Part shown: piece after piece, positions 1 to 46,242 of the stretch
How the letters are laid out: each line of letters begins with the position of its first letter
How positions within the stretch are numbered: position 1 is the first letter of the stretch
The notes under the pieces: generated by a model
Told to the model about the DNA's origin: nothing
What the model saw: the letters and a program-made list of their open reading frames with translations, nothing else
Database searches by the model: none
From: Chloroflexota bacterium
GTDB lineage: Bacteria; Chloroflexota; Anaerolineae; Promineifilales; Promineifilaceae
Length of the DNA stretch: 46,242 bases
NCBI GenBank assembly: GCA_022616275.1
Contig: JAKEFB010000166.1
Location: forward strand, 1 to 46,242
Direction: 5' to 3'
Made by a program: the position numbers and the translations under genes

Positions 1-287
1 AACCCGCCCCAACCGGTATCGCCCGAGTTCTGGCCAAAGACGCTAACGTGGGTGTGTGATGATTGTTCGTAGTTATAGAGGATGCTGATTTTGTTCCACC
101 CATCTTGCCGGGCGGCGCGGGCTTCTGTTTGATGGCTACCCCAGAAGTAATTGTAAATGTAAATGGCGCTTCCGCTTTTATCCCAGTGCCAGCTACCCCA
201 CTGGTGAGCGCTGGCTATATTGATGTTGAGGGCTAATAAACAGGCAAAGGCCAGCAAGCCAACGATAAGCTTGACGCGTTCTTTCAT
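1..287 (-). CDS. Secreted metalloprotease-like protein, N-terminal part (cut by window edge)
   Basis: The frame opens at ATG 287, with AAGGAG about seven bases upstream, and runs off the left edge. The first ~27 residues (MKERVKLIVGLLAFACLLAL...) form a signal peptide ending near ASAHQW. The mature part matches the protein at 2512-3540 closely in layout: a W-rich start (WGSWHWDKSGS against FGWHWNRNGS), then an SHTHVSVF and GDTGWGGL stretch matching SHTDISVF and GNTGWGGL. It is therefore a paralogue of that secreted metalloprotease-like protein, transcribed away from it. The catalytic region lies outside the window, so activity cannot be judged. Confidence 0.8.
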   Translation of the reverse strand, partial: MKERVKLIVGLLAFACLLALNINIASAHQWGSWHWDKSGSAIYIYNYFWGSHQTEARAARQDGWNKISILYNYEQSSHTHVSVFGQNSGDTGWGG

Positions 288-775
288 TTTGTTTCTCCTT
301 AGGATGGTAATCCTGGCTCAGCGGGTCTAATTGTCTTCAAGAGCTTTCCAGGGCTTACCTGATACAGAACAATTCTTAATCTGAAAAATCTTGTTGACGG
401 TGAGAGGGGCTGATGGGTGTCGTTAGCTATCTATGGTGTATGGGTGTTTTCACCTCCTTGTGTATTTATTGGCGACGGTTGAAGCTATCGTAGAAAAGCA
501 TAATGACCCGGACAGGTATTAGCCATTGGTTGAAATACACCGCTAATGTATAAAAATTGACAACGGTCCCCACACTACCCGAAAGCCCGCAGGTTGGGAC
601 ACGAAGCGTGTCCGGGAAACCTCCGAACATTCCCTGGGACATCAGCGGCTGGCAGGGCGCGTCACCGCCGTCCGCTCTGATAAAAAGCACGGCCAGTCGC
701 TCGACGTCCAATCGGACAGCCTCTTGTTTTTGGAAGGACCAGGGTACAAAACGGCTATATTTGTCGGGAAAAGGC
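288..775. other. Intergenic region, no convincing gene
   Basis: This is the 5' flank of the left-edge gene plus about 300 bases of unassigned sequence. A strong Shine-Dalgarno-like AAGGAGGTG lies on the minus strand at 451-459, about 165 bases before the ATG at 287, and opens only an eight-codon frame. A perfect 7-bp hairpin (GGACACG-AAG-CGTGTCC) lies at 597-613. Open frames here (for example 557-796 plus and 466-711 minus) have no recognisable domain or ribosome-binding site and are not called. Confidence 0.5.
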
Positions 776-784
776 CAGATGAGT
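776..784. repeat. Target-site duplication, left copy
   Basis: CAGATGAGT directly abuts the left end of the insertion sequence and is repeated exactly at 2216-2224 beyond its right end. Confidence 0.9.
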
Positions 785-2215
785 CAGCAATTCTAAATTC
801 AAAATTGGTTTTCAAGCTCAGGGCGGCGCGTCAATTCTAAGCCGTCAAGCATAAAGGAAAATAAGGATTCCCAACTATCGAAAACGATGTAACGGGTTAA
901 GGCCTTCAAGTCATTGAAGAAGGTGCGACGGACGGCTAAGGTGTCGCGTAACAGGCGATAGACCTTGTTGACCAAGTGTAGGGCAGTGTGAACCAGAAAG
1001 GCTAGTAGGTTGAGGGAGAAAAAGACATTAGCCAGATGGCTGCTGCCATGACCGAAGTTATGGTTGAGATTGTAGCCTTTGGTCTTGAGGACATTGATGT
1101 TTTCGTTTTCGACTTTCCACCGGGTCCGGCCGACTTTGGCCAGGTGGGCGACATTGGCGGTGGTGAGGAGATGATTCGTCACCCAGGCATTGTGATAGAG
1201 AACCTCGCCGCTTTTTTCGTGGGTGATAGTCAGCTCCAGCCAGTTGACCAGGAGGGCATCCTCTCCAGCCCGCAGCGGCACCTGATTGACAAAGCGATAA
1301 GTGTAGAGTTCGCCATGCCGGCCGTTCCAGCGACGAATCTGATGGGTTGCTAAGCCGTTCACGCCCTCCAGGGAGGCAATCCATTCATAGAGGGTGGTGT
1401 GGGAATCGGGTTTGGCGACAAAGACGAAAAACTGCTGATACGGCTGGTCAATCAACGCGCACAAGGGCTGGTTGGCATGCAAGTCATCACCCAGAAAAGT
1501 GACCGTCCGGGGTGGATAGCGATGATGATGGCGCTCCAGCCAGCGTTTGACGGCGGCCCGTTCACAATCCTGTTTCTCTTGTCCATCCTGGGGAACGATG
1601 AACTCCGGTGGTAAGGACAACACATGGGGTGAATCGGGTTTGACCATCACTGGCGTAATGGCCCTGTGATAATAATGCATCTGCCCACTGCGGTCTTGCC
1701 GCCGGGAACACTGTTCACAGAAGATTTTCTCTGAGGAGTGGAAGACGACCCCGTCAAAAGTAATCAGGTACGTCCCTTGATAGTCCTCAAAGGAGGCTAA
1801 ATGGCCGCTGTGGGCCAACTCGTCAACCACCCACTCGAAATCTGCCTGAAAATGCCCCGGCCTTATCGGGTCCAACAGGTTGCCTATCTGGTTGTCGCTG
1901 GGAATTTTCTTCACCCCGAACAGCGTTGCCACATTGTCTCGCCCTTTGCGTTGATGCATATCCCGTTGGTGGGCCAGAAACGATGGCGATTGCATGAAAA
2001 AGACTGAAAAGGCCGAGGCCGCCGCATCGGCTATCTCGTACTGGGTGTTGTTACTCGCCTGGCGATGGTCTGGCAAGCTTTGCCACCTCGCCTGAAATCG
2101 TTCCACAATATGGCTCAGTGACAGGGTTTCGGACATCGGGTTCTCCTTTACAAAAGGCTTGACCCTATCACATTTTTGCCCTGCTGTCACTCAAGTCTTG
2201 AATTTAGAATTGCTG
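785..2215 (-). mobile_element. Complete insertion sequence, 1431 bp
   Basis: The element is bounded by perfect 18-bp terminal inverted repeats, CAGCAATTCTAAATTCAA at 785-802 and its reverse complement at 2198-2215. It is flanked on both sides by the 9-bp direct repeat CAGATGAGT (776-784 and 2216-2224). It carries one DDE transposase gene on the minus strand whose stop codon lies inside the left inverted repeat. The exact ends and intact target duplication point to a fairly recent insertion. Removing the element and one repeat copy joins two stretches of apparently non-coding DNA between the two metalloprotease paralogues. Confidence 0.95.
799..2136 (-). CDS. DDE transposase (IS4-like / ISNCY-type)
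   Basis: A 445-residue transposase. The start is taken as ATG 2136 (MSETLSLSHIVERF), preceded by AAGGAG six bases upstream, not the upstream in-frame ATG at 2190. Candidate catalytic acidic residues lie in ITFDGVVFHSS (first Asp), VTFLGDDLHANQP (second Asp) and RTRWKVENENINVLK (Glu), the last being the usual Y/W-x-x-E-x-x-N/K type context of DDE transposases. A CEQCSRR stretch next to the first Asp and the GYNLNHNFGHG motif after the Glu resemble a group usually filed as ISNCY or IS4-like; the exact family is from memory. The frame is intact and the gene lies wholly between the inverted repeats, so the element may be active. Confidence 0.9.
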   Translation of the reverse strand: MSETLSLSHIVERFQARWQSLPDHRQASNNTQYEIADAAASAFSVFFMQSPSFLAHQRDMHQRKGRDNVATLFGVKKIPSDNQIGNLLDPIRPGHFQADFEWVVDELAHSGHLASFEDYQGTYLITFDGVVFHSSEKIFCEQCSRRQDRSGQMHYYHRAITPVMVKPDSPHVLSLPPEFIVPQDGQEKQDCERAAVKRWLERHHHRYPPRTVTFLGDDLHANQPLCALIDQPYQQFFVFVAKPDSHTTLYEWIASLEGVNGLATHQIRRWNGRHGELYTYRFVNQVPLRAGEDALLVNWLELTITHEKSGEVLYHNAWVTNHLLTTANVAHLAKVGRTRWKVENENINVLKTKGYNLNHNFGHGSSHLANVFFSLNLLAFLVHTALHLVNKVYRLLRDTLAVRRTFFNDLKALTRYIVFDSWESLFSFMLDGLELTRRPELENQF

Positions 2216-2224
2216 CAGATGAGT
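2216..2224. repeat. Target-site duplication, right copy
   Basis: CAGATGAGT directly follows the right inverted repeat of the insertion sequence and equals the left copy at 776-784. Confidence 0.9.
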
Positions 2225-2511
2225 ATTGCCTCTGGAGTGGGTAATGTTTTATACTGTCAACTGGGGCGGGCCTAATTCTTCGATAGCGGGTTACATAATG
2301 GATTATGCGCGCATATTGGCAGCATACTTTTCCCCACAACCTATCCGGGCGCGGCCGGGTTGGACGGTAAAGGCTGGCAGTGCGGCATGAGAAAAAGGAG
2401 GTGGTGCTTCCGCTTGTAAGCTTCCAGATTGGATCAGTCGTGTGTTTGTTTCTTTAGCCGCACTTTTGCGGCGGGTTCCCTATTTTGAGGAATATGAGAA
2501 AGGAGGAAGCA
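2225..2511 (+). other. Leader region of the metalloprotease-like gene, with orphan ribosome-binding site and mini-frame
   Basis: No full gene is visible. At about 2394-2404 a strong AAAAAGGAGGTG is followed by GTG codons opening a short hydrophobic frame (VVLPLVSFQIGSVVCLFL, then stop near 2458). Just after it is a small hairpin, GCCGC-N6-GCGGC, around 2457-2475. The true gene start follows at 2512 with its own AGGAGG. The arrangement could be a leader peptide, but this is only suggestive. Confidence 0.3.
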
Positions 2512-3540
2512 ATGTTTTCTCGACGATCTGTTCGGGTAATTAGCCTGGCCATTGCTCTGATGCTATTGGCCGTGAGCCTGAGTGGCGGCATCGCCTTCGG
2601 CCACAATTGGAGCTGTGGTTCCTTCGGCTGGCACTGGAACCGCAATGGTTCAAGCGTAACTATTGGTGTTTACAATACGGCCACTTACTACAACGAAGCC
2701 AACGCCGCTCGAAACGATTGGAGCGTCAACACCATTCTCTACCTACCCAATAGAACCTCACACACCGACATCAGCGTCTTCGACGGCAACTACGGCAACA
2801 CCGGCTGGGGCGGGTTGGCCGAAATCATTAACTACAGTGGTTGCCACATTAGCCACGGCCACGCCCGGTTGAACTATTACTATAATTACTCCTCGGCCGA
2901 TAAGCGAGGTATCTTCTGCCAGGAGATCGGCCACCTGTTTGGCCTGGACCACAGTAACGATGGCTGCATGGGCAAAGGCTATTACAACAACTCCAACGTT
3001 ACCGTCCAGCATAACTGGAACGACATCTACAATAAATACCGCTATCCGCATAGCGCCCCACAGGAGGCGGGCGAAACCCCCGTCTGGCACGCTTACTGGC
3101 ACAACAATCCGGCCACGCTGGCCGAGGCCCAAGCCCTGGCCTCAGATATTGTGGTTGTTCAGGTTACCGGCGTCGAGCGTGGCCCCGATATTGTCCCTGC
3201 CTCTTCCACGGCAGACCGGCACAACGACCGCCTTCCCACCAGCCGGGTTAGTCTGCAGGTGAGCCAGGTCCTCAAAGGGAATGCCCAGGGTACGCTGGAG
3301 CTATTCTTCACGGGAACCGATGGTCAGTACATCGCCGGAGACGCACCCTACGTTGCAGGCCAGAGCTACGTCTTGTTCTTGCAGCCGCGCGGGGATGGTA
3401 CTTACCTGACCATTTCACCCCTCGGCCGGTACGCTGTTGAAGACGGCAAGTTGGTGCCGGCGGCTGATTGGGGCTTTGCGCCCTCGCTCGCCGGGCAAAG
3501 TGTTGACGACCTGGCTCAGCAATTGAGCGCGACCGATTAG
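2512..3540 (+). CDS. Secreted metalloprotease-like protein with C-terminal VSQVLKG domain
   Basis: The 342-residue protein starts at ATG 2512, six bases after AGGAGG; an in-frame TTG at 2485 is disfavoured. Residues 1-28 are a signal peptide (ISLAIALMLLAVSLSGG). Residues ~30-180 form a small protease-like domain with a zincin-type motif CQEIGHLFGLDH: Gln137-Glu138-x-x-His141-x-x-Gly144-x-x-His147. Met in DGCMGKG just after could be a Met-turn. The first zinc-ligand His of HExxHxxGxxH is replaced by Gln, so either zinc is bound by fewer ligands or the protein is catalytically weak. Residues ~205-340 are a separate domain (VSLQVSQVLKG, YVLFLQPRGDGTY, SPLGRYAVEDGKL) that is also found in the next gene. 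Followed by a terminator at 3571-3604. Confidence 0.8.
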   Translation: MFSRRSVRVISLAIALMLLAVSLSGGIAFGHNWSCGSFGWHWNRNGSSVTIGVYNTATYYNEANAARNDWSVNTILYLPNRTSHTDISVFDGNYGNTGWGGLAEIINYSGCHISHGHARLNYYYNYSSADKRGIFCQEIGHLFGLDHSNDGCMGKGYYNNSNVTVQHNWNDIYNKYRYPHSAPQEAGETPVWHAYWHNNPATLAEAQALASDIVVVQVTGVERGPDIVPASSTADRHNDRLPTSRVSLQVSQVLKGNAQGTLELFFTGTDGQYIAGDAPYVAGQSYVLFLQPRGDGTYLTISPLGRYAVEDGKLVPAADWGFAPSLAGQSVDDLAQQLSATD

Positions 3541-3570
3541 AGAGCCCACGAGTAACGGCTAAAGGATAAA

Positions 3571-3604
3571 GGAGGCAACTATTCTAGCTGCCTCCTTTTC
3601 TGTT
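3571..3604 (+). terminator. Rho-independent terminator
   Basis: GGAGGCA and TGCCTCC form a 7-bp stem (3571-3577 with 3589-3595), extended by CTA/TAG after one mismatch. It is followed by TTTTCTGTTT, and lies 30 bases after the stop of the metalloprotease-like gene. Confidence 0.75.
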
Positions 3605-3703
3605 TGTGGAACCAAACGGTTGGTGGCGGCGTTATAAAAGTATTACGAATGGTTGAACTATTGCTGGTTGAACCAATTATTATAGTCAATGAAGAGGTGC
3701 AAG

Positions 3704-4315
3704 ATGAAAAGAATCACTCGTTTACACCTGTATATCTTGCTGGCGCTCTTCGGCGTAGCGGTAGCCGGCTGCAGCGGCCGCGCCCCTGAGAACACCCCCG
3801 AAGCGGCAACTGCGACACCAGTCGCCCAGCCAACAGAAGAGGCGGGTGAGGGTAACCCCGTCGTGTCAGGACCGGTCATGGGTATGCCGGCGGAGAACTT
3901 TGCCAGCCTGGAGGAAATGGTAGCCTCGGCCGACGCGATTGTGCTCGCTACAGTTCGTGAGGCAGGGCCGGGGCGGACCGTCGGAGAAGGAGACGCAGCC
4001 CTTTCCTTTACGGATTACACCCTGGAGGTGAGCCAGGTGTTGAAAGGCCCGGCCGACCTGCAAACGCTGAAGATTGAAGCGGTGGGCGGCATTACTTCGG
4101 CCGGGCCGGGCTACCAGATAGGCGCGACCTACCTGCTGTTCCTCCGGGAGCGGACAGACCTGCCCGAAGGTTACTACCGGGAAGTGTCGCCGCAGGGGCT
4201 TTTCCAGGTTGGCGACGATGGATTACTGGTAGCCAGCGTTGAGGATCCAGTCACCCAGGCGCTGGCTGGAAAGACCCTGGACGAAGCTATCACGGTGCTG
4301 GATCTGGAGTCTTGA
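3704..4315 (+). CDS. Lipoprotein with the same C-terminal domain as the upstream protease
   Basis: A 203-residue lipoprotein. ATG 3704 is preferred to the in-frame ATG 3689 because GAAGAGGTG sits five bases before it. The signal sequence ends in a lipobox VAGC with the lipidated Cys at residue 23, followed by a Pro/Thr/Ala/Glu-rich linker (to ~50). The rest resembles residues ~205-340 of the 2512-3540 protein: a 'SADAIVLATV' strand, YTLEVSQVLKG, G-x-x-YLLFLRE, YREVSPQGLFQVGDDG and a closing ALAGKTLDEA. It is probably displayed on the outer face of the membrane. The function of the shared domain is unknown. The gene is likely monocistronic, with terminators on both sides. Confidence 0.8.
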   Translation: MKRITRLHLYILLALFGVAVAGCSGRAPENTPEAATATPVAQPTEEAGEGNPVVSGPVMGMPAENFASLEEMVASADAIVLATVREAGPGRTVGEGDAALSFTDYTLEVSQVLKGPADLQTLKIEAVGGITSAGPGYQIGATYLLFLRERTDLPEGYYREVSPQGLFQVGDDGLLVASVEDPVTQALAGKTLDEAITVLDLES

Positions 4316-4342
4316 CGCCAGGTAGCCAACGAATACACTTCA

Positions 4343-4380
4343 AACAGCCCAGACGCCTCGCTCCGTCTGGGCTGTTTTTT
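4343..4380 (+). terminator. Strong rho-independent terminator
   Basis: A perfect 13-bp stem (AACAGCCCAGACG at 4343-4355, CGTCTGGGCTGTT at 4364-4376) with an 8-base loop runs into a T6 tract. Confidence 0.9.
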
Positions 4381-4408
4381 ATCAAGTGGCGCATCACGAC
4401 AGCACCAT

Positions 4409-4833
4409 TTATAGGGTAACCAGGGTGCGAACTATAAGCCACAAGCCAAGCAAAGTCACCACAACCGCCGCTACGGCCGGCGCATAGCCAGACACTCGGT
4501 CAAACTGAGGTTTCTCCAACAATACGCTTTGGGCGCGAATAAACAGCGCCCCAATCGCAATGAGTACGGCAGCGATCCCCAGGCTATAGGTGATGATTAG
4601 CCCGGCCCCACGGCGACCTGGCTAACGTTCAGCGCCACCAGGAGAATAGCCAGGGCGTCAAAGGTGGGAACGATCCCGTGCATCACCCCCATCTCAGCAG
4701 TCCGATCCAGCGTAGATATTGGGTGCTGGCAATCTGGCCGGCCGTTGAGAGAGCCAGTGCGCCAATAACAATCACGCCGGCCGTGTGCGAGAAAGTTGTG
4801 GCCACGCCAATTAAGACGGCTGGGTGCCCATTC
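4409..4833 (-). pseudogene. Remnant of a NicO/RcnA-type nickel/cobalt transporter
   Basis: Translating the minus strand in three successive frames recovers pieces of one transporter. First comes GHPAVLIGVATTFSHTAG and an adjoining membrane segment ending LRWIGLL (about 4833-4695). Then HGIVPTFDALAILLVALN (about 4680-4620), in another frame. Then a C-terminal stretch beginning LIITYSLGIAAVLIAIGALF and ending at TAA 4409. The order and the FSHTAG and GIVP-x-x-DA signatures fit the NicO high-affinity nickel transporter family. The N-terminal half is missing (a TAG lies directly before GHPAV), the His-rich loop between the first two pieces is deleted, and there are at least two frame changes. It cannot encode a working transporter. 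Confidence 0.7.
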
Positions 4834-4950
4834 TATTTCCCTCCAGGTGTTGATAACCTGTTGCCAGTTCCAGCCAACATGGCCAATAGGAAGCTAATTA
4901 TATGAGGGGTGTGCATAACTCAAGTGAATGCAGCCGTAATGACCAAAAGA

Positions 4951-4984
4951 GACCGGCCGGGCTTTGCCAAAACCCCGGCCGGCC
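4951..4984 (-). repeat. GACCGGCCGGG hairpin, first copy
   Basis: GACCGGCCGGG and CCCGGCCGG-type arms enclose GCTTTGCCAAAA-like loop sequence. A near-identical copy lies at 5681-5714. Read on the minus strand the stem is followed by TCTCTTTTGG, so it may act as a terminator in that direction. Confidence 0.6.
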
Positions 4985-5079
4985 CCGCCACCCAGGACCA
5001 ATGTCTCCAAAAAATTTATCTTACTATATGGTTTTTCGGTAGTTGGAGTTTCTAACCTCAAGATAGAGTAGAGGTAGGT

Positions 5080-5613
5080 GTGCAAAAAGATCCATCCGTC
5101 GAACGGCCTGAAAAAAAGCAGGTAATTCACTTGATACGCAAACTTCATCCTTTCGATCCCGAGCATGAAATTGCCCTTGCCAGGCTCCGTGAGTTTGATC
5201 AAGATAAGTTGTTTGAGACGTTAATGTCAATAGTCCTTTCAAATAGTCGTATGCGGCACCACGCAGCCAAAGTTTTGTTCATCCTCGATGCAAATCGTGC
5301 AGTCAGCCTCGTTTTGCCTCTGTTAAGTGATCCAGATGCATCTATGCGCCAGCATATCTGTGGCCTCTTATCCGACGACAAGAACGAGCAGAGTATTGAA
5401 CCACTGATAAGGACGATGTTAAACGATCCTGACAATGATGTGCGCCGTATGGCTGCCTGGGCCTTGGGAAAGCTTAGGGATAAGCGGGCACTTCCTGCCC
5501 TTCGGTGGGTACAGGAGCATGATCATGGGGCCGGCTTTGAGGGGCGCACAGTGAGCGATGAAGCCGCTAGAGCCATCGAGAATATTTTGGAGGACAGTGA
5601 ACCAGAGTGCTGA
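5080..5613 (+). CDS. Small HEAT-repeat protein
   Basis: A 177-residue protein starting at GTG 5080, with a GAGGTAG ribosome-binding site just upstream. From residue ~45 it consists of helical HEAT/PBS-lyase-type repeats, for example RHHAAKVLFILDANRAVSLV, DASMRQHICGLLSDDKNEQS and DNDVRRMAAWALGKLRDKRA, the last two matching the HEAT_2 pattern best. There is no signal peptide or catalytic motif, so a cytoplasmic protein-protein scaffold is most likely. Its GC content is lower than that of neighbouring genes. It stands alone between two copies of the GACCGGCCGGG hairpin. Confidence 0.75.
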   Translation: MQKDPSVERPEKKQVIHLIRKLHPFDPEHEIALARLREFDQDKLFETLMSIVLSNSRMRHHAAKVLFILDANRAVSLVLPLLSDPDASMRQHICGLLSDDKNEQSIEPLIRTMLNDPDNDVRRMAAWALGKLRDKRALPALRWVQEHDHGAGFEGRTVSDEAARAIENILEDSEPEC

Positions 5614-5680
5614 AAGGTAGCAGTTTGGTGGCTCTCTCGCCACTCTACTGCTTATTATAGTCTGAGACTAATGGCACGAA

Positions 5681-5720
5681 GACCGGCCGGGATTTACCAA
5701 AACCCCGGCCGGTCTCTTTG
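5681..5720 (+). terminator. GACCGGCCGGG hairpin, second copy; likely terminator
   Basis: Perfect 11-bp arms GACCGGCCGGG (5681-5691) and CCCGGCCGGTC (5704-5714) are followed by TCTCTTTG. The same palindrome, with a slightly different loop, occurs at 4951-4984. Confidence 0.7.
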
Positions 5721-5989
5721 TCACTCATCGGCCGGTTCAACACCCCACAGGAAAGACACCATCCGCCGGCCGTGCCAGCGAACCCCAACCCGAAGCACCA
5801 CCACAGCCGGCCGGCAAACCCCCTCGCCCCTATCGGCTTATCAGTTGTTAATCCGCTGCCCCGCCCATCCACTGTCGTCCATCGCTGGTCCAAGCTTTGC
5901 CCTGGACACGCGCCTGTCGTCAAACTGGTTATTGGTTACTGGCCACAGGACCAATAACCAATAACCAATAACTGAATAACAGCCAGGCC
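5721..5989. repeat. Non-coding stretch with ATTGGTTATTGG-type inverted repeat
   Basis: No gene is seen. At 5927-5972 the arm GGTTATTGGTT is answered by repeated ACCAATAACCAATAACC on the other side of a short spacer, giving an imperfect AT-rich hairpin. Related repeats occur at 22565-22618 and 33461-33530. Confidence 0.6.
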
Positions 5990-8900
5990 CTAAGGCTCCA
6001 TCCTCAACACCACCGGCAGGTAGATATACAAGAGCGGCGAGCCGAACGTGCCGGAAATGGTCTGTCCGGGGGCGACCGTGCCCGATTGGACGCTCTCATC
6101 AATAACGACCCCAGCCTCAATCGTCTGGATCGTCAGCGTGAAAGTAACCGTCGTCGCCAGCAGCGAGCCGTCAATCGTCCAGGTGAAGTACAGGTTCTCC
6201 GGGCTGGACGGGCCATCCGGGTTACCATAGCCGGCCGGCGTCTCCGGAACCCAAATCTCCTGGCTGAGGCCGCTGTGGCTGCAGCTCGCCCCCGGAATGT
6301 CCGAGGCGCACACGCCCTCGCAGTGCTTGCCCGTGATGCCCAGGCCGCCGGCCGACTGCCCCCCGGGGAGCGTGACCTCCATAAACAGGTCCGGGTTGTC
6401 CATCTCCAGCAGCAGCAGCGCCCCCGTTGCCGGCTGGGCCACGTTGTCTACCACCTGGCTCCAGCTACTACCGGCCCCGGCCAGGTCTATCTCAAACCGC
6501 GTGAGGTCATATTGGTCGTGGTTGCTGCCGGGCGTCCCGTCGTCGTAAACCGCCTGGTCCTGCTCCAGCCAGATCGTCAGCCCATGCACCTGCAGCGCGC
6601 CGCCGTTGGCGTTGCCTACCCGGTGGACGTTGTCGGCCCAATTGGCCACCACGGCGTTGCCCAGGGCGGTAATCACGTTCCCGGCCGCCGTGTGGATGGC
6701 GTTGCCGGCCGGGAACGCCGCCTGGAGCTGTTGGGCAAACGATTGCAGGTCGCGCTGGCCGCTGTCGCCCTGCATCACCTCGGCGTTGGCCGCCGCGTTG
6801 TGGATGGCCATCGTCTGCGGGCAGTCCGGGTCTTCGCCGTCTATTAGCCCGTCCAGGCCGCCGTTGTCCACGTTATCGTTGCATGTCCCGGCCGGGCCGC
6901 CGTCTTCTCCCTCGGCCGCCACGGCCGCGTTGATCGCCGCCGCCAACTGGCTAATGCGCTGCATCAGCGTCCCCGCTGCCCCTGGCGCACCCACCTGGCC
7001 CAGGTCAACGGCCGAGAGCGTATGGTCCAGCGTCGTCTGGTTGTCGTTGTCGGCCGCGAACGTCTGGACGATCAGCCCGGCCAGCTCCTCGTCGCCCTGG
7101 TGCGGGTCGGCAATCATGGCGGCCACGACGTGGTCGTAGCGGACCCCGCCTCCGCCGGCCGTCGGGTCGTCCATCCAATCTTCCGAAGCAACCATGAAAT
7201 TGGCCAGCTCCTGCACCTCGTAGGCCATTTCCACGGTGGCCGTGGTGCAGGTCACAAACGCCAGCAGGTTGAGCACCCGCCGCCCGGCAAAAACGCCGTC
7301 GCGGGTGAAGCCGGCGCCGTCCAGGCCCGTCCTGATTTCCGGCAGCGTTAACCGGTCCTCGCCGGGGTGGGTCTCGTCGTAGCAAATGCTGCGCCAGGCG
7401 TCGCCGTGGTCTTCGGGGGAAAGAAGGTACCGGCCGGCCGGGTAATGCTCGACCAGCCAGGCGCCAAAGTCCCGCAGCGTGTCGGGCTGGCCCATGTTCG
7501 CGTCGCCCAGGTTCAGCCGCAGCGTGCTGGTAGCCACCTTGTGGTAGAAAATGCGGCTGCTGTGCGGGTCGGGGTCGCCGGCGAAGAGGGCGGCGTCCGA
7601 ATCTATCTGGGAAACGGCGTTGACCAGGGCCGTCGAGCCGTTGGCCACCAAGGATTGGTAGATGGTGCTTTCCCAATGGGTATGTTCCCCGGCCGAATAG
7701 ACGCCCACCGTCCACTCGGCCTGGGGCAGGCTGGGGCTGCCGGTGTGCGCTGCCAGCTCGGCCGCGCCGCTGCCCGCGCCAATGTCGCCGGGACTACTCC
7801 AGCCTCCCCCGCCCAGCCGCTCGGCAAATTTCAGGTTGCCGCCGTCGCTCCAGACAGCCACCGCCCGGGCCGGGTCCAGCCCGGCCGCGTGGACGGCCGC
7901 CACCGACGGCAGCGTGTAGCCGGCGCCGGCCGCCACCGTCCCCTCTATCGTCCAGCTCCCCCCGGCCGCCGCCGAGGCCCACTTCAGGTCCGGCAGGCCG
8001 GAGTAGACCCCGACGGCGGTGTTGTCCTCCAGGACGGCCAGGTCCAGGTTGACGCCCGTATCCAGCAGGGTGGCCGTAGACCAGCTCTGGCTGGCGTTGG
8101 ACCAGTTGGTGGTCCGCACCTGGGGGGCCGCGGACGGCGGCGCGCAAAAGTCGGCGTCGTAGAAGTCCGGGAACGTCAGCCGGACGTTGCCGTGCTGGTC
8201 GGCCGACAGGCCCAGCTTCTGGTAATTGCCCAGGATCGTCATCGCCGGCCGGCCGGGGATCTCCGTCATAGCGCCCCAACTATCGCCGTCCCAGACGGCC
8301 GCCTGCGGCCACAACAGCGGGATCACCCCGGCGCAAGCGGTGCTGGCCGAGCTGACAATGTCATACCAGGCCGCCACCGCCTGCTGGCGTGTCTCGCCGC
8401 TAACCAGTGTCGAAGTAAAGGTGACGTCCGTAAAGTGCTCGCAGGGCACCGGCAGGTAAGGGTAGTTCAAGGGCTTACAAAGCGTGCCGTCGGCCGCCAT
8501 CACTTCCTGCTCGTCCACCCAGGCGCTGCCGTCCCAGCGGCGCGACAAAATACGCAATGTGGCGTCGCGGCTGCAATCCGGGTAATGGTTGACTTGTGTG
8601 TAAGCCCAGACCAGGATGGCTGCCCCGCTGCTGTCTACGGCGATGGAGGGATTGTGGTAGACGTGCGAGGTGCTGGCGCTGTTGGCCGGCGGGGCCAGGG
8701 TCAGGCTGGTTTGCCATTCGACGTCGGCGTCAGCCTGGGGAGCCAGCCGCGCTGTCTGCAGCAGGCCGCGTACCTGGGGATAGAAGTTGGGATTGCCGGC
8801 GGGGTCTACGCAACTGGTGATGTCGGCCTCCGGCTGCTGGACCCAGACCGCCAGGGCAAAACCTTCCCGCGAGAAGGCTACGTCTGGCTGGAGTTCCGGG

Positions 8901-9277
8901 GCGGCCGTGGCTGCCAGGGAGCGGCTCCTGGTTCCGGTGTCAGAGCCGCCGCCGGGGCTAATGCTCCACCAGCTCCAGGTCAGGGGCTGGTTAACCGGTG
9001 TGGGAATGCGCGGGTCCTGGCCCGGCGCGGGCGTCGTGGCCGTGTGGCCGTAAAAGGAGTAGTAAATGTCGTTGCCATTTTCAAAAACCACGGCCGCGTC
9101 CACGGAGTAACTCTGGTCAGGCACAAACAGTTCCGGTGGGGGCCCGGCCGGGTCGTCTTCCAGGGCCAGCGCTTCGCCGGCCGTGCCTGCGCCGGCCAGC
9201 AGCAACAAAAAGATGAGCGCAACACCCAGGCGCATGGTTGCGCCGCCCCCCCGTTCAAAGCGAAATTTGCCAGTCAT
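5990..9277 (-). CDS. Secreted clostripain-like (C11) cysteine peptidase
   Basis: A 1095-residue secreted protein; ATG 9277 follows GGAGGTG at good spacing. Residues ~15-38 are the signal peptide. Residues ~40-590 are a long beta-rich region with WxxxW and Asp-Gly repeats, probably a propeller. The C11 catalytic core follows: YLLSPEDHGDAW with His624 and LAFVTCTTATVEMAYEV with Cys677 match the His and Cys dyad contexts of clostripain-family peptidases. An acidic Cys pair segment, TCNDNVDNGGLDGLIDGEDPDC (~residues 795-815), looks like a calcium-binding insertion. The C-terminal ~250 residues are beta-rich and end in VYLPVVLR-like sequence (YIYLPVVLRMEP), a common tail of secreted Chloroflexota proteins. 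It probably cleaves after basic residues outside the cell; specificity is inferred only from the family. Confidence 0.8.
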   Translation of the reverse strand: MTGKFRFERGGGATMRLGVALIFLLLLAGAGTAGEALALEDDPAGPPPELFVPDQSYSVDAAVVFENGNDIYYSFYGHTATTPAPGQDPRIPTPVNQPLTWSWWSISPGGGSDTGTRSRSLAATAAPELQPDVAFSREGFALAVWVQQPEADITSCVDPAGNPNFYPQVRGLLQTARLAPQADADVEWQTSLTLAPPANSASTSHVYHNPSIAVDSSGAAILVWAYTQVNHYPDCSRDATLRILSRRWDGSAWVDEQEVMAADGTLCKPLNYPYLPVPCEHFTDVTFTSTLVSGETRQQAVAAWYDIVSSASTACAGVIPLLWPQAAVWDGDSWGAMTEIPGRPAMTILGNYQKLGLSADQHGNVRLTFPDFYDADFCAPPSAAPQVRTTNWSNASQSWSTATLLDTGVNLDLAVLEDNTAVGVYSGLPDLKWASAAAGGSWTIEGTVAAGAGYTLPSVAAVHAAGLDPARAVAVWSDGGNLKFAERLGGGGWSSPGDIGAGSGAAELAAHTGSPSLPQAEWTVGVYSAGEHTHWESTIYQSLVANGSTALVNAVSQIDSDAALFAGDPDPHSSRIFYHKVATSTLRLNLGDANMGQPDTLRDFGAWLVEHYPAGRYLLSPEDHGDAWRSICYDETHPGEDRLTLPEIRTGLDGAGFTRDGVFAGRRVLNLLAFVTCTTATVEMAYEVQELANFMVASEDWMDDPTAGGGGVRYDHVVAAMIADPHQGDEELAGLIVQTFAADNDNQTTLDHTLSAVDLGQVGAPGAAGTLMQRISQLAAAINAAVAAEGEDGGPAGTCNDNVDNGGLDGLIDGEDPDCPQTMAIHNAAANAEVMQGDSGQRDLQSFAQQLQAAFPAGNAIHTAAGNVITALGNAVVANWADNVHRVGNANGGALQVHGLTIWLEQDQAVYDDGTPGSNHDQYDLTRFEIDLAGAGSSWSQVVDNVAQPATGALLLLEMDNPDLFMEVTLPGGQSAGGLGITGKHCEGVCASDIPGASCSHSGLSQEIWVPETPAGYGNPDGPSSPENLYFTWTIDGSLLATTVTFTLTIQTIEAGVVIDESVQSGTVAPGQTISGTFGSPLLYIYLPVVLRMEP

Positions 9278-9359
9278 CGTTCACCTCCAGGCAGTCAATC
9301 TCACGATTCTCTGCCTGAAAGACGAACCTCACCCCCTCAACCTTTCCCTGATTTTCGCT

Positions 9360-9392
9360 ACCCTCCCGGAGGTTCCAAACCTCCGGGAGGGT
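9360..9392. terminator. CCTCCCGGAGG palindrome
   Basis: A perfect 15-bp stem (9360-9374 with 9378-9392) with a 3-base loop, built on ACCCTCCCGGAGGTT. It lies just downstream of the stop of the PKD protein gene's neighbour region, between the two large minus-strand genes. There is no clear T tract. Two more copies of the core lie at 24741-24806. Confidence 0.65.
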
Positions 9393-9400
9393 GGGTTGCG

Positions 9401-9440
9401 TTGCTCATTGCTCAGTCCTCAGTCCTCATTACTCCCCTCG
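9401..9440. repeat. CTCATT/CAGTCCT low-complexity repeat at a gene 3' end
   Basis: The sequence TTGCTCATTGCTCAGTCCTC followed by AGTCCTCATTACTCC is of the same type as the repeats at 25586-25684 and 39530-39562. It supplies the last seven codons (VMRTED and neighbours) and the stop codon of the minus-strand gene at 9412. Confidence 0.6.
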
Positions 9441-11991
9441 GTGGAAGCACAAAAATATAATTCGGCCGGATCAACGTATCCGTCCCCCCCGGTCCGCTCA
9501 CCATCAGGGCCACCGTGTAAATCCCTGGAAATTGGTACACGTGGCTGGGGTGCTCCAGCGTGCTGGTAAAGCCGTCGCCGAAATCCCACAGGCTGTTGGT
9601 ATAGTCGCCGGTCGAGAGATTGACAAAGGTCACCAGCAAAGGCGCCTGCCCGTTGGTGGGATTGCCGATAAAGTTGGCCTGCACCGGCTGGATCGTCGCC
9701 CAGCCGACGGCGTAAATGCCATCCTGGTTCACCGGCTGGCTGGCGATCCAGTCCAGGAAGTCGTCCTGGCCGGCCGTGGCCACCGGCTGCCAGGTCGTGG
9801 TGGCCCGGTCGAAACGCAGCAGGCGAAGATCGGTCTCACTGACGCCCAGGCGGTCGAGGGTCTTCTGGTTGTAGAAAAAGGTCAGCGTCACCGACACGGG
9901 CAGGGTCGCGTCGCCCAGGAGTGTGGAGCGGGGCGAGCCGCCCGGCAGCAGCACGTCCACGTCCAGAGGCAGGCCCACGACACCCTCGAACCCGGCCGGC
10001 AGCGGCGTTACCAGGGCGTTGTAATCGGCCGCCGGCATGAAGACGACCCGGTTTTCTGTGCCTGGAACAGGGCTGATTGCGTCCACCATCAGCAGGCCGT
10101 CGCGTAGGGGGGCGAAGCCATGCATGTGGCCCGGCCCCACGCCGCCAGCCACCTGGAACCAGCGCAGCAGTTCCCGCTGGCCGCTGGCCTGGATGCGGAT
10201 CAGGGCGTGGTCCGGCAGCTCGCTATTGGCCGGGGCGACAAAGGTGGCCGTCCAGGTGATTGCTCCGCTGGCCTGCATCGTCTGCTGCCAGGCCTGGCCG
10301 GTCGGGCAGCCGCTGGCCGCCGCCGGCAGGCACAGTTGGGCCAGGGGAGGCGTGCCCAGGCTTTCCGGGCTGGCCAGCGTCAACGTCAGCGTATTCAGGC
10401 GCGAGCCGGCCATCTGGTAGGCTACGTCCAGGCTGGCCGTCCAGGTGCCGGTGATGACCTGCAGCGTCTGTCCGTTGGCCAGCGCCGGGTCGCCGCCGCC
10501 AGGCTGCGGGTAAACGAAGCGGCCGCCCGGCTCTCCGGCAATGGCATACTGCTCGACGAAGATCCTGGCCCGGTCGCCGCTCTGCACGCCAAACAGCCTG
10601 ATTTGCCCCAGGCCGTCCGGCGGGGTATAAGGGCCGGTGGTCGTGCCCTGGTAAGAGAGTCGCTGGGGAGAGCCCCCGGCCGCCGCGCCGAAGACGTACA
10701 CCTGGGGGTACAGCCGGGCCAGGCCGGGCAGGCCGGCCACTTCTTCGTCCAGGGCCACGTTGATCGTCGGCTCCAGCGCCACCGGCGGCGCCGCGCCAGG
10801 CCGCCGGATGAAGGGCAGGTAACCCCGGGCGCCGGGCGGACGGCCAAACAGGTCATTGGCCAGCCCCAGCGCCGGGCCGGGCAGGAGGGTGGTGGGGGTC
10901 ACCAGCCAGGTGTCCCCCAGGCCCTGGATGCTCCCCCAATCCAGCAGCGTCGGCCAGTCGGCCTGGCCGTGCGCTTGCCACTGGTCGGTGTCCAGGCAGA
11001 CGGCCGGCTGCCCGTGGACGGCCGGCAGCCACCATTCATTGGCCGTGTAGTGGTAGGACATGGCCGAGGCATCGCAAGCGCCCTGGGGCAGGCTGAGGCA
11101 AACACAGTAGGTCGAAACTTTGCCGCCACCCGCTTCTTTTTGCTGGTATTCGTCGTACAGGAAAAGGGCGTAATGGCTCCATTCGTGAACCAATGTCCGG
11201 TAGGCGGCCGGCTGGGACCAGCTCCCACTGATCGGGTCGGTAGCGTCCAGGCCATCCCAGAAGCGGCCTAAAAAGATCCGGGCCGGGGCAAAAACCGTCT
11301 CCGCCCCGTTGCCGGCCGTGTAAGAAATGGGCGCCTGGACTATGCCGCCAATGAAGGCCGCCGGCCGGTAATCGTTGGCCGCCAGAATACGCAGGTCGGC
11401 CGTGTCCCAGCCCCGGCCGCCGGCATAGAGCTGCACCGGGCCAATGGCCATCTGGCCCTCGCTTAAATCGTACAGGTAGGCCAAAGCCTGGTATAAGCCT
11501 TCCCGGAGTTCGCCCAGGTAAGCGCTGCCAGCGGCCGGCTGCCAGGCCAGGCTGGCCACCACCTCGAACAGCACCAGCGGCTGGCCGGCGGTGATGGTGA
11601 TGTCGCCGCTGGCCGCCAGGGGAACGCTGCCTCCGGCCGGCCAGCTCGTGGCGTAGACCCGGTAGGCCGGGCCGTGGCCAGGCTTGCCGGAGGGCTGCTC
11701 GTGCAGTTGGCGCAAAGCGGCCAGGTGGCTGCAGCCGGCCGGCAGAGCGGCCGCCGGCTCGCCCAGGGCGTTGGTGGGCATCGGCAGGTCGGCCAGCAGC
11801 GGCGGGTTGGGGTCATCGCTGGCATAGCAAAGGAGCCAGATAGTGGTGTTGGCCAGCGGGCTGCCGTTCTCGTCCACAAAGCGCAGGCTGCCGGCCGGGG
11901 CGGCCGCCCCCACGAGGCCCAGCCACAAGGTAGCAAGCAGAGACAGCCCTACCAGCAGGGCCACGATTAGAAAGCGAGTGCGCAGGAGCAT
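9412..11991 (-). CDS. Secreted metallopeptidase-like protein with PKD domain
   Basis: An 859-residue protein. ATG 11991 (MLLRTRFLIVALLVG) follows AAGAGGT; the longer frame to 12075 would put 28 charged residues before the signal peptide. After the signal sequence, residues ~30-160 resemble a beta-sandwich. RTLVHEWSHYALFLYDEY carries an HExxH zinc motif (His269, Glu270, His273) followed by a DEY, resembling the metallohydrolase motif of CLCA-type proteins (HEWxHxxxxxxDEY); this relation is from memory. The middle of the protein (~350-760) is beta-rich and unassigned. A PKD domain lies at ~775-850 (TNSLWDFGDGFTSTLEHPSH). The last residues, VMRTED, come from a repeat element. It is presumably extracellular and either protein- or polymer-degrading. 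Confidence 0.75.
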   Translation of the reverse strand: MLLRTRFLIVALLVGLSLLATLWLGLVGAAAPAGSLRFVDENGSPLANTTIWLLCYASDDPNPPLLADLPMPTNALGEPAAALPAGCSHLAALRQLHEQPSGKPGHGPAYRVYATSWPAGGSVPLAASGDITITAGQPLVLFEVVASLAWQPAAGSAYLGELREGLYQALAYLYDLSEGQMAIGPVQLYAGGRGWDTADLRILAANDYRPAAFIGGIVQAPISYTAGNGAETVFAPARIFLGRFWDGLDATDPISGSWSQPAAYRTLVHEWSHYALFLYDEYQQKEAGGGKVSTYCVCLSLPQGACDASAMSYHYTANEWWLPAVHGQPAVCLDTDQWQAHGQADWPTLLDWGSIQGLGDTWLVTPTTLLPGPALGLANDLFGRPPGARGYLPFIRRPGAAPPVALEPTINVALDEEVAGLPGLARLYPQVYVFGAAAGGSPQRLSYQGTTTGPYTPPDGLGQIRLFGVQSGDRARIFVEQYAIAGEPGGRFVYPQPGGGDPALANGQTLQVITGTWTASLDVAYQMAGSRLNTLTLTLASPESLGTPPLAQLCLPAAASGCPTGQAWQQTMQASGAITWTATFVAPANSELPDHALIRIQASGQRELLRWFQVAGGVGPGHMHGFAPLRDGLLMVDAISPVPGTENRVVFMPAADYNALVTPLPAGFEGVVGLPLDVDVLLPGGSPRSTLLGDATLPVSVTLTFFYNQKTLDRLGVSETDLRLLRFDRATTTWQPVATAGQDDFLDWIASQPVNQDGIYAVGWATIQPVQANFIGNPTNGQAPLLVTFVNLSTGDYTNSLWDFGDGFTSTLEHPSHVYQFPGIYTVALMVSGPGGTDTLIRPNYIFVLPPRGVMRTED

Positions 11992-12012
11992 GGGAGACCT
12001 CTTAATTAGGAA

Positions 12013-12083
12013 GATGGACGATGGACGGCGGACGATAGACCGATAGGGAAGATTATATCGTCTGCCGTCTGTCATCTGTCGTC
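12013..12083. repeat. GGACGATGGACGG-type imperfect inverted repeat
   Basis: The left arm GATGGACGATGGACGGCGG and following bases pair imperfectly with the right arm ATCGTCTGCCGTCTGTCATC around 12054-12083. It fills the short divergent region between the PKD protein and the CHAT protein, so both promoters must lie in or beside it. Confidence 0.6.
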
Positions 12084-12149
12084 AAGATCATATAGAATGA
12101 CGGAGAAGAGAACGGCGACCTTTCCTTATGCTAACCACATTGTAAGGCA

Positions 12150-14753
12150 ATGCATAACTTTGATTCAAGCCTTTCGCGAGAAGTGGCCCTGGCGGCGCTG
12201 GCGGTAGCCGGCCGGGCCGACGCTGCCCTGCTGGCAGCCTTGCTGGGTGAGAAGGCGATAGAGGCCTGGCCGGCGCTGGCCAGGCACCCGGCCGTCCGCG
12301 AGCAGGATGGCTGGCTGGCGCTAGACGAGGCAACAGCCGCCGCCGTCCTGGCCAGGCTGGAGGAGGACGACCTGCCGCTGTACCGGCGGCTGCACGAGCA
12401 GGCGGTGATCCACCTGGCCGGGCGTTTGCGGGCTGGCGAACAGGGTCTGGAGCCTCTGTTGATGGCCGCTTTTGAGCGTTTGGCCGGCCGGCTGGTCTCC
12501 GATGATCCGCCGGGGCTGGGCCTGCTACTGGCGGCCGCCGGCGACGTTCCTCTGGCCATAATCGCCAACCGGCAATTGCTGCGCTATTTCACCGGTCTCT
12601 CCCTGGGCTTTGCGGATCGTTACGAGGAGGCGCTGGCCGTCTTCGATCAATTGCTGGCCGAGCCAGCCCTGGAACTCGAAGTGAGGGGGCGGACGTTAAA
12701 CGCCCGGGCCGTCTTTTGCAGTTACATCGGCCGGCTGGAGGAGACCGTGGCCGGCTACGAGGCCAGCCGGGCCTTGTGGCAGCAGGCCGGCAACCGTCTG
12801 CGTGAAGGCCTGGCCTGGCTAAACCTGGGCATCCTCGCCTATCAGCTCCAGCAGTATGGCCCGGCCGAGGAAAGGCTGCGCCAGGCAGAAGCCTGTTTTG
12901 TGGCCGTCGGTTCAGCCCAGTGGCAGGCGTCGGCCCAGAACGAGCTGGGGCTGGTCTATCGCGACCAGGGGCGGTGGGCCGAGGCTATGCGCTGTTTCGA
13001 GGCAGTCGCCGCCCAGCGCCAGGCCGAAGGCGCTCAGGACTCGCTCGGCCGGGTGCTGATCAACGTCAGCGAAGCGCTCCTGTTCCAGGGCCGCCTAGAT
13101 GAAGCGGTCGAGGCCGGCCGCCAGGCCCTGGCGGCCCTGGGCGCTCGCACCTACGCCGTAGATGCCCACCTGAACCTGGGCCTGGCCTACCAGGTGGCTG
13201 GCGACATGGCCGGGGCGCGGGCTGCCTTTGAGCAGGCCCTGGCGGTGGCCCTGGCCATCGGCCGGCGGGACATCCTGGCCCTGGTCCATTACCGGCTGGG
13301 CGAGTTACTGCGCCGGCTGGGAGAAGAGGCGGTCGCCCTGGCCCAGTTGGAAGCGGCGGCCAATGTCATCGAGGCCACCCAGGAACCACTCCGTGAGGAG
13401 GGGCTGAAGATCAGCCTGCTAGGGCGCTGGCAGCAGGTCTACGAAGGGCTGGTCCTCCACTACCTGGCCCTGGGGCGGGCGGCCGACGCTTTTCATTGGG
13501 CCGAGCGGGCCCGGGCCCGGGCCTTTGCCGAGGCGCTGCTGCCCCGGCCGGCGACTGGACCAGACGAGGGCGGGGAAAGCGCCGTGTTTACAGGCGTGGT
13601 GACGGCAGCCGAGGTCCGGGCTGGGCTACCGGCCAACACGACCCTGCTGTGCTACTTTACGACTGGGGTGCTGGAACAAGAAATACCACTTTTACGCACC
13701 TTGCCGGCCGGCGGCCCGCTGCGCGACCACCTCTTGACGCCGGCCCGCACGCTGCTTTTTATCGTGACGGCCGACGGGTTAACCGTGGCCGATTGCCCGG
13801 TTGACCCGAACGCCTTTGCCGCCCAGTCGCCCCGGGGGGACGACCGCCGCCGCTTCTGGCCACCGGCCGTCTTGTGCCGCCTGTTTACCTTTTTGCTGGC
13901 CCCGGCCGGGGCGGCCCTCTCGGCGCGGCAGTTGGTTATCGTTCCCCACGGCCCCCTCCACCGGGTGCCCTTTGCCGCCCTGGAAGATGGGGAAGGGCGG
14001 CCGTTATTGCGCGCCGGCGGCCCAGCCCTGGTTTACGCCCCCAGCGCCACCCTCTGGCAACGCGGCCGGGCCGGGGCCGGCGACCGGCCGCCAGCCCGGC
14101 CGTGCCTGGCCGTGGGCTACGACGGCGACCCGGCCGTCTCGGCCCTGCGCCACACCGAGGCCGAGGCCAGCTTCGTCGCCCACCTAACCGGCGGGGAGGC
14201 CTGGGTCGGGCCGCAGCCCAAGAAGGAATCCCTGCGCCAGGCCGGCGGTAGCTGGCGCTGGCTACACCTGGCCTGCCACGGCCGTTTTAACGAGCAGGCG
14301 CCCCTGGAATCGTATCTGGAGACCGGGGCCGGGGAACGGTTGGCGGCCCGGGAAGTGCTGGCGGGATGGCGCTGGCCGGCCGAGTTGGTAACCTTGAGCG
14401 CCTGCCAGACGGGGGTCAGCGGCGTTTTGCGCGGCGACGAGCCGATGGGCCTGGTCCGGGCCTTTTTCTACGCCGGGGCGCGGGCCGTGCTGGTCAGCCA
14501 GTGGCCGGTGGAGGATCTGGCCACTTTTCTGCTCATGCGCCGTTTTTACCAGGAATTGGCCGGGGGCGAGAATGTCTGGCCGGCGGCCGCCCTGCAGGCA
14601 GCCCAGGTCTGGCTGCGCGAGTTGGCTGGGGCGGAGGTTCAGAGCCTGTTGGCTGAGCTGCCGGCCGTGTCGCTGCCTTCCTTCTCACCTGAGGCCCACC
14701 CCTTTGCCCACCCCAGCGCCTGGGCTGGCTTTATCCTGGTTAGCACTCTGTAA
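12150..14753 (+). CDS. TPR-CHAT protein (caspase-like peptidase)
   Basis: An 867-residue cytoplasmic protein starting at ATG 12150 with only a weak AAGG before it. Residues ~1-130 are helical. Tetratricopeptide repeats follow at ~150-440 (for example NRLREGLAWLNLGILAYQLQ, AQNELGLVYRDQGRWAEAMR, DAHLNLGLAYQVAGDMAGAR). The CHAT domain occupies ~580-867: WRWLHLACHGRF gives catalytic His710 and VTLSACQTGVSG gives catalytic Cys752, followed by GDEPMGLVRAFFYAGARAVL, so the clan CD dyad is intact. CHAT proteins are caspase/separase-like proteases, often used in signalling or cell-suicide systems. It faces the anti-sigma/ECF sigma/histidine kinase cluster across a repeat; CHAT proteins beside ECF sigma genes recur in bacteria, so a functional link is plausible but inferred. 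Confidence 0.9.
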   Translation: MHNFDSSLSREVALAALAVAGRADAALLAALLGEKAIEAWPALARHPAVREQDGWLALDEATAAAVLARLEEDDLPLYRRLHEQAVIHLAGRLRAGEQGLEPLLMAAFERLAGRLVSDDPPGLGLLLAAAGDVPLAIIANRQLLRYFTGLSLGFADRYEEALAVFDQLLAEPALELEVRGRTLNARAVFCSYIGRLEETVAGYEASRALWQQAGNRLREGLAWLNLGILAYQLQQYGPAEERLRQAEACFVAVGSAQWQASAQNELGLVYRDQGRWAEAMRCFEAVAAQRQAEGAQDSLGRVLINVSEALLFQGRLDEAVEAGRQALAALGARTYAVDAHLNLGLAYQVAGDMAGARAAFEQALAVALAIGRRDILALVHYRLGELLRRLGEEAVALAQLEAAANVIEATQEPLREEGLKISLLGRWQQVYEGLVLHYLALGRAADAFHWAERARARAFAEALLPRPATGPDEGGESAVFTGVVTAAEVRAGLPANTTLLCYFTTGVLEQEIPLLRTLPAGGPLRDHLLTPARTLLFIVTADGLTVADCPVDPNAFAAQSPRGDDRRRFWPPAVLCRLFTFLLAPAGAALSARQLVIVPHGPLHRVPFAALEDGEGRPLLRAGGPALVYAPSATLWQRGRAGAGDRPPARPCLAVGYDGDPAVSALRHTEAEASFVAHLTGGEAWVGPQPKKESLRQAGGSWRWLHLACHGRFNEQAPLESYLETGAGERLAAREVLAGWRWPAELVTLSACQTGVSGVLRGDEPMGLVRAFFYAGARAVLVSQWPVEDLATFLLMRRFYQELAGGENVWPAAALQAAQVWLRELAGAEVQSLLAELPAVSLPSFSPEAHPFAHPSAWAGFILVSTL

Positions 14754-14754
14754 A

Positions 14755-14832
14755 CGCAGGCTGTTAGCCTGCGCCGGCGCACAGACTAACAGTCCGTGCT
14801 ACATATGGCGTAACGCAGGCTGTTAGCCTGCG
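14755..14832. repeat. Three GTTAG-centred hairpins between convergent genes
   Basis: CGCAGGCTGTTAGCCTGCG occurs at 14755-14773 and again at 14814-14832. A related imperfect hairpin, CACAGACTAACAGTCCGTG, lies between them in reverse orientation. Each can fold on itself, so together they could stop transcription from both sides between the CHAT gene and the anti-sigma-like gene. Confidence 0.7.
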
Positions 14833-15600
14833 CTACCCGTCCAGCTCCACCTCGATTATCACGTCCGGCAGTTGGGCGACCGGCACGCCGGCAAAGGCAG
14901 CCAGCCCCCAGGCGTCGGTGGTCGCCCGGCGGCGCTCGCCGGCGACGACCAGGGTGACGGGGATGCCGGCCAGGTCAGGCCAGCCCCGGCCGGGCGGCTC
15001 CACCACCACTTCCACCAGGCAGTCGGCCGGTTGCTGCTCGTCGCGATAAGCCGTGACGGACAGGGGTAATTGGGCGCGCACTGCTTCGGCCGGCTCCAGC
15101 GTCAGCAACACCTGGCTGTAGCGCTCGCTGTCGGCCGGAGCCTGCACTGAGTCTGCCGAAGTGGCGCGCAGGGCCAGTGCCGCCGGCGGGGGGCGCAGGG
15201 CGGCCAGCAACTCGGCCGAGAAGTGGAGGGCCAGGCGGTTGCCGGCCCGGCGGACGGCGGCCAGCAGCCGTTCTGCCAGTTCTACCTGTTGTTGCCTTCC
15301 GGCCGCCGTCCTCAGGAAAGCCAGGTTGGGAGCCGGCAACTGGCCCGGTTGCGGCAACGCCTCGCCGGCCGCCTCCAATTCGTATAGCCGGGCGTAAGCA
15401 CCGGCGCACTCCGGGCAGGCATCCAGATGCCCGGCCACCTCCGGGTAGAGGGCCAGGATGTCCTGGCCGGCCAACTGGGCGGCGACGTAATCGGCCAGTT
15501 GGCCCAGGGCAGCCTGGTGAGTGGCCTCGTCCGGCCGCTGGCGCAAAACCTCTACCAGCCGCCTGGCCTGCGCTTCCTGATCTTTCGTCTCCAACTCCAA
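14833..15600 (-). CDS. Zinc-finger anti-sigma-like protein
   Basis: About 255 residues. TTG 15600 opens the longest frame, but GAGGAG at 15602-15607 is better spaced to the TTG at 15594. Residues ~25-75 resemble an anti-sigma zinc-finger domain, with HLDACPECAGAYARLYEL giving the His-x3-Cys-x2-Cys motif. Residues ~95-150 are helical and the C-terminal ~90 residues look like a small beta-sandwich (GIPVTLVVAGERRRATTDAW), similar to regulatory carboxypeptidase-type domains. There is no transmembrane helix, so it would be soluble. It lies 103 bases downstream of the ECF sigma gene on the same strand and is the obvious candidate to bind that sigma factor. Confidence 0.65.
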   Translation of the reverse strand: MELETKDQEAQARRLVEVLRQRPDEATHQAALGQLADYVAAQLAGQDILALYPEVAGHLDACPECAGAYARLYELEAAGEALPQPGQLPAPNLAFLRTAAGRQQQVELAERLLAAVRRAGNRLALHFSAELLAALRPPPAALALRATSADSVQAPADSERYSQVLLTLEPAEAVRAQLPLSVTAYRDEQQPADCLVEVVVEPPGRGWPDLAGIPVTLVVAGERRRATTDAWGLAAFAGVPVAQLPDVIIEVELDG

Positions 15601-15703
15601 ACTCCTCGTAAATGGCTGTTAACCAGCGGCTTTCAGCCTTTATCTTTGCTTATCTTTTAGACGGGGTAGGGCAGCATTTCTTTCCATGAGTTAGGCCGAT
15701 CTT

Positions 15704-16312
15704 TTACTCCAACGCATCCAGGAACGACCGGATTGGCTCGTAAGCCCGCAGCTTGGCGATGTTCTTGGCTCGGGTGACCTGGATATGGCTGGGCAGCACG
15801 GCCAGGCCGGCGATTTCGCTTTCCCGCCGGGCCAGTTGCTCGTCGGGCGCTTCTTCCAGGTAACGGCCGAGAATCACCCGGCGCGAGCGGCCGCTGATCG
15901 GCGCCTGGTTGATCACCTCGTATAGGCGGCGAAAGCCGGCCACTTCCATTTCTGCGGCCGGTGGGTTGGCGCCGGCGAACTGCTCCGGCTGGCCGGTGGT
16001 TTCGTCGTCGGGCAGGGGCAGCAATCGCTTCCGGGCGCGCAATTCGTCAATGGCTATGTGGCTGGTGATGCGCCTGGCCCAGGCGCGAAAAGCGGCCGGT
16101 TCGCGGCACTCTGCCAGGCGCTGGTGGATGCGGATGAGCGCATTTTGGGCGCAATCCTGGGCCAGGGCCTCGGCCTCGGGCTGGTCGCGAACCACGTGCA
16201 AGGCGACGCGAAAAAGGTAGCGCCATAAAACCTGGTAGGCGGCCGCCTGGCGCTGCGCGTCACTACTCTGGCAGGCCAGGTACAGTTCTGCGCTGTCGCT
16301 CTCTTCAGTCAT
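15704..16312 (-). CDS. ECF-type RNA polymerase sigma factor
   Basis: 202 residues from ATG 16312, overlapping the stop of the upstream histidine kinase gene by four bases (ATGA), which implies translational coupling. Sigma region 2 is clear at ~25-100 (AEALAQDCAQNALIRIHQRL, AFRAWARRITSHIAIDELRA). A Pro-rich linker follows. The C-terminal region is atypical for sigma region 4: instead of the usual LPxxxRxVFxL start it has ISGRSRRVILGRYLEEAPDE and ends in a helix-turn-helix-like ESEIAGLAVLPSHIQVTRAK. The domain is shaped to read a -35 element, but the divergence suggests a specialised promoter class. Its likely partner is the zinc-finger protein downstream. Confidence 0.8.
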   Translation of the reverse strand: MTEESDSAELYLACQSSDAQRQAAAYQVLWRYLFRVALHVVRDQPEAEALAQDCAQNALIRIHQRLAECREPAAFRAWARRITSHIAIDELRARKRLLPLPDDETTGQPEQFAGANPPAAEMEVAGFRRLYEVINQAPISGRSRRVILGRYLEEAPDEQLARRESEIAGLAVLPSHIQVTRAKNIAKLRAYEPIRSFLDALE

Positions 16313-19065
16313 GGGGCGGCGTGGCCATCGCTTGATTGGTAGGCCGTGGGTAGGATGAAGTGGAACGTGGTCCCCTGCCGCAGGACGCTCTCGAACCAGA
16401 TACGGCCGCCCTGGAGTTCGATCAATTCTTTGGTAATGCTCAATCCCAGGCCGGTCCCCGACACCACACGGGCCTGTTCGTCGCCGGAGCGGAAAAATTT
16501 CTGGAAGAGCAACTGCTGGTCCTCCGGGCTGATGCCAATCCCGTTGTCCTGGATGGCGACGTGGATGACGGCCACGTCCTTGCGTGGCCCGCTCTGGCTG
16601 AAGATGCTCTCGGCGTGGACGGTGATGTGGCCGCCGGCCGGCGTGTACTTGTGGGCGTTGCTGACCAGGTTAGTCAAGATTTGCTCCAGCCGGCTGCGGT
16701 CGGTCCAGACCGGGGGCAAATCGTCAGGAATGGCCAGGGTCAGGGTCTGCTCTTTCTCCTGAAACTGGGCGCCGTTGGACTGTATGACCTCCTCCACTAC
16801 TTCGTGGAGAGCAACGGCGCTGAATTCCAGGTGCAGGCGGCCGGATTCAATGCGCGAGATGTCAGTCAAGTCGGAAACGAGCCGGTTCATCCGGTCGGCG
16901 TTGGCGCGAATAATGTTCAGGAACTGGGCCTGGGTTTCGTTGACCAGGCCGACAACGCCGCTCCGCATTAAGTCGGTGTAACCCTGAATAGCTGTCATCG
17001 GAACCTTCAGTTCGTGCGAGACGGTCGAGACAAACTCGCTTTTGGCCTGGTTGGCAGCTTCGGCCGCTTCCCGGGCCTTTTGAGCGGCCTCTTCGGCTCG
17101 CTTCCGTTCGGTCAGTTCCTGTTGAACGGCTTCGTAGAGCCGGGCGTTCTCCAAAGCCTGGCTGGTGGCGGCGGCCACGTTTTGGGCCAGGGCAATTTCC
17201 TCGGCCGTAAATTCCCGGCGGCTGATGGCGTTGAGGCCCAGCGTGCCGACTACCTGGTCGCGAATGAGCAGCGGCAGGAGCAGCAAGGAAACGGTGCCTC
17301 GCTGCCGGGCCACGTCACGCATCGGCGTGTAACGAGGGTCACTTTGCACATCGGCCAGGTAGAGCGGCGCCCGCTGTTCCAGGACATACTGGGTCGCCGG
17401 GTTGTCGGCCACCGGAATGACGACCCCCAGGGCGGAGGGCCGCCCTTCGTCGCAATATTCAGCCACGACCTTTAGCCGGGTCTCGTCCGGCTCCAGCAGG
17501 GCGAAAGCCGCCTGCGGCAGATGAAAGGCATGGGCCAGCTCGGCGCAAACGGTGCGCATCACGTCGTCGGGATGCAGGGCCGAGCTGGCCGTGGCAATAA
17601 TCCGGTTCAGCAGCAGCGTTTCCCGCAGCAGGCGCTGCAGCTCCTTCTCGGCCCGTATGCGGGCGGTGACATCGTGAGCGACCAGGCACAATACCTCCCG
17701 GCCCTCGCTGGCAATCAGGTTGCCGCTCAATTCGACGCTGGCCACGGTCCCGTCCTTGCGGCGGTGGCGGCGCTCGCCGGCGGCGTAAGATTGTTTTTGC
17801 CCCATCCGCCTAAGGTCGTCGTCTACGCTGGCCTGCTCTTCGGCTGACACCTCGTAAATGGTCAGCCGGATGATCTCTTCGGCCGTATAGCCCAATATTT
17901 CCTGGTAAGCCTCGTTGGCTTCCAGGATCCGTTTGCTGGCGGCGTCCACCAACAGAATGCCTTCGGCCGCCTGTTCGACCACCGCCCGGTAGCGGGCTTC
18001 GCTTTCGCGCAATGAGTTCTGCGACTGCTCCAGGGTGGCCAGCATGGTGTTAATCTGGCCGGCCAGGCTGGACAATTCGTCCCGGCCGGTGCTGTTGACC
18101 CGCTCAGACAGATCGCCCTGGGCAGCGATGTGGCCTACCCCCTGGTTCAGCCGGGCCAGCCGGGCCAGGACCAACCGTTCAATCAAGACCAGCGTCACCG
18201 CGCCGGCGACCAGCCCCACGGCCACCAGAGAGAAAATCAGGTAGCGAATGCTGGCCAGCCCCTGTTGGTAGATGGAGCGAGGAACTGTTACCTGGAGCAG
18301 CAACGCCGGCTCGCCGTTGACATCCTTAAGCAGCGTATAACCGGCAATTTCTGCGGCGCTAAGCGGTTCGATCAGGCTGGCTGCCCCGGCCTCAAGGGAG
18401 ACAAAGGCCTCTTGCTGCGGGGTGTTGCCTTCCAGTTGATCCGGCCGGTAGAAGGAAACGTCCAGGTCGGTCAGCTCGGCCAGCCGTTCTTCTTCCTGCT
18501 CGTCCAGGTAACGGCCCATGAGCAACACCCCCCGGCTCGGTTGGTCCCGCAGGCTGTTCAAGATGGGCCGGATGCCGGCCATCAGCGGCCCTTCCTCTAA
18601 GAGGACGATACCGGCCGTTCCCTCGCCCAGGCCTTGCTGGAGGAGGGCCGGGTTGTTGGCCAGCAAGCCTTCCAGACCGGCCGGCAGGGCTACCTCCGTT
18701 TCGCTCGCCAGGTCAAAGGCCCGGCCGAAGGTGACGTCGCCGGAAGGCTGGTACAGGACGACGATGTTAATCCCCAGGCCAATAAAGTTTTCAGCGTAGT
18801 AATTGTCGTCAATATAGTCCTGGTTGAGTTCGACCATGTAGTTGTAACTGTCGTCCCAACCGGCGTAGTCGTTGGCTTCCACCCCCAGGCCGGCGATGCT
18901 TTCGGCAATGGCGTTGGCCACCCGCTCCACGTCCTGCCCGGCCGTGTCCGCTTCCAGGTCGGCAAAGCTATTGAGCAGCACGGCCGAGGCCGTGGCGTAC
19001 AGCACCAGGGTCAAGCCGGTGAGGGCCAGGGCAATAACCAGGAGCGTTTTCCGGCGCAGCGTCAT
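16309..19065 (-). CDS. CHASE4-HAMP-PAS-GAF sensor histidine kinase
   Basis: 918 residues from ATG 19065. Transmembrane helix 1 is at ~7-30. An extracytoplasmic CHASE4 domain at ~45-270 contains NDYAGWDDSYNYM and a run of acidic/Tyr residues. Helix 2 is at ~280-303, HAMP ~305-355, PAS ~360-475 (ending ARIRAEKEL), GAF ~500-640, and HisKA with SEFVSTVSHELKVPMTAI, phosphoacceptor His684. The ATPase domain at ~780-905 shows N box LEQILTNLVSNAHKY, G1 DNGIGIS and G2 GTGLGLS. All catalytic motifs are intact. There is no receiver domain and no response regulator nearby; instead it overlaps the ECF sigma gene, so the output may run through that sigma factor or an unlinked regulator. Confidence 0.9.
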   Translation of the reverse strand: MTLRRKTLLVIALALTGLTLVLYATASAVLLNSFADLEADTAGQDVERVANAIAESIAGLGVEANDYAGWDDSYNYMVELNQDYIDDNYYAENFIGLGINIVVLYQPSGDVTFGRAFDLASETEVALPAGLEGLLANNPALLQQGLGEGTAGIVLLEEGPLMAGIRPILNSLRDQPSRGVLLMGRYLDEQEEERLAELTDLDVSFYRPDQLEGNTPQQEAFVSLEAGAASLIEPLSAAEIAGYTLLKDVNGEPALLLQVTVPRSIYQQGLASIRYLIFSLVAVGLVAGAVTLVLIERLVLARLARLNQGVGHIAAQGDLSERVNSTGRDELSSLAGQINTMLATLEQSQNSLRESEARYRAVVEQAAEGILLVDAASKRILEANEAYQEILGYTAEEIIRLTIYEVSAEEQASVDDDLRRMGQKQSYAAGERRHRRKDGTVASVELSGNLIASEGREVLCLVAHDVTARIRAEKELQRLLRETLLLNRIIATASSALHPDDVMRTVCAELAHAFHLPQAAFALLEPDETRLKVVAEYCDEGRPSALGVVIPVADNPATQYVLEQRAPLYLADVQSDPRYTPMRDVARQRGTVSLLLLPLLIRDQVVGTLGLNAISRREFTAEEIALAQNVAAATSQALENARLYEAVQQELTERKRAEEAAQKAREAAEAANQAKSEFVSTVSHELKVPMTAIQGYTDLMRSGVVGLVNETQAQFLNIIRANADRMNRLVSDLTDISRIESGRLHLEFSAVALHEVVEEVIQSNGAQFQEKEQTLTLAIPDDLPPVWTDRSRLEQILTNLVSNAHKYTPAGGHITVHAESIFSQSGPRKDVAVIHVAIQDNGIGISPEDQQLLFQKFFRSGDEQARVVSGTGLGLSITKELIELQGGRIWFESVLRQGTTFHFILPTAYQSSDGHAAP

Positions 19066-19157
19066 CAGGCACGATTCCTTTTAGCAGGCGACACGCTATA
19101 ATAATACCGCAATCGGGGCGGAAAGTGACAATCAGTAGATCGAAACACCCCGGGACC

Positions 19158-19222
19158 GCGGACATCCTGTCCGCCTACTCTGGGAACAGAGTTCGGCCGC
19201 CGAACTCCGGCATCCTGTCCGC
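19158..19222. repeat. GCGGACATCCTGTCCGC hairpin group
   Basis: GCGGAC-ATCCT-GTCCGC (19158-19174) is followed by GAGTTCGG-CCG-CCGAACTC (19189-19207) and a second CATCCTGTCCGC (19211-19222). The group fills the divergent space between the histidine kinase and the next plus-strand gene. Confidence 0.6.
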
Positions 19223-19234
19223 AGAAGGTCAAAG

Positions 19235-19906
19235 ATGAAACTCCTGGCCCAACTGACAACGGCCGACCGTCTAATCGTCGGCTCCATGCTTTTAACCCTG
19301 GGCGGGGTGATCCTGGGGGCTGTGCTGGCCGAGCCAAACGCTTTTGGCCTGACCGCCGTCCTGGTCATTCTGCTGCTCCTGGCCGGCTGGGGGATCACCC
19401 GCGATGAACGCCTGGGCTGGTTGTTACTGGCCGGCCTGGTGGGCGGTGTGTTGGAACTGTGGGCCGATTGGGTCCACGTCGAGTACTTCCACTCCCTGGT
19501 CTACACCGATTACTTTGGCTTCCGGCTGCTGGCTTCGCCGTCTTACATGCCGGTGGGCTGGTGGCTGACCGTGACCCAGTTTGGCTACCTGGCCCTGCGG
19601 CTGGCCGACCGCCGCCCGGCCTGGCAAAGCGCCGGCCTCATGACGCTGCTGGGAATGACGCTCCCGCCCTGGTACGAAGAGTTTGCCGCCCCGGCGCGGG
19701 CCTGGTACTACACGATCAGCGGGCCGATGCTGTCCAATACACCGCTGTGGATTATCTTCACTTACGGCGGCTGCATGTTGGCCATCGCCACAATGGCCTT
19801 GCTGCTGTTCCGGCCGCGGGCCTGGGGGCGGGCTATCCTGGCCGGCCTGTTTATCGGCGCGGGAATTATGTTCTCCGGCGTATTTTGGTTTGCCCTTTTG
19901 GGCTAA
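19235..19906 (+). CDS. Multi-pass membrane protein of unknown function
   Basis: 223 residues from ATG 19235, with AGAAGGT about seven bases upstream. At least six hydrophobic segments span the protein (for example LIVGSMLLTLGGVILGAVLA, AVLVILLLLAGWGI, WLLLAGLVGGVLELWADW, IIFTYGGCMLAIATMALLLF). Conserved-looking polar/aromatic motifs are VEYFHSLVYTDYFGFRL, MPVGWWLTVTQFGYLAL and LPPWYEEFA. No enzyme motif is recognised; the layout is reminiscent of small integral-membrane domains of unknown function in bacteria and archaea. It seems to be transcribed alone and ends against a convergent hairpin. Confidence 0.6.
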   Translation: MKLLAQLTTADRLIVGSMLLTLGGVILGAVLAEPNAFGLTAVLVILLLLAGWGITRDERLGWLLLAGLVGGVLELWADWVHVEYFHSLVYTDYFGFRLLASPSYMPVGWWLTVTQFGYLALRLADRRPAWQSAGLMTLLGMTLPPWYEEFAAPARAWYYTISGPMLSNTPLWIIFTYGGCMLAIATMALLLFRPRAWGRAILAGLFIGAGIMFSGVFWFALLG

Positions 19907-19930
19907 TGACGGCCTGAAGGCCCCCTGTAG

Positions 19931-19949
19931 CGCGATTTGCCAAATCGCG
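19931..19949. terminator. Bidirectional hairpin between convergent genes
   Basis: CGCGATTT-GCC-AAATCGCG forms an 8-bp perfect stem between the stops of the membrane protein (plus) and the transporter (minus). There is no long T tract on either side. Confidence 0.55.
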
Positions 19950-19960
19950 GTCCTATCAGG

Positions 19961-21376
19961 CTAATCTAAAACCGGTCGGCTGTCTCCAACCAGCGCCTGG
20001 TGCTTCTGGGCGTGCAGGGCCGCCACCTCTTGCTGCATGGCCACCAACCGCTTACCATGCAGGCGGTATCCCTGCAGGAGCGCCAGCGCCAGCAGCATAG
20101 CCAGCGCCGGGATGCCGGCCACCATCCAGCGCATGCCGGCCAGCACGGCCGCCGGTTGCGCCGGGTAAAGCACGGCCGGGGTGGGGGCCACGTAGCCGGT
20201 CAGCGCCAGAATATTGCCGGTCATCATCCCCTGCATCGTGAAGGCAAAGCGGATCGCCAGGCCGTTCATGCCAAAGTACAGCCCTTCGCGGCGAGCGCCC
20301 GTGGCCAGCTCGTCGGCGTCAATCACCGCCGCAATCAACAGGTCGGTCAGCATCAGCAGCCCGGCCAGCGGCAGGCCGAAAATCGTCGTGGCCAGCAGCC
20401 CAGTCCAGAAGCTATCGGGCCAGAAGAGCAGCAGCAGGCTGGCCGCGGCCGTGAGGCAGGCCAGCCGCATCGTCTGCCAGGCCCCGAAACGGTGGGCCAG
20501 GGCCGTCCACAGAAACATCGCCGGCAGGGCCACCAGGAAAGGGACGGCCAGCAGCAGCGAATTTTGCAGCCCGACGTCCAGGGTGAGGCCCAAAGCCGGC
20601 ACGGCCGTCTCCGATTGGATGCGCAAGACGTATTTGGCGTAGAACGGCACGGTGGCCGTCAGGGCCAGGAAGACGAACTGGACCATCAGGTTCATGCCCA
20701 GGAAAAAGAGAAAGTCGCGGTTGGCGAACGTCGTCCGCAGGGCGGCCCGTAATGGCAGGGCCTCGTCGTGGCGGAACTCCGGCCGCTCGCGGCTGCCGAG
20801 CAGAGACAGGCCAAAAAACACGGCCGTCACTACGGCAAAAAGGAGGGCCATTCCGCCGCGCCCACTCCAGTCCTCGCCGGCCAGGATGGGGGGTAGGGCC
20901 ACGCCCACCAGCAACCCGACCAGAGAAAAGAGTTGCCGCCAGGCCGAAACGCTGGCCCGCTGCCGTTCGTCCGGGACCATCTCCGGGAAAAGCGCCGTCC
21001 AGTTCATGACCACGATCGTCCACAGAAAGTCGAAGGCCAGGACAAAGACCAGGAAATAGACTAGCAGCGGCGCGTCCCGCAGCCCGGCCGGGGGGACCCA
21101 CAGCAGGTAAAAGGTGATGGCCAGCGGAATAAACGCCCCGGCGATCCAGGGAATGCGCCGGCCCCAACGCGTGTGCGTCTTGTCCGACCAGTAGCCGGCC
21201 AGGGGATCGTTGACGGCGTTCCACAAGCCGTAGAGAGACCAGACGTTCCCCACCCAGGCTGCCCTGAGACCCAGCGTGTCAATATAGAGAAATTGAATGT
21301 AAGTGGAAAAGGCCTGGTAGGAAAGCGCCGTGGCCAGCGAGCCCGACGCGTAAAGAACAAGTTGCCACCGTTTCAC
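19961..21376 (-). CDS. MFS sugar:cation symporter, GPH family
   Basis: 471 residues, about 12 transmembrane helices, starting at GTG 21376 inside an 8-bp tandem repeat that also supplies the ribosome-binding site. The N-terminal part has the features of the GPH (glycoside-pentoside-hexuronide) or MFS_2 family: GLWNAVNDPLAGYWSDKTHTRWGRRIPWI, containing the conserved NDPLxGxxSDxTxxRxGRR loop between helices 2 and 3. Members move sugars or related small molecules with Na+ or H+. The substrate cannot be told; no sugar hydrolase is nearby. It follows the PflX-like gene by 28 bases on the same strand and is probably co-transcribed with it. Confidence 0.85.
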   Translation of the reverse strand: MKRWQLVLYASGSLATALSYQAFSTYIQFLYIDTLGLRAAWVGNVWSLYGLWNAVNDPLAGYWSDKTHTRWGRRIPWIAGAFIPLAITFYLLWVPPAGLRDAPLLVYFLVFVLAFDFLWTIVVMNWTALFPEMVPDERQRASVSAWRQLFSLVGLLVGVALPPILAGEDWSGRGGMALLFAVVTAVFFGLSLLGSRERPEFRHDEALPLRAALRTTFANRDFLFFLGMNLMVQFVFLALTATVPFYAKYVLRIQSETAVPALGLTLDVGLQNSLLLAVPFLVALPAMFLWTALAHRFGAWQTMRLACLTAAASLLLLFWPDSFWTGLLATTIFGLPLAGLLMLTDLLIAAVIDADELATGARREGLYFGMNGLAIRFAFTMQGMMTGNILALTGYVAPTPAVLYPAQPAAVLAGMRWMVAGIPALAMLLALALLQGYRLHGKRLVAMQQEVAALHAQKHQALVGDSRPVLD

Positions 21377-21411
21377 CTTGTCACCTTGTCACCCTGTCAC
21401 CTTGTCACCTT
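21374..21411 (-). repeat. 8-bp tandem repeat carrying stop, ribosome-binding site and start codon
   Basis: On the plus strand CACCTTGT is repeated four times (one unit reads CACCCTGT) plus a partial CACCTT. On the coding (minus) strand each unit reads ACAAGGTG. The first unit contains the TGA stop of the PflX-like gene, the last contains the GTG start of the transporter, and each unit supplies an AAGGTG Shine-Dalgarno-like core for the next GTG five bases later. Confidence 0.85.
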
Positions 21412-22382
21412 CGCGGCCAGCGCGGCCGGCGCTCGTCAAATCGCCACAGCCCGGCCGCCCTGGCTGCCCGCACCGCCGCCTGGTATTCCTGGCCGGTGAT
21501 GTGGCGGTTCAGTTCCCCATACTTCTCCGGGCCAACTTTGCCGGCCGGGTAGTATTGCTCCATAATGTTCACGTACGTATCCGGCGAAAGCTCCTGCGCC
21601 AGGAAGCGCATAATCTCCTCCACCCCTCCCACCTTCCCCGGCATCACCAGGTGGCGGACCAGCACCCCTCGTTTGGCCAGCCCCTCCTCGTCCATTTTCA
21701 GCACCCCCACCTGCCGGTGCATTTCTTTGACAACCTGCCGGGCCACTTCCGGGTAATCCCTGGCTTTCAGATAGCGCAGGGCCAGTTCCGGGTCCCAAAG
21801 CTTGAAGTCGGGCATGTAAATGTCCACGACGCCGTCCATCAGGCGCAGGCTATCCAGCGAGTCGTAGGCTGAGGTGTTGTAGACGAGCGGTAGCCGCAGG
21901 CCGCGCTCCACGGCTATGACCAGCCCTTCCAGTACCTGGGGCACGACGTGTTCGGGGGTGACGAAGTTGATGTTGTGGCAGCCCCCTTCCTGAAGCTCGA
22001 TCATCATCTGGGCCAATCGTTCCGGCCGGGCGACGACGCCAGCTTCTACCTGGCTGATGTCGTAGTTCTGGCAAAAAACGCAGCGCAGGTTGCACCAGCC
22101 GAAGAAGATCGTGCCGCTGCCGTTCCAGCCGCGCAGGCAATCCTCTTCGCCAAAGTGGTGAAAGTAGCTGGCTACCCGGGCGTAGCGGCCGATTTTGCAG
22201 ACGGCCGTCTTGCCGGCCACGCGGTCTACGCCACAGTTGCGCGGGCAGACGTGGCAGTCGGCCAGGCTTTGGACGGCCAGCCGGGCCCGCCGCTGCAACT
22301 CGCCGCTGCGGTACAGGGCCAGGTAAGCGGGCTCAAAAGCTCCCGAAATGACAAACGGGTCGTCGGCAACTCTGGTTAGCAT
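21405..22382 (-). CDS. PflX-like radical SAM protein
   Basis: 325 residues from ATG 22382, with GGGAGG upstream. An N-terminal Cys cluster (CHVCPRNCGVDRVAGKTAVC, residues ~43-62) is followed by the radical SAM motif CNLRCVFCQNYDIS (Cys-x3-Cys-x2-Cys), which binds a 4Fe-4S cluster and S-adenosylmethionine. GGCHNINFVTPEH and the later VLVRHLVMPGKVGG motif fit the PflX/COG1313 branch of pyruvate-formate-lyase-activating-like proteins. Its physiological substrate is not known; no glycyl radical enzyme gene is present in the window. It ends in the tandem repeat that starts the transporter gene. Confidence 0.85.
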   Translation of the reverse strand: MLTRVADDPFVISGAFEPAYLALYRSGELQRRARLAVQSLADCHVCPRNCGVDRVAGKTAVCKIGRYARVASYFHHFGEEDCLRGWNGSGTIFFGWCNLRCVFCQNYDISQVEAGVVARPERLAQMMIELQEGGCHNINFVTPEHVVPQVLEGLVIAVERGLRLPLVYNTSAYDSLDSLRLMDGVVDIYMPDFKLWDPELALRYLKARDYPEVARQVVKEMHRQVGVLKMDEEGLAKRGVLVRHLVMPGKVGGVEEIMRFLAQELSPDTYVNIMEQYYPAGKVGPEKYGELNRHITGQEYQAAVRAARAAGLWRFDERRPRWPRR

Positions 22383-22564
22383 CTTTCTTTGCCTCCCATC
22401 AGGTCCAGGCTGGCGGTCGTAAGGGACGCCGGCCTTCTACTGCCTCTATTATACTGCGAAACCGACAACCACCTGACAAAAATCATGCCTAAGACGTGCT
22501 GATTGGTACTGCTAAACACGACCGGCGGGTAGTACATTTATCCTGGTAGATATCCATTATAAAG

Positions 22565-22618
22565 TTATTGGTTATTGGTGATTGACTCCTCTACCGAATA
22601 ATCAATAACCAATAACCA
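22565..22618. repeat. ATTGGTTATTGG inverted repeat
   Basis: TTATTGGTTATTGGTGATTG is answered by AATCAATAACCAATAACCAC after a 15-base spacer. The remaining sequence from 22383 to 22564 holds no recognisable gene or site. The repeat ends just before the ribosome-binding site of the next gene. Confidence 0.7.
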
Positions 22619-22633
22619 CCAGGAGAGATTGTC

Positions 22634-23404
22634 GTGAAACAAACCTTCAAGTTCCCTGTGGCCGGCCGCATTGCTATGGCCGGGGCGGCCGCTTCCGCCA
22701 CTTACCTGTTTACTCTTCGCCCCTGGCTGTTGCACTGGGGCGCGACTGAAGAAGAAGGGCAAATGCCTTTGCCTGGCGACCACCTCGTCCCTCAACCGCG
22801 CTACATTTCCACCCGGGCCATCACCATCCAGACCCCGCCCGTCGTCGTCTGGCCCTGGCTGGTCCAGATGGGCCAGGGCCGGGCCGGGCTATACAGCTAC
22901 GACTGGCTGGAAAACCTGGCCGGTTGCGACATCCACAGCGCCGATCGCATTATTCCTGAGCTGCAAACGCTGCAAGTCGGAGACGTGGTCCGCCTGATCC
23001 CCGAGGGCCGTGGCCCGCTTTACTTTGAAGTGGCCATCCTCCAGCCGTATCGCGCCCTGGTCCTGCGCTCGCCGGGCGACCCGGCCGCCAACCTGGCCGC
23101 CGGCTTTCCCTCCGTTGCCTGGGCCTTTGTACTCGAAAAGCGTGACGAACACACCACCCGGCTGCTGGTCCGCTTCCGCTCCGACTACCGGCCGGGCCTG
23201 CTGAGCACCCTGGGCAACCAGGTGCTCCTGGAGCCAATCCAATTTATCATGGAGCGTAAAATGCTTCTGGGCATCAAGGAGCGCGCCGAACGCTCCCTGG
23301 CGGAATTCTCACTGCAACCCGTTCCGGCTCAGGCGGTCGAGGGCAATGGACACATGAGGAACGGGACGGCCGTTCTGAGCCGGTCTGTCCTTCAGGAGGA
23401 GTAA
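22634..23404 (+). CDS. SRPBCC-family protein with N-terminal membrane segment
   Basis: 256 residues from GTG 22634, preceded by AGGAGAG. Residues ~8-30 are hydrophobic. Residues ~55-215 fit the SRPBCC (START-like helix-grip) fold: ITIQTPPVVVWPWLVQMGQG and RAGLYSYDWLENLAGCDIHS are typical of a widespread bacterial subgroup, followed by VGDVVRLIPEG and the WAFVLEKRDEHTTRLLVRFR strands. Such domains bind hydrophobic ligands in a cavity; the ligand is unknown. Only one base separates its stop from the next gene, whose ribosome-binding site lies in the last codons here, so the two form an operon. Confidence 0.8.
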   Translation: MKQTFKFPVAGRIAMAGAAASATYLFTLRPWLLHWGATEEEGQMPLPGDHLVPQPRYISTRAITIQTPPVVVWPWLVQMGQGRAGLYSYDWLENLAGCDIHSADRIIPELQTLQVGDVVRLIPEGRGPLYFEVAILQPYRALVLRSPGDPAANLAAGFPSVAWAFVLEKRDEHTTRLLVRFRSDYRPGLLSTLGNQVLLEPIQFIMERKMLLGIKERAERSLAEFSLQPVPAQAVEGNGHMRNGTAVLSRSVLQEE

Positions 23405-23405
23405 G

Positions 23406-23804
23406 ATGTTGCGCATCATCATTATCCTGGCTTTGCTTATGCACGGCATTGGGCATATCATCGGTTTCCTGGCGGCCTGGACGCCGGTGCCGGTTGGCTT
23501 CTCCAACCACCCCTGGGCGCTTTCAGGTGGTGTGACCATGACCAGCCCGGCCGGCCGGGCCTTTGGCCTCCTCTGGCTGGTGGCCATGATCGGCACGGTG
23601 GCGGCCGGATTGGGCCTGCTGTTTCACCAGGATTGGTGGGCTCCCCTGGCTGTAGCCGCTTCGGTCATTTCCCTGGTCGTCTGGTTGCCGTGGTGGCAAA
23701 CCGTGCCGCGCGGCAGCCTCGTCGGCGCAGTCGCCTTTGATCTGTTGATTATCCTGGCCCTCCTGTCGCCGTGGGCAGATAGGGTGATTCGGGCTCTCGA
23801 CTAG
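23406..23804 (+). CDS. Small four-helix membrane protein
   Basis: 132 residues from ATG 23406, with AGGAGGAG in the end of the preceding gene. Four hydrophobic stretches are visible ([76 protein letters not shown]). The first holds a His-x3-His pair ([10 protein letters not shown]) that could bind metal or haem, though this is speculative. It is coupled to the SRPBCC gene and probably acts with it in the membrane. Confidence 0.7.
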
Positions 23805-23812
23805 GACGTGTC

Positions 23813-23846
23813 AGGTGACTATCACTTCCGCAAGTGACAGTCACCT
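23813..23846. repeat. AGGTGACTRTCACTT palindrome, imperfect copy
   Basis: AGGTGACTATCACTT (23813-23827) and AAGTGACAGTCACCT (23832-23846) pair with one mismatch around a CCGC loop. A perfect copy of the same element lies at 42104-42141. It sits about 20 bases before the start of the universal stress gene. Confidence 0.75.
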
Positions 23847-23865
23847 CTGGTCACGGAGGATTAAA

Positions 23866-24306
23866 ATGTACAAGACGATATTAGTTCCCCTGGATGGCTC
23901 TAAACGGGCCGAGGCCATTTTGCCCCACGTGGAAGAATTGGCTGCGCGCTACCAGGCCGAGATTGTCCTGCTGCAGGTTGTTGATCCGGTCTTTGTCTTC
24001 AGCCAGCCCTACGATCCTTTCCCCGAGCTGAATATGGAAGAGGCCGAGCGGCGGGTGGGCGAGGTTGAAGCCTACCTGGCCGGCCGGCGAGGGCAACTGG
24101 CCGATAAGGGCGTGGCCGCCCGCTGCGTCGTCGAATACGGGCCGGTCGTCCAGGCCATCCTCGACGTGGCCGAACGGGAAAACGCCGACCTGATCGCCAT
24201 GGTCAGCCACGGCCGCACCGGCCTGGCCCGCGTCTTTTACGGCAGCGTCACCGCCGGCGTCCTGCACCGGGTAGACCGGCCGCTGCTCCTCGTCCGGGCC
24301 CAATAG
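23866..24306 (+). CDS. Universal stress protein (UspA family)
   Basis: 146 residues. ATG 23866 ([16 protein letters not shown]) is preceded by GGAGGATTAAA; the longer frame from 23815 would translate a palindromic repeat and is rejected. This is a single Usp domain with the N-terminal strand [11 protein letters not shown], the central [18 protein letters not shown] and the ATP-binding signature [20 protein letters not shown] (G-x2-G-x9-G-S). It is therefore expected to bind ATP and act in stress survival. It probably forms an operon with the small gene at 24319. Confidence 0.9.
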
Positions 24307-24318
24307 CAGGGATGAGCC

Positions 24319-24729
24319 ATGACTGACGAGACGCCCGAATTCACCCACTGGAAAGATGCCTGGGAGTGGCACGCTGCCCGGACGGGGAAGAAGCTGGATG
24401 CCCAATCCGAAGAGAAGCTGCTGGCTCAAATCCAGGCCGGGCGGTACGACGACTATTACCAGATCTGGTATAGCCTGCGGAAAAAGGGATCGCTGGCCAG
24501 GTGCGCGCCGTTGCTGCTGGCTGTGCTGCGCCGGGAGAAGGGAGAAGCGGCGATGCTGACTCGCTACCACTGCGCCGCCGCCCTCTTTTACCTCCTCGGT
24601 TACCCCGACGATCCCATCCCCCCGCTGCGGGCCAGGGCCCAGTGGGCCTACCAGGGGGAAGAGGCCCGGCAGCAGGCCATTGACGAACTGGAGCAGTTAC
24701 TCCGGGAGCGCCTGGCGGCCGCTGGCTAG
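24319..24729 (+). CDS. Small hypothetical helical protein
   Basis: 136 residues from ATG 24319, 12 bases after the stop of the universal stress gene and with GGATGAG upstream. The sequence is helical throughout and rich in Ala, Leu, Arg and Glu (WKDAWEWHAARTGKKLD, YYQIWYSLRKKGSLARCAPL, YHCAAALFYLLGYP). The spacing of hydrophobic residues is compatible with one or two HEAT-like hairpins, but no family is recognised. It is probably co-expressed with the Usp gene. Confidence 0.6.
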   Translation: MTDETPEFTHWKDAWEWHAARTGKKLDAQSEEKLLAQIQAGRYDDYYQIWYSLRKKGSLARCAPLLLAVLRREKGEAAMLTRYHCAAALFYLLGYPDDPIPPLRARAQWAYQGEEARQQAIDELEQLLRERLAAAG

Positions 24730-24740
24730 CCACCAAGTAA

Positions 24741-24806
24741 AACCTCCCGGAGGTTGGCGATTGCGCCCGGCCGCCCGGCGACCATCGCTTGAACCTCCGG
24801 GAGGTT
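24741..24806. repeat. Paired CCTCCCGGAGG palindromes between convergent genes
   Basis: AACCTCCCGGAGGTT (24741-24755) and AACCTCCGGGAGGTT (24792-24806) are each self-complementary, and they also pair with each other across a GC-rich spacer. The core matches the palindrome at 9360-9392. They may stop transcription from both sides. Confidence 0.65.
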
Positions 24807-24814
24807 GGTTTGGT

Positions 24815-25570
24815 TTACTGAATCTCCCATACCACCTGGACGCTCGCTTCGATAAACTGCGTCCCCGGCTGGACGGGCACGGCCGCCCCGGCCGCGTCGG
24901 CCCGCTCCAGGAAGACGGGAGTGGGTGGCGTACTGCCAATTTCAGTGATCGTCATCACCTGGCCCAGGTCCGCGCCGGCCAGCGAGGTCAACTGCTCCGC
25001 TTTCTGGCGGGCGTCGCTCATCGCCGCCTCCCGCGCCTCGGCCAGCATCTCGTCGGGGTTGCTCACCTCGAAGCGAATGCTCTCAATCGTGTTGCCGCCG
25101 GCCGCCACGGCCGCATCCAGCAGCGCGCCCAGGTTGGCCAGCTCTCGCACCGTCACCTCGACCACGTTGGCCGCCTGGTAGCCGGTCAGCTCCGGCGGGT
25201 TGTCGCCGGCCGCCCGGTAAACGGGATATAGTTGAATGCTCTGGGTCTGAATATCGTCCTCCTCCACCCCGGCCTCCAGCGTGGCGCTGATGACCGCCTG
25301 CATCCGGACGTTATTCTCGTCCATCGCCTCCGCCGCCGTGGCCGACTCCGTCTGCACCCCCAGGCGGACAATGGCCAGGTCCGGCCGGACCCCCACCCGT
25401 CCCTGCCCCGAGACCGTAACAGTCCGTTGGGGTGGCTGGCCATCCTGCTGCGCGGCCGGCTGGGCGCTGGCCCGCTCCGCCAGCCACCCCCCGCCCACCG
25501 CCGCCACCAGCCCCAGCACCACCACCACCAGCCCCACCCCGCCCGCAATCTTCAATACTTGGTTCATCAT
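24815..25570 (-). CDS. SIMPL-domain (DUF541) periplasmic/secreted protein
   Basis: 251 residues from ATG 25570 (a second ATG follows directly), with AAGGAG upstream. Residues ~8-35 are a signal peptide or signal anchor. Residues ~45-250 match the SIMPL domain: RTVTVSGQGRVGVRPDLAIV, LGVQTESATAAEAMDENN, DDIQTQSIQLYPVY, EAMSDARQKAEQLTSLAG and the closing IEASVQVVWEI. SIMPL proteins (BP26/OMP28-like) form oligomeric assemblies outside the cytoplasm in several bacteria; the role here is unknown. Confidence 0.9.
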   Translation of the reverse strand: MMNQVLKIAGGVGLVVVVLGLVAAVGGGWLAERASAQPAAQQDGQPPQRTVTVSGQGRVGVRPDLAIVRLGVQTESATAAEAMDENNVRMQAVISATLEAGVEEDDIQTQSIQLYPVYRAAGDNPPELTGYQAANVVEVTVRELANLGALLDAAVAAGGNTIESIRFEVSNPDEMLAEAREAAMSDARQKAEQLTSLAGADLGQVMTITEIGSTPPTPVFLERADAAGAAVPVQPGTQFIEASVQVVWEIQ

Positions 25571-25585
25571 TAGACTCCTTACGAT

Positions 25586-25684
25586 AGCAATGAGCGATGA
25601 GTGATGAGCAACTGATTACTTGCGATTGGCTTGGCCAATCGTCACTCATTACTCATTGCTTTCAACTCATTGCTCATTGCTTTT
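25586..25684. repeat. CTCATTGCTCATTG low-complexity repeat with GCGATTGGC-GGCCAATCG hairpin
   Basis: Runs of ATGAGCGATGAGTGATGAG on one side and CACTCATTACTCATTGC on the other flank a small hairpin GCGATTGGCTTGGCCAATCG. A very similar element, with the hairpin core GCGATTGGCCGGGCCAATC, lies inside the addB coding sequence at 27491-27548. Confidence 0.75.
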
Positions 25685-25769
25685 AACGATACATCTTCAG
25701 GTACATTTTACCCCAAAACGGCGACGCGGGTGGAAAAATTTGTTATCGTAGGGGGTGGAGGTGAGACCT

Positions 25770-26003
25770 ATGGCTCGATGTGACTATTGTGGTAATGAAT
25801 ACGACAAGACCTTTGAAGTGACCCTCGGTGGCAACAACTACACCTTCGACAGCTTTGAATGCGCCATCCAGCTAGTGGCCCCGGCCTGCAACCATTGCGG
25901 CGTCAAGGTGATTGGCCACGGGCTGGAGATGAACGGCGCCATTTACTGCTGCGACCATTGCGCCCGCAAAGAGGGCATCGAACTCCTGCGCGACCGCGCC
26001 TGA
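25770..26003 (+). CDS. Small Cys-rich zinc-binding protein
   Basis: 77 residues. ATG 25770 (MARCDYCGNEY) follows GGAGGTGAG at six bases, so the in-frame ATG at 25755 is rejected. Four Cys/His groups are visible: CDYCGNEY, FDSFECAI, CNHCGVKVIGHG and CCDHCARKEG. The FxSxECA element followed by paired CxxC knuckles looks like a treble-clef or metallothionein-like zinc fold. The function could be metal storage or nucleic-acid/protein binding. It is transcribed alone with its own terminator. Confidence 0.75.
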   Translation: MARCDYCGNEYDKTFEVTLGGNNYTFDSFECAIQLVAPACNHCGVKVIGHGLEMNGAIYCCDHCARKEGIELLRDRA

Positions 26004-26025
26004 TCAGCCCGGCCGTACAACTTAA

Positions 26026-26068
26026 GGACCGGGAGCCCGCATCACGCGCGACTCCCGGTCCCTTTTTA
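26026..26068 (+). terminator. Rho-independent terminator
   Basis: A perfect 10-bp stem, GGACCGGGAG (26026-26035) with CTCCCGGTCC (26052-26061), is followed by CTTTTTATT, 22 bases after the zinc protein stop. Confidence 0.9.
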
Positions 26069-26125
26069 TTCTCAGCCTTTCCTTGTCCCCCACCAGCCTT
26101 TGGGCGTAAAATTGCCCCATCGCCT

Positions 26126-29100
26126 ATGACCACCCACCTCTACCTCGCCCCGGCCGCCGCCGGCAAGACCGAGTACGCCGTCCACCTGGCCCGGCAGGCC
26201 GCCGGCCGCCTCCAGGCTGAAGTCCGCGTCTGCGTCGCCTCCCACCTCCAGGCCCACGCCTTCCGCCAGCGGCTGGCCCGCGCCGGTGGGGCCATTGGCG
26301 TCCACGTCCTGACCTTCGACCGGCTCGTCGTGGCCTGCCTCGACGACGCCGGCCTGGCCACCACCGAGTTGAGCGATCCCGTCCAGTACCGCCTCCTGCG
26401 CGTCCTGGTGGATCAACTGCCCCTGGCCCATTACGCCCCCCTGGCCGGCAAGCCCGGCTTCATCCAGGTCTTGCAGCGCCTGGTCGCCGAACTCAAGATG
26501 GCCCGCGTCGAGCCGGCCGCCTTTCACCGCGCCGTCGCTGCCCTGGGCGACGAGCCCCGTCTGCGCGAGCTGGCCGTCATCTACGCCGCCTACCAGGCCC
26601 AGCTCCGCCGGCATGGCTGGGCCGACCACGCCGGCCTCTACTGGCTCGCCCTCGAAGCGCTGGACAGCCCTTCCCCCCCGACCATCCACTGGCCCCTGCT
26701 CATCGTAGACGGCTTTGACGACTTCACCCCCGTCCAACTGGCCCTGCTCAGTCGCCTGGCCGGCCGCACCGGCGAAATGGCCATCACCCTCACCGGCTCG
26801 GCTGGGCTCCCGGCCCCATCCCCTCTCTTCGAGGGCGCCTATCGCCGCTTCCACCAAACCCGCCAGCGGCTGGAGGAGACACTGGAAGTCGCTGCCGGGT
26901 CGCTGCCGCACCCGGCCGGATACGCCATTACCCCGGCGCTGCGCCACTTGGCAGAGCACCTGTTTACACCGCCAGGGCCGGCCGCCGGAGCAGGCGCGCC
27001 GGCCGGCGATGCCATTGAGCTGATCGAAGCGCCCGACCGGCCGGCCGAAGTCCGCGCCGCCCTGCGCTGGCTCAAGCAGCACATCGTCCGCGAAGGCCTC
27101 TCGCCCGACCAGGTCGCCCTGCTGGCCCGCAACCTGCCCCCCTACCGTCCCTTCATCCAGCAAATTGCCGCCGAGTTCGGCCTGCCCATCCGCCTGGTAG
27201 ACGGCCTGCCCCTGGCCGCCAGCCCCGTCGTCGCCGCCCTGCTCAACCTGCTCCGCCTCAGCCTGCCCGGCGAGCGCGGCGAGCCAGTCCTACCCCGCCG
27301 GCTGGTCGTGGCAAGCTGGCGCTCCCCCTACTTCGACTGGTCCGGCCTGGCCCATCCCATCCGGCCGGCCGACGTCGACAAACTGGACGCCGCCGCCCGC
27401 GCCGGCCGCGTCATCGCCAGCCGCAGCCAATGGCAAAGCGCCCTCCGCCTCGCCACCACCACCCCCACCGACTACGACGAAGACCACCCCACTCATCACT
27501 CATTGCTCATTGCTCGCGATTGGCCGGGCCAATCACGCTCATTGCTCCCCACCCAGTTTGACGCCTTCTGCCAGGCCATTGCCCCCCCACCCGGCCCCCA
27601 CCCCATGCGCGACTTCGTCGGCTGGCTCGAACGCCTCATCGGCCCCGATCCCGCCCTGGCCTCCCCCTGGGCGTCGCCCGAACCGCCGGCCGGCTCCCTC
27701 AACGTCGTCGCCCAGGCCCGCGCCGCCCCGGCCACCGAAGCGGCCGACGTGGCCGCCCTCCAGGCTCTGAAAGACGTCCTGCGCGGCCTGGTCTGGGCTG
27801 AGGCAGCGGTGCAGACCGGCCAGGCGGTCGAGTTTAGCCGCTTCTTCCACGAGCTGGCCGGGGCCATTGAGGCCACCCATTATCAGCTTCCCCTCCAGCC
27901 AGGGCAGCCGGCCGTCCTGGTCGCCGGCGCGGCCCAGGCCCGTGGCCTGCCTTTCCGCGCCGTGGCCGTCCTCGGCCTGGCCGAAGGCGAGTTTCCGGCC
28001 GCCATCGTCGAAGACCCCTTCCTGCGCGACGAAGATCGCCGGCGGCTTCGCGAGGAGTTCGGCCTGCCCCTGGAGCCGTCTACCCGCAGCGCCGAGCAGG
28101 AGTTCTTCTACGAGACTATCACCCGCCCTGACCAGGCCCTGCTGCTGACCCGGCCGCGCCTGGCCGACTCTGGCGCCGAGTGGCTGGCCTCCCCCTTCTG
28201 GGAGGCGACCCGCCGGCTGGTAGACGCCGTCCCCCTGACCTTGAGCAGCGAAGAGGTCCCGCCCCCGGCCGTGGCCGCCTCCTGGCCGGAGCTGCTGGAA
28301 AGCGTGGCGAGTATGCGAGTGGGCGAGTGGCGACCAAAGGTCGCTGCGAGTAGCAGGTGGGCGACTGACTCGCAAACTCGCAAACTCGCAGACTCGCAGA
28401 CTCAGCCCTCACTCCTGGTCTGGCTTCAGCAGGCGGATGGCGGGCGGTGGGGGGAGGTGGAGGCGGCGAGCTATATTTTACAGCAGCGGCTCAACGGGGC
28501 GGCCAGCCCTTACGACGGCGATTTGAGCGGGCTGGCGGCCGAGTTTGGCCGCCATTTTGGGCCGGACCAGGCCTGGAGCGCCAGCCGGCTAGAAACTTAC
28601 CGGACCTGTGGCTACTACTTTTTCGCCAGCAACGTCTTGCAATTAGAGCCGCGCCCGGAACCGGCCGAAGGGCTGGACATTCGCCAGTTGGGCCACCTCT
28701 ACCACCGCATTTTCGAGGCCGTCTACCGCCCGCCCTGGCCAGCCTGGCTGGCCCACCCGCCCGAGGGCGACGAGGCCGCCGTGCTGGCCTACGTCGCCGC
28801 GGCCGCCGAGCCGGTCCTGGACCGGGCCCCGGAGCAGGAGGGCTTCCGCCAGACGGCCTGGTGGCAGCAGACCCGCCAGGAGATCGTCGCCAGCGTCGCC
28901 CGCTCTGTCGTCCAACTGGCCAGGGGCCGCTTTACCCCCTGGCAGATGGAGGCCCGCTTCAGCGGCGAGACCCGGCTCGTCCTGCGCGACGGGGCCGACC
29001 AGGTGGTCCTGCACGGCTTCATTGACCGCCTGGACCGCAACGACGCCGGCCAACTGCGGATCATTGATTACAAGTCCGGCAGCCCCTCCTCTTATACCCC

Positions 29101-29416
29101 GCGCGACCTGCGCCAGGGCCAGAAGCTGCAATTGCCCCTCTACGCCCTGGCCGCCACGGAAGCGCTGGGGTTGGGCGAGGTGGTAGACGGCTTCTACTGG
29201 CACTTCCAGCAGGCCGAGCCCAGCAAGGTGGCCCTGGCCTCCTTCGAGGGCGGCGTTGCCGCGGCCGTTGAGACGGCCGTCGCTTATGCTTGGGAGGCCG
29301 TGCGCGGGGCGCGGGCCGGCCGCTTCCAGCCCGCCCCGCCCGACGACAAGTGCCCGCCCTACTGCCCGGCCGCCGCCTTCTGCTGGCACTACCAGCCCCG
29401 CTTCGACACGCAGTAG
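26126..29416 (+). CDS. addB: AddB-like helicase-nuclease subunit
   Basis: 1096 residues. ATG 26126 (MTTHLYLAPAAAGKTEY) is chosen because the in-frame extension upstream runs through the previous gene and its terminator. A Walker A-like APAAAGKT (residues ~8-15) has Ala in place of the usual first Gly. The inactive-helicase-like body spans ~20-800. The C-terminal RecB-type nuclease shows HGFIDRLDRN and LRIIDYKSGS (Asp981, Lys983). Cys828 (YRTCGYYFF) with Cys1076, Cys1080 and Cys1086 (KCPPYCPAAAFC) fits the Fe-S-stapled nuclease of AddB. Two repeat elements are read in frame, at residues ~456-474 and ~728-762. It pairs with addA downstream for processing double-strand breaks and possibly foreign DNA. 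Confidence 0.88.
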   Translation: MTTHLYLAPAAAGKTEYAVHLARQAAGRLQAEVRVCVASHLQAHAFRQRLARAGGAIGVHVLTFDRLVVACLDDAGLATTELSDPVQYRLLRVLVDQLPLAHYAPLAGKPGFIQVLQRLVAELKMARVEPAAFHRAVAALGDEPRLRELAVIYAAYQAQLRRHGWADHAGLYWLALEALDSPSPPTIHWPLLIVDGFDDFTPVQLALLSRLAGRTGEMAITLTGSAGLPAPSPLFEGAYRRFHQTRQRLEETLEVAAGSLPHPAGYAITPALRHLAEHLFTPPGPAAGAGAPAGDAIELIEAPDRPAEVRAALRWLKQHIVREGLSPDQVALLARNLPPYRPFIQQIAAEFGLPIRLVDGLPLAASPVVAALLNLLRLSLPGERGEPVLPRRLVVASWRSPYFDWSGLAHPIRPADVDKLDAAARAGRVIASRSQWQSALRLATTTPTDYDEDHPTHHSLLIARDWPGQSRSLLPTQFDAFCQAIAPPPGPHPMRDFVGWLERLIGPDPALASPWASPEPPAGSLNVVAQARAAPATEAADVAALQALKDVLRGLVWAEAAVQTGQAVEFSRFFHELAGAIEATHYQLPLQPGQPAVLVAGAAQARGLPFRAVAVLGLAEGEFPAAIVEDPFLRDEDRRRLREEFGLPLEPSTRSAEQEFFYETITRPDQALLLTRPRLADSGAEWLASPFWEATRRLVDAVPLTLSSEEVPPPAVAASWPELLESVASMRVGEWRPKVAASSRWATDSQTRKLADSQTQPSLLVWLQQADGGRWGEVEAASYILQQRLNGAASPYDGDLSGLAAEFGRHFGPDQAWSASRLETYRTCGYYFFASNVLQLEPRPEPAEGLDIRQLGHLYHRIFEAVYRPPWPAWLAHPPEGDEAAVLAYVAAAAEPVLDRAPEQEGFRQTAWWQQTRQEIVASVARSVVQLARGRFTPWQMEARFSGETRLVLRDGADQVVLHGFIDRLDRNDAGQLRIIDYKSGSPSSYTPRDLRQGQKLQLPLYALAATEALGLGEVVDGFYWHFQQAEPSKVALASFEGGVAAAVETAVAYAWEAVRGARAGRFQPAPPDDKCPPYCPAAAFCWHYQPRFDTQ
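27491..27548. repeat. CTCATTGCTCATTG repeat inside addB
   Basis: ACTCATCACTCATTGCTCAT and the hairpin core GCGATTGGCCGGGCCAATC, then ACGCTCATTGCTCCCC. It is read in frame as THHSLLIARDWPGQSRSLLP. It matches the intergenic element at 25586-25684 and contrasts with the GC-rich codons on both sides. Confidence 0.75.
28309..28413. repeat. CTCGCAAACTCGCA repeat inside addB
   Basis: GAGTATGCGAGTGGGCGAGT on the left and ACTCGCAAACTCGCAAACTC, then GCAGACTCGCAGACTCAG on the right form an imperfect inverted repeat around a small CGACC-AAA-GGTCG hairpin. It is read as MRVGEWRPKVAASSRWATDS and on to QTRKLADSQTQP. A closely related element lies in the DUF5682-like gene at 39454-39562. Confidence 0.8.
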
Positions 29417-29440
29417 AACAATTTTGAAAAATTGTTCTAC
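29413..29440 (+). other. Hairpin across the addB stop codon
   Basis: GTAGAACAATTTT (29413-29425) and AAAATTGTTCTAC (29428-29440) form a perfect 13-bp stem with a 2-base loop. The addB TAG stop lies in the left arm and the addA ATG follows 10 bases after the right arm, with only a weak AGGA before it. Confidence 0.7.
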
Positions 29441-29450
29441 AACCAGGATC

Positions 29451-32400
29451 ATGATAGACAACCATCCCCTCGTCCAACAACTAACCCTCAGCGACCCCCA
29501 ATGGGCGGCCACGGCCGCGCGCGGCACCGATGTCGTCGTCACCGCCGGGGCCGGGACGGGCAAGACCCGCACCCTGGTCGCCCGCTACCTGTCGCTGGTG
29601 GCCGACCGGACGCCGCTGCGCCAGATCGTCGCCGTCACCTTCACCCGTAAGGCGGCCCGGGAAATGCGCAATCGCGTCCGGGCCACGATGCAGAAATACC
29701 TCGACAACCCAGAGCTGGAACCGGCCGAGCGGGCCTGGTGGCAGCAGCAAACCAACAGCCTCGACGCGGCCCGGATCGGCACCATCCACAACCTTTGCGG
29801 CGAGATTTTGCGTGCCCACCCGGCCGAAGCCCGGCTCGACCCCCAGTTCGGCGTCCTCGACGAGGGCCAGAGCACCCTCCTGCGCCGCGAGGCGGTCGAA
29901 GCGGCCCTCGCCTGGGCGGCCAACAACCCGGCCGCTGTCACTCTCTTTGCCCTGCTGCCGGAAAACAGCCTGCGCCAGACCCTCGACGGCCTGCTGCAAA
30001 ACCGGCTGGTCGTCCAGGAGACCGGGCTGGCCCGGCCGGAGGCCACCACCCCGGCCGAGTTGCTGGCCCGCTGGCAGGCGGCCGTAGAGAAGTGGCAGGC
30101 CGGGGCCCTGGCGGCGCTACTGGCCCGGCCGGCCTGGGCCTCGTCTGTGGCTATCTTACGCCATAACGCCGCCGCTGACCCCAACGACCGCATCGAGCAG
30201 CAGCGGCGGCTGGCCCTGGCCGCAGTAGAAAGCGCAGCCAAAACAGAGTCGCCGGAGGCAAGCAGAGTATCCGCCGCCCTCATCCCTGACCTGGCGGCGC
30301 TGGCCGGGATCAACCTGACCGGCGGCAGCGCCAAAGCCTGGCCGGACGGCGCGGCACAACTGGCCGAAGTCAAAGAGGCCCTCAAGGAGCTGCGCCGGTT
30401 GTGGCAGGAACAGAAACTCCTCCAGCTCCGGCCGAACCCGGCCGACGAAGCCCTGGCCGCGGCCACGCCCGCCCTTTACGCCCTCTTTGACGCCGCCCAG
30501 CGCATTTACCAGACGGCTAAAGAAGAGCGCTACACCCTCGACTTTGACGACCTGGAGGCCAGAGCCATCGAGCTGTTGTACGGCCACGCCGCCATTCGCG
30601 CCTACTGGCAGTCGGCGGTCCAGGCCCTGCTGGTGGACGAATTCCAGGACATCAACGGCCGGCAGTTGGCCCTTTTCCGGCTGCTCTGCCCGGATCCCGG
30701 CAAGCTCTTTATCGTCGGCGACGCCAAACAGTCCATTTACCGCTTTCGCGGGGCAGACGTCGCCGTCTTCCGGCGGGAGCAGGCCCAGGTGGCCGCCGCC
30801 GGCGGGGCCATTCTCAGCCTCAATACCTCCTACCGGACCCACAAGGCCCTGGTGACTGGCATGAATGGGCTGCTGCGGCCGATCCTGGGCGAGCCCCAGC
30901 CGGCCGCGCCGCCCTGGGTCGCCCCCTTTGACGAGCCACTGGTCCATTATCACGACCACCCCATGGCCGGGCTGGAAGCGCCGTACATTGAGCTGCACCT
31001 GACCGTCGGCAGCAAGCGCGAAGGGGCGCTGGAGCGGGCAGCCCAGGCCCTGGTGGCCCGGCTGTGGGAGCTGGCCGACCGCAGCGCGCTGCAAGGGGGG
31101 ACGATCTCGCCCGGCGACGTGGCCATTTTGTGCCGCTCGACCAGCTCCTTTGCCGCCTACGAGGACGCCCTGGACCAGGCCGGCATTCCTTTCCTGACCG
31201 TGGCTGGCAAAGGCTTTTACGACCGGCCGGAGATCCGCGACCTGCTCAACGCCCTCCAGGCCATTGCCGACCCGGCCGACGACCTGGCCCTGGCTGGCCT
31301 GCTGCGCTCGCCGGCCTGCGGCCTGTCCGACGCGGCCCTCTACCGGCTCAGCCTGGCCCGGCCAGCCGGCGCCTCGCTGTGGCAGACGCTGCCCGGCGAG
31401 GTGGCCTGGGAGGATGCCGCCGAAGCGGCCTGCGCTCGCCGGACGGTCGAGTTGATTCGCACCTTGAACCAGCAGGCCGGCCGGGCCGGCGTGGCCGACG
31501 TGCTCAAGGCTTTCCTGGACGCCACCCACTACCGGGCCGCGTTGCGCCACGCCGGGTTGAACCGGGCCGCCCGCAACGTGGACAAGCTGCTGGCCGACGC
31601 TCACACCAGCGGCCTGGTCAGCGTCGGCGAGTTCCTGGAATATGTCGCCGGCCTGCGTGGCGCCGGCAGCCGGGAAGGGGAGGCGCGGGCCACGGCCGAC
31701 GGCGCCGTGCAAATCATGAGCGTTCACGCCGCCAAAGGGCTGGAATTTCCCATCGTCGTCATCGGCGACGCCAACAGCTTCCGCAACCGCGGTGGCGAGG
31801 TGTTGATTGACCCCGACCTGGGCGTCCTCCTCCCCCGCAAAGAAGGCGACGACCGCGCCGCGGCTTACCAACTAGCCCGGCAATTGGAGGACGGCAAGGA
31901 GGCCGCCGAGCTGAACCGGCTGCTGTACGTCGCCGCCACCCGCGCCGGGCAAAAGCTGCTCATTAACGGCTGCATCTCCCTGGCCGACTCCGGCCGCCCC
32001 GGCCGGCTGACCGGCTGGCTGCGGCAGATTGCCGGGGTGATTGGCCTGGATCAGTGCGACCTCGGCCACTACGACGAGGCCGGCGACCGGCCGCTGCTCT
32101 TTGACCTGCGCCTGGGCGAGACAGAGGTAGCCCTGACCGTCTACGAGCCTCGCTACCCGGCCCTGCCGGCCGCCCGGTCGCTCCGGCCGGCCCCTGAACC
32201 CACTGGCGACTTTATCCCCCCGCCTTTGCTCGCGCCGCTGCCCGGCCAGGCCGCCTCGTCGCCGGCGCCGGCCGAACGACCGCAGCGGGTCTGGCAGGTA
32301 GTCCCGGCCGCCGGCCGGCCAGAGGCTCCCGCTCCGGCCTGGGTCGTCGGCGCGCTGGTCCACGAGGCGCTGGCCTTGTGGCGCTTTCCCGGCCCCGGCT

Positions 32401-32834
32401 TTGACGGCTGGCTGGGAGCCCGGGCCCGCGAGCACGGCCTGGCCGACCCGGCCCTGCTGGGCGATGCCGCCGCCGAGACCCGGCGGCTATTGCAGCGCTT
32501 CCACCAGCACCCGCTGCACCAGGAGATCGAAACGGCCGAACGGCGCTGGCACGAGTTGCCGTACTACCTGGAACACCAGGGGCAACTGGAGCAGGGAGTG
32601 ATTGACGTGCTGTTTGTGCGCGCCGGCCGCTGGACGGTGGTGGACTTCAAGAGCGACCACTTTCAGGACGCGGCTGGGCTGGAACGGCTGCTGGCGGCCA
32701 CCGATTACCTGGCCCAGGCCCGCCGCTACGCCGCCGCCGTCCGCCAACTGGCCGGCCAGCCGCCCACAATTTTGCTTTGCCTGTTGAATGGGCCGGATGG
32801 CGTCGTCGTCCGGCCGGTAGATGGACAAAATTAG
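29451..32834 (+). CDS. addA: AddA-like UvrD-family helicase-nuclease subunit
   Basis: 1127 residues from ATG 29451 (MIDNHPLVQQLTLSDPQW). All superfamily 1A helicase motifs are present: Q-motif-like start, Walker A GAGTGKT (33-39), motif Ia FTRKAAREMRNRV, Walker B VDEFQD (Asp396), motif III GDAKQSIYRFRGAD, motif IV NTSYRTH, motif V VHAAKGLEFPIVVI and motif VI LLYVAATRA. The C-terminal RecB-type nuclease has VGALVHEAL and VVDFKSDHF (Asp1065, Lys1067). Length and order match AddA. With AddB it should unwind and cut DNA ends for recombination. The gene follows addB by 34 bases on the same strand. The SWIM/VWA/MoxR genes begin about 100 bases downstream on the same strand with no obvious terminator between. 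Confidence 0.92.
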   Translation: MIDNHPLVQQLTLSDPQWAATAARGTDVVVTAGAGTGKTRTLVARYLSLVADRTPLRQIVAVTFTRKAAREMRNRVRATMQKYLDNPELEPAERAWWQQQTNSLDAARIGTIHNLCGEILRAHPAEARLDPQFGVLDEGQSTLLRREAVEAALAWAANNPAAVTLFALLPENSLRQTLDGLLQNRLVVQETGLARPEATTPAELLARWQAAVEKWQAGALAALLARPAWASSVAILRHNAAADPNDRIEQQRRLALAAVESAAKTESPEASRVSAALIPDLAALAGINLTGGSAKAWPDGAAQLAEVKEALKELRRLWQEQKLLQLRPNPADEALAAATPALYALFDAAQRIYQTAKEERYTLDFDDLEARAIELLYGHAAIRAYWQSAVQALLVDEFQDINGRQLALFRLLCPDPGKLFIVGDAKQSIYRFRGADVAVFRREQAQVAAAGGAILSLNTSYRTHKALVTGMNGLLRPILGEPQPAAPPWVAPFDEPLVHYHDHPMAGLEAPYIELHLTVGSKREGALERAAQALVARLWELADRSALQGGTISPGDVAILCRSTSSFAAYEDALDQAGIPFLTVAGKGFYDRPEIRDLLNALQAIADPADDLALAGLLRSPACGLSDAALYRLSLARPAGASLWQTLPGEVAWEDAAEAACARRTVELIRTLNQQAGRAGVADVLKAFLDATHYRAALRHAGLNRAARNVDKLLADAHTSGLVSVGEFLEYVAGLRGAGSREGEARATADGAVQIMSVHAAKGLEFPIVVIGDANSFRNRGGEVLIDPDLGVLLPRKEGDDRAAAYQLARQLEDGKEAAELNRLLYVAATRAGQKLLINGCISLADSGRPGRLTGWLRQIAGVIGLDQCDLGHYDEAGDRPLLFDLRLGETEVALTVYEPRYPALPAARSLRPAPEPTGDFIPPPLLAPLPGQAASSPAPAERPQRVWQVVPAAGRPEAPAPAWVVGALVHEALALWRFPGPGFDGWLGARAREHGLADPALLGDAAAETRRLLQRFHQHPLHQEIETAERRWHELPYYLEHQGQLEQGVIDVLFVRAGRWTVVDFKSDHFQDAAGLERLLAATDYLAQARRYAAAVRQLAGQPPTILLCLLNGPDGVVVRPVDGQN

Positions 32835-32935
32835 AACAAATGTGCTATCATTGTAACTACTCAATCTCTCTTGCTGTGGCCGGTTTTATGACCCTGCCAC
32901 CTCTCGACGCAATCACAAAGTGAGGTTTTTTCACC

Positions 32936-33457
32936 TTGTCATCCCTCCCCAAGCAACCCTCGGTTGCCGTCTCCTTGTCAGGCATGGGCTCATCCTCCCT
33001 GAATAAACAACCCAAACCGGCCGCCGCCGGCAAACGTGATCTGCGCAAAGTGCCGTTCGTCGAGTTATTTAACGGCCGGCTGCAAGGCGTCGTCTCCAGC
33101 GGCTCAGACCTGGAACGGGTCTACGTCTCCTTTTTTGAGGCTGGCTCGTTTGATTACTATTGCAGCACCAACAACAACCGGCCGTGCGGCGGGCTGCGCG
33201 GCTCCCCCTGCAAGCATTTGCAGGCCCTGCTGCACGAAGCCGTCGCCCAGTACGGCGTGGAGCAGGTGGCCCGCTTCCTGCAGCTCCCCGGCGACCTGAG
33301 CCAGGTCAAAAGTGAGAAAGAAATCTGGCCGCGCCTGCGCGGCTCGTTAACCAAAGACCCGGCCGGCGAGGTCTTCAGCCGCTTTTTGAACTACCTGCGT
33401 TACCTGGAACTGGAGGGAAGCGACCGGCCGGTGGTGGAGATGGGGTGGTTTGGGTGA
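32936..33457 (+). CDS. SWIM-like zinc-finger protein
   Basis: 173 residues if started at TTG 32936, which has GAGGT nine bases upstream; ATG 32984 (MGSSSLNKQPKPAAAGK) is a credible alternative giving 157 residues. Residues ~60-105 carry YYCSTNNNRPCGGLRGSPCK followed by HLQALL, a Cys-x7-Cys-x7-Cys-x-His arrangement related to SWIM zinc fingers (Cys-x-Cys-xn-Cys-x-His). The rest is helical and unassigned. SWIM domains bind nucleic acids or proteins. It is the first gene of a run that continues with an unknown protein, VWA, MoxR and a DUF5682-like protein. Genes of these kinds are known to travel together in other bacteria, which supports the call. Confidence 0.7.
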   Translation: MSSLPKQPSVAVSLSGMGSSSLNKQPKPAAAGKRDLRKVPFVELFNGRLQGVVSSGSDLERVYVSFFEAGSFDYYCSTNNNRPCGGLRGSPCKHLQALLHEAVAQYGVEQVARFLQLPGDLSQVKSEKEIWPRLRGSLTKDPAGEVFSRFLNYLRYLELEGSDRPVVEMGWFG

Positions 33458-33460
33458 AGG

Positions 33461-33530
33461 AGATTGGAGATTGGAGATTGGAGATTGGTTATTGGATAGG
33501 GAATAAGCAATAACTAATAACTGATACTGA
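33461..33530. repeat. GGAGATTGGAGATTGG / TTATTGG low-complexity repeat
   Basis: Four AGATTGG units (33461-33488) run into TTATTGGATAGGGAATAAGC and AATAACTAATAACTG. This fills the 80-base gap between the SWIM-like gene and the next gene and is kin to the repeats at 5927-5972 and 22565-22618. Confidence 0.65.
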
Positions 33531-33539
33531 GGCGGTGGT

Positions 33540-34937
33540 GTGGAGTTTTTAGTGGGTTTGCAGCAAGCCCCGGCCGGGGTGGGGGAGACGGCCGAAGTTA
33601 TTGCCGGCTTTGACCAATGCTTTGTCGCCGGTTTTGCCAGCCTGGACGGCCGGCAACACCAGGCCCTGGCCGCCCTGGCCCGCGCTTTGGCCGGGACCCC
33701 GCTGGCCGGGCCGCTGGCCGAGAGTCTCCAGGCGTTCGGCCGCAACGAGTTCCTGGACCACCATTTTGCCGCCCTGGCCAGGGCCAGGGCCGCCTTGCAG
33801 GGAGCCCAGTTTGACGCCTTACAGCAGCAGGTCTGGGCGGCTTTAGGACGCCGGCCGCTGGCGGAGGTGCCCCCAGCCAGTGAGGCGGCCGAACTGCCAG
33901 ACCACGCCCTGACCTGGCTGGCCAGCGCCCGCCGCTGGCTGGTCGAGCTGGTCCTGGCCGGTTTTGCCCGGCTGGAGGCCAGAAGCCTGACGCCGTTCAT
34001 GGCCACGCTGGCCCAAATGCAGGGCGAGAGCCAACTGGTCCGGCCGGCGGCATTGCTGACCGGCTTTTTCGACGAATTGATGAGGGCCGTGCCGGTTGCC
34101 GACCCGGCCGGCATTCCCCTTTACCGCTGGGTGGACCTGTGGAGCCGGGCGATGGTCACTACCTTTCCTCTCCCCCAGCCGGGGCCGGTTGAGCTGGTCT
34201 CCAGCGACCTCTATTTATTGGGCCTCGACGTTCGCCAGCACGACCATTTTATTAGCCTGGTGGCTTATGGGCTGTTGGCAGGAGAGAAAGGGGCGCGGGC
34301 CGGCCGGCTCACCCTCTCGGCCTACAAGGTGGACGCGGTCCAGAATGAGGAGGTCTGGCTGCTCTTCCCCCGGGCAGCGCTGCTGTTTGACGCCCTGGCC
34401 CAACGGCGCGTCCTCCGCTTGAGCCAGGTCCCGTGCTGGCCGGCCGGCGATCTGCGCTGGGACGGCGAGAGAACGGCCGGCGGCCATTACGACCCGATGA
34501 GCGTCGCCGCGCGCTGGTTTTCCCCCGGGGCGGCGGAAACGGCCGCCCCTCTCCAACTGCCGCCGGCCGACCGCCACCCGCTGCAACTGGCCGAGCCGGT
34601 GTTCCTGGAGGGGTATGCGGCCGGCGGCCAGGGTGGTGAATGGGTCCTGGACTGGGGCGGCGGCCGGGCGCTGCCGGTGGCCATGGACCGGGTCAGCCCG
34701 CTCACCGGCCTGACCAAAGAGGCGGTGGCCCATTCGACGCGGCTTTTTGGCCTGCTGCGCTTTGACGCCGGCCGGTGGTCGGTGCAGCCCCTGGCCCTCA
34801 CCAGCCAGCAGGGCGAGGGCCGGCCGAGAACGCTCGTAGCCGGGGAAGAGGCGGCCGCCGTCCTGCGCCAATCGCCTAAAAACAGCGCCGTGGCCACCCT
34901 CCAGGAGCGGGCCGGCCGGTTGCTGCGGGCTGGGTGA
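33540..34937 (+). CDS. Unrecognised 465-residue protein in the MoxR/VWA operon
   Basis: 465 residues from GTG 33540, with GAGGCGG upstream. No domain is recognised. The N-terminal ~230 residues are helical and Ala/Leu-rich (EVIAGFDQCFVAGFASLDGR, HALTWLASARRWLVELVLAG, LTPFMATLAQMQGE). From ~230 on, beta-type sequence dominates: LVSSDLYLLGLDVRQHDHF, EVWLLFPRAALLFDALAQRR, GGEWVLDWGGGRALPVAMD and FGLLRFDAGRWSVQPLALTS. There are no catalytic signatures, signal peptide or membrane helices. It lies between the SWIM-like and VWA genes, 13 bases before the latter, so a co-expressed partner or substrate adaptor of the MoxR-VWA machine is the likeliest role. It may correspond to one of the uncharacterised families known from such operons (for example DUF5691), but this was not confirmed. 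Confidence 0.75.
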   Translation: MEFLVGLQQAPAGVGETAEVIAGFDQCFVAGFASLDGRQHQALAALARALAGTPLAGPLAESLQAFGRNEFLDHHFAALARARAALQGAQFDALQQQVWAALGRRPLAEVPPASEAAELPDHALTWLASARRWLVELVLAGFARLEARSLTPFMATLAQMQGESQLVRPAALLTGFFDELMRAVPVADPAGIPLYRWVDLWSRAMVTTFPLPQPGPVELVSSDLYLLGLDVRQHDHFISLVAYGLLAGEKGARAGRLTLSAYKVDAVQNEEVWLLFPRAALLFDALAQRRVLRLSQVPCWPAGDLRWDGERTAGGHYDPMSVAARWFSPGAAETAAPLQLPPADRHPLQLAEPVFLEGYAAGGQGGEWVLDWGGGRALPVAMDRVSPLTGLTKEAVAHSTRLFGLLRFDAGRWSVQPLALTSQQGEGRPRTLVAGEEAAAVLRQSPKNSAVATLQERAGRLLRAG

Positions 34938-34950
34938 TGGAGGAGTAGGC

Positions 34951-36360
34951 GTGGAGTTTAATGATGTTGCTCAGCGGCGGCAGGTTGTTTATTGGCGCTT
35001 GCTGGCGGCCGTTTTTGGCTTTGGCGAGCAGGCTGCCAACTTTGAAGAGATGGCCCTGGAACTGGTCCACGAGCTGGAACTGCCGGAGCTGCTGCTGCAC
35101 CCCACGATTGCCGTTGATACACTGCTAGAGCGCTATCCGGAGCTGGAGCCTGACTTTCGCCAGGTGGCGCCCGGCGCGGCGGCCGGTCAACCGGTGGAGG
35201 GGGAGGGCGAGCCGGCCGGCCCTGGCCCGGACAGCCTGCGGCGCGGCCTGGTCTATTCCAAGCTGCTGCTCAACGTGCTCGGCCCCAACACGCAGACCTC
35301 TGTCGTGACCGCCCAACAGTATAGCCAGTGGTTGAAAGACGTGGCCCATCTGGAGCGGGCTTGTGGCCTGGCGCCTGGCGGGCTGCGCGGGCAGGAGGGC
35401 GGCGATCGAGGGTCGCTGGGAGCGGGGGAGCAGGGGAGTGGTGGAGGGATTTTTGTTGCGGAAGAGCAGTTGCGGGCGGCGCTGGCTTCGATGGAAGGCG
35501 ACCTGATCCAACGGATGGCCCTCCGCGAAGTGCTACAGAACAATCAACTGGCCGCCCAGCTCACGCCGTCCATGCCTCTGGTGGAGCAGTTGTTGCGCGA
35601 CAAGGCCAACCTGTCCGGGACCGCCCTGGCCAACGCCAAGCGCCTCATCCGCCAGTACGTGGACGAGTTGACCGAGGTCCTCAAGCTCCAGGTGCAGCAG
35701 ACGCCGGCCGGCAAAATTGATTACACCGTTCCGCCCAAGCGGGTCTTTCGCAACCTGGACCTGAAACGGACCATCTGGAAGAACCTGACTAACTGGGACG
35801 CCGGGCAGCAACGGCTGTACGTGGACCGCCTCTACTACCACCACACGGCCCGCAAGAAGACGCCGGCGCGTCTGATTGTCGTCGTGGACCAGTCCGGCTC
35901 AATGGTGGACGCCATGGTCCAGTGTACCATCCTGGCCTCTATTTTTGCCGCCGTGCCCCACGTGGACGTGTACCTGCTGGCCTTTGACACCCGGGTGCTG
36001 GATTTGACCCCCTGGGTCCACGACCCGTTTGAGGTATTGCTGCGCACCCAACTGGGCGGCGGCACCAACATTACCCAGGCCCTGGTCGAGGCGTCGCAAC
36101 GCATCCAGGAGCCGCGCCAGACGGCCGTGGTGCTGATCACCGACTTTTACGAAGGAGGCAGTCAGCAGGTGCTCTTTGACACCATCAAGTCGTTGAAAAA
36201 TTCGGGCGTCCACTTCTTCCCGGTCGGGGCGATGAACAGCACCGGCTACTTCAGCGTCAACGAGTGGTTCCGCACCCGGCTAAAAGAGTTGGGCACGCCC
36301 ATCCTGGCCGGCAGCCCGAAGAAGTTGATTGAGCAGTTGAAGAAGGTGGTCGTTATGTAG
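34951..36360 (+). CDS. VWA-domain protein, CoxE-like
   Basis: 469 residues from GTG 34951, with GGAGGAG upstream. The N-terminal ~270 residues are helical and unassigned. The VWA domain spans ~305-465 with an intact metal-ion-dependent adhesion site: VVVDQSGSM (Asp313, Ser315, Ser317), GGGTN (Thr372) and LITDFYEG (Asp398). CoxE-like VWA proteins work as substrate adaptors for MoxR AAA+ ATPases, and a moxR-type gene follows directly. A Gly-rich linker at ~152-166 (SLGAGEQGSGGG) is encoded by a low-complexity GGGGAGCAGGGGAG repeat. No signal peptide, so cytoplasmic. Confidence 0.85.
   Translation: MEFNDVAQRRQVVYWRLLAAVFGFGEQAANFEEMALELVHELELPELLLHPTIAVDTLLERYPELEPDFRQVAPGAAAGQPVEGEGEPAGPGPDSLRRGLVYSKLLLNVLGPNTQTSVVTAQQYSQWLKDVAHLERACGLAPGGLRGQEGGDRGSLGAGEQGSGGGIFVAEEQLRAALASMEGDLIQRMALREVLQNNQLAAQLTPSMPLVEQLLRDKANLSGTALANAKRLIRQYVDELTEVLKLQVQQTPAGKIDYTVPPKRVFRNLDLKRTIWKNLTNWDAGQQRLYVDRLYYHHTARKKTPARLIVVVDQSGSMVDAMVQCTILASIFAAVPHVDVYLLAFDTRVLDLTPWVHDPFEVLLRTQLGGGTNITQALVEASQRIQEPRQTAVVLITDFYEGGSQQVLFDTIKSLKNSGVHFFPVGAMNSTGYFSVNEWFRTRLKELGTPILAGSPKKLIEQLKKVVVM
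35407..35448. repeat. GGGGAGCAGGGGAG low-complexity repeat inside the VWA gene
   Basis: GAGGGTCGCTGGGAGCGGGG followed by GAGCAGGGGAGTGGTGGAGG. It is read in frame as a Gly/Ser/Ala linker between the helical N-terminal part and the rest of the VWA protein. Confidence 0.6.
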
Positions 36361-36370
36361 CTGGGGTGGG

Positions 36371-36410
36371 TTTGCAAGTTTGCAAGTATGCGAATTTGCC
36401 AGTCTGCGAG
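36371..36410. repeat. TTTGCAAG / TCTGCGAG low-complexity repeat
   Basis: TTTGCAAGTTTGCAAGTATG and CGAATTTGCCAGTCTGCGAG lie between the VWA and MoxR genes, resembling the CTCGCA repeats found inside addB and the DUF5682-like gene (read on the opposite strand). Confidence 0.6.
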
Positions 36411-36426
36411 AATGAAGGAGGTAGTT

Positions 36427-37566
36427 GTGACGGATACGAAGACAAATTCGGATGAGACGATTCTCCGCCAGCCGGCCGAAATTAAGTTTCGGGAGGAGTT
36501 GGCTTACCTGGCCTCGGTGGATAATGGGCCGCGGCCGTTTGCCTGGCAGCTTTCGCCGCGCATGGTGCGCACCTTTGTCCTGGGCAGCACGCCGTCCGGC
36601 AAGCTCGACCGGCCGGTCGCCCAGAAGTGGTACGGCGATCCGGCCATCGCCGAACAGGCCATCGTCACCCTGGCCTCGGACCGGGGCCTGCTGCTAATCG
36701 GCGACCCGGGCACGGGTAAAAGCTGGCTGGCGGAATTGCTGGCCGCGGCCGTCTGCGGCAACTCGACCTACGTCGTCCAGGGCACGGCCGGGACGACGGA
36801 AGACCAGATCAAATACTCCTGGAACGTGGCCATGGTCATTGCCGGCGGGCAGTCGCGCCAGTCGCTCATCCCATCGCCGATTATGACGGCCATGCAGGGA
36901 GGGGCGCTCGGCCGCTTTGAGGAACTGACCCGCTGTACTTCCGACGTGCAGGACGCGCTCATTTCCATTCTCAGCGAGAAGTACATTGCCATCCCGGAAC
37001 TGAAAACGGACAACCTCGTCTTTGCCCGGCCGGGCTTTAACATTATCGGTACAGCTAACAGCCGTGATCGGGGGGTGAACGAGCTGTCGGCCGCCCTCAA
37101 GCGCCGCTTCAACTTCGTCCACATCCCGGTGGTGACCAATAAGCAGATGGAGCGGGAGATTATCCTCTTCCGCACCCAGGACCTGCTGGCCCGCCACGGC
37201 TTTGCTATTGACGTGCCGCCGACGCTGCTAGACATCCTGCTGCAAACCTTTGCCGACCTGCGCGAGGCCAGCGGCGCCGCCACGGCCGAAGACCAGCGGC
37301 TAGAATCGGCCCTGTCTACGGCCGAGCAGATCGGCGTCCTGGAAGACGCCATTCTGCACAGCCATTACTTTGGCGCGGCCCATTTGCAACCCGATATTCT
37401 CGGCCGCTCGCTGGTCGGCACGCTCGTCCGCCGCCTGCCGGACGACGTATCCATTCTCAACAAGTTCTGGCACGGCGTGGTGGAAAAGCGGAGCGAGAAA
37501 GAGAAAGGCGAGTGGCGGCCGTTCGCCGAGGGTGGCAAGGCGGCCATGGGGATTATGAAGCGGTAG
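36427..37566 (+). CDS. MoxR-family AAA+ ATPase
   Basis: 379 residues from GTG 36427, chosen because AAGGAGGT (36415-36422) sits just before it; the longer frame from ATG 36388 starts inside a repeat. Walker A is GDPGTGKS (92-99), the Walker B-like segment is GALGRFEELTRCTSDVQ, sensor 1 is IIGTANSRDRGVNE and the arginine-finger region is LSAALKRRFNFVHIP. MoxR ATPases form hexamers that remodel client proteins, usually presented by a VWA partner such as the one just upstream. The final ~150 residues are the C-terminal lid and helical domain. It is followed by a broken P450 gene. Confidence 0.9.
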   Translation: MTDTKTNSDETILRQPAEIKFREELAYLASVDNGPRPFAWQLSPRMVRTFVLGSTPSGKLDRPVAQKWYGDPAIAEQAIVTLASDRGLLLIGDPGTGKSWLAELLAAAVCGNSTYVVQGTAGTTEDQIKYSWNVAMVIAGGQSRQSLIPSPIMTAMQGGALGRFEELTRCTSDVQDALISILSEKYIAIPELKTDNLVFARPGFNIIGTANSRDRGVNELSAALKRRFNFVHIPVVTNKQMEREIILFRTQDLLARHGFAIDVPPTLLDILLQTFADLREASGAATAEDQRLESALSTAEQIGVLEDAILHSHYFGAAHLQPDILGRSLVGTLVRRLPDDVSILNKFWHGVVEKRSEKEKGEWRPFAEGGKAAMGIMKR

Positions 37567-37623
37567 GGTCTCTGACACCAATTGCACAGACGGCACGAAA
37601 AATTAGTGGAATTCGTGTAATTC

Positions 37624-38358
37624 GTGGCTAAAAAGAAAAGGGTAATGGCTGTTCAACTTCCTGGCCCCACCGGCCTGGCGAACCTCACTTACGGGCGGCT
37701 TTTTCTGACCCGGCCGTATGCGGCCATTGCCGCCCTGTACGCCGCCTACGGTCCCGTGTTTGTTTACGGGCAGGGACCGTTTCGCTATTTCTACTTAATT
37801 GGCCCGGAGGCCAACCACTACCTGCTGGCCAGCAATCCCGGCAACTTCCGCTGGCGGGAGGCCTTCGAAGTGCTGGCCCCGATTGACGGCGAAACGGCGC
37901 TCATCCTCAGCGACGGGGAAGACCACAAACGCCGCCGGGCCAGCCCCGACGAAGCCGACGACGTGATGGCCTTGCTGGTGGCCACTAAAGACGAAACAGG
38001 GGACTTTCTGTCCAATTTAGAGGTGCGCGACCAGGTGGTCAGCCTGATTGCCGCCGGCTTTGACACCACCAGCGCGGCCATGGGCTGGGCGGTGTACGCC
38101 ATGCTGAAAGAGCCGGCCATCTGGGAACGGGCGCGGGCCGAGGTGGAGCAGGTCACCGGCCGCGGCCCCCTGGCCGTGGAACACCTGGGGCAATTGCCGT
38201 ACCTGGACTGGGTGATTTCGGAAACGTTGCGGCTCTACTCGCCGGCCGTGATTGGCGTCCGCAAAGCGGCAGCAGCCTTTGAGTTTGGCGGCTATACCAT
38301 TCCGGCCGGCAGCATGGTCATCTATTCGCAATACATTACCCAGTGGATGGATGAGTAG
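37624..38358 (+). pseudogene. Cytochrome P450 remnant lacking the haem-ligand region
   Basis: A 244-codon open frame that spells parts of a P450. The N-terminal part (YGPVFVYGQGPFRYFYLIGP, then ILSDGEDHKRRR) includes the helix C His-x3-Arg-like region. The text then jumps to SPDEADDVMALLVATKDETG, so about 100 or more residues (helices D-G) are missing. The I-helix AAGFDTTSA and K-helix SETLRLYSP (Glu-x-x-Arg) are kept. The frame then stops at QYITQWMDE, before the FxxGxxxCxG haem-binding loop, so it cannot bind haem. GTG 37624 opens the frame; ATG 37645 is an alternative. The 3' end overlaps the start of the DUF5682-like gene by eight bases. It looks like a gene that landed in the operon and was whittled down without breaking the frame. 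Confidence 0.8.
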
Positions 38359-41119
38359 TTTGAGTAACCTGGATGTCCTCCAGGACCAACTGCTGGCAGC
38401 GGCCGAGGCTTTTGCCGGTGAGGCCCAACCGTTGGGCGAGTTGCTGGCAGCGATGGCTGGCGACGTGGAGCGGGCCACGGCCGAGCCTTTGGAAATCTTC
38501 CCTGTCTGCCACCACTCGCCGGCCTCGGCCCTGCACATGGTCCGGCGGCTGCGCGACCGGCCGCCCCAGGTCATTTACCTGGAGATGTGTGAAGATTTGC
38601 TGGCCGCCGTCCCCTACCTGGCCGATTGCAAGCTGCCGGTTGCCCTGCAAGCTTTTGCCGCCGAAACGGAGGCCTTTCCGGCCGGCTGGTCGCCGTTGAG
38701 CGTCGTCGCCCCGCTGACCGAAGCTTCGGCCGAATACCAGGCCATGACCTACGCCTTGCAGCGGCCGGAGACGGAGTTGGTTTTCGTGGACCGGGCGGTG
38801 GACTTCGTCTTCCAGTGGCTGCCTTTGGAGGAGAGGCTACCAGAGCGCCTGTCCGAAGAAGAGGAACCACCGTCGGAAGAAGCCCAGATGCATGGCACGG
38901 CCGTTGGGGTAGAGTTGGGGGCGCTGGAGCCGACGTTTGATCGCTTCCTGGCTTTTCTGCTGCGCAACGCCAACGTCCGCCACTTTGCCGAGTGGTGGGA
39001 CCAGTACGTGGAGCAAGCCATCATTGGCGCGGATTACGCCACCTACCGCCAGGTGATGTTCCTGGTCGGCAGCCTGCTGCGCCGGTTAGGCCGCCGCGAC
39101 GAAGACCTGGCGGTGGACCGCCAGCGGGAGCAGTATATGTGGACGCGCCTCAAGGAACACCTGGCCGGCAGCGGCCTGGACCCGGCCGACGCCCTCTACA
39201 TCTGTGGCGCGGCCCATTCGGCCAGCGACGTGGCCGAGTTTGGCCTGGGGAGCGACGTGTTGTGGCCGATTCCTCAGCGGACCAGCACCCACTGGCTCTA
39301 CGGCCTGCTGCCATCCAGCTTTGCCGCTATTGAGTACCAGTTCAGCCACCCCGCCGGCACGGTGTCCCTGGCCGAAGCAACCTGGCAAAAGAGCCTGCGG
39401 GCCATCAACGTCCGGCCGTTCCGGCTGGAAAAGCCCGGCCGGGCAGGAGGTAAGGATGCGAGTGGGCGAGTAGGCGCGTTTGCAGATGAGCAAGTTACTC
39501 GCAAACTCGCAGCCTCGCAAGCTCGCAAACTCAGTCCTCAGTCCTCGGCCCTCAGTCCTCCATCTGACGCCCTGCTCCACTTCCTGACCCGCTCCCCCGC
39601 CCTGGCCGAGGCCGACCAGGAACAACTGCTGCGCTGGTGCATCGAGATCGTCGCCCTGGCCCGCAAAAACGGCTACCTGGCCTCGACCGCCGATTCGATT
39701 GCCATCTACCAGACCGCGCTCCTGCTGGCCAACCTGCGCAACCGCAGCCACCCGTCGCCTTACGATTTCCAGGACGCGGCCGTCACCTGCCTGGAGAAAG
39801 AGCGCATGCCGAAGAAGCGCAACGTCCGCCAGTTGTGCCACATTTTGCTCGGCGGTGACCGGATCGGCAGCGTCGGTTACACCTCGCTGCCGCCGCTGGC
39901 CCAGAACGTCTACGACCGGCTGGCCCCGTTGAACGTTAACCTGACGGCCAGGACCAACCAGCGGGCGCTGATGGACTTCAAGCGCCGGCCGGAGCTGTTG
40001 CCCTGTTCGGCCGTGCTCTGGCGGTTGAACTATCTATTGGGCGACCAGACGGTCCAGCCGATCATGGGCGAGCGGTCGCTGGGCCACCAGCCGATCCAGG
40101 AGTCGTGGGAGATTCGCATCGGCAAGTACCAGGGGCCGTTGATCCAACTGGCTTACGAAGGGGTAACGATTGAGCAGGTGCTGGAACAGCGGCTGAAGAA
40201 AGCCGCCTTCAGTGACGAGGCGCGGGCCAACCAGGTCCTGGTGGCGGCCGAAGCCAGCCTGCTTTACCTGACCAGCCTCCGCCTGACCCGCGAACTGGGG
40301 GAGCGGGCCGTCTACTTGCTGCGCCAGGAGACCAGCGCCGAGGACGCCCCGGCGATTTTCGACCGGGTGCGCCGTCTGGTTCACTACTACCGGGCGACGC
40401 CGGCCGGGCTGCCGGAGTGGATTGAGGCCTTTGTCACCACCGGCTATTCCCACTACGCCACGCTGCTGCCCCGGGCTTTTGCCGACCGGGGCACGTCGCC
40501 AGAGCAAATCGCCGGCATGTTAGGCTTTATCTTCACCCTGGAAAGCCTGGCCCTGTCGTTGGGCTGCAGCCGCAGCGAGTTGCTCATTGCTGTCGGCCAG
40601 GCCGGCCAGGTGGAGGCCGACCCGGCCAAGATGGGCCTGTTGTGGACGGCCGAGTGGCTGTTGAAGCTGCGCCCTCTGGAGGAGATACGAGCCTTTTTTG
40701 ACCACGTGCTGGCCAACCCGTTGCTGGCCCCGGCCTTCCCCGACTACCTCAACGGCTTTATCCTGGCACTGGGTTTTGCCCCGCAAATGGCCGCCTTCCT
40801 GGTCGAACTGCTGAGCAAGGTCTTTGCCGCCGTGCCGGACCAGGTCTTGCTGCCCTGGCTGCCGAACCTGATTTTGCGCCTGCGGCCGCACAGCCTCGTC
40901 CTGCAAGCCCTGATGAAGGAGGCGGCCACAACCTTCCCCAACACGCTGGCCGGATTCGAGCAGTGGCAGCCCCCCTGGACCAGGACCCAGCCGGCCGGAG
41001 AGGAAACCCTGCCAGGCGGTGAGCTGAGTGACACCGAGGCCGCCGTCCAGGCGCTGCTGCAAAGCCAGCCGGCCGCCCTCCAGGCGTTGGCGTGGCTGCT
41101 GAATCACGCTGGAAGTTAA
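38351..41119 (+). CDS. DUF5682-like protein of the MoxR/VWA/SWIM operon
   Basis: 922 residues from ATG 38351 (MSSLSNLDVLQDQLL), overlapping the end of the P450 remnant by eight bases; an in-frame ATG at 38252 lies inside the P450 sequence and is disfavoured. The N-terminal ~370 residues resemble the DUF5682/ChaN-EreA-like alpha/beta type: EIFPVCHHSPASALHMVRRL, PPQVIYLEMCEDLL, TELVFVDRAVDFVFQ and ADALYICGAAHSASDVAEFG, with conserved His, Glu and Asp that could form an active site. The rest is largely helical (VAAEASLLYLTSLRLTRELG, DPAKMGLLWTAEWLLKLRPL). A repeat element at residues ~368-404 is read in frame as a linker. Families of this kind occur beside MoxR, VWA and SWIM genes elsewhere. The enzymatic role, if any, is unknown. 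Confidence 0.78.
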   Translation: MSSLSNLDVLQDQLLAAAEAFAGEAQPLGELLAAMAGDVERATAEPLEIFPVCHHSPASALHMVRRLRDRPPQVIYLEMCEDLLAAVPYLADCKLPVALQAFAAETEAFPAGWSPLSVVAPLTEASAEYQAMTYALQRPETELVFVDRAVDFVFQWLPLEERLPERLSEEEEPPSEEAQMHGTAVGVELGALEPTFDRFLAFLLRNANVRHFAEWWDQYVEQAIIGADYATYRQVMFLVGSLLRRLGRRDEDLAVDRQREQYMWTRLKEHLAGSGLDPADALYICGAAHSASDVAEFGLGSDVLWPIPQRTSTHWLYGLLPSSFAAIEYQFSHPAGTVSLAEATWQKSLRAINVRPFRLEKPGRAGGKDASGRVGAFADEQVTRKLAASQARKLSPQSSALSPPSDALLHFLTRSPALAEADQEQLLRWCIEIVALARKNGYLASTADSIAIYQTALLLANLRNRSHPSPYDFQDAAVTCLEKERMPKKRNVRQLCHILLGGDRIGSVGYTSLPPLAQNVYDRLAPLNVNLTARTNQRALMDFKRRPELLPCSAVLWRLNYLLGDQTVQPIMGERSLGHQPIQESWEIRIGKYQGPLIQLAYEGVTIEQVLEQRLKKAAFSDEARANQVLVAAEASLLYLTSLRLTRELGERAVYLLRQETSAEDAPAIFDRVRRLVHYYRATPAGLPEWIEAFVTTGYSHYATLLPRAFADRGTSPEQIAGMLGFIFTLESLALSLGCSRSELLIAVGQAGQVEADPAKMGLLWTAEWLLKLRPLEEIRAFFDHVLANPLLAPAFPDYLNGFILALGFAPQMAAFLVELLSKVFAAVPDQVLLPWLPNLILRLRPHSLVLQALMKEAATTFPNTLAGFEQWQPPWTRTQPAGEETLPGGELSDTEAAVQALLQSQPAALQALAWLLNHAGS
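39454..39562. repeat. CTCGCAAACTCGCA repeat inside the DUF5682-like gene
   Basis: ATGCGAGTGGGCGAGTAGGC on the left and ACTCGCAAACTCGCAGCCTC, then AGTCCTCAGTCCTC on the right. It matches the addB element at 28309-28413. The right half is read in the same frame in both genes (TRKLA in each), the left half in different frames (MRVGEW against DASGRVG). Confidence 0.8.
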
Positions 41120-41143
41120 CCGCAGAGCAACTGTGTTCTGCGG
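41120..41143. terminator. Hairpin between convergent genes
   Basis: CCGCAGA (41120-41126) and TCTGCGG (41137-41143) form a 7-bp stem starting right after the stop of the DUF5682-like gene. There is no strong T tract. Confidence 0.55.
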
Positions 41144-41156
41144 TGAGAAAGGTTGT

Positions 41157-42059
41157 TTAGTTCATTTCAACAGAGATGCCCACGTGTTGCAAAACGGTCA
41201 TGGGGCCGTGTTCTTTGAGGAGTTGCAGCTTCTCCTCGGTGCTGACGAAGAAGGAGCCAGCGTAGGCCAGGGCGTTGATAGAGATTTTCTCGAATTTTTC
41301 GCGGGAGCGAGGGACGAGCCACATGAGCTGCCGCGTCAGCAGCAGGTTGTAGGGGCCTGGCTGGCGGCCGGCGTCGCCGGGCGGTAGGCCCACGGCCCGC
41401 AGCAGCAGGTCGTAGCGTTCGAGCGTGGCCTGGGCCGCTTGCTGCGGATCGGCCGTCCAGGCCGGGTCCAGCCGGGCGACGGCGTGGCGGAAGGGGAAGG
41501 CGGGTGTAGTTCCCACCAGGCCGTCAAAGCGGCTGGCGGCCAGCGCCGGCGCCACCGGCAGCGGCGGCCCTTCCTGGGCCAGAGGGAGAGGGACGAGCTG
41601 GAGGTGCTTATGGGCCTGGCTGGCCCCGGCCGTTCGGCCGCCGTTGTAGAAGGCCAGGCCATCGTACCCGGCCAGGCAGGTCCACAACGCCCTGAAGTCT
41701 GCCAGGGTCAGCAGCGACTCCTGCTCCTCAAAGGCGCGGCTGACGATGAGCAGGTGGTGGCCAATGACGTTGTACTTGTTCAGGAGGCAGACGTGGCTGT
41801 CCGCAATAGGGCCGATAAACAGCGCTTCCTCGTAAGGGGGCAGGAAGGGGTCGGCCTTGCCGCCGGCCGGGGCGGCTTCTTTTTGTTCCTGGGTGGCCCT
41901 GGCCCGGCGGGCCAGGTTGGCCGATACCCGGACCAGGAAGCGAATGCCACCCTGCTCAATAATCTCTCCCGTCGTGGCGATGGGCCGCAGCGCGCCGCTC
42001 CGCAGGGCGCGCCTGGTCTGTTCCTGGACTCGCGCCCACAGCGCCCTGGGTTCTAGCAT
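41157..42059 (-). CDS. Ap4A phosphorylase / ATP adenylyltransferase-like HIT-superfamily protein
   Basis: 301 residues. ATG 42059 (MLEPRALWARVQEQTRRAL) follows AGGAGGT at eight bases; the longer frame to 42206 crosses a palindrome and is rejected. SQAHKHLQLVPLP gives the His-x-His-x-Gln catalytic motif (His150, His152) of Ap4A phosphorylases, a branch of the HIT superfamily. HVCLLNKYNVIGHHLLIVSR and TYNLLLTRQLMWLVP-like sequence (GPYNLLLTRQLMWLVPRSRE) also fit that family. The expected reaction is phosphorolysis of diadenosine tetraphosphate to ADP and ATP, clearing a stress-linked nucleotide. It faces the MoxR operon tail-to-tail. Confidence 0.88.
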   Translation of the reverse strand: MLEPRALWARVQEQTRRALRSGALRPIATTGEIIEQGGIRFLVRVSANLARRARATQEQKEAAPAGGKADPFLPPYEEALFIGPIADSHVCLLNKYNVIGHHLLIVSRAFEEQESLLTLADFRALWTCLAGYDGLAFYNGGRTAGASQAHKHLQLVPLPLAQEGPPLPVAPALAASRFDGLVGTTPAFPFRHAVARLDPAWTADPQQAAQATLERYDLLLRAVGLPPGDAGRQPGPYNLLLTRQLMWLVPRSREKFEKISINALAYAGSFFVSTEEKLQLLKEHGPMTVLQHVGISVEMN

Positions 42060-42103
42060 TAACTGACCTCCTGGAAAACAGCTATAATGGCGTAAACAAT
42101 TTA

Positions 42104-42141
42104 TCAGGTGACTGTCACTTGCGCAAGTGACAGTCACCTGA
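42104..42141. repeat. AGGTGACTGTCACTT palindrome, perfect copy
   Basis: TCAGGTGACTGTCACTT (42104-42120), GCGC, AAGTGACAGTCACCTGA (42125-42141): a 38-bp perfect palindrome in the 5' flank of the Ap4A gene. An imperfect copy lies at 23813-23846, upstream of the universal stress gene. Confidence 0.85.
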
Positions 42142-42155
42142 GCAGTGTGGCTGAG

Positions 42156-42197
42156 GATAAAAAACGTTGTGGCGACAGATGCCACTGTCGCCACAAC
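42156..42197 (-). terminator. Terminator of the small secreted protein gene
   Basis: GTTGTGGCGACAG (42166-42178) and CTGTCGCCACAAC (42185-42197) form a perfect 13-bp stem. On the minus strand it is followed by GTTTTTTATC. Confidence 0.85.
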
Positions 42198-42257
42198 AAA
42201 ACTCAATAAATTATCCCTGGGTGCGAAGAAAGTTCTGTGCTGTGTGCCAGTAGAGAG

Positions 42258-42653
42258 TTAGTTGTTACAGAACGGGGCAATGGTGTTGGGGTAACCCTGA
42301 GTGCGAGCGTTGGTGTTCCCATTGCTGTCGGTGACTGTCCAGCGATAGCAGGCGCCGCCCGGATCGTTGAACTCAATGCGGACACGCTGGGGCGCGTACT
42401 CGTAAGTGATGAAGGAGCCGGCCGGGTTTGCCAATTTCCTGGTTTGAGCGCTCATCATCGTCGCCCCGTCGCCGGGTTTGCAGGTGACATAATAGATACC
42501 GGAGCTGGCGTCGAATATGGCTCTTGAACACTCAGGGACGACAGATTCCCCGCTGGCCCGCACCACACCTGCGCCAACCACTCCCAACGCGATGGCGGCC
42601 AAAAAAACGAGCGCCATCATAACCATCCTGACTTTACGACTGGAAACTACCAT
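42258..42653 (-). CDS. Small secreted four-cysteine protein, copy 1
   Basis: 131 residues from ATG 42653, with AGGAGG eight bases upstream. Residues ~8-34 are a signal peptide (MVMMALVFLAAIALGVVGAG). The mature part has four Cys in VPECSRAIF, YYVTCKPGDG, GGACYRWTV and the C-terminal PFCNN, enough for two disulfides. RIEFNDPGGACYRWTVTDSN and the TQGYPN tail are shared with copy 2, whereas residues ~66-91 and the stretch after the first Cys differ strongly. About 32 of 131 residues differ between the copies. No family is recognised; an exported structural or interaction protein is possible. Confidence 0.75.
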   Translation of the reverse strand: MVVSSRKVRMVMMALVFLAAIALGVVGAGVVRASGESVVPECSRAIFDASSGIYYVTCKPGDGATMMSAQTRKLANPAGSFITYEYAPQRVRIEFNDPGGACYRWTVTDSNGNTNARTQGYPNTIAPFCNN

Positions 42654-42799
42654 TATATTTGCCTCCTAATACTGGTAGAGAGAATGTATAATCGTATTGT
42701 GCGGATTGGCTATGAGTTCACAATCGGAAAGAAGTCCTACGGAAAGAAGTACTATAGGGAAGGACTGGCGATTTCGTCGCTTAACCTCTGGGAGGAAGT

Positions 42800-44749
42800 A
42801 TGTGTGGTCTGGCTGGTCTCATTAACCTGAGTGGCCAACCGATCGCCGATCCGGCCGTGGCCCGGGCGATGGGCGCCATTTTGACTCATCGCGGGCCAGA
42901 GGACGAAGGCTGCCTGCTGGACGGCCCGGTCGCCTTTGCCTTTCGCCGGCTGCGGATCATTGACCTGGAAACCGGCCACCAGCCTGTCGCCAACGAGGCC
43001 CAAACTATCTGGGCCATGTTGAACGGGGAAATCTACAATTTTGTCGAGCTTCGCCGGCAATTGGAGCAAAAAGGCCACCAGTTCCAGACCCAGTCAGACA
43101 CCGAGGTCATTGTTCACGCCTATGAAAGCCACGGGCTGGACTTTGTCCACTATTTGCGAGGGATGTTTGCCATTGCCTTGTGGGATAGCATCGAGCGACG
43201 GCTGATCCTGGTACGGGATAGGGTGGGGAAGAAGCCGCTCTTTTACAGCCAGCGCGACGGTCAGCTTGCTTTTGCCTCGGAGTTAAAAGCATTGCTGGCC
43301 TGGCCTGGGCTCCAGCGGACCATCCACCCGCCGGCGCTGCACGATTACCTGACTTTCCTGCACGTGCCCGGCCCGGCCAGCATCTTTGCCGGGGTCTACA
43401 AAGTACCGCCGGCCCACTTCCTGGTGGCTGATGGCCAGCGAGGAGAGATTTCCCTCCACTGTTACTGGCGGCCGGCGGCCGAGCCTGACCGCAGCAAGCC
43501 GCTCTCTTTCTACGCCGAGGGGCTTCAGGAAGTATTGGCCGAAGCCGTCCACTTGCGACTGCGCAGCGACGTGCCGCTGGGCGCTTTTTTGAGCGGCGGA
43601 ATTGATTCGACCATTATCGTCGGCCTGATGTCGGTCGAGGTCGCCCCGGTCCGCACTTTCAACATTGCCTTTCCCGATCCTCGCTTTGACGAATCGCGCT
43701 ACGCCAGCCTGGCGGCCGCCGCTTTTGGCGCCCGGCATACCTGTGAAATGGTGGACGACACGACCTTTACCGCTGAGGAGCTGGCCCGGCTGGTCTGGCA
43801 CATGGACGAGCCTTTTGGCGATTCTTCCTTTATCCCCACCTATTGGGTGGCCAAAACGGCGCGGCAGCAGGTGACGGTGGCCCTCTCCGGCGATGGCGGC
43901 GACGAGTTGTTTGCTGGCTACGACCGCTACCGCTATTTTCAGTGGTTAGGCCGGCTGGCCGGGTTGCCGCATTGGGGCCGGCTGGTCGGCCAGGCCGGCG
44001 CGGCCTGGCTGGCCAAGGCCGCTCCGTCTTCCCAGGCCGGCCGCTTGCGGCAGGCAGAAAAGGCTTTTGCCTTGAGCGCCCTGGACGCAGACGGCCGCAT
44101 CCTGGCTCTCAACGCCTACTTCAACGAAGCGGAGAAGCGCTGCCTTTACAGCGACCACTGGCAAACGAACCTGAATGGCTATGCCAGCCCGGAACGGTGG
44201 CGGCAGCAGCCAGCCTTTACTCGTGGACCGGCCGATCCCCTGGCCAGGTTCCTGTTGAGCGATTTCGAGACGAAAATGGTGGACGATTACCTGGTCAAGG
44301 TGGACCGGGCGGCGATGGCCTGCGCTCTGGAAGTGCGCTCGCCGTTTCTGGACCACCACGTGGTGGAATTTGCCATGCGCATCCCCCCCGAGTATAAGCT
44401 CCACAACCGGGCGCAAAAAATCGTTCTAAAACAGGCCTTTACCCACCTCTTGCCGCCCGCTATTGCCCGGCGTGGCAAACAGGGCTTTGAAATCCCCATC
44501 GCCGCCTGGTTCCAACGAGAGCCGTGGCGGTCGTTGCTGGGTGATACTCTCTCGGACAGCGCCTTGCAGGCGCAGGGCATCTTCGACCCGGCCGGAGTCG
44601 TGGCCTTGCGCGACGAGCTGCTGCGCAACCCGGAAGCCAGGCATTTCCCCCTCAGCGCCCACCAGTTGCGCTACCGGGTCTGGGCGTTGTTTGTCTTCCA
44701 GTTGTGGTGGCGGCAGTTTATGGCGGGTGATGCGCGTCCTGGTTATTAG
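42800..44749 (+). CDS. asnB: Glutamine-hydrolysing asparagine synthase family protein
   Basis: 649 residues from ATG 42800 (MCGLAGLINLSG), preceded by GGGAGGAAGT. Cys2 is exposed as the N-terminal nucleophile of the glutaminase domain (residues 2-~200), with RLRIIDLETGHQP and NGEIYNFVELR as family signatures. The synthetase domain (~225-620) contains the PP-loop LSGGIDSTIIVG and ALSGDGGDELFAGYDRY. Both halves appear intact. Homologues next to glycosyltransferases often belong to surface-polysaccharide or modification clusters, so it may amidate a sugar or peptide and not make free asparagine. Its stop overlaps the glycosyltransferase start by 20 bases. A TATAAT lies at 42687-42692 in the divergent promoter region, but no good -35 box was found. 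Confidence 0.92.
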   Translation: MCGLAGLINLSGQPIADPAVARAMGAILTHRGPEDEGCLLDGPVAFAFRRLRIIDLETGHQPVANEAQTIWAMLNGEIYNFVELRRQLEQKGHQFQTQSDTEVIVHAYESHGLDFVHYLRGMFAIALWDSIERRLILVRDRVGKKPLFYSQRDGQLAFASELKALLAWPGLQRTIHPPALHDYLTFLHVPGPASIFAGVYKVPPAHFLVADGQRGEISLHCYWRPAAEPDRSKPLSFYAEGLQEVLAEAVHLRLRSDVPLGAFLSGGIDSTIIVGLMSVEVAPVRTFNIAFPDPRFDESRYASLAAAAFGARHTCEMVDDTTFTAEELARLVWHMDEPFGDSSFIPTYWVAKTARQQVTVALSGDGGDELFAGYDRYRYFQWLGRLAGLPHWGRLVGQAGAAWLAKAAPSSQAGRLRQAEKAFALSALDADGRILALNAYFNEAEKRCLYSDHWQTNLNGYASPERWRQQPAFTRGPADPLARFLLSDFETKMVDDYLVKVDRAAMACALEVRSPFLDHHVVEFAMRIPPEYKLHNRAQKIVLKQAFTHLLPPAIARRGKQGFEIPIAAWFQREPWRSLLGDTLSDSALQAQGIFDPAGVVALRDELLRNPEARHFPLSAHQLRYRVWALFVFQLWWRQFMAGDARPGY

Positions 44750-45704
44750 CAGCCAGTGGCCCACGCCGGAGGCGCCGGAGAAGGTGCCTTTTATTGTCCA
44801 ACAGGTCGAATATCTGCGCCGGGCAGGAGTGGAAATCTCGGTCTTTGCCTTTCGCGGGTACATGAACCCCGCTCACTATGGGCGGGCCTGGCGGCGGCTG
44901 CGCCGTGAATACGAGCTGTCGCAATTTGACCTGGTCCACGCCCAGTTTGGCCAGAGCGGGCTGCTGGCTTTGCCACGGCGCCGGCCGCTCGTAGTGACCT
45001 TTCGCGGGAGCGATTTGCAGGGCATTGTCGGGGCCAACGGCCGTTACACGCTGGCCGGGGTTGCCAACCGCCTGGTGAGCCGCTTCATCGCCTATTGCGC
45101 CGACGAGCGGATTATCGTGGCCGATCATTTGCAGCCTTACCTGCCGGCCGGAAGGCGCGCCCACGTCATTCCAGGCGGCGTGGACCTGGAGTTGTTCCGG
45201 CCGCTGCCCCAACCGGAAGCGCGCCGCCAGCTCGGGTTGCCGGAAGACAAACGGCTGGTCTTGTTCGCCGCCGATCCCGGGCGGGCCGTCAAGCGCTTTC
45301 ACCTGGCCGAGCAAGCCATATCGCTGTTGCCAGCGCAGCTCGACGCGGCCCTGATTACGACGGCGGCCGTGCCCCATCACTTGATGCCGGTCTATATGAA
45401 CGCCTGCGACGCGTTGGTTTTGACTTCGCAGCACGAGGGCTCGCCTAACGTAGTCAAAGAAGCGCTGGCCTGCAACCTGCCCGTTGTTGCGGTGGACGTG
45501 GGAGATGTGCGCCAGCGCCTGGAGGGGCTTCCCGGCTGTGTGGTCTGCGCCAGCGATGAGCCAGAAACCATTGCCGCTGCTCTGACCGAGGTCTTGCGTT
45601 CCCGCGGCCGTACTCCTGGTAGAGAACGGGTTCTGGCGTTGGACGAGCGCCTGGTGGCTCAGAAAATTATTGCCATTTACGAGGCTGCCCTGGCCGGTGG
45701 CTGA
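44730..45704 (+). CDS. GT4-family glycosyltransferase
   Basis: 324 residues from ATG 44730 (MRVLVISSQWPTPEAPEK), overlapping the asnB stop by 20 bases, so translation is probably coupled. This is a GT-B fold of family 4: the N-terminal domain ends near ~160 (VIPGGVDLELFRPLPQ marks the linker), and the C-terminal domain carries DALVLTSQHEGSPNVVKEAL, with the Glu-x7-Glu motif for sugar-nucleotide binding. It is somewhat shorter than usual. The TGA stop and the last few bases belong to the long direct repeat, so the 3' end was set by the duplication junction. It probably transfers sugar to an exported glycan. Confidence 0.9.
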   Translation: MRVLVISSQWPTPEAPEKVPFIVQQVEYLRRAGVEISVFAFRGYMNPAHYGRAWRRLRREYELSQFDLVHAQFGQSGLLALPRRRPLVVTFRGSDLQGIVGANGRYTLAGVANRLVSRFIAYCADERIIVADHLQPYLPAGRRAHVIPGGVDLELFRPLPQPEARRQLGLPEDKRLVLFAADPGRAVKRFHLAEQAISLLPAQLDAALITTAAVPHHLMPVYMNACDALVLTSQHEGSPNVVKEALACNLPVVAVDVGDVRQRLEGLPGCVVCASDEPETIAAALTEVLRSRGRTPGRERVLALDERLVAQKIIAIYEAALAGG

Positions 45705-45705
45705 G

Positions 45706-45747
45706 GATAAAAAACGTTGTGGCGACAGATGCCACTGTCGCCACAAC
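45706..45747 (-). terminator. Terminator of the second small secreted protein gene
   Basis: Identical to the hairpin at 42156-42197: 13-bp arms GTTGTGGCGACAG and CTGTCGCCACAAC, followed on the minus strand by GTTTTTTATC. It lies immediately after the glycosyltransferase stop on the other strand. Confidence 0.85.
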
Positions 45748-45807
45748 AAAGCTCTATAAGTTATCCCTGGGTGCGAAGAAAGCTCTACGCTGTGTGCCAG
45801 TAGAGAG

Positions 45808-46203
45808 TTAGTTGTTACAGAACGGGGCAGTGAAGTTGGGATAACCCTGAGTGTAGTCGTTGGTGTTGCCGTTGCTGTCGGTAACCGTCCAGCGATAGCA
45901 GGCGCCGCCGGGATCATTGAACTCAATGCGGGCACCCCGGGGGGCGTACCTGTATTTGATGGTGGAGCCGACCAAGGGAACCAATTTCGTGGTTTGAACG
46001 CCTGTCACCGTCGCCCCGTCGCCGGGTTTGCAAGTGACAGAATAGAAACCGGAGCTGGCGTCGAATACGGGCCATGAACACTTGGGGACGGCAGATTCCC
46101 CGCTGGCCCGCACCACACCGGCGCCAACCACTCCCAACACGATGGCGGCTAGAAAGACAAGCGCCACCAAAACCAACCCGGCTTTACGACTGGAAACTAC
46201 CAT
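45808..46203 (-). CDS. Small secreted four-cysteine protein, copy 2
   Basis: 131 residues from ATG 46203, same ribosome-binding site as copy 1. Signal peptide LVLVALVFLAAIVLGVVGAG. The four Cys are kept (VPKCSWPVF, YSVTCKPGDG, GGACYRWTV, PFCNN), as is RIEFNDPGGACYRWTVTDSN. The central segment (VTGVQTTKLVPLVGSTIKYR) differs from copy 1 (MMSAQTRKLANPAGSFITYE) at most positions, including charge changes. Function unknown; see copy 1. Confidence 0.75.
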   Translation of the reverse strand: MVVSSRKAGLVLVALVFLAAIVLGVVGAGVVRASGESAVPKCSWPVFDASSGFYSVTCKPGDGATVTGVQTTKLVPLVGSTIKYRYAPRGARIEFNDPGGACYRWTVTDSNGNTNDYTQGYPNFTAPFCNN

Positions 46204-46242
46204 TATATTTGCCTCCTGATACTGGTAGAGAGAATGTATAAT

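Follow-up and report, generated by a model that had tools for sequence, protein, structure and literature searches.

Gene organization of the locus

The window, a stretch of 46,242 nt from a Chloroflexota bacterium (assembly GCA_022616275.1, contig JAKEFB010000166.1), carries on its plus strand five called open reading frames that encode, in order, a SWIM-like zinc protein, a protein of 465 residues (U465), a VWA protein, a MoxR ATPase and a DUF5682 protein. In public records genes of this module are labeled 'hypothetical, hypothetical, VWA, AAA ATPase, DUF5682'. All five had been placed on one strand in a preliminary description of this DNA, and all five are there; the tight spacing described at that time holds for the first three junctions (gaps of 82, 13 and 27 nt) but not for MoxR and DUF5682, which lie 784 nt apart. 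The wide gap holds an in-frame cytochrome P450 fragment, overlooked previously, whose stop codon overlaps the DUF5682 start. This fragment is missing from the other 69 complete operons described below, and the truncated P450 gene is an interloper outside the module. Judged from its sequence, a σ70-like site at the end of addA is a possible promoter of the five genes' own; one such site was found in 9 kb, compared with 0.9 expected by chance.

Table 1. Features of the five-gene region, in positions of the window.
Feature	Position	Strand	Basis or remark
σ70-like site TGGACA-18-TATCAT	32822-32851	+	at addA end, upstream of SWIM gene
SWIM-like zinc protein	32936-33457	+	ORF from TTG 32936; likelier start ATG 32984, 157 aa
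U465, 465 aa	33540-34937	+	unnamed protein family
Predicted beta domain(s) of U465 (residues 214-433), like tandem OB folds of ssDNA-binding proteins	34179-34838	+	
VWA (CoxE-like), 469 aa, YehP relative	34951-36360	+	PF05762 VWA_CoxE, E 5.2e-36
MoxR AAA+ ATPase, YehL relative	36388-37566	+	PF07728 AAA_5, E 2.6e-37; alternative start 36412
Truncated cytochrome P450 gene	37624-38358	+	PF00067, E 1.6e-33, profile 233-368 of 462
DUF5682 protein, 922 aa, YehM relative	38351-41119	+	PF18934, E 3.5e-28
DUF5682 residues 46-294, predicted TraB/PrgY/GumN (TIKI-superfamily)-like domain	38486-39232	+	hhalign
DUF5682 residues 612-815, helical solenoid (HEAT/karyopherin-like arrangement)	40184-40795	+	

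Recurrence of the module

From a genome scan, 80 related loci were retained and their gene content was determined by tblastn. The complete order SWIM-U465-VWA-MoxR-DUF5682 was present in 69 of these; nine of the other 11 are interrupted by contig ends, and in two DUF5682 is apart from its partners. In the Oscillatoria genome with a separate DUF5682 gene, SWIM plus U465 and VWA are located elsewhere in the genome. Start/stop overlaps between the genes are usual in complete operons (median gaps over 70 of these, -1, -4, 13 and -4 nt), and DUF5682, coupled to MoxR, is the last gene in every one. The comparison of gene order across genomes, which the preliminary description had proposed as a check on its suggestion that the five genes belong together, shows them to stay neighbors and, at the level of synteny, to form one conserved module. 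Hosts were found among Chloroflexota, Cyanobacteria, Actinomycetota, Myxococcota, Verrucomicrobia and Spirochaetales, together with one Thorarchaeota metagenome-assembled genome (MAG). We take these hosts to be largely filamentous or mycelial bacteria, an impression that has no background control.

The module is rare and patchy, with 8 strong cases in a scan of 400 Chloroflexota, 2 in 292 Cyanobacteria and 5 in 296 Actinomycetota. U465 also had two weak hits among the Chloroflexota (G436 and G460), which lacked other module genes nearby and were excluded from these counts. Complete copies lie on two large Streptomyces plasmids, and one of these copies adjoins a gene for an N-6 DNA methylase. 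No conserved flanking gene was found, the largest flank cluster occurring in 13 of 81 loci.

MoxR and VWA proteins

The VWA domain match spans residues 263-461 of 469, and no C-terminal effector domain follows. As described previously the metal site is complete: MIDAS residues D313, S315, S317 and D398 are invariant in 72 of 72 rows, and T372 is found in 58 (N in the remaining 14). The match to the ViaA model was weak (E 3.5e-4). In MoxR the Walker A lysine is present in 76/76 rows, and Walker B reads E-E (RFEELTR) rather than D-E, likewise in 76/76, so that the Walker motifs described as complete are confirmed for the first and depart from the expected form in the second. With E. coli YehL, MoxR shares 39% of its residues across 357 aa (E 1.4e-82); the alignment with RavA covered 45 aa at 27% (E 1.1). 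Outgroups in a MoxR tree were too long to be useful. MoxR also gave a weak row to PADLOC mad8 (E 2.1e-4) and a sub-threshold nSTAND3 row in Pfam. In PDB sequence searches MoxR matched midasin and McrB-like chains; nothing convincing was returned for the SWIM-like protein, U465, VWA or DUF5682. The MoxR-VWA combination is a known pairing, as noted at the outset, with a precedent in NorQD, where MoxR acts on its VWA partner according to the relevant part of PMC13036017.

Kinship with the E. coli yeh genes

Profile comparison by hhalign of the window-type families with their yeh-type counterparts scored 100% for MoxR (E 8e-89), 100% for VWA (E 2e-50) and 99.7% for DUF5682 (E 3e-27), showing, at the level of sequence profiles, that these proteins are related to YehL, YehP and YehM. 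These values make the module a sister of yehL-yehM-yehP-yehQ in E. coli, where a homologous MoxR (YehL subfamily) is likewise combined with adjacent VWA and DUF5682 and where a SWIM protein is the putative counterpart of the SWIM-like protein. The two types differ in arrangement, since the yeh genes run MoxR-DUF5682-VWA-SWIM in E. coli or SWIM-DUF5691-MoxR-DUF5682-VWA in a Chloroflexota locus (L116), and neither this order nor, where present, the DUF5691 partner is matched by SWIM-U465-VWA-MoxR-DUF5682. They also differ in the SWIM protein, which has about 150 aa in the present module and 442 and 614 aa in the yeh type. U465 lacks profile similarity to DUF5691 (hhalign 0.1%) and to the long SWIM protein (0.2-1.1%), and is supported neither as a DUF5691 relative nor as a split-off piece of the latter; column shuffles equaled or beat the score for the long SWIM protein, with which the apparent colinearity is by eye only. 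Neither DUF5682 nor DUF5691 was named in any of 5.39 million PMC papers searched, and in the portions of the literature consulted YehL is named only as a MoxR subfamily.

A predicted TIKI-like domain in DUF5682

The 922-residue protein matches PF18934, as its initial designation as DUF5682-like implied. A direct Pfam search found no TraB match in DUF5682, and profile comparisons were made with TraB rows taken from genomes of the phylum to which the Thorarchaeota MAG belongs (TraB matches in 34 of 119 genomes) because none of 61 Chloroflexota genomes had TraB. Of 30 loci, 27 were used (L147-L173) and one of these was dropped for a wrong frame (L167), leaving 26 rows; the partial L174-L176 were omitted. 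Against these rows hhalign scored 95.2% for yeh-type DUF5682 (E 2.6e-8), 91.4% for E. coli YehM alone (E 9e-7) and 88.8% for both types combined (E 2.5e-6), while the window-type profile alone was weak (19.1%). In four leave-one-out runs the score was 93.8-96.0%, and it was 82.0% with E. coli left out. Nine control comparisons remained at or below 0.5% (E ≥ 0.11), and with 40 column shuffles per query E never fell below 0.014.

The likeness to the TraB/PrgY/GumN family consists of the colinear motifs H..E..DxP/DR..R(D/E)xY..GxxH; the corresponding residues H54, E78, D147, R148, R259, G286 and H289 are invariant in 44/44 rows, and the second motif His aligns with TraB in the combined profile only. 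Unlike that family, DUF5682 has a long helical-repeat C-terminal half, and the similarity lies below Pfam detection. In the AlphaFold2 (AF2) model (pLDDT 86.7) strands and helices alternate in residues 48-147 and 281-321. No TIKI structure was listed by a structure search, whose lists were filled by the helical half and barely probed the TIKI-like part. The prediction that DUF5682 proteins, E. coli YehM included, start with a TraB/PrgY/GumN-type domain of the TIKI superfamily is well supported by these comparisons, and on this ground the largest subunit is probably a hydrolase, either a peptidase or an esterase, carried on a scaffold of helical repeats.

U465 and the SWIM-like protein

U465, noted earlier for having no recognized domain, matched no Pfam, NCBIfam or PADLOC family at E ≤ 0.001. 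Its AF2 model (pLDDT 94.8, pTM 0.92) has a helical N-terminal half and an OB-fold-like C-terminal half. Foldseek placed LEF-3 in the first three rows, followed by RPA, CST and SSB, with ssDNA-binding proteins in 10 of the first 14; VIA listed HIN-200, RPA, CST and SOSS1, scores being weak in both searches. The resemblance to such proteins is one of predicted fold, as no sequence similarity was found, and U465 differs from them in its additional helical half. The model and these matches suggest that U465 may belong with the OB-fold proteins that bind ssDNA.

The putative zinc ligands of the SWIM-like protein, C76, C84, C92 and H94, are invariant in 70 of 70 aligned rows, in agreement with its first description as a zinc protein, although their spacing is C-x7-C-x7-C-x-H rather than the classic CxC...CxH. 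No Pfam, NCBIfam or PADLOC family was matched at E ≤ 0.001, nor did Pfam SWIM match any of 24 members at E ≤ 1; against the SWIM domain of the long yeh-type protein, hhalign gave a weak match (26%, E 7e-4). Together with the U465 model, this protein suggests a possible nucleic-acid-binding pair.

Proposed function and alternatives

We favor, at a probability of about 0.5, a machine in which MoxR and VWA control a TIKI-like hydrolase and the SWIM and OB subunits serve to sense nucleic acid. Under stress or during invasion, for example, the SWIM/OB pair would recognize ssDNA or RNA; the MoxR ring would spend ATP, via its VWA partner, to remodel or release DUF5682, as NorQ acts on NorD, and DUF5682 so remodeled or released would switch on hydrolysis of protein or another target. 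A more specific version is tentative and a good deal less probable: an AAA+-gated protease system, mainly of multicellular bacteria, in which SWIM/OB would sense foreign or damaged single-stranded nucleic acid, the YehL-type MoxR-VWA would fire and the TIKI-family DUF5682 peptidase would cleave its target, yehLMPQ being a divergent branch.

The best-surviving alternative, itself doubtful, is a metallo-cofactor or assembly chaperone, in which MoxR-VWA would mature DUF5682, a metabolic or housekeeping enzyme, by metal insertion or assembly, in the way NorQD serves NO reductase; SWIM and U465 would be assembly subunits instead of sensors. Consistent with this, MoxR-VWA pairs remodel and metal-load client enzymes (in the portions consulted of PMC13036017, PMC3893208 and PMC11432383), a representative TIKI protease is metal-dependent, although some members are not (PMC6254334, in the part concerned), and DUF5682 always comes last and coupled to MoxR. 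However, the OB-fold/zinc-protein pair is left unexplained, and the rare, patchy occurrence is unlike that of a housekeeping enzyme. NorQ-NorD and RavA-ViaA share with the module a MoxR plus a VWA partner; in contrast to these, the module has no nearby respiratory client and its MoxR is not RavA-like.

An anti-phage or conflict system with a logic akin to MoxR-vWA ternary systems is unlikely. Patchiness, the two plasmid-borne copies (one beside the methylase gene), a predicted nucleic-acid binder together with a predicted hydrolase, and the largely filamentous or mycelial habit of the hosts, an impression that has no background control, speak for it. Against this, PADLOC 2.0.0 gave no match for SWIM, U465, VWA or DUF5682 and no listed system fits, and the flanks hold no recurrent defence genes. 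Among Pfam families of the ternary systems none matched the five proteins at E ≤ 0.001, the nSTAND3 row on MoxR being sub-threshold; the library scanned presumably included the VMAP model. In the sections consulted of PMC7159879, ternary systems (VMAP, iSTAND and FtsH types) are set in filamentous or mycelial bacteria and, like the module, join a MoxR and vWA pair to further conserved partners; however, variable effectors lie C-terminal to their vWA, where this VWA has none, and their third components are VMAP, iSTAND or FtsH rather than DUF5682, U465 and SWIM. The role in conflict with foreign DNA raised by the preliminary description is a lesser possibility.

A DNA-repair unit of the five genes with AddAB, the wider partnership entertained at first, is very improbable. 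The addBA genes lie directly upstream on the same strand, with 101-149 nt between addA and the SWIM gene, but no relative of addA or addB was found in the flanks (up to 10 kb) of any of the 80 loci at E ≤ 1e-5, or in seven Chloroflexota operons at E ≤ 1e-4; because of the former, addBA is considered a chance neighbor. A chance grouping of five unrelated genes, for which only the P450 interruption speaks, is refuted by the identical order in distant phyla.

The locus thus belongs to a cross-phylum five-gene module, and for two of its families (SWIM-like and U465) the libraries scanned contain no model. Were U465 an OB protein that binds ssDNA, this would point to what triggers the system. A divergent, functionally unexplained version of the module is present in laboratory E. 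coli as the yeh genes. Should DUF5682/YehM prove to be a TIKI-like hydrolase, what the yeh cluster does could be tested directly in E. coli K-12 through its catalytic residues and activity class.

Results

An alignment of nine DUF5682 proteins (A2), scanned against a genome set in which each species has a single representative, matched at least 566 relatives. By record titles, the best 80 of these comprise 46 from Actinomycetota, 14 from Cyanobacteria, 10 from Chloroflexota and 5 from Myxococcota, together with single loci labelled Desulfococcaceae, proteobacterium, Verrucomicrobia, Spirochaetales and Thorarchaeota. Gene order, read by tblastn with four seeds per family, was SWIM-U465-VWA-MoxR-DUF5682 on one strand and complete at 69 of these best 80 loci, the order that the preliminary description gave for the five window genes. 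Nine others begin at a contig end (L036, L043, L055, L060, L061, L062, L064, L066 and L102). The last two, in Oscillatoria sp. SIO1A7 (L045) and Desulfococcaceae HSG8 (L046), have a solitary DUF5682 gene with room around it, and U465 on a different contig in both genomes; in the former SWIM adjoins U465 and VWA is present, and in the latter a search for VWA found none. Median intergenic gaps in the 70 complete operons, window included, are -1, -4, 13 and -4 nt. That the five genes form a unit is near certain. The suggested extension of this unit to addBA was not borne out, no addA or addB relative being found at any of the 80 loci within flanks of up to 10 kb.

The window is part of contig C70 of an 8.5 Mb genome, and its closest relative with the same genes is contig C27 of genome G041. 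All five window genes are present as claimed, with corrections: the Walker B motif of MoxR is E-E, the SWIM gene has a probable start at 32984, and the gap preceding DUF5682 is occupied by a truncated cytochrome P450 gene that had been missed. This remnant has, by eye, an internal deletion, lacks its C-terminal end, and has a stop codon overlapping the DUF5682 start. Nine of the 70 complete operons include additional genes: the window's own operon has the P450 remnant, another has two SWIM genes, and the rest are seven cyanobacterial operons (L037, L038, L039, L042, L044, L048 and L049) with Uma2-like genes (PF05685) between VWA and MoxR or between MoxR and DUF5682. Pfam confirmed three of these Uma2-like genes, and one Uma2-like family lies on the strand opposite to the operon.

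Features in the window and at compared loci
Location	Feature	Remarks
37624-38358	cytochrome P450 remnant, in-frame	between MoxR and DUF5682; PF00067 match stops at 368/462
42104-42141	palindrome, 38 nt, perfect	arms of 19 nt each without a spacer; shortly before the likely Ap4A phosphorylase start
42059	likely start, Ap4A phosphorylase gene	- strand
L058:4345-5380	tandem pair of SWIM-like genes	heads operon, Mastigocoleus testarum
L029:13217-14143	ADP-ribosylglycohydrolase gene (PF03747)	beside/near operon, Herpetosiphon-type genome
L030:10732-11646	ADP-ribosylglycohydrolase gene (PF03747)	beside/near operon, Herpetosiphon-type genome
L178:4235-13842	five genes, Streptomyces fungicidicus plasmid p1	adjoin N-6 DNA methylase gene; type IV secretion DNA-binding gene near
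MT835988.1:12861-13919	MoxR gene, labelled Bacteriophage sp. (human faeces)	42% identical to window MoxR

U465 was found in 8/400 Chloroflexota genomes (strong matches, with two further weak ones), 2/292 Cyanobacteria and 5/296 Actinomycetota, each count including the genome used as centre, and among 99 relatives only in the window's genome and G041; U465 is therefore rare and patchy. Since groups in a DUF5682 tree built by a quick method follow phylum for the most part, transfer between phyla is not demonstrated despite this patchiness. The Thorarchaeota (L073) and Spirochaetales (L093) operons, paired in the tree, come from MAGs sharing the 'Zod' isolate prefix, and the archaeal label may stem from a binning error. 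Among plasmids, U465 is matched in five records; the two Streptomyces plasmids (0.93 and 0.97 Mb) hold the complete set, annotated as hypothetical, hypothetical, VWA and AAA family ATPase, with DUF5682 named in one. A single viral-labelled contig has SWIM, U465 and VWA and then ends; MT835988.1 is possibly bacterial DNA.

Discussion

E. coli K-12 carries consecutive yehL (MoxR), yehM (DUF5682), yehP (VWA) and yehQ (SWIM), and the yeh-type module of a Chloroflexota genome differs in running SWIM-DUF5691-MoxR-DUF5682-VWA. The long yeh-type SWIM protein was matched in 19/201 Chloroflexota genomes, the window's genome not among them. Profiles of the window-type and yeh-type families matched at 100% for MoxR (E 8e-89, 44% identity), 100% for VWA (E 2e-50), 99.7% for DUF5682 (E 3e-27) and weakly, at 26%, for SWIM (E 7e-4), all E values being for single comparisons; U465 gave 0.2% against the long yeh-type SWIM protein and 0.1% against DUF5691. 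By these profile comparisons, the window system is a sister lineage of yehLMPQ with U465 as its own subunit.

MoxR ATPases are usually paired with VWA proteins and have dedicated targets (PMC3893208, PMC11432383); NorQ, for one, remodels the VWA protein NorD and so drives metal insertion (PMC13036017). MoxR-VWA would here remodel the DUF5682 subunit, which very probably has a TIKI-like domain, while SWIM and U465, the latter with a reasonably likely OB fold, would confer nucleic-acid recognition. As a whole, this sensing-to-hydrolysis scheme is a proposal to which we give a probability of about 0.5. A maturation role is a less likely rival. A role in defence, which overlaps with the sensing-to-hydrolysis scheme, seems slightly less likely still.

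DUF5682 and DUF5691 are not mentioned in the literature searched, and for the yeh genes with SWIM it contained one genome announcement; subscription papers lie mostly outside that literature, so earlier mention elsewhere is possible. We regard the YehL-type MoxR-VWA module as having a second form, represented by the window module; its subunit U465 defines a new family, and an enzyme class is proposed for DUF5682.
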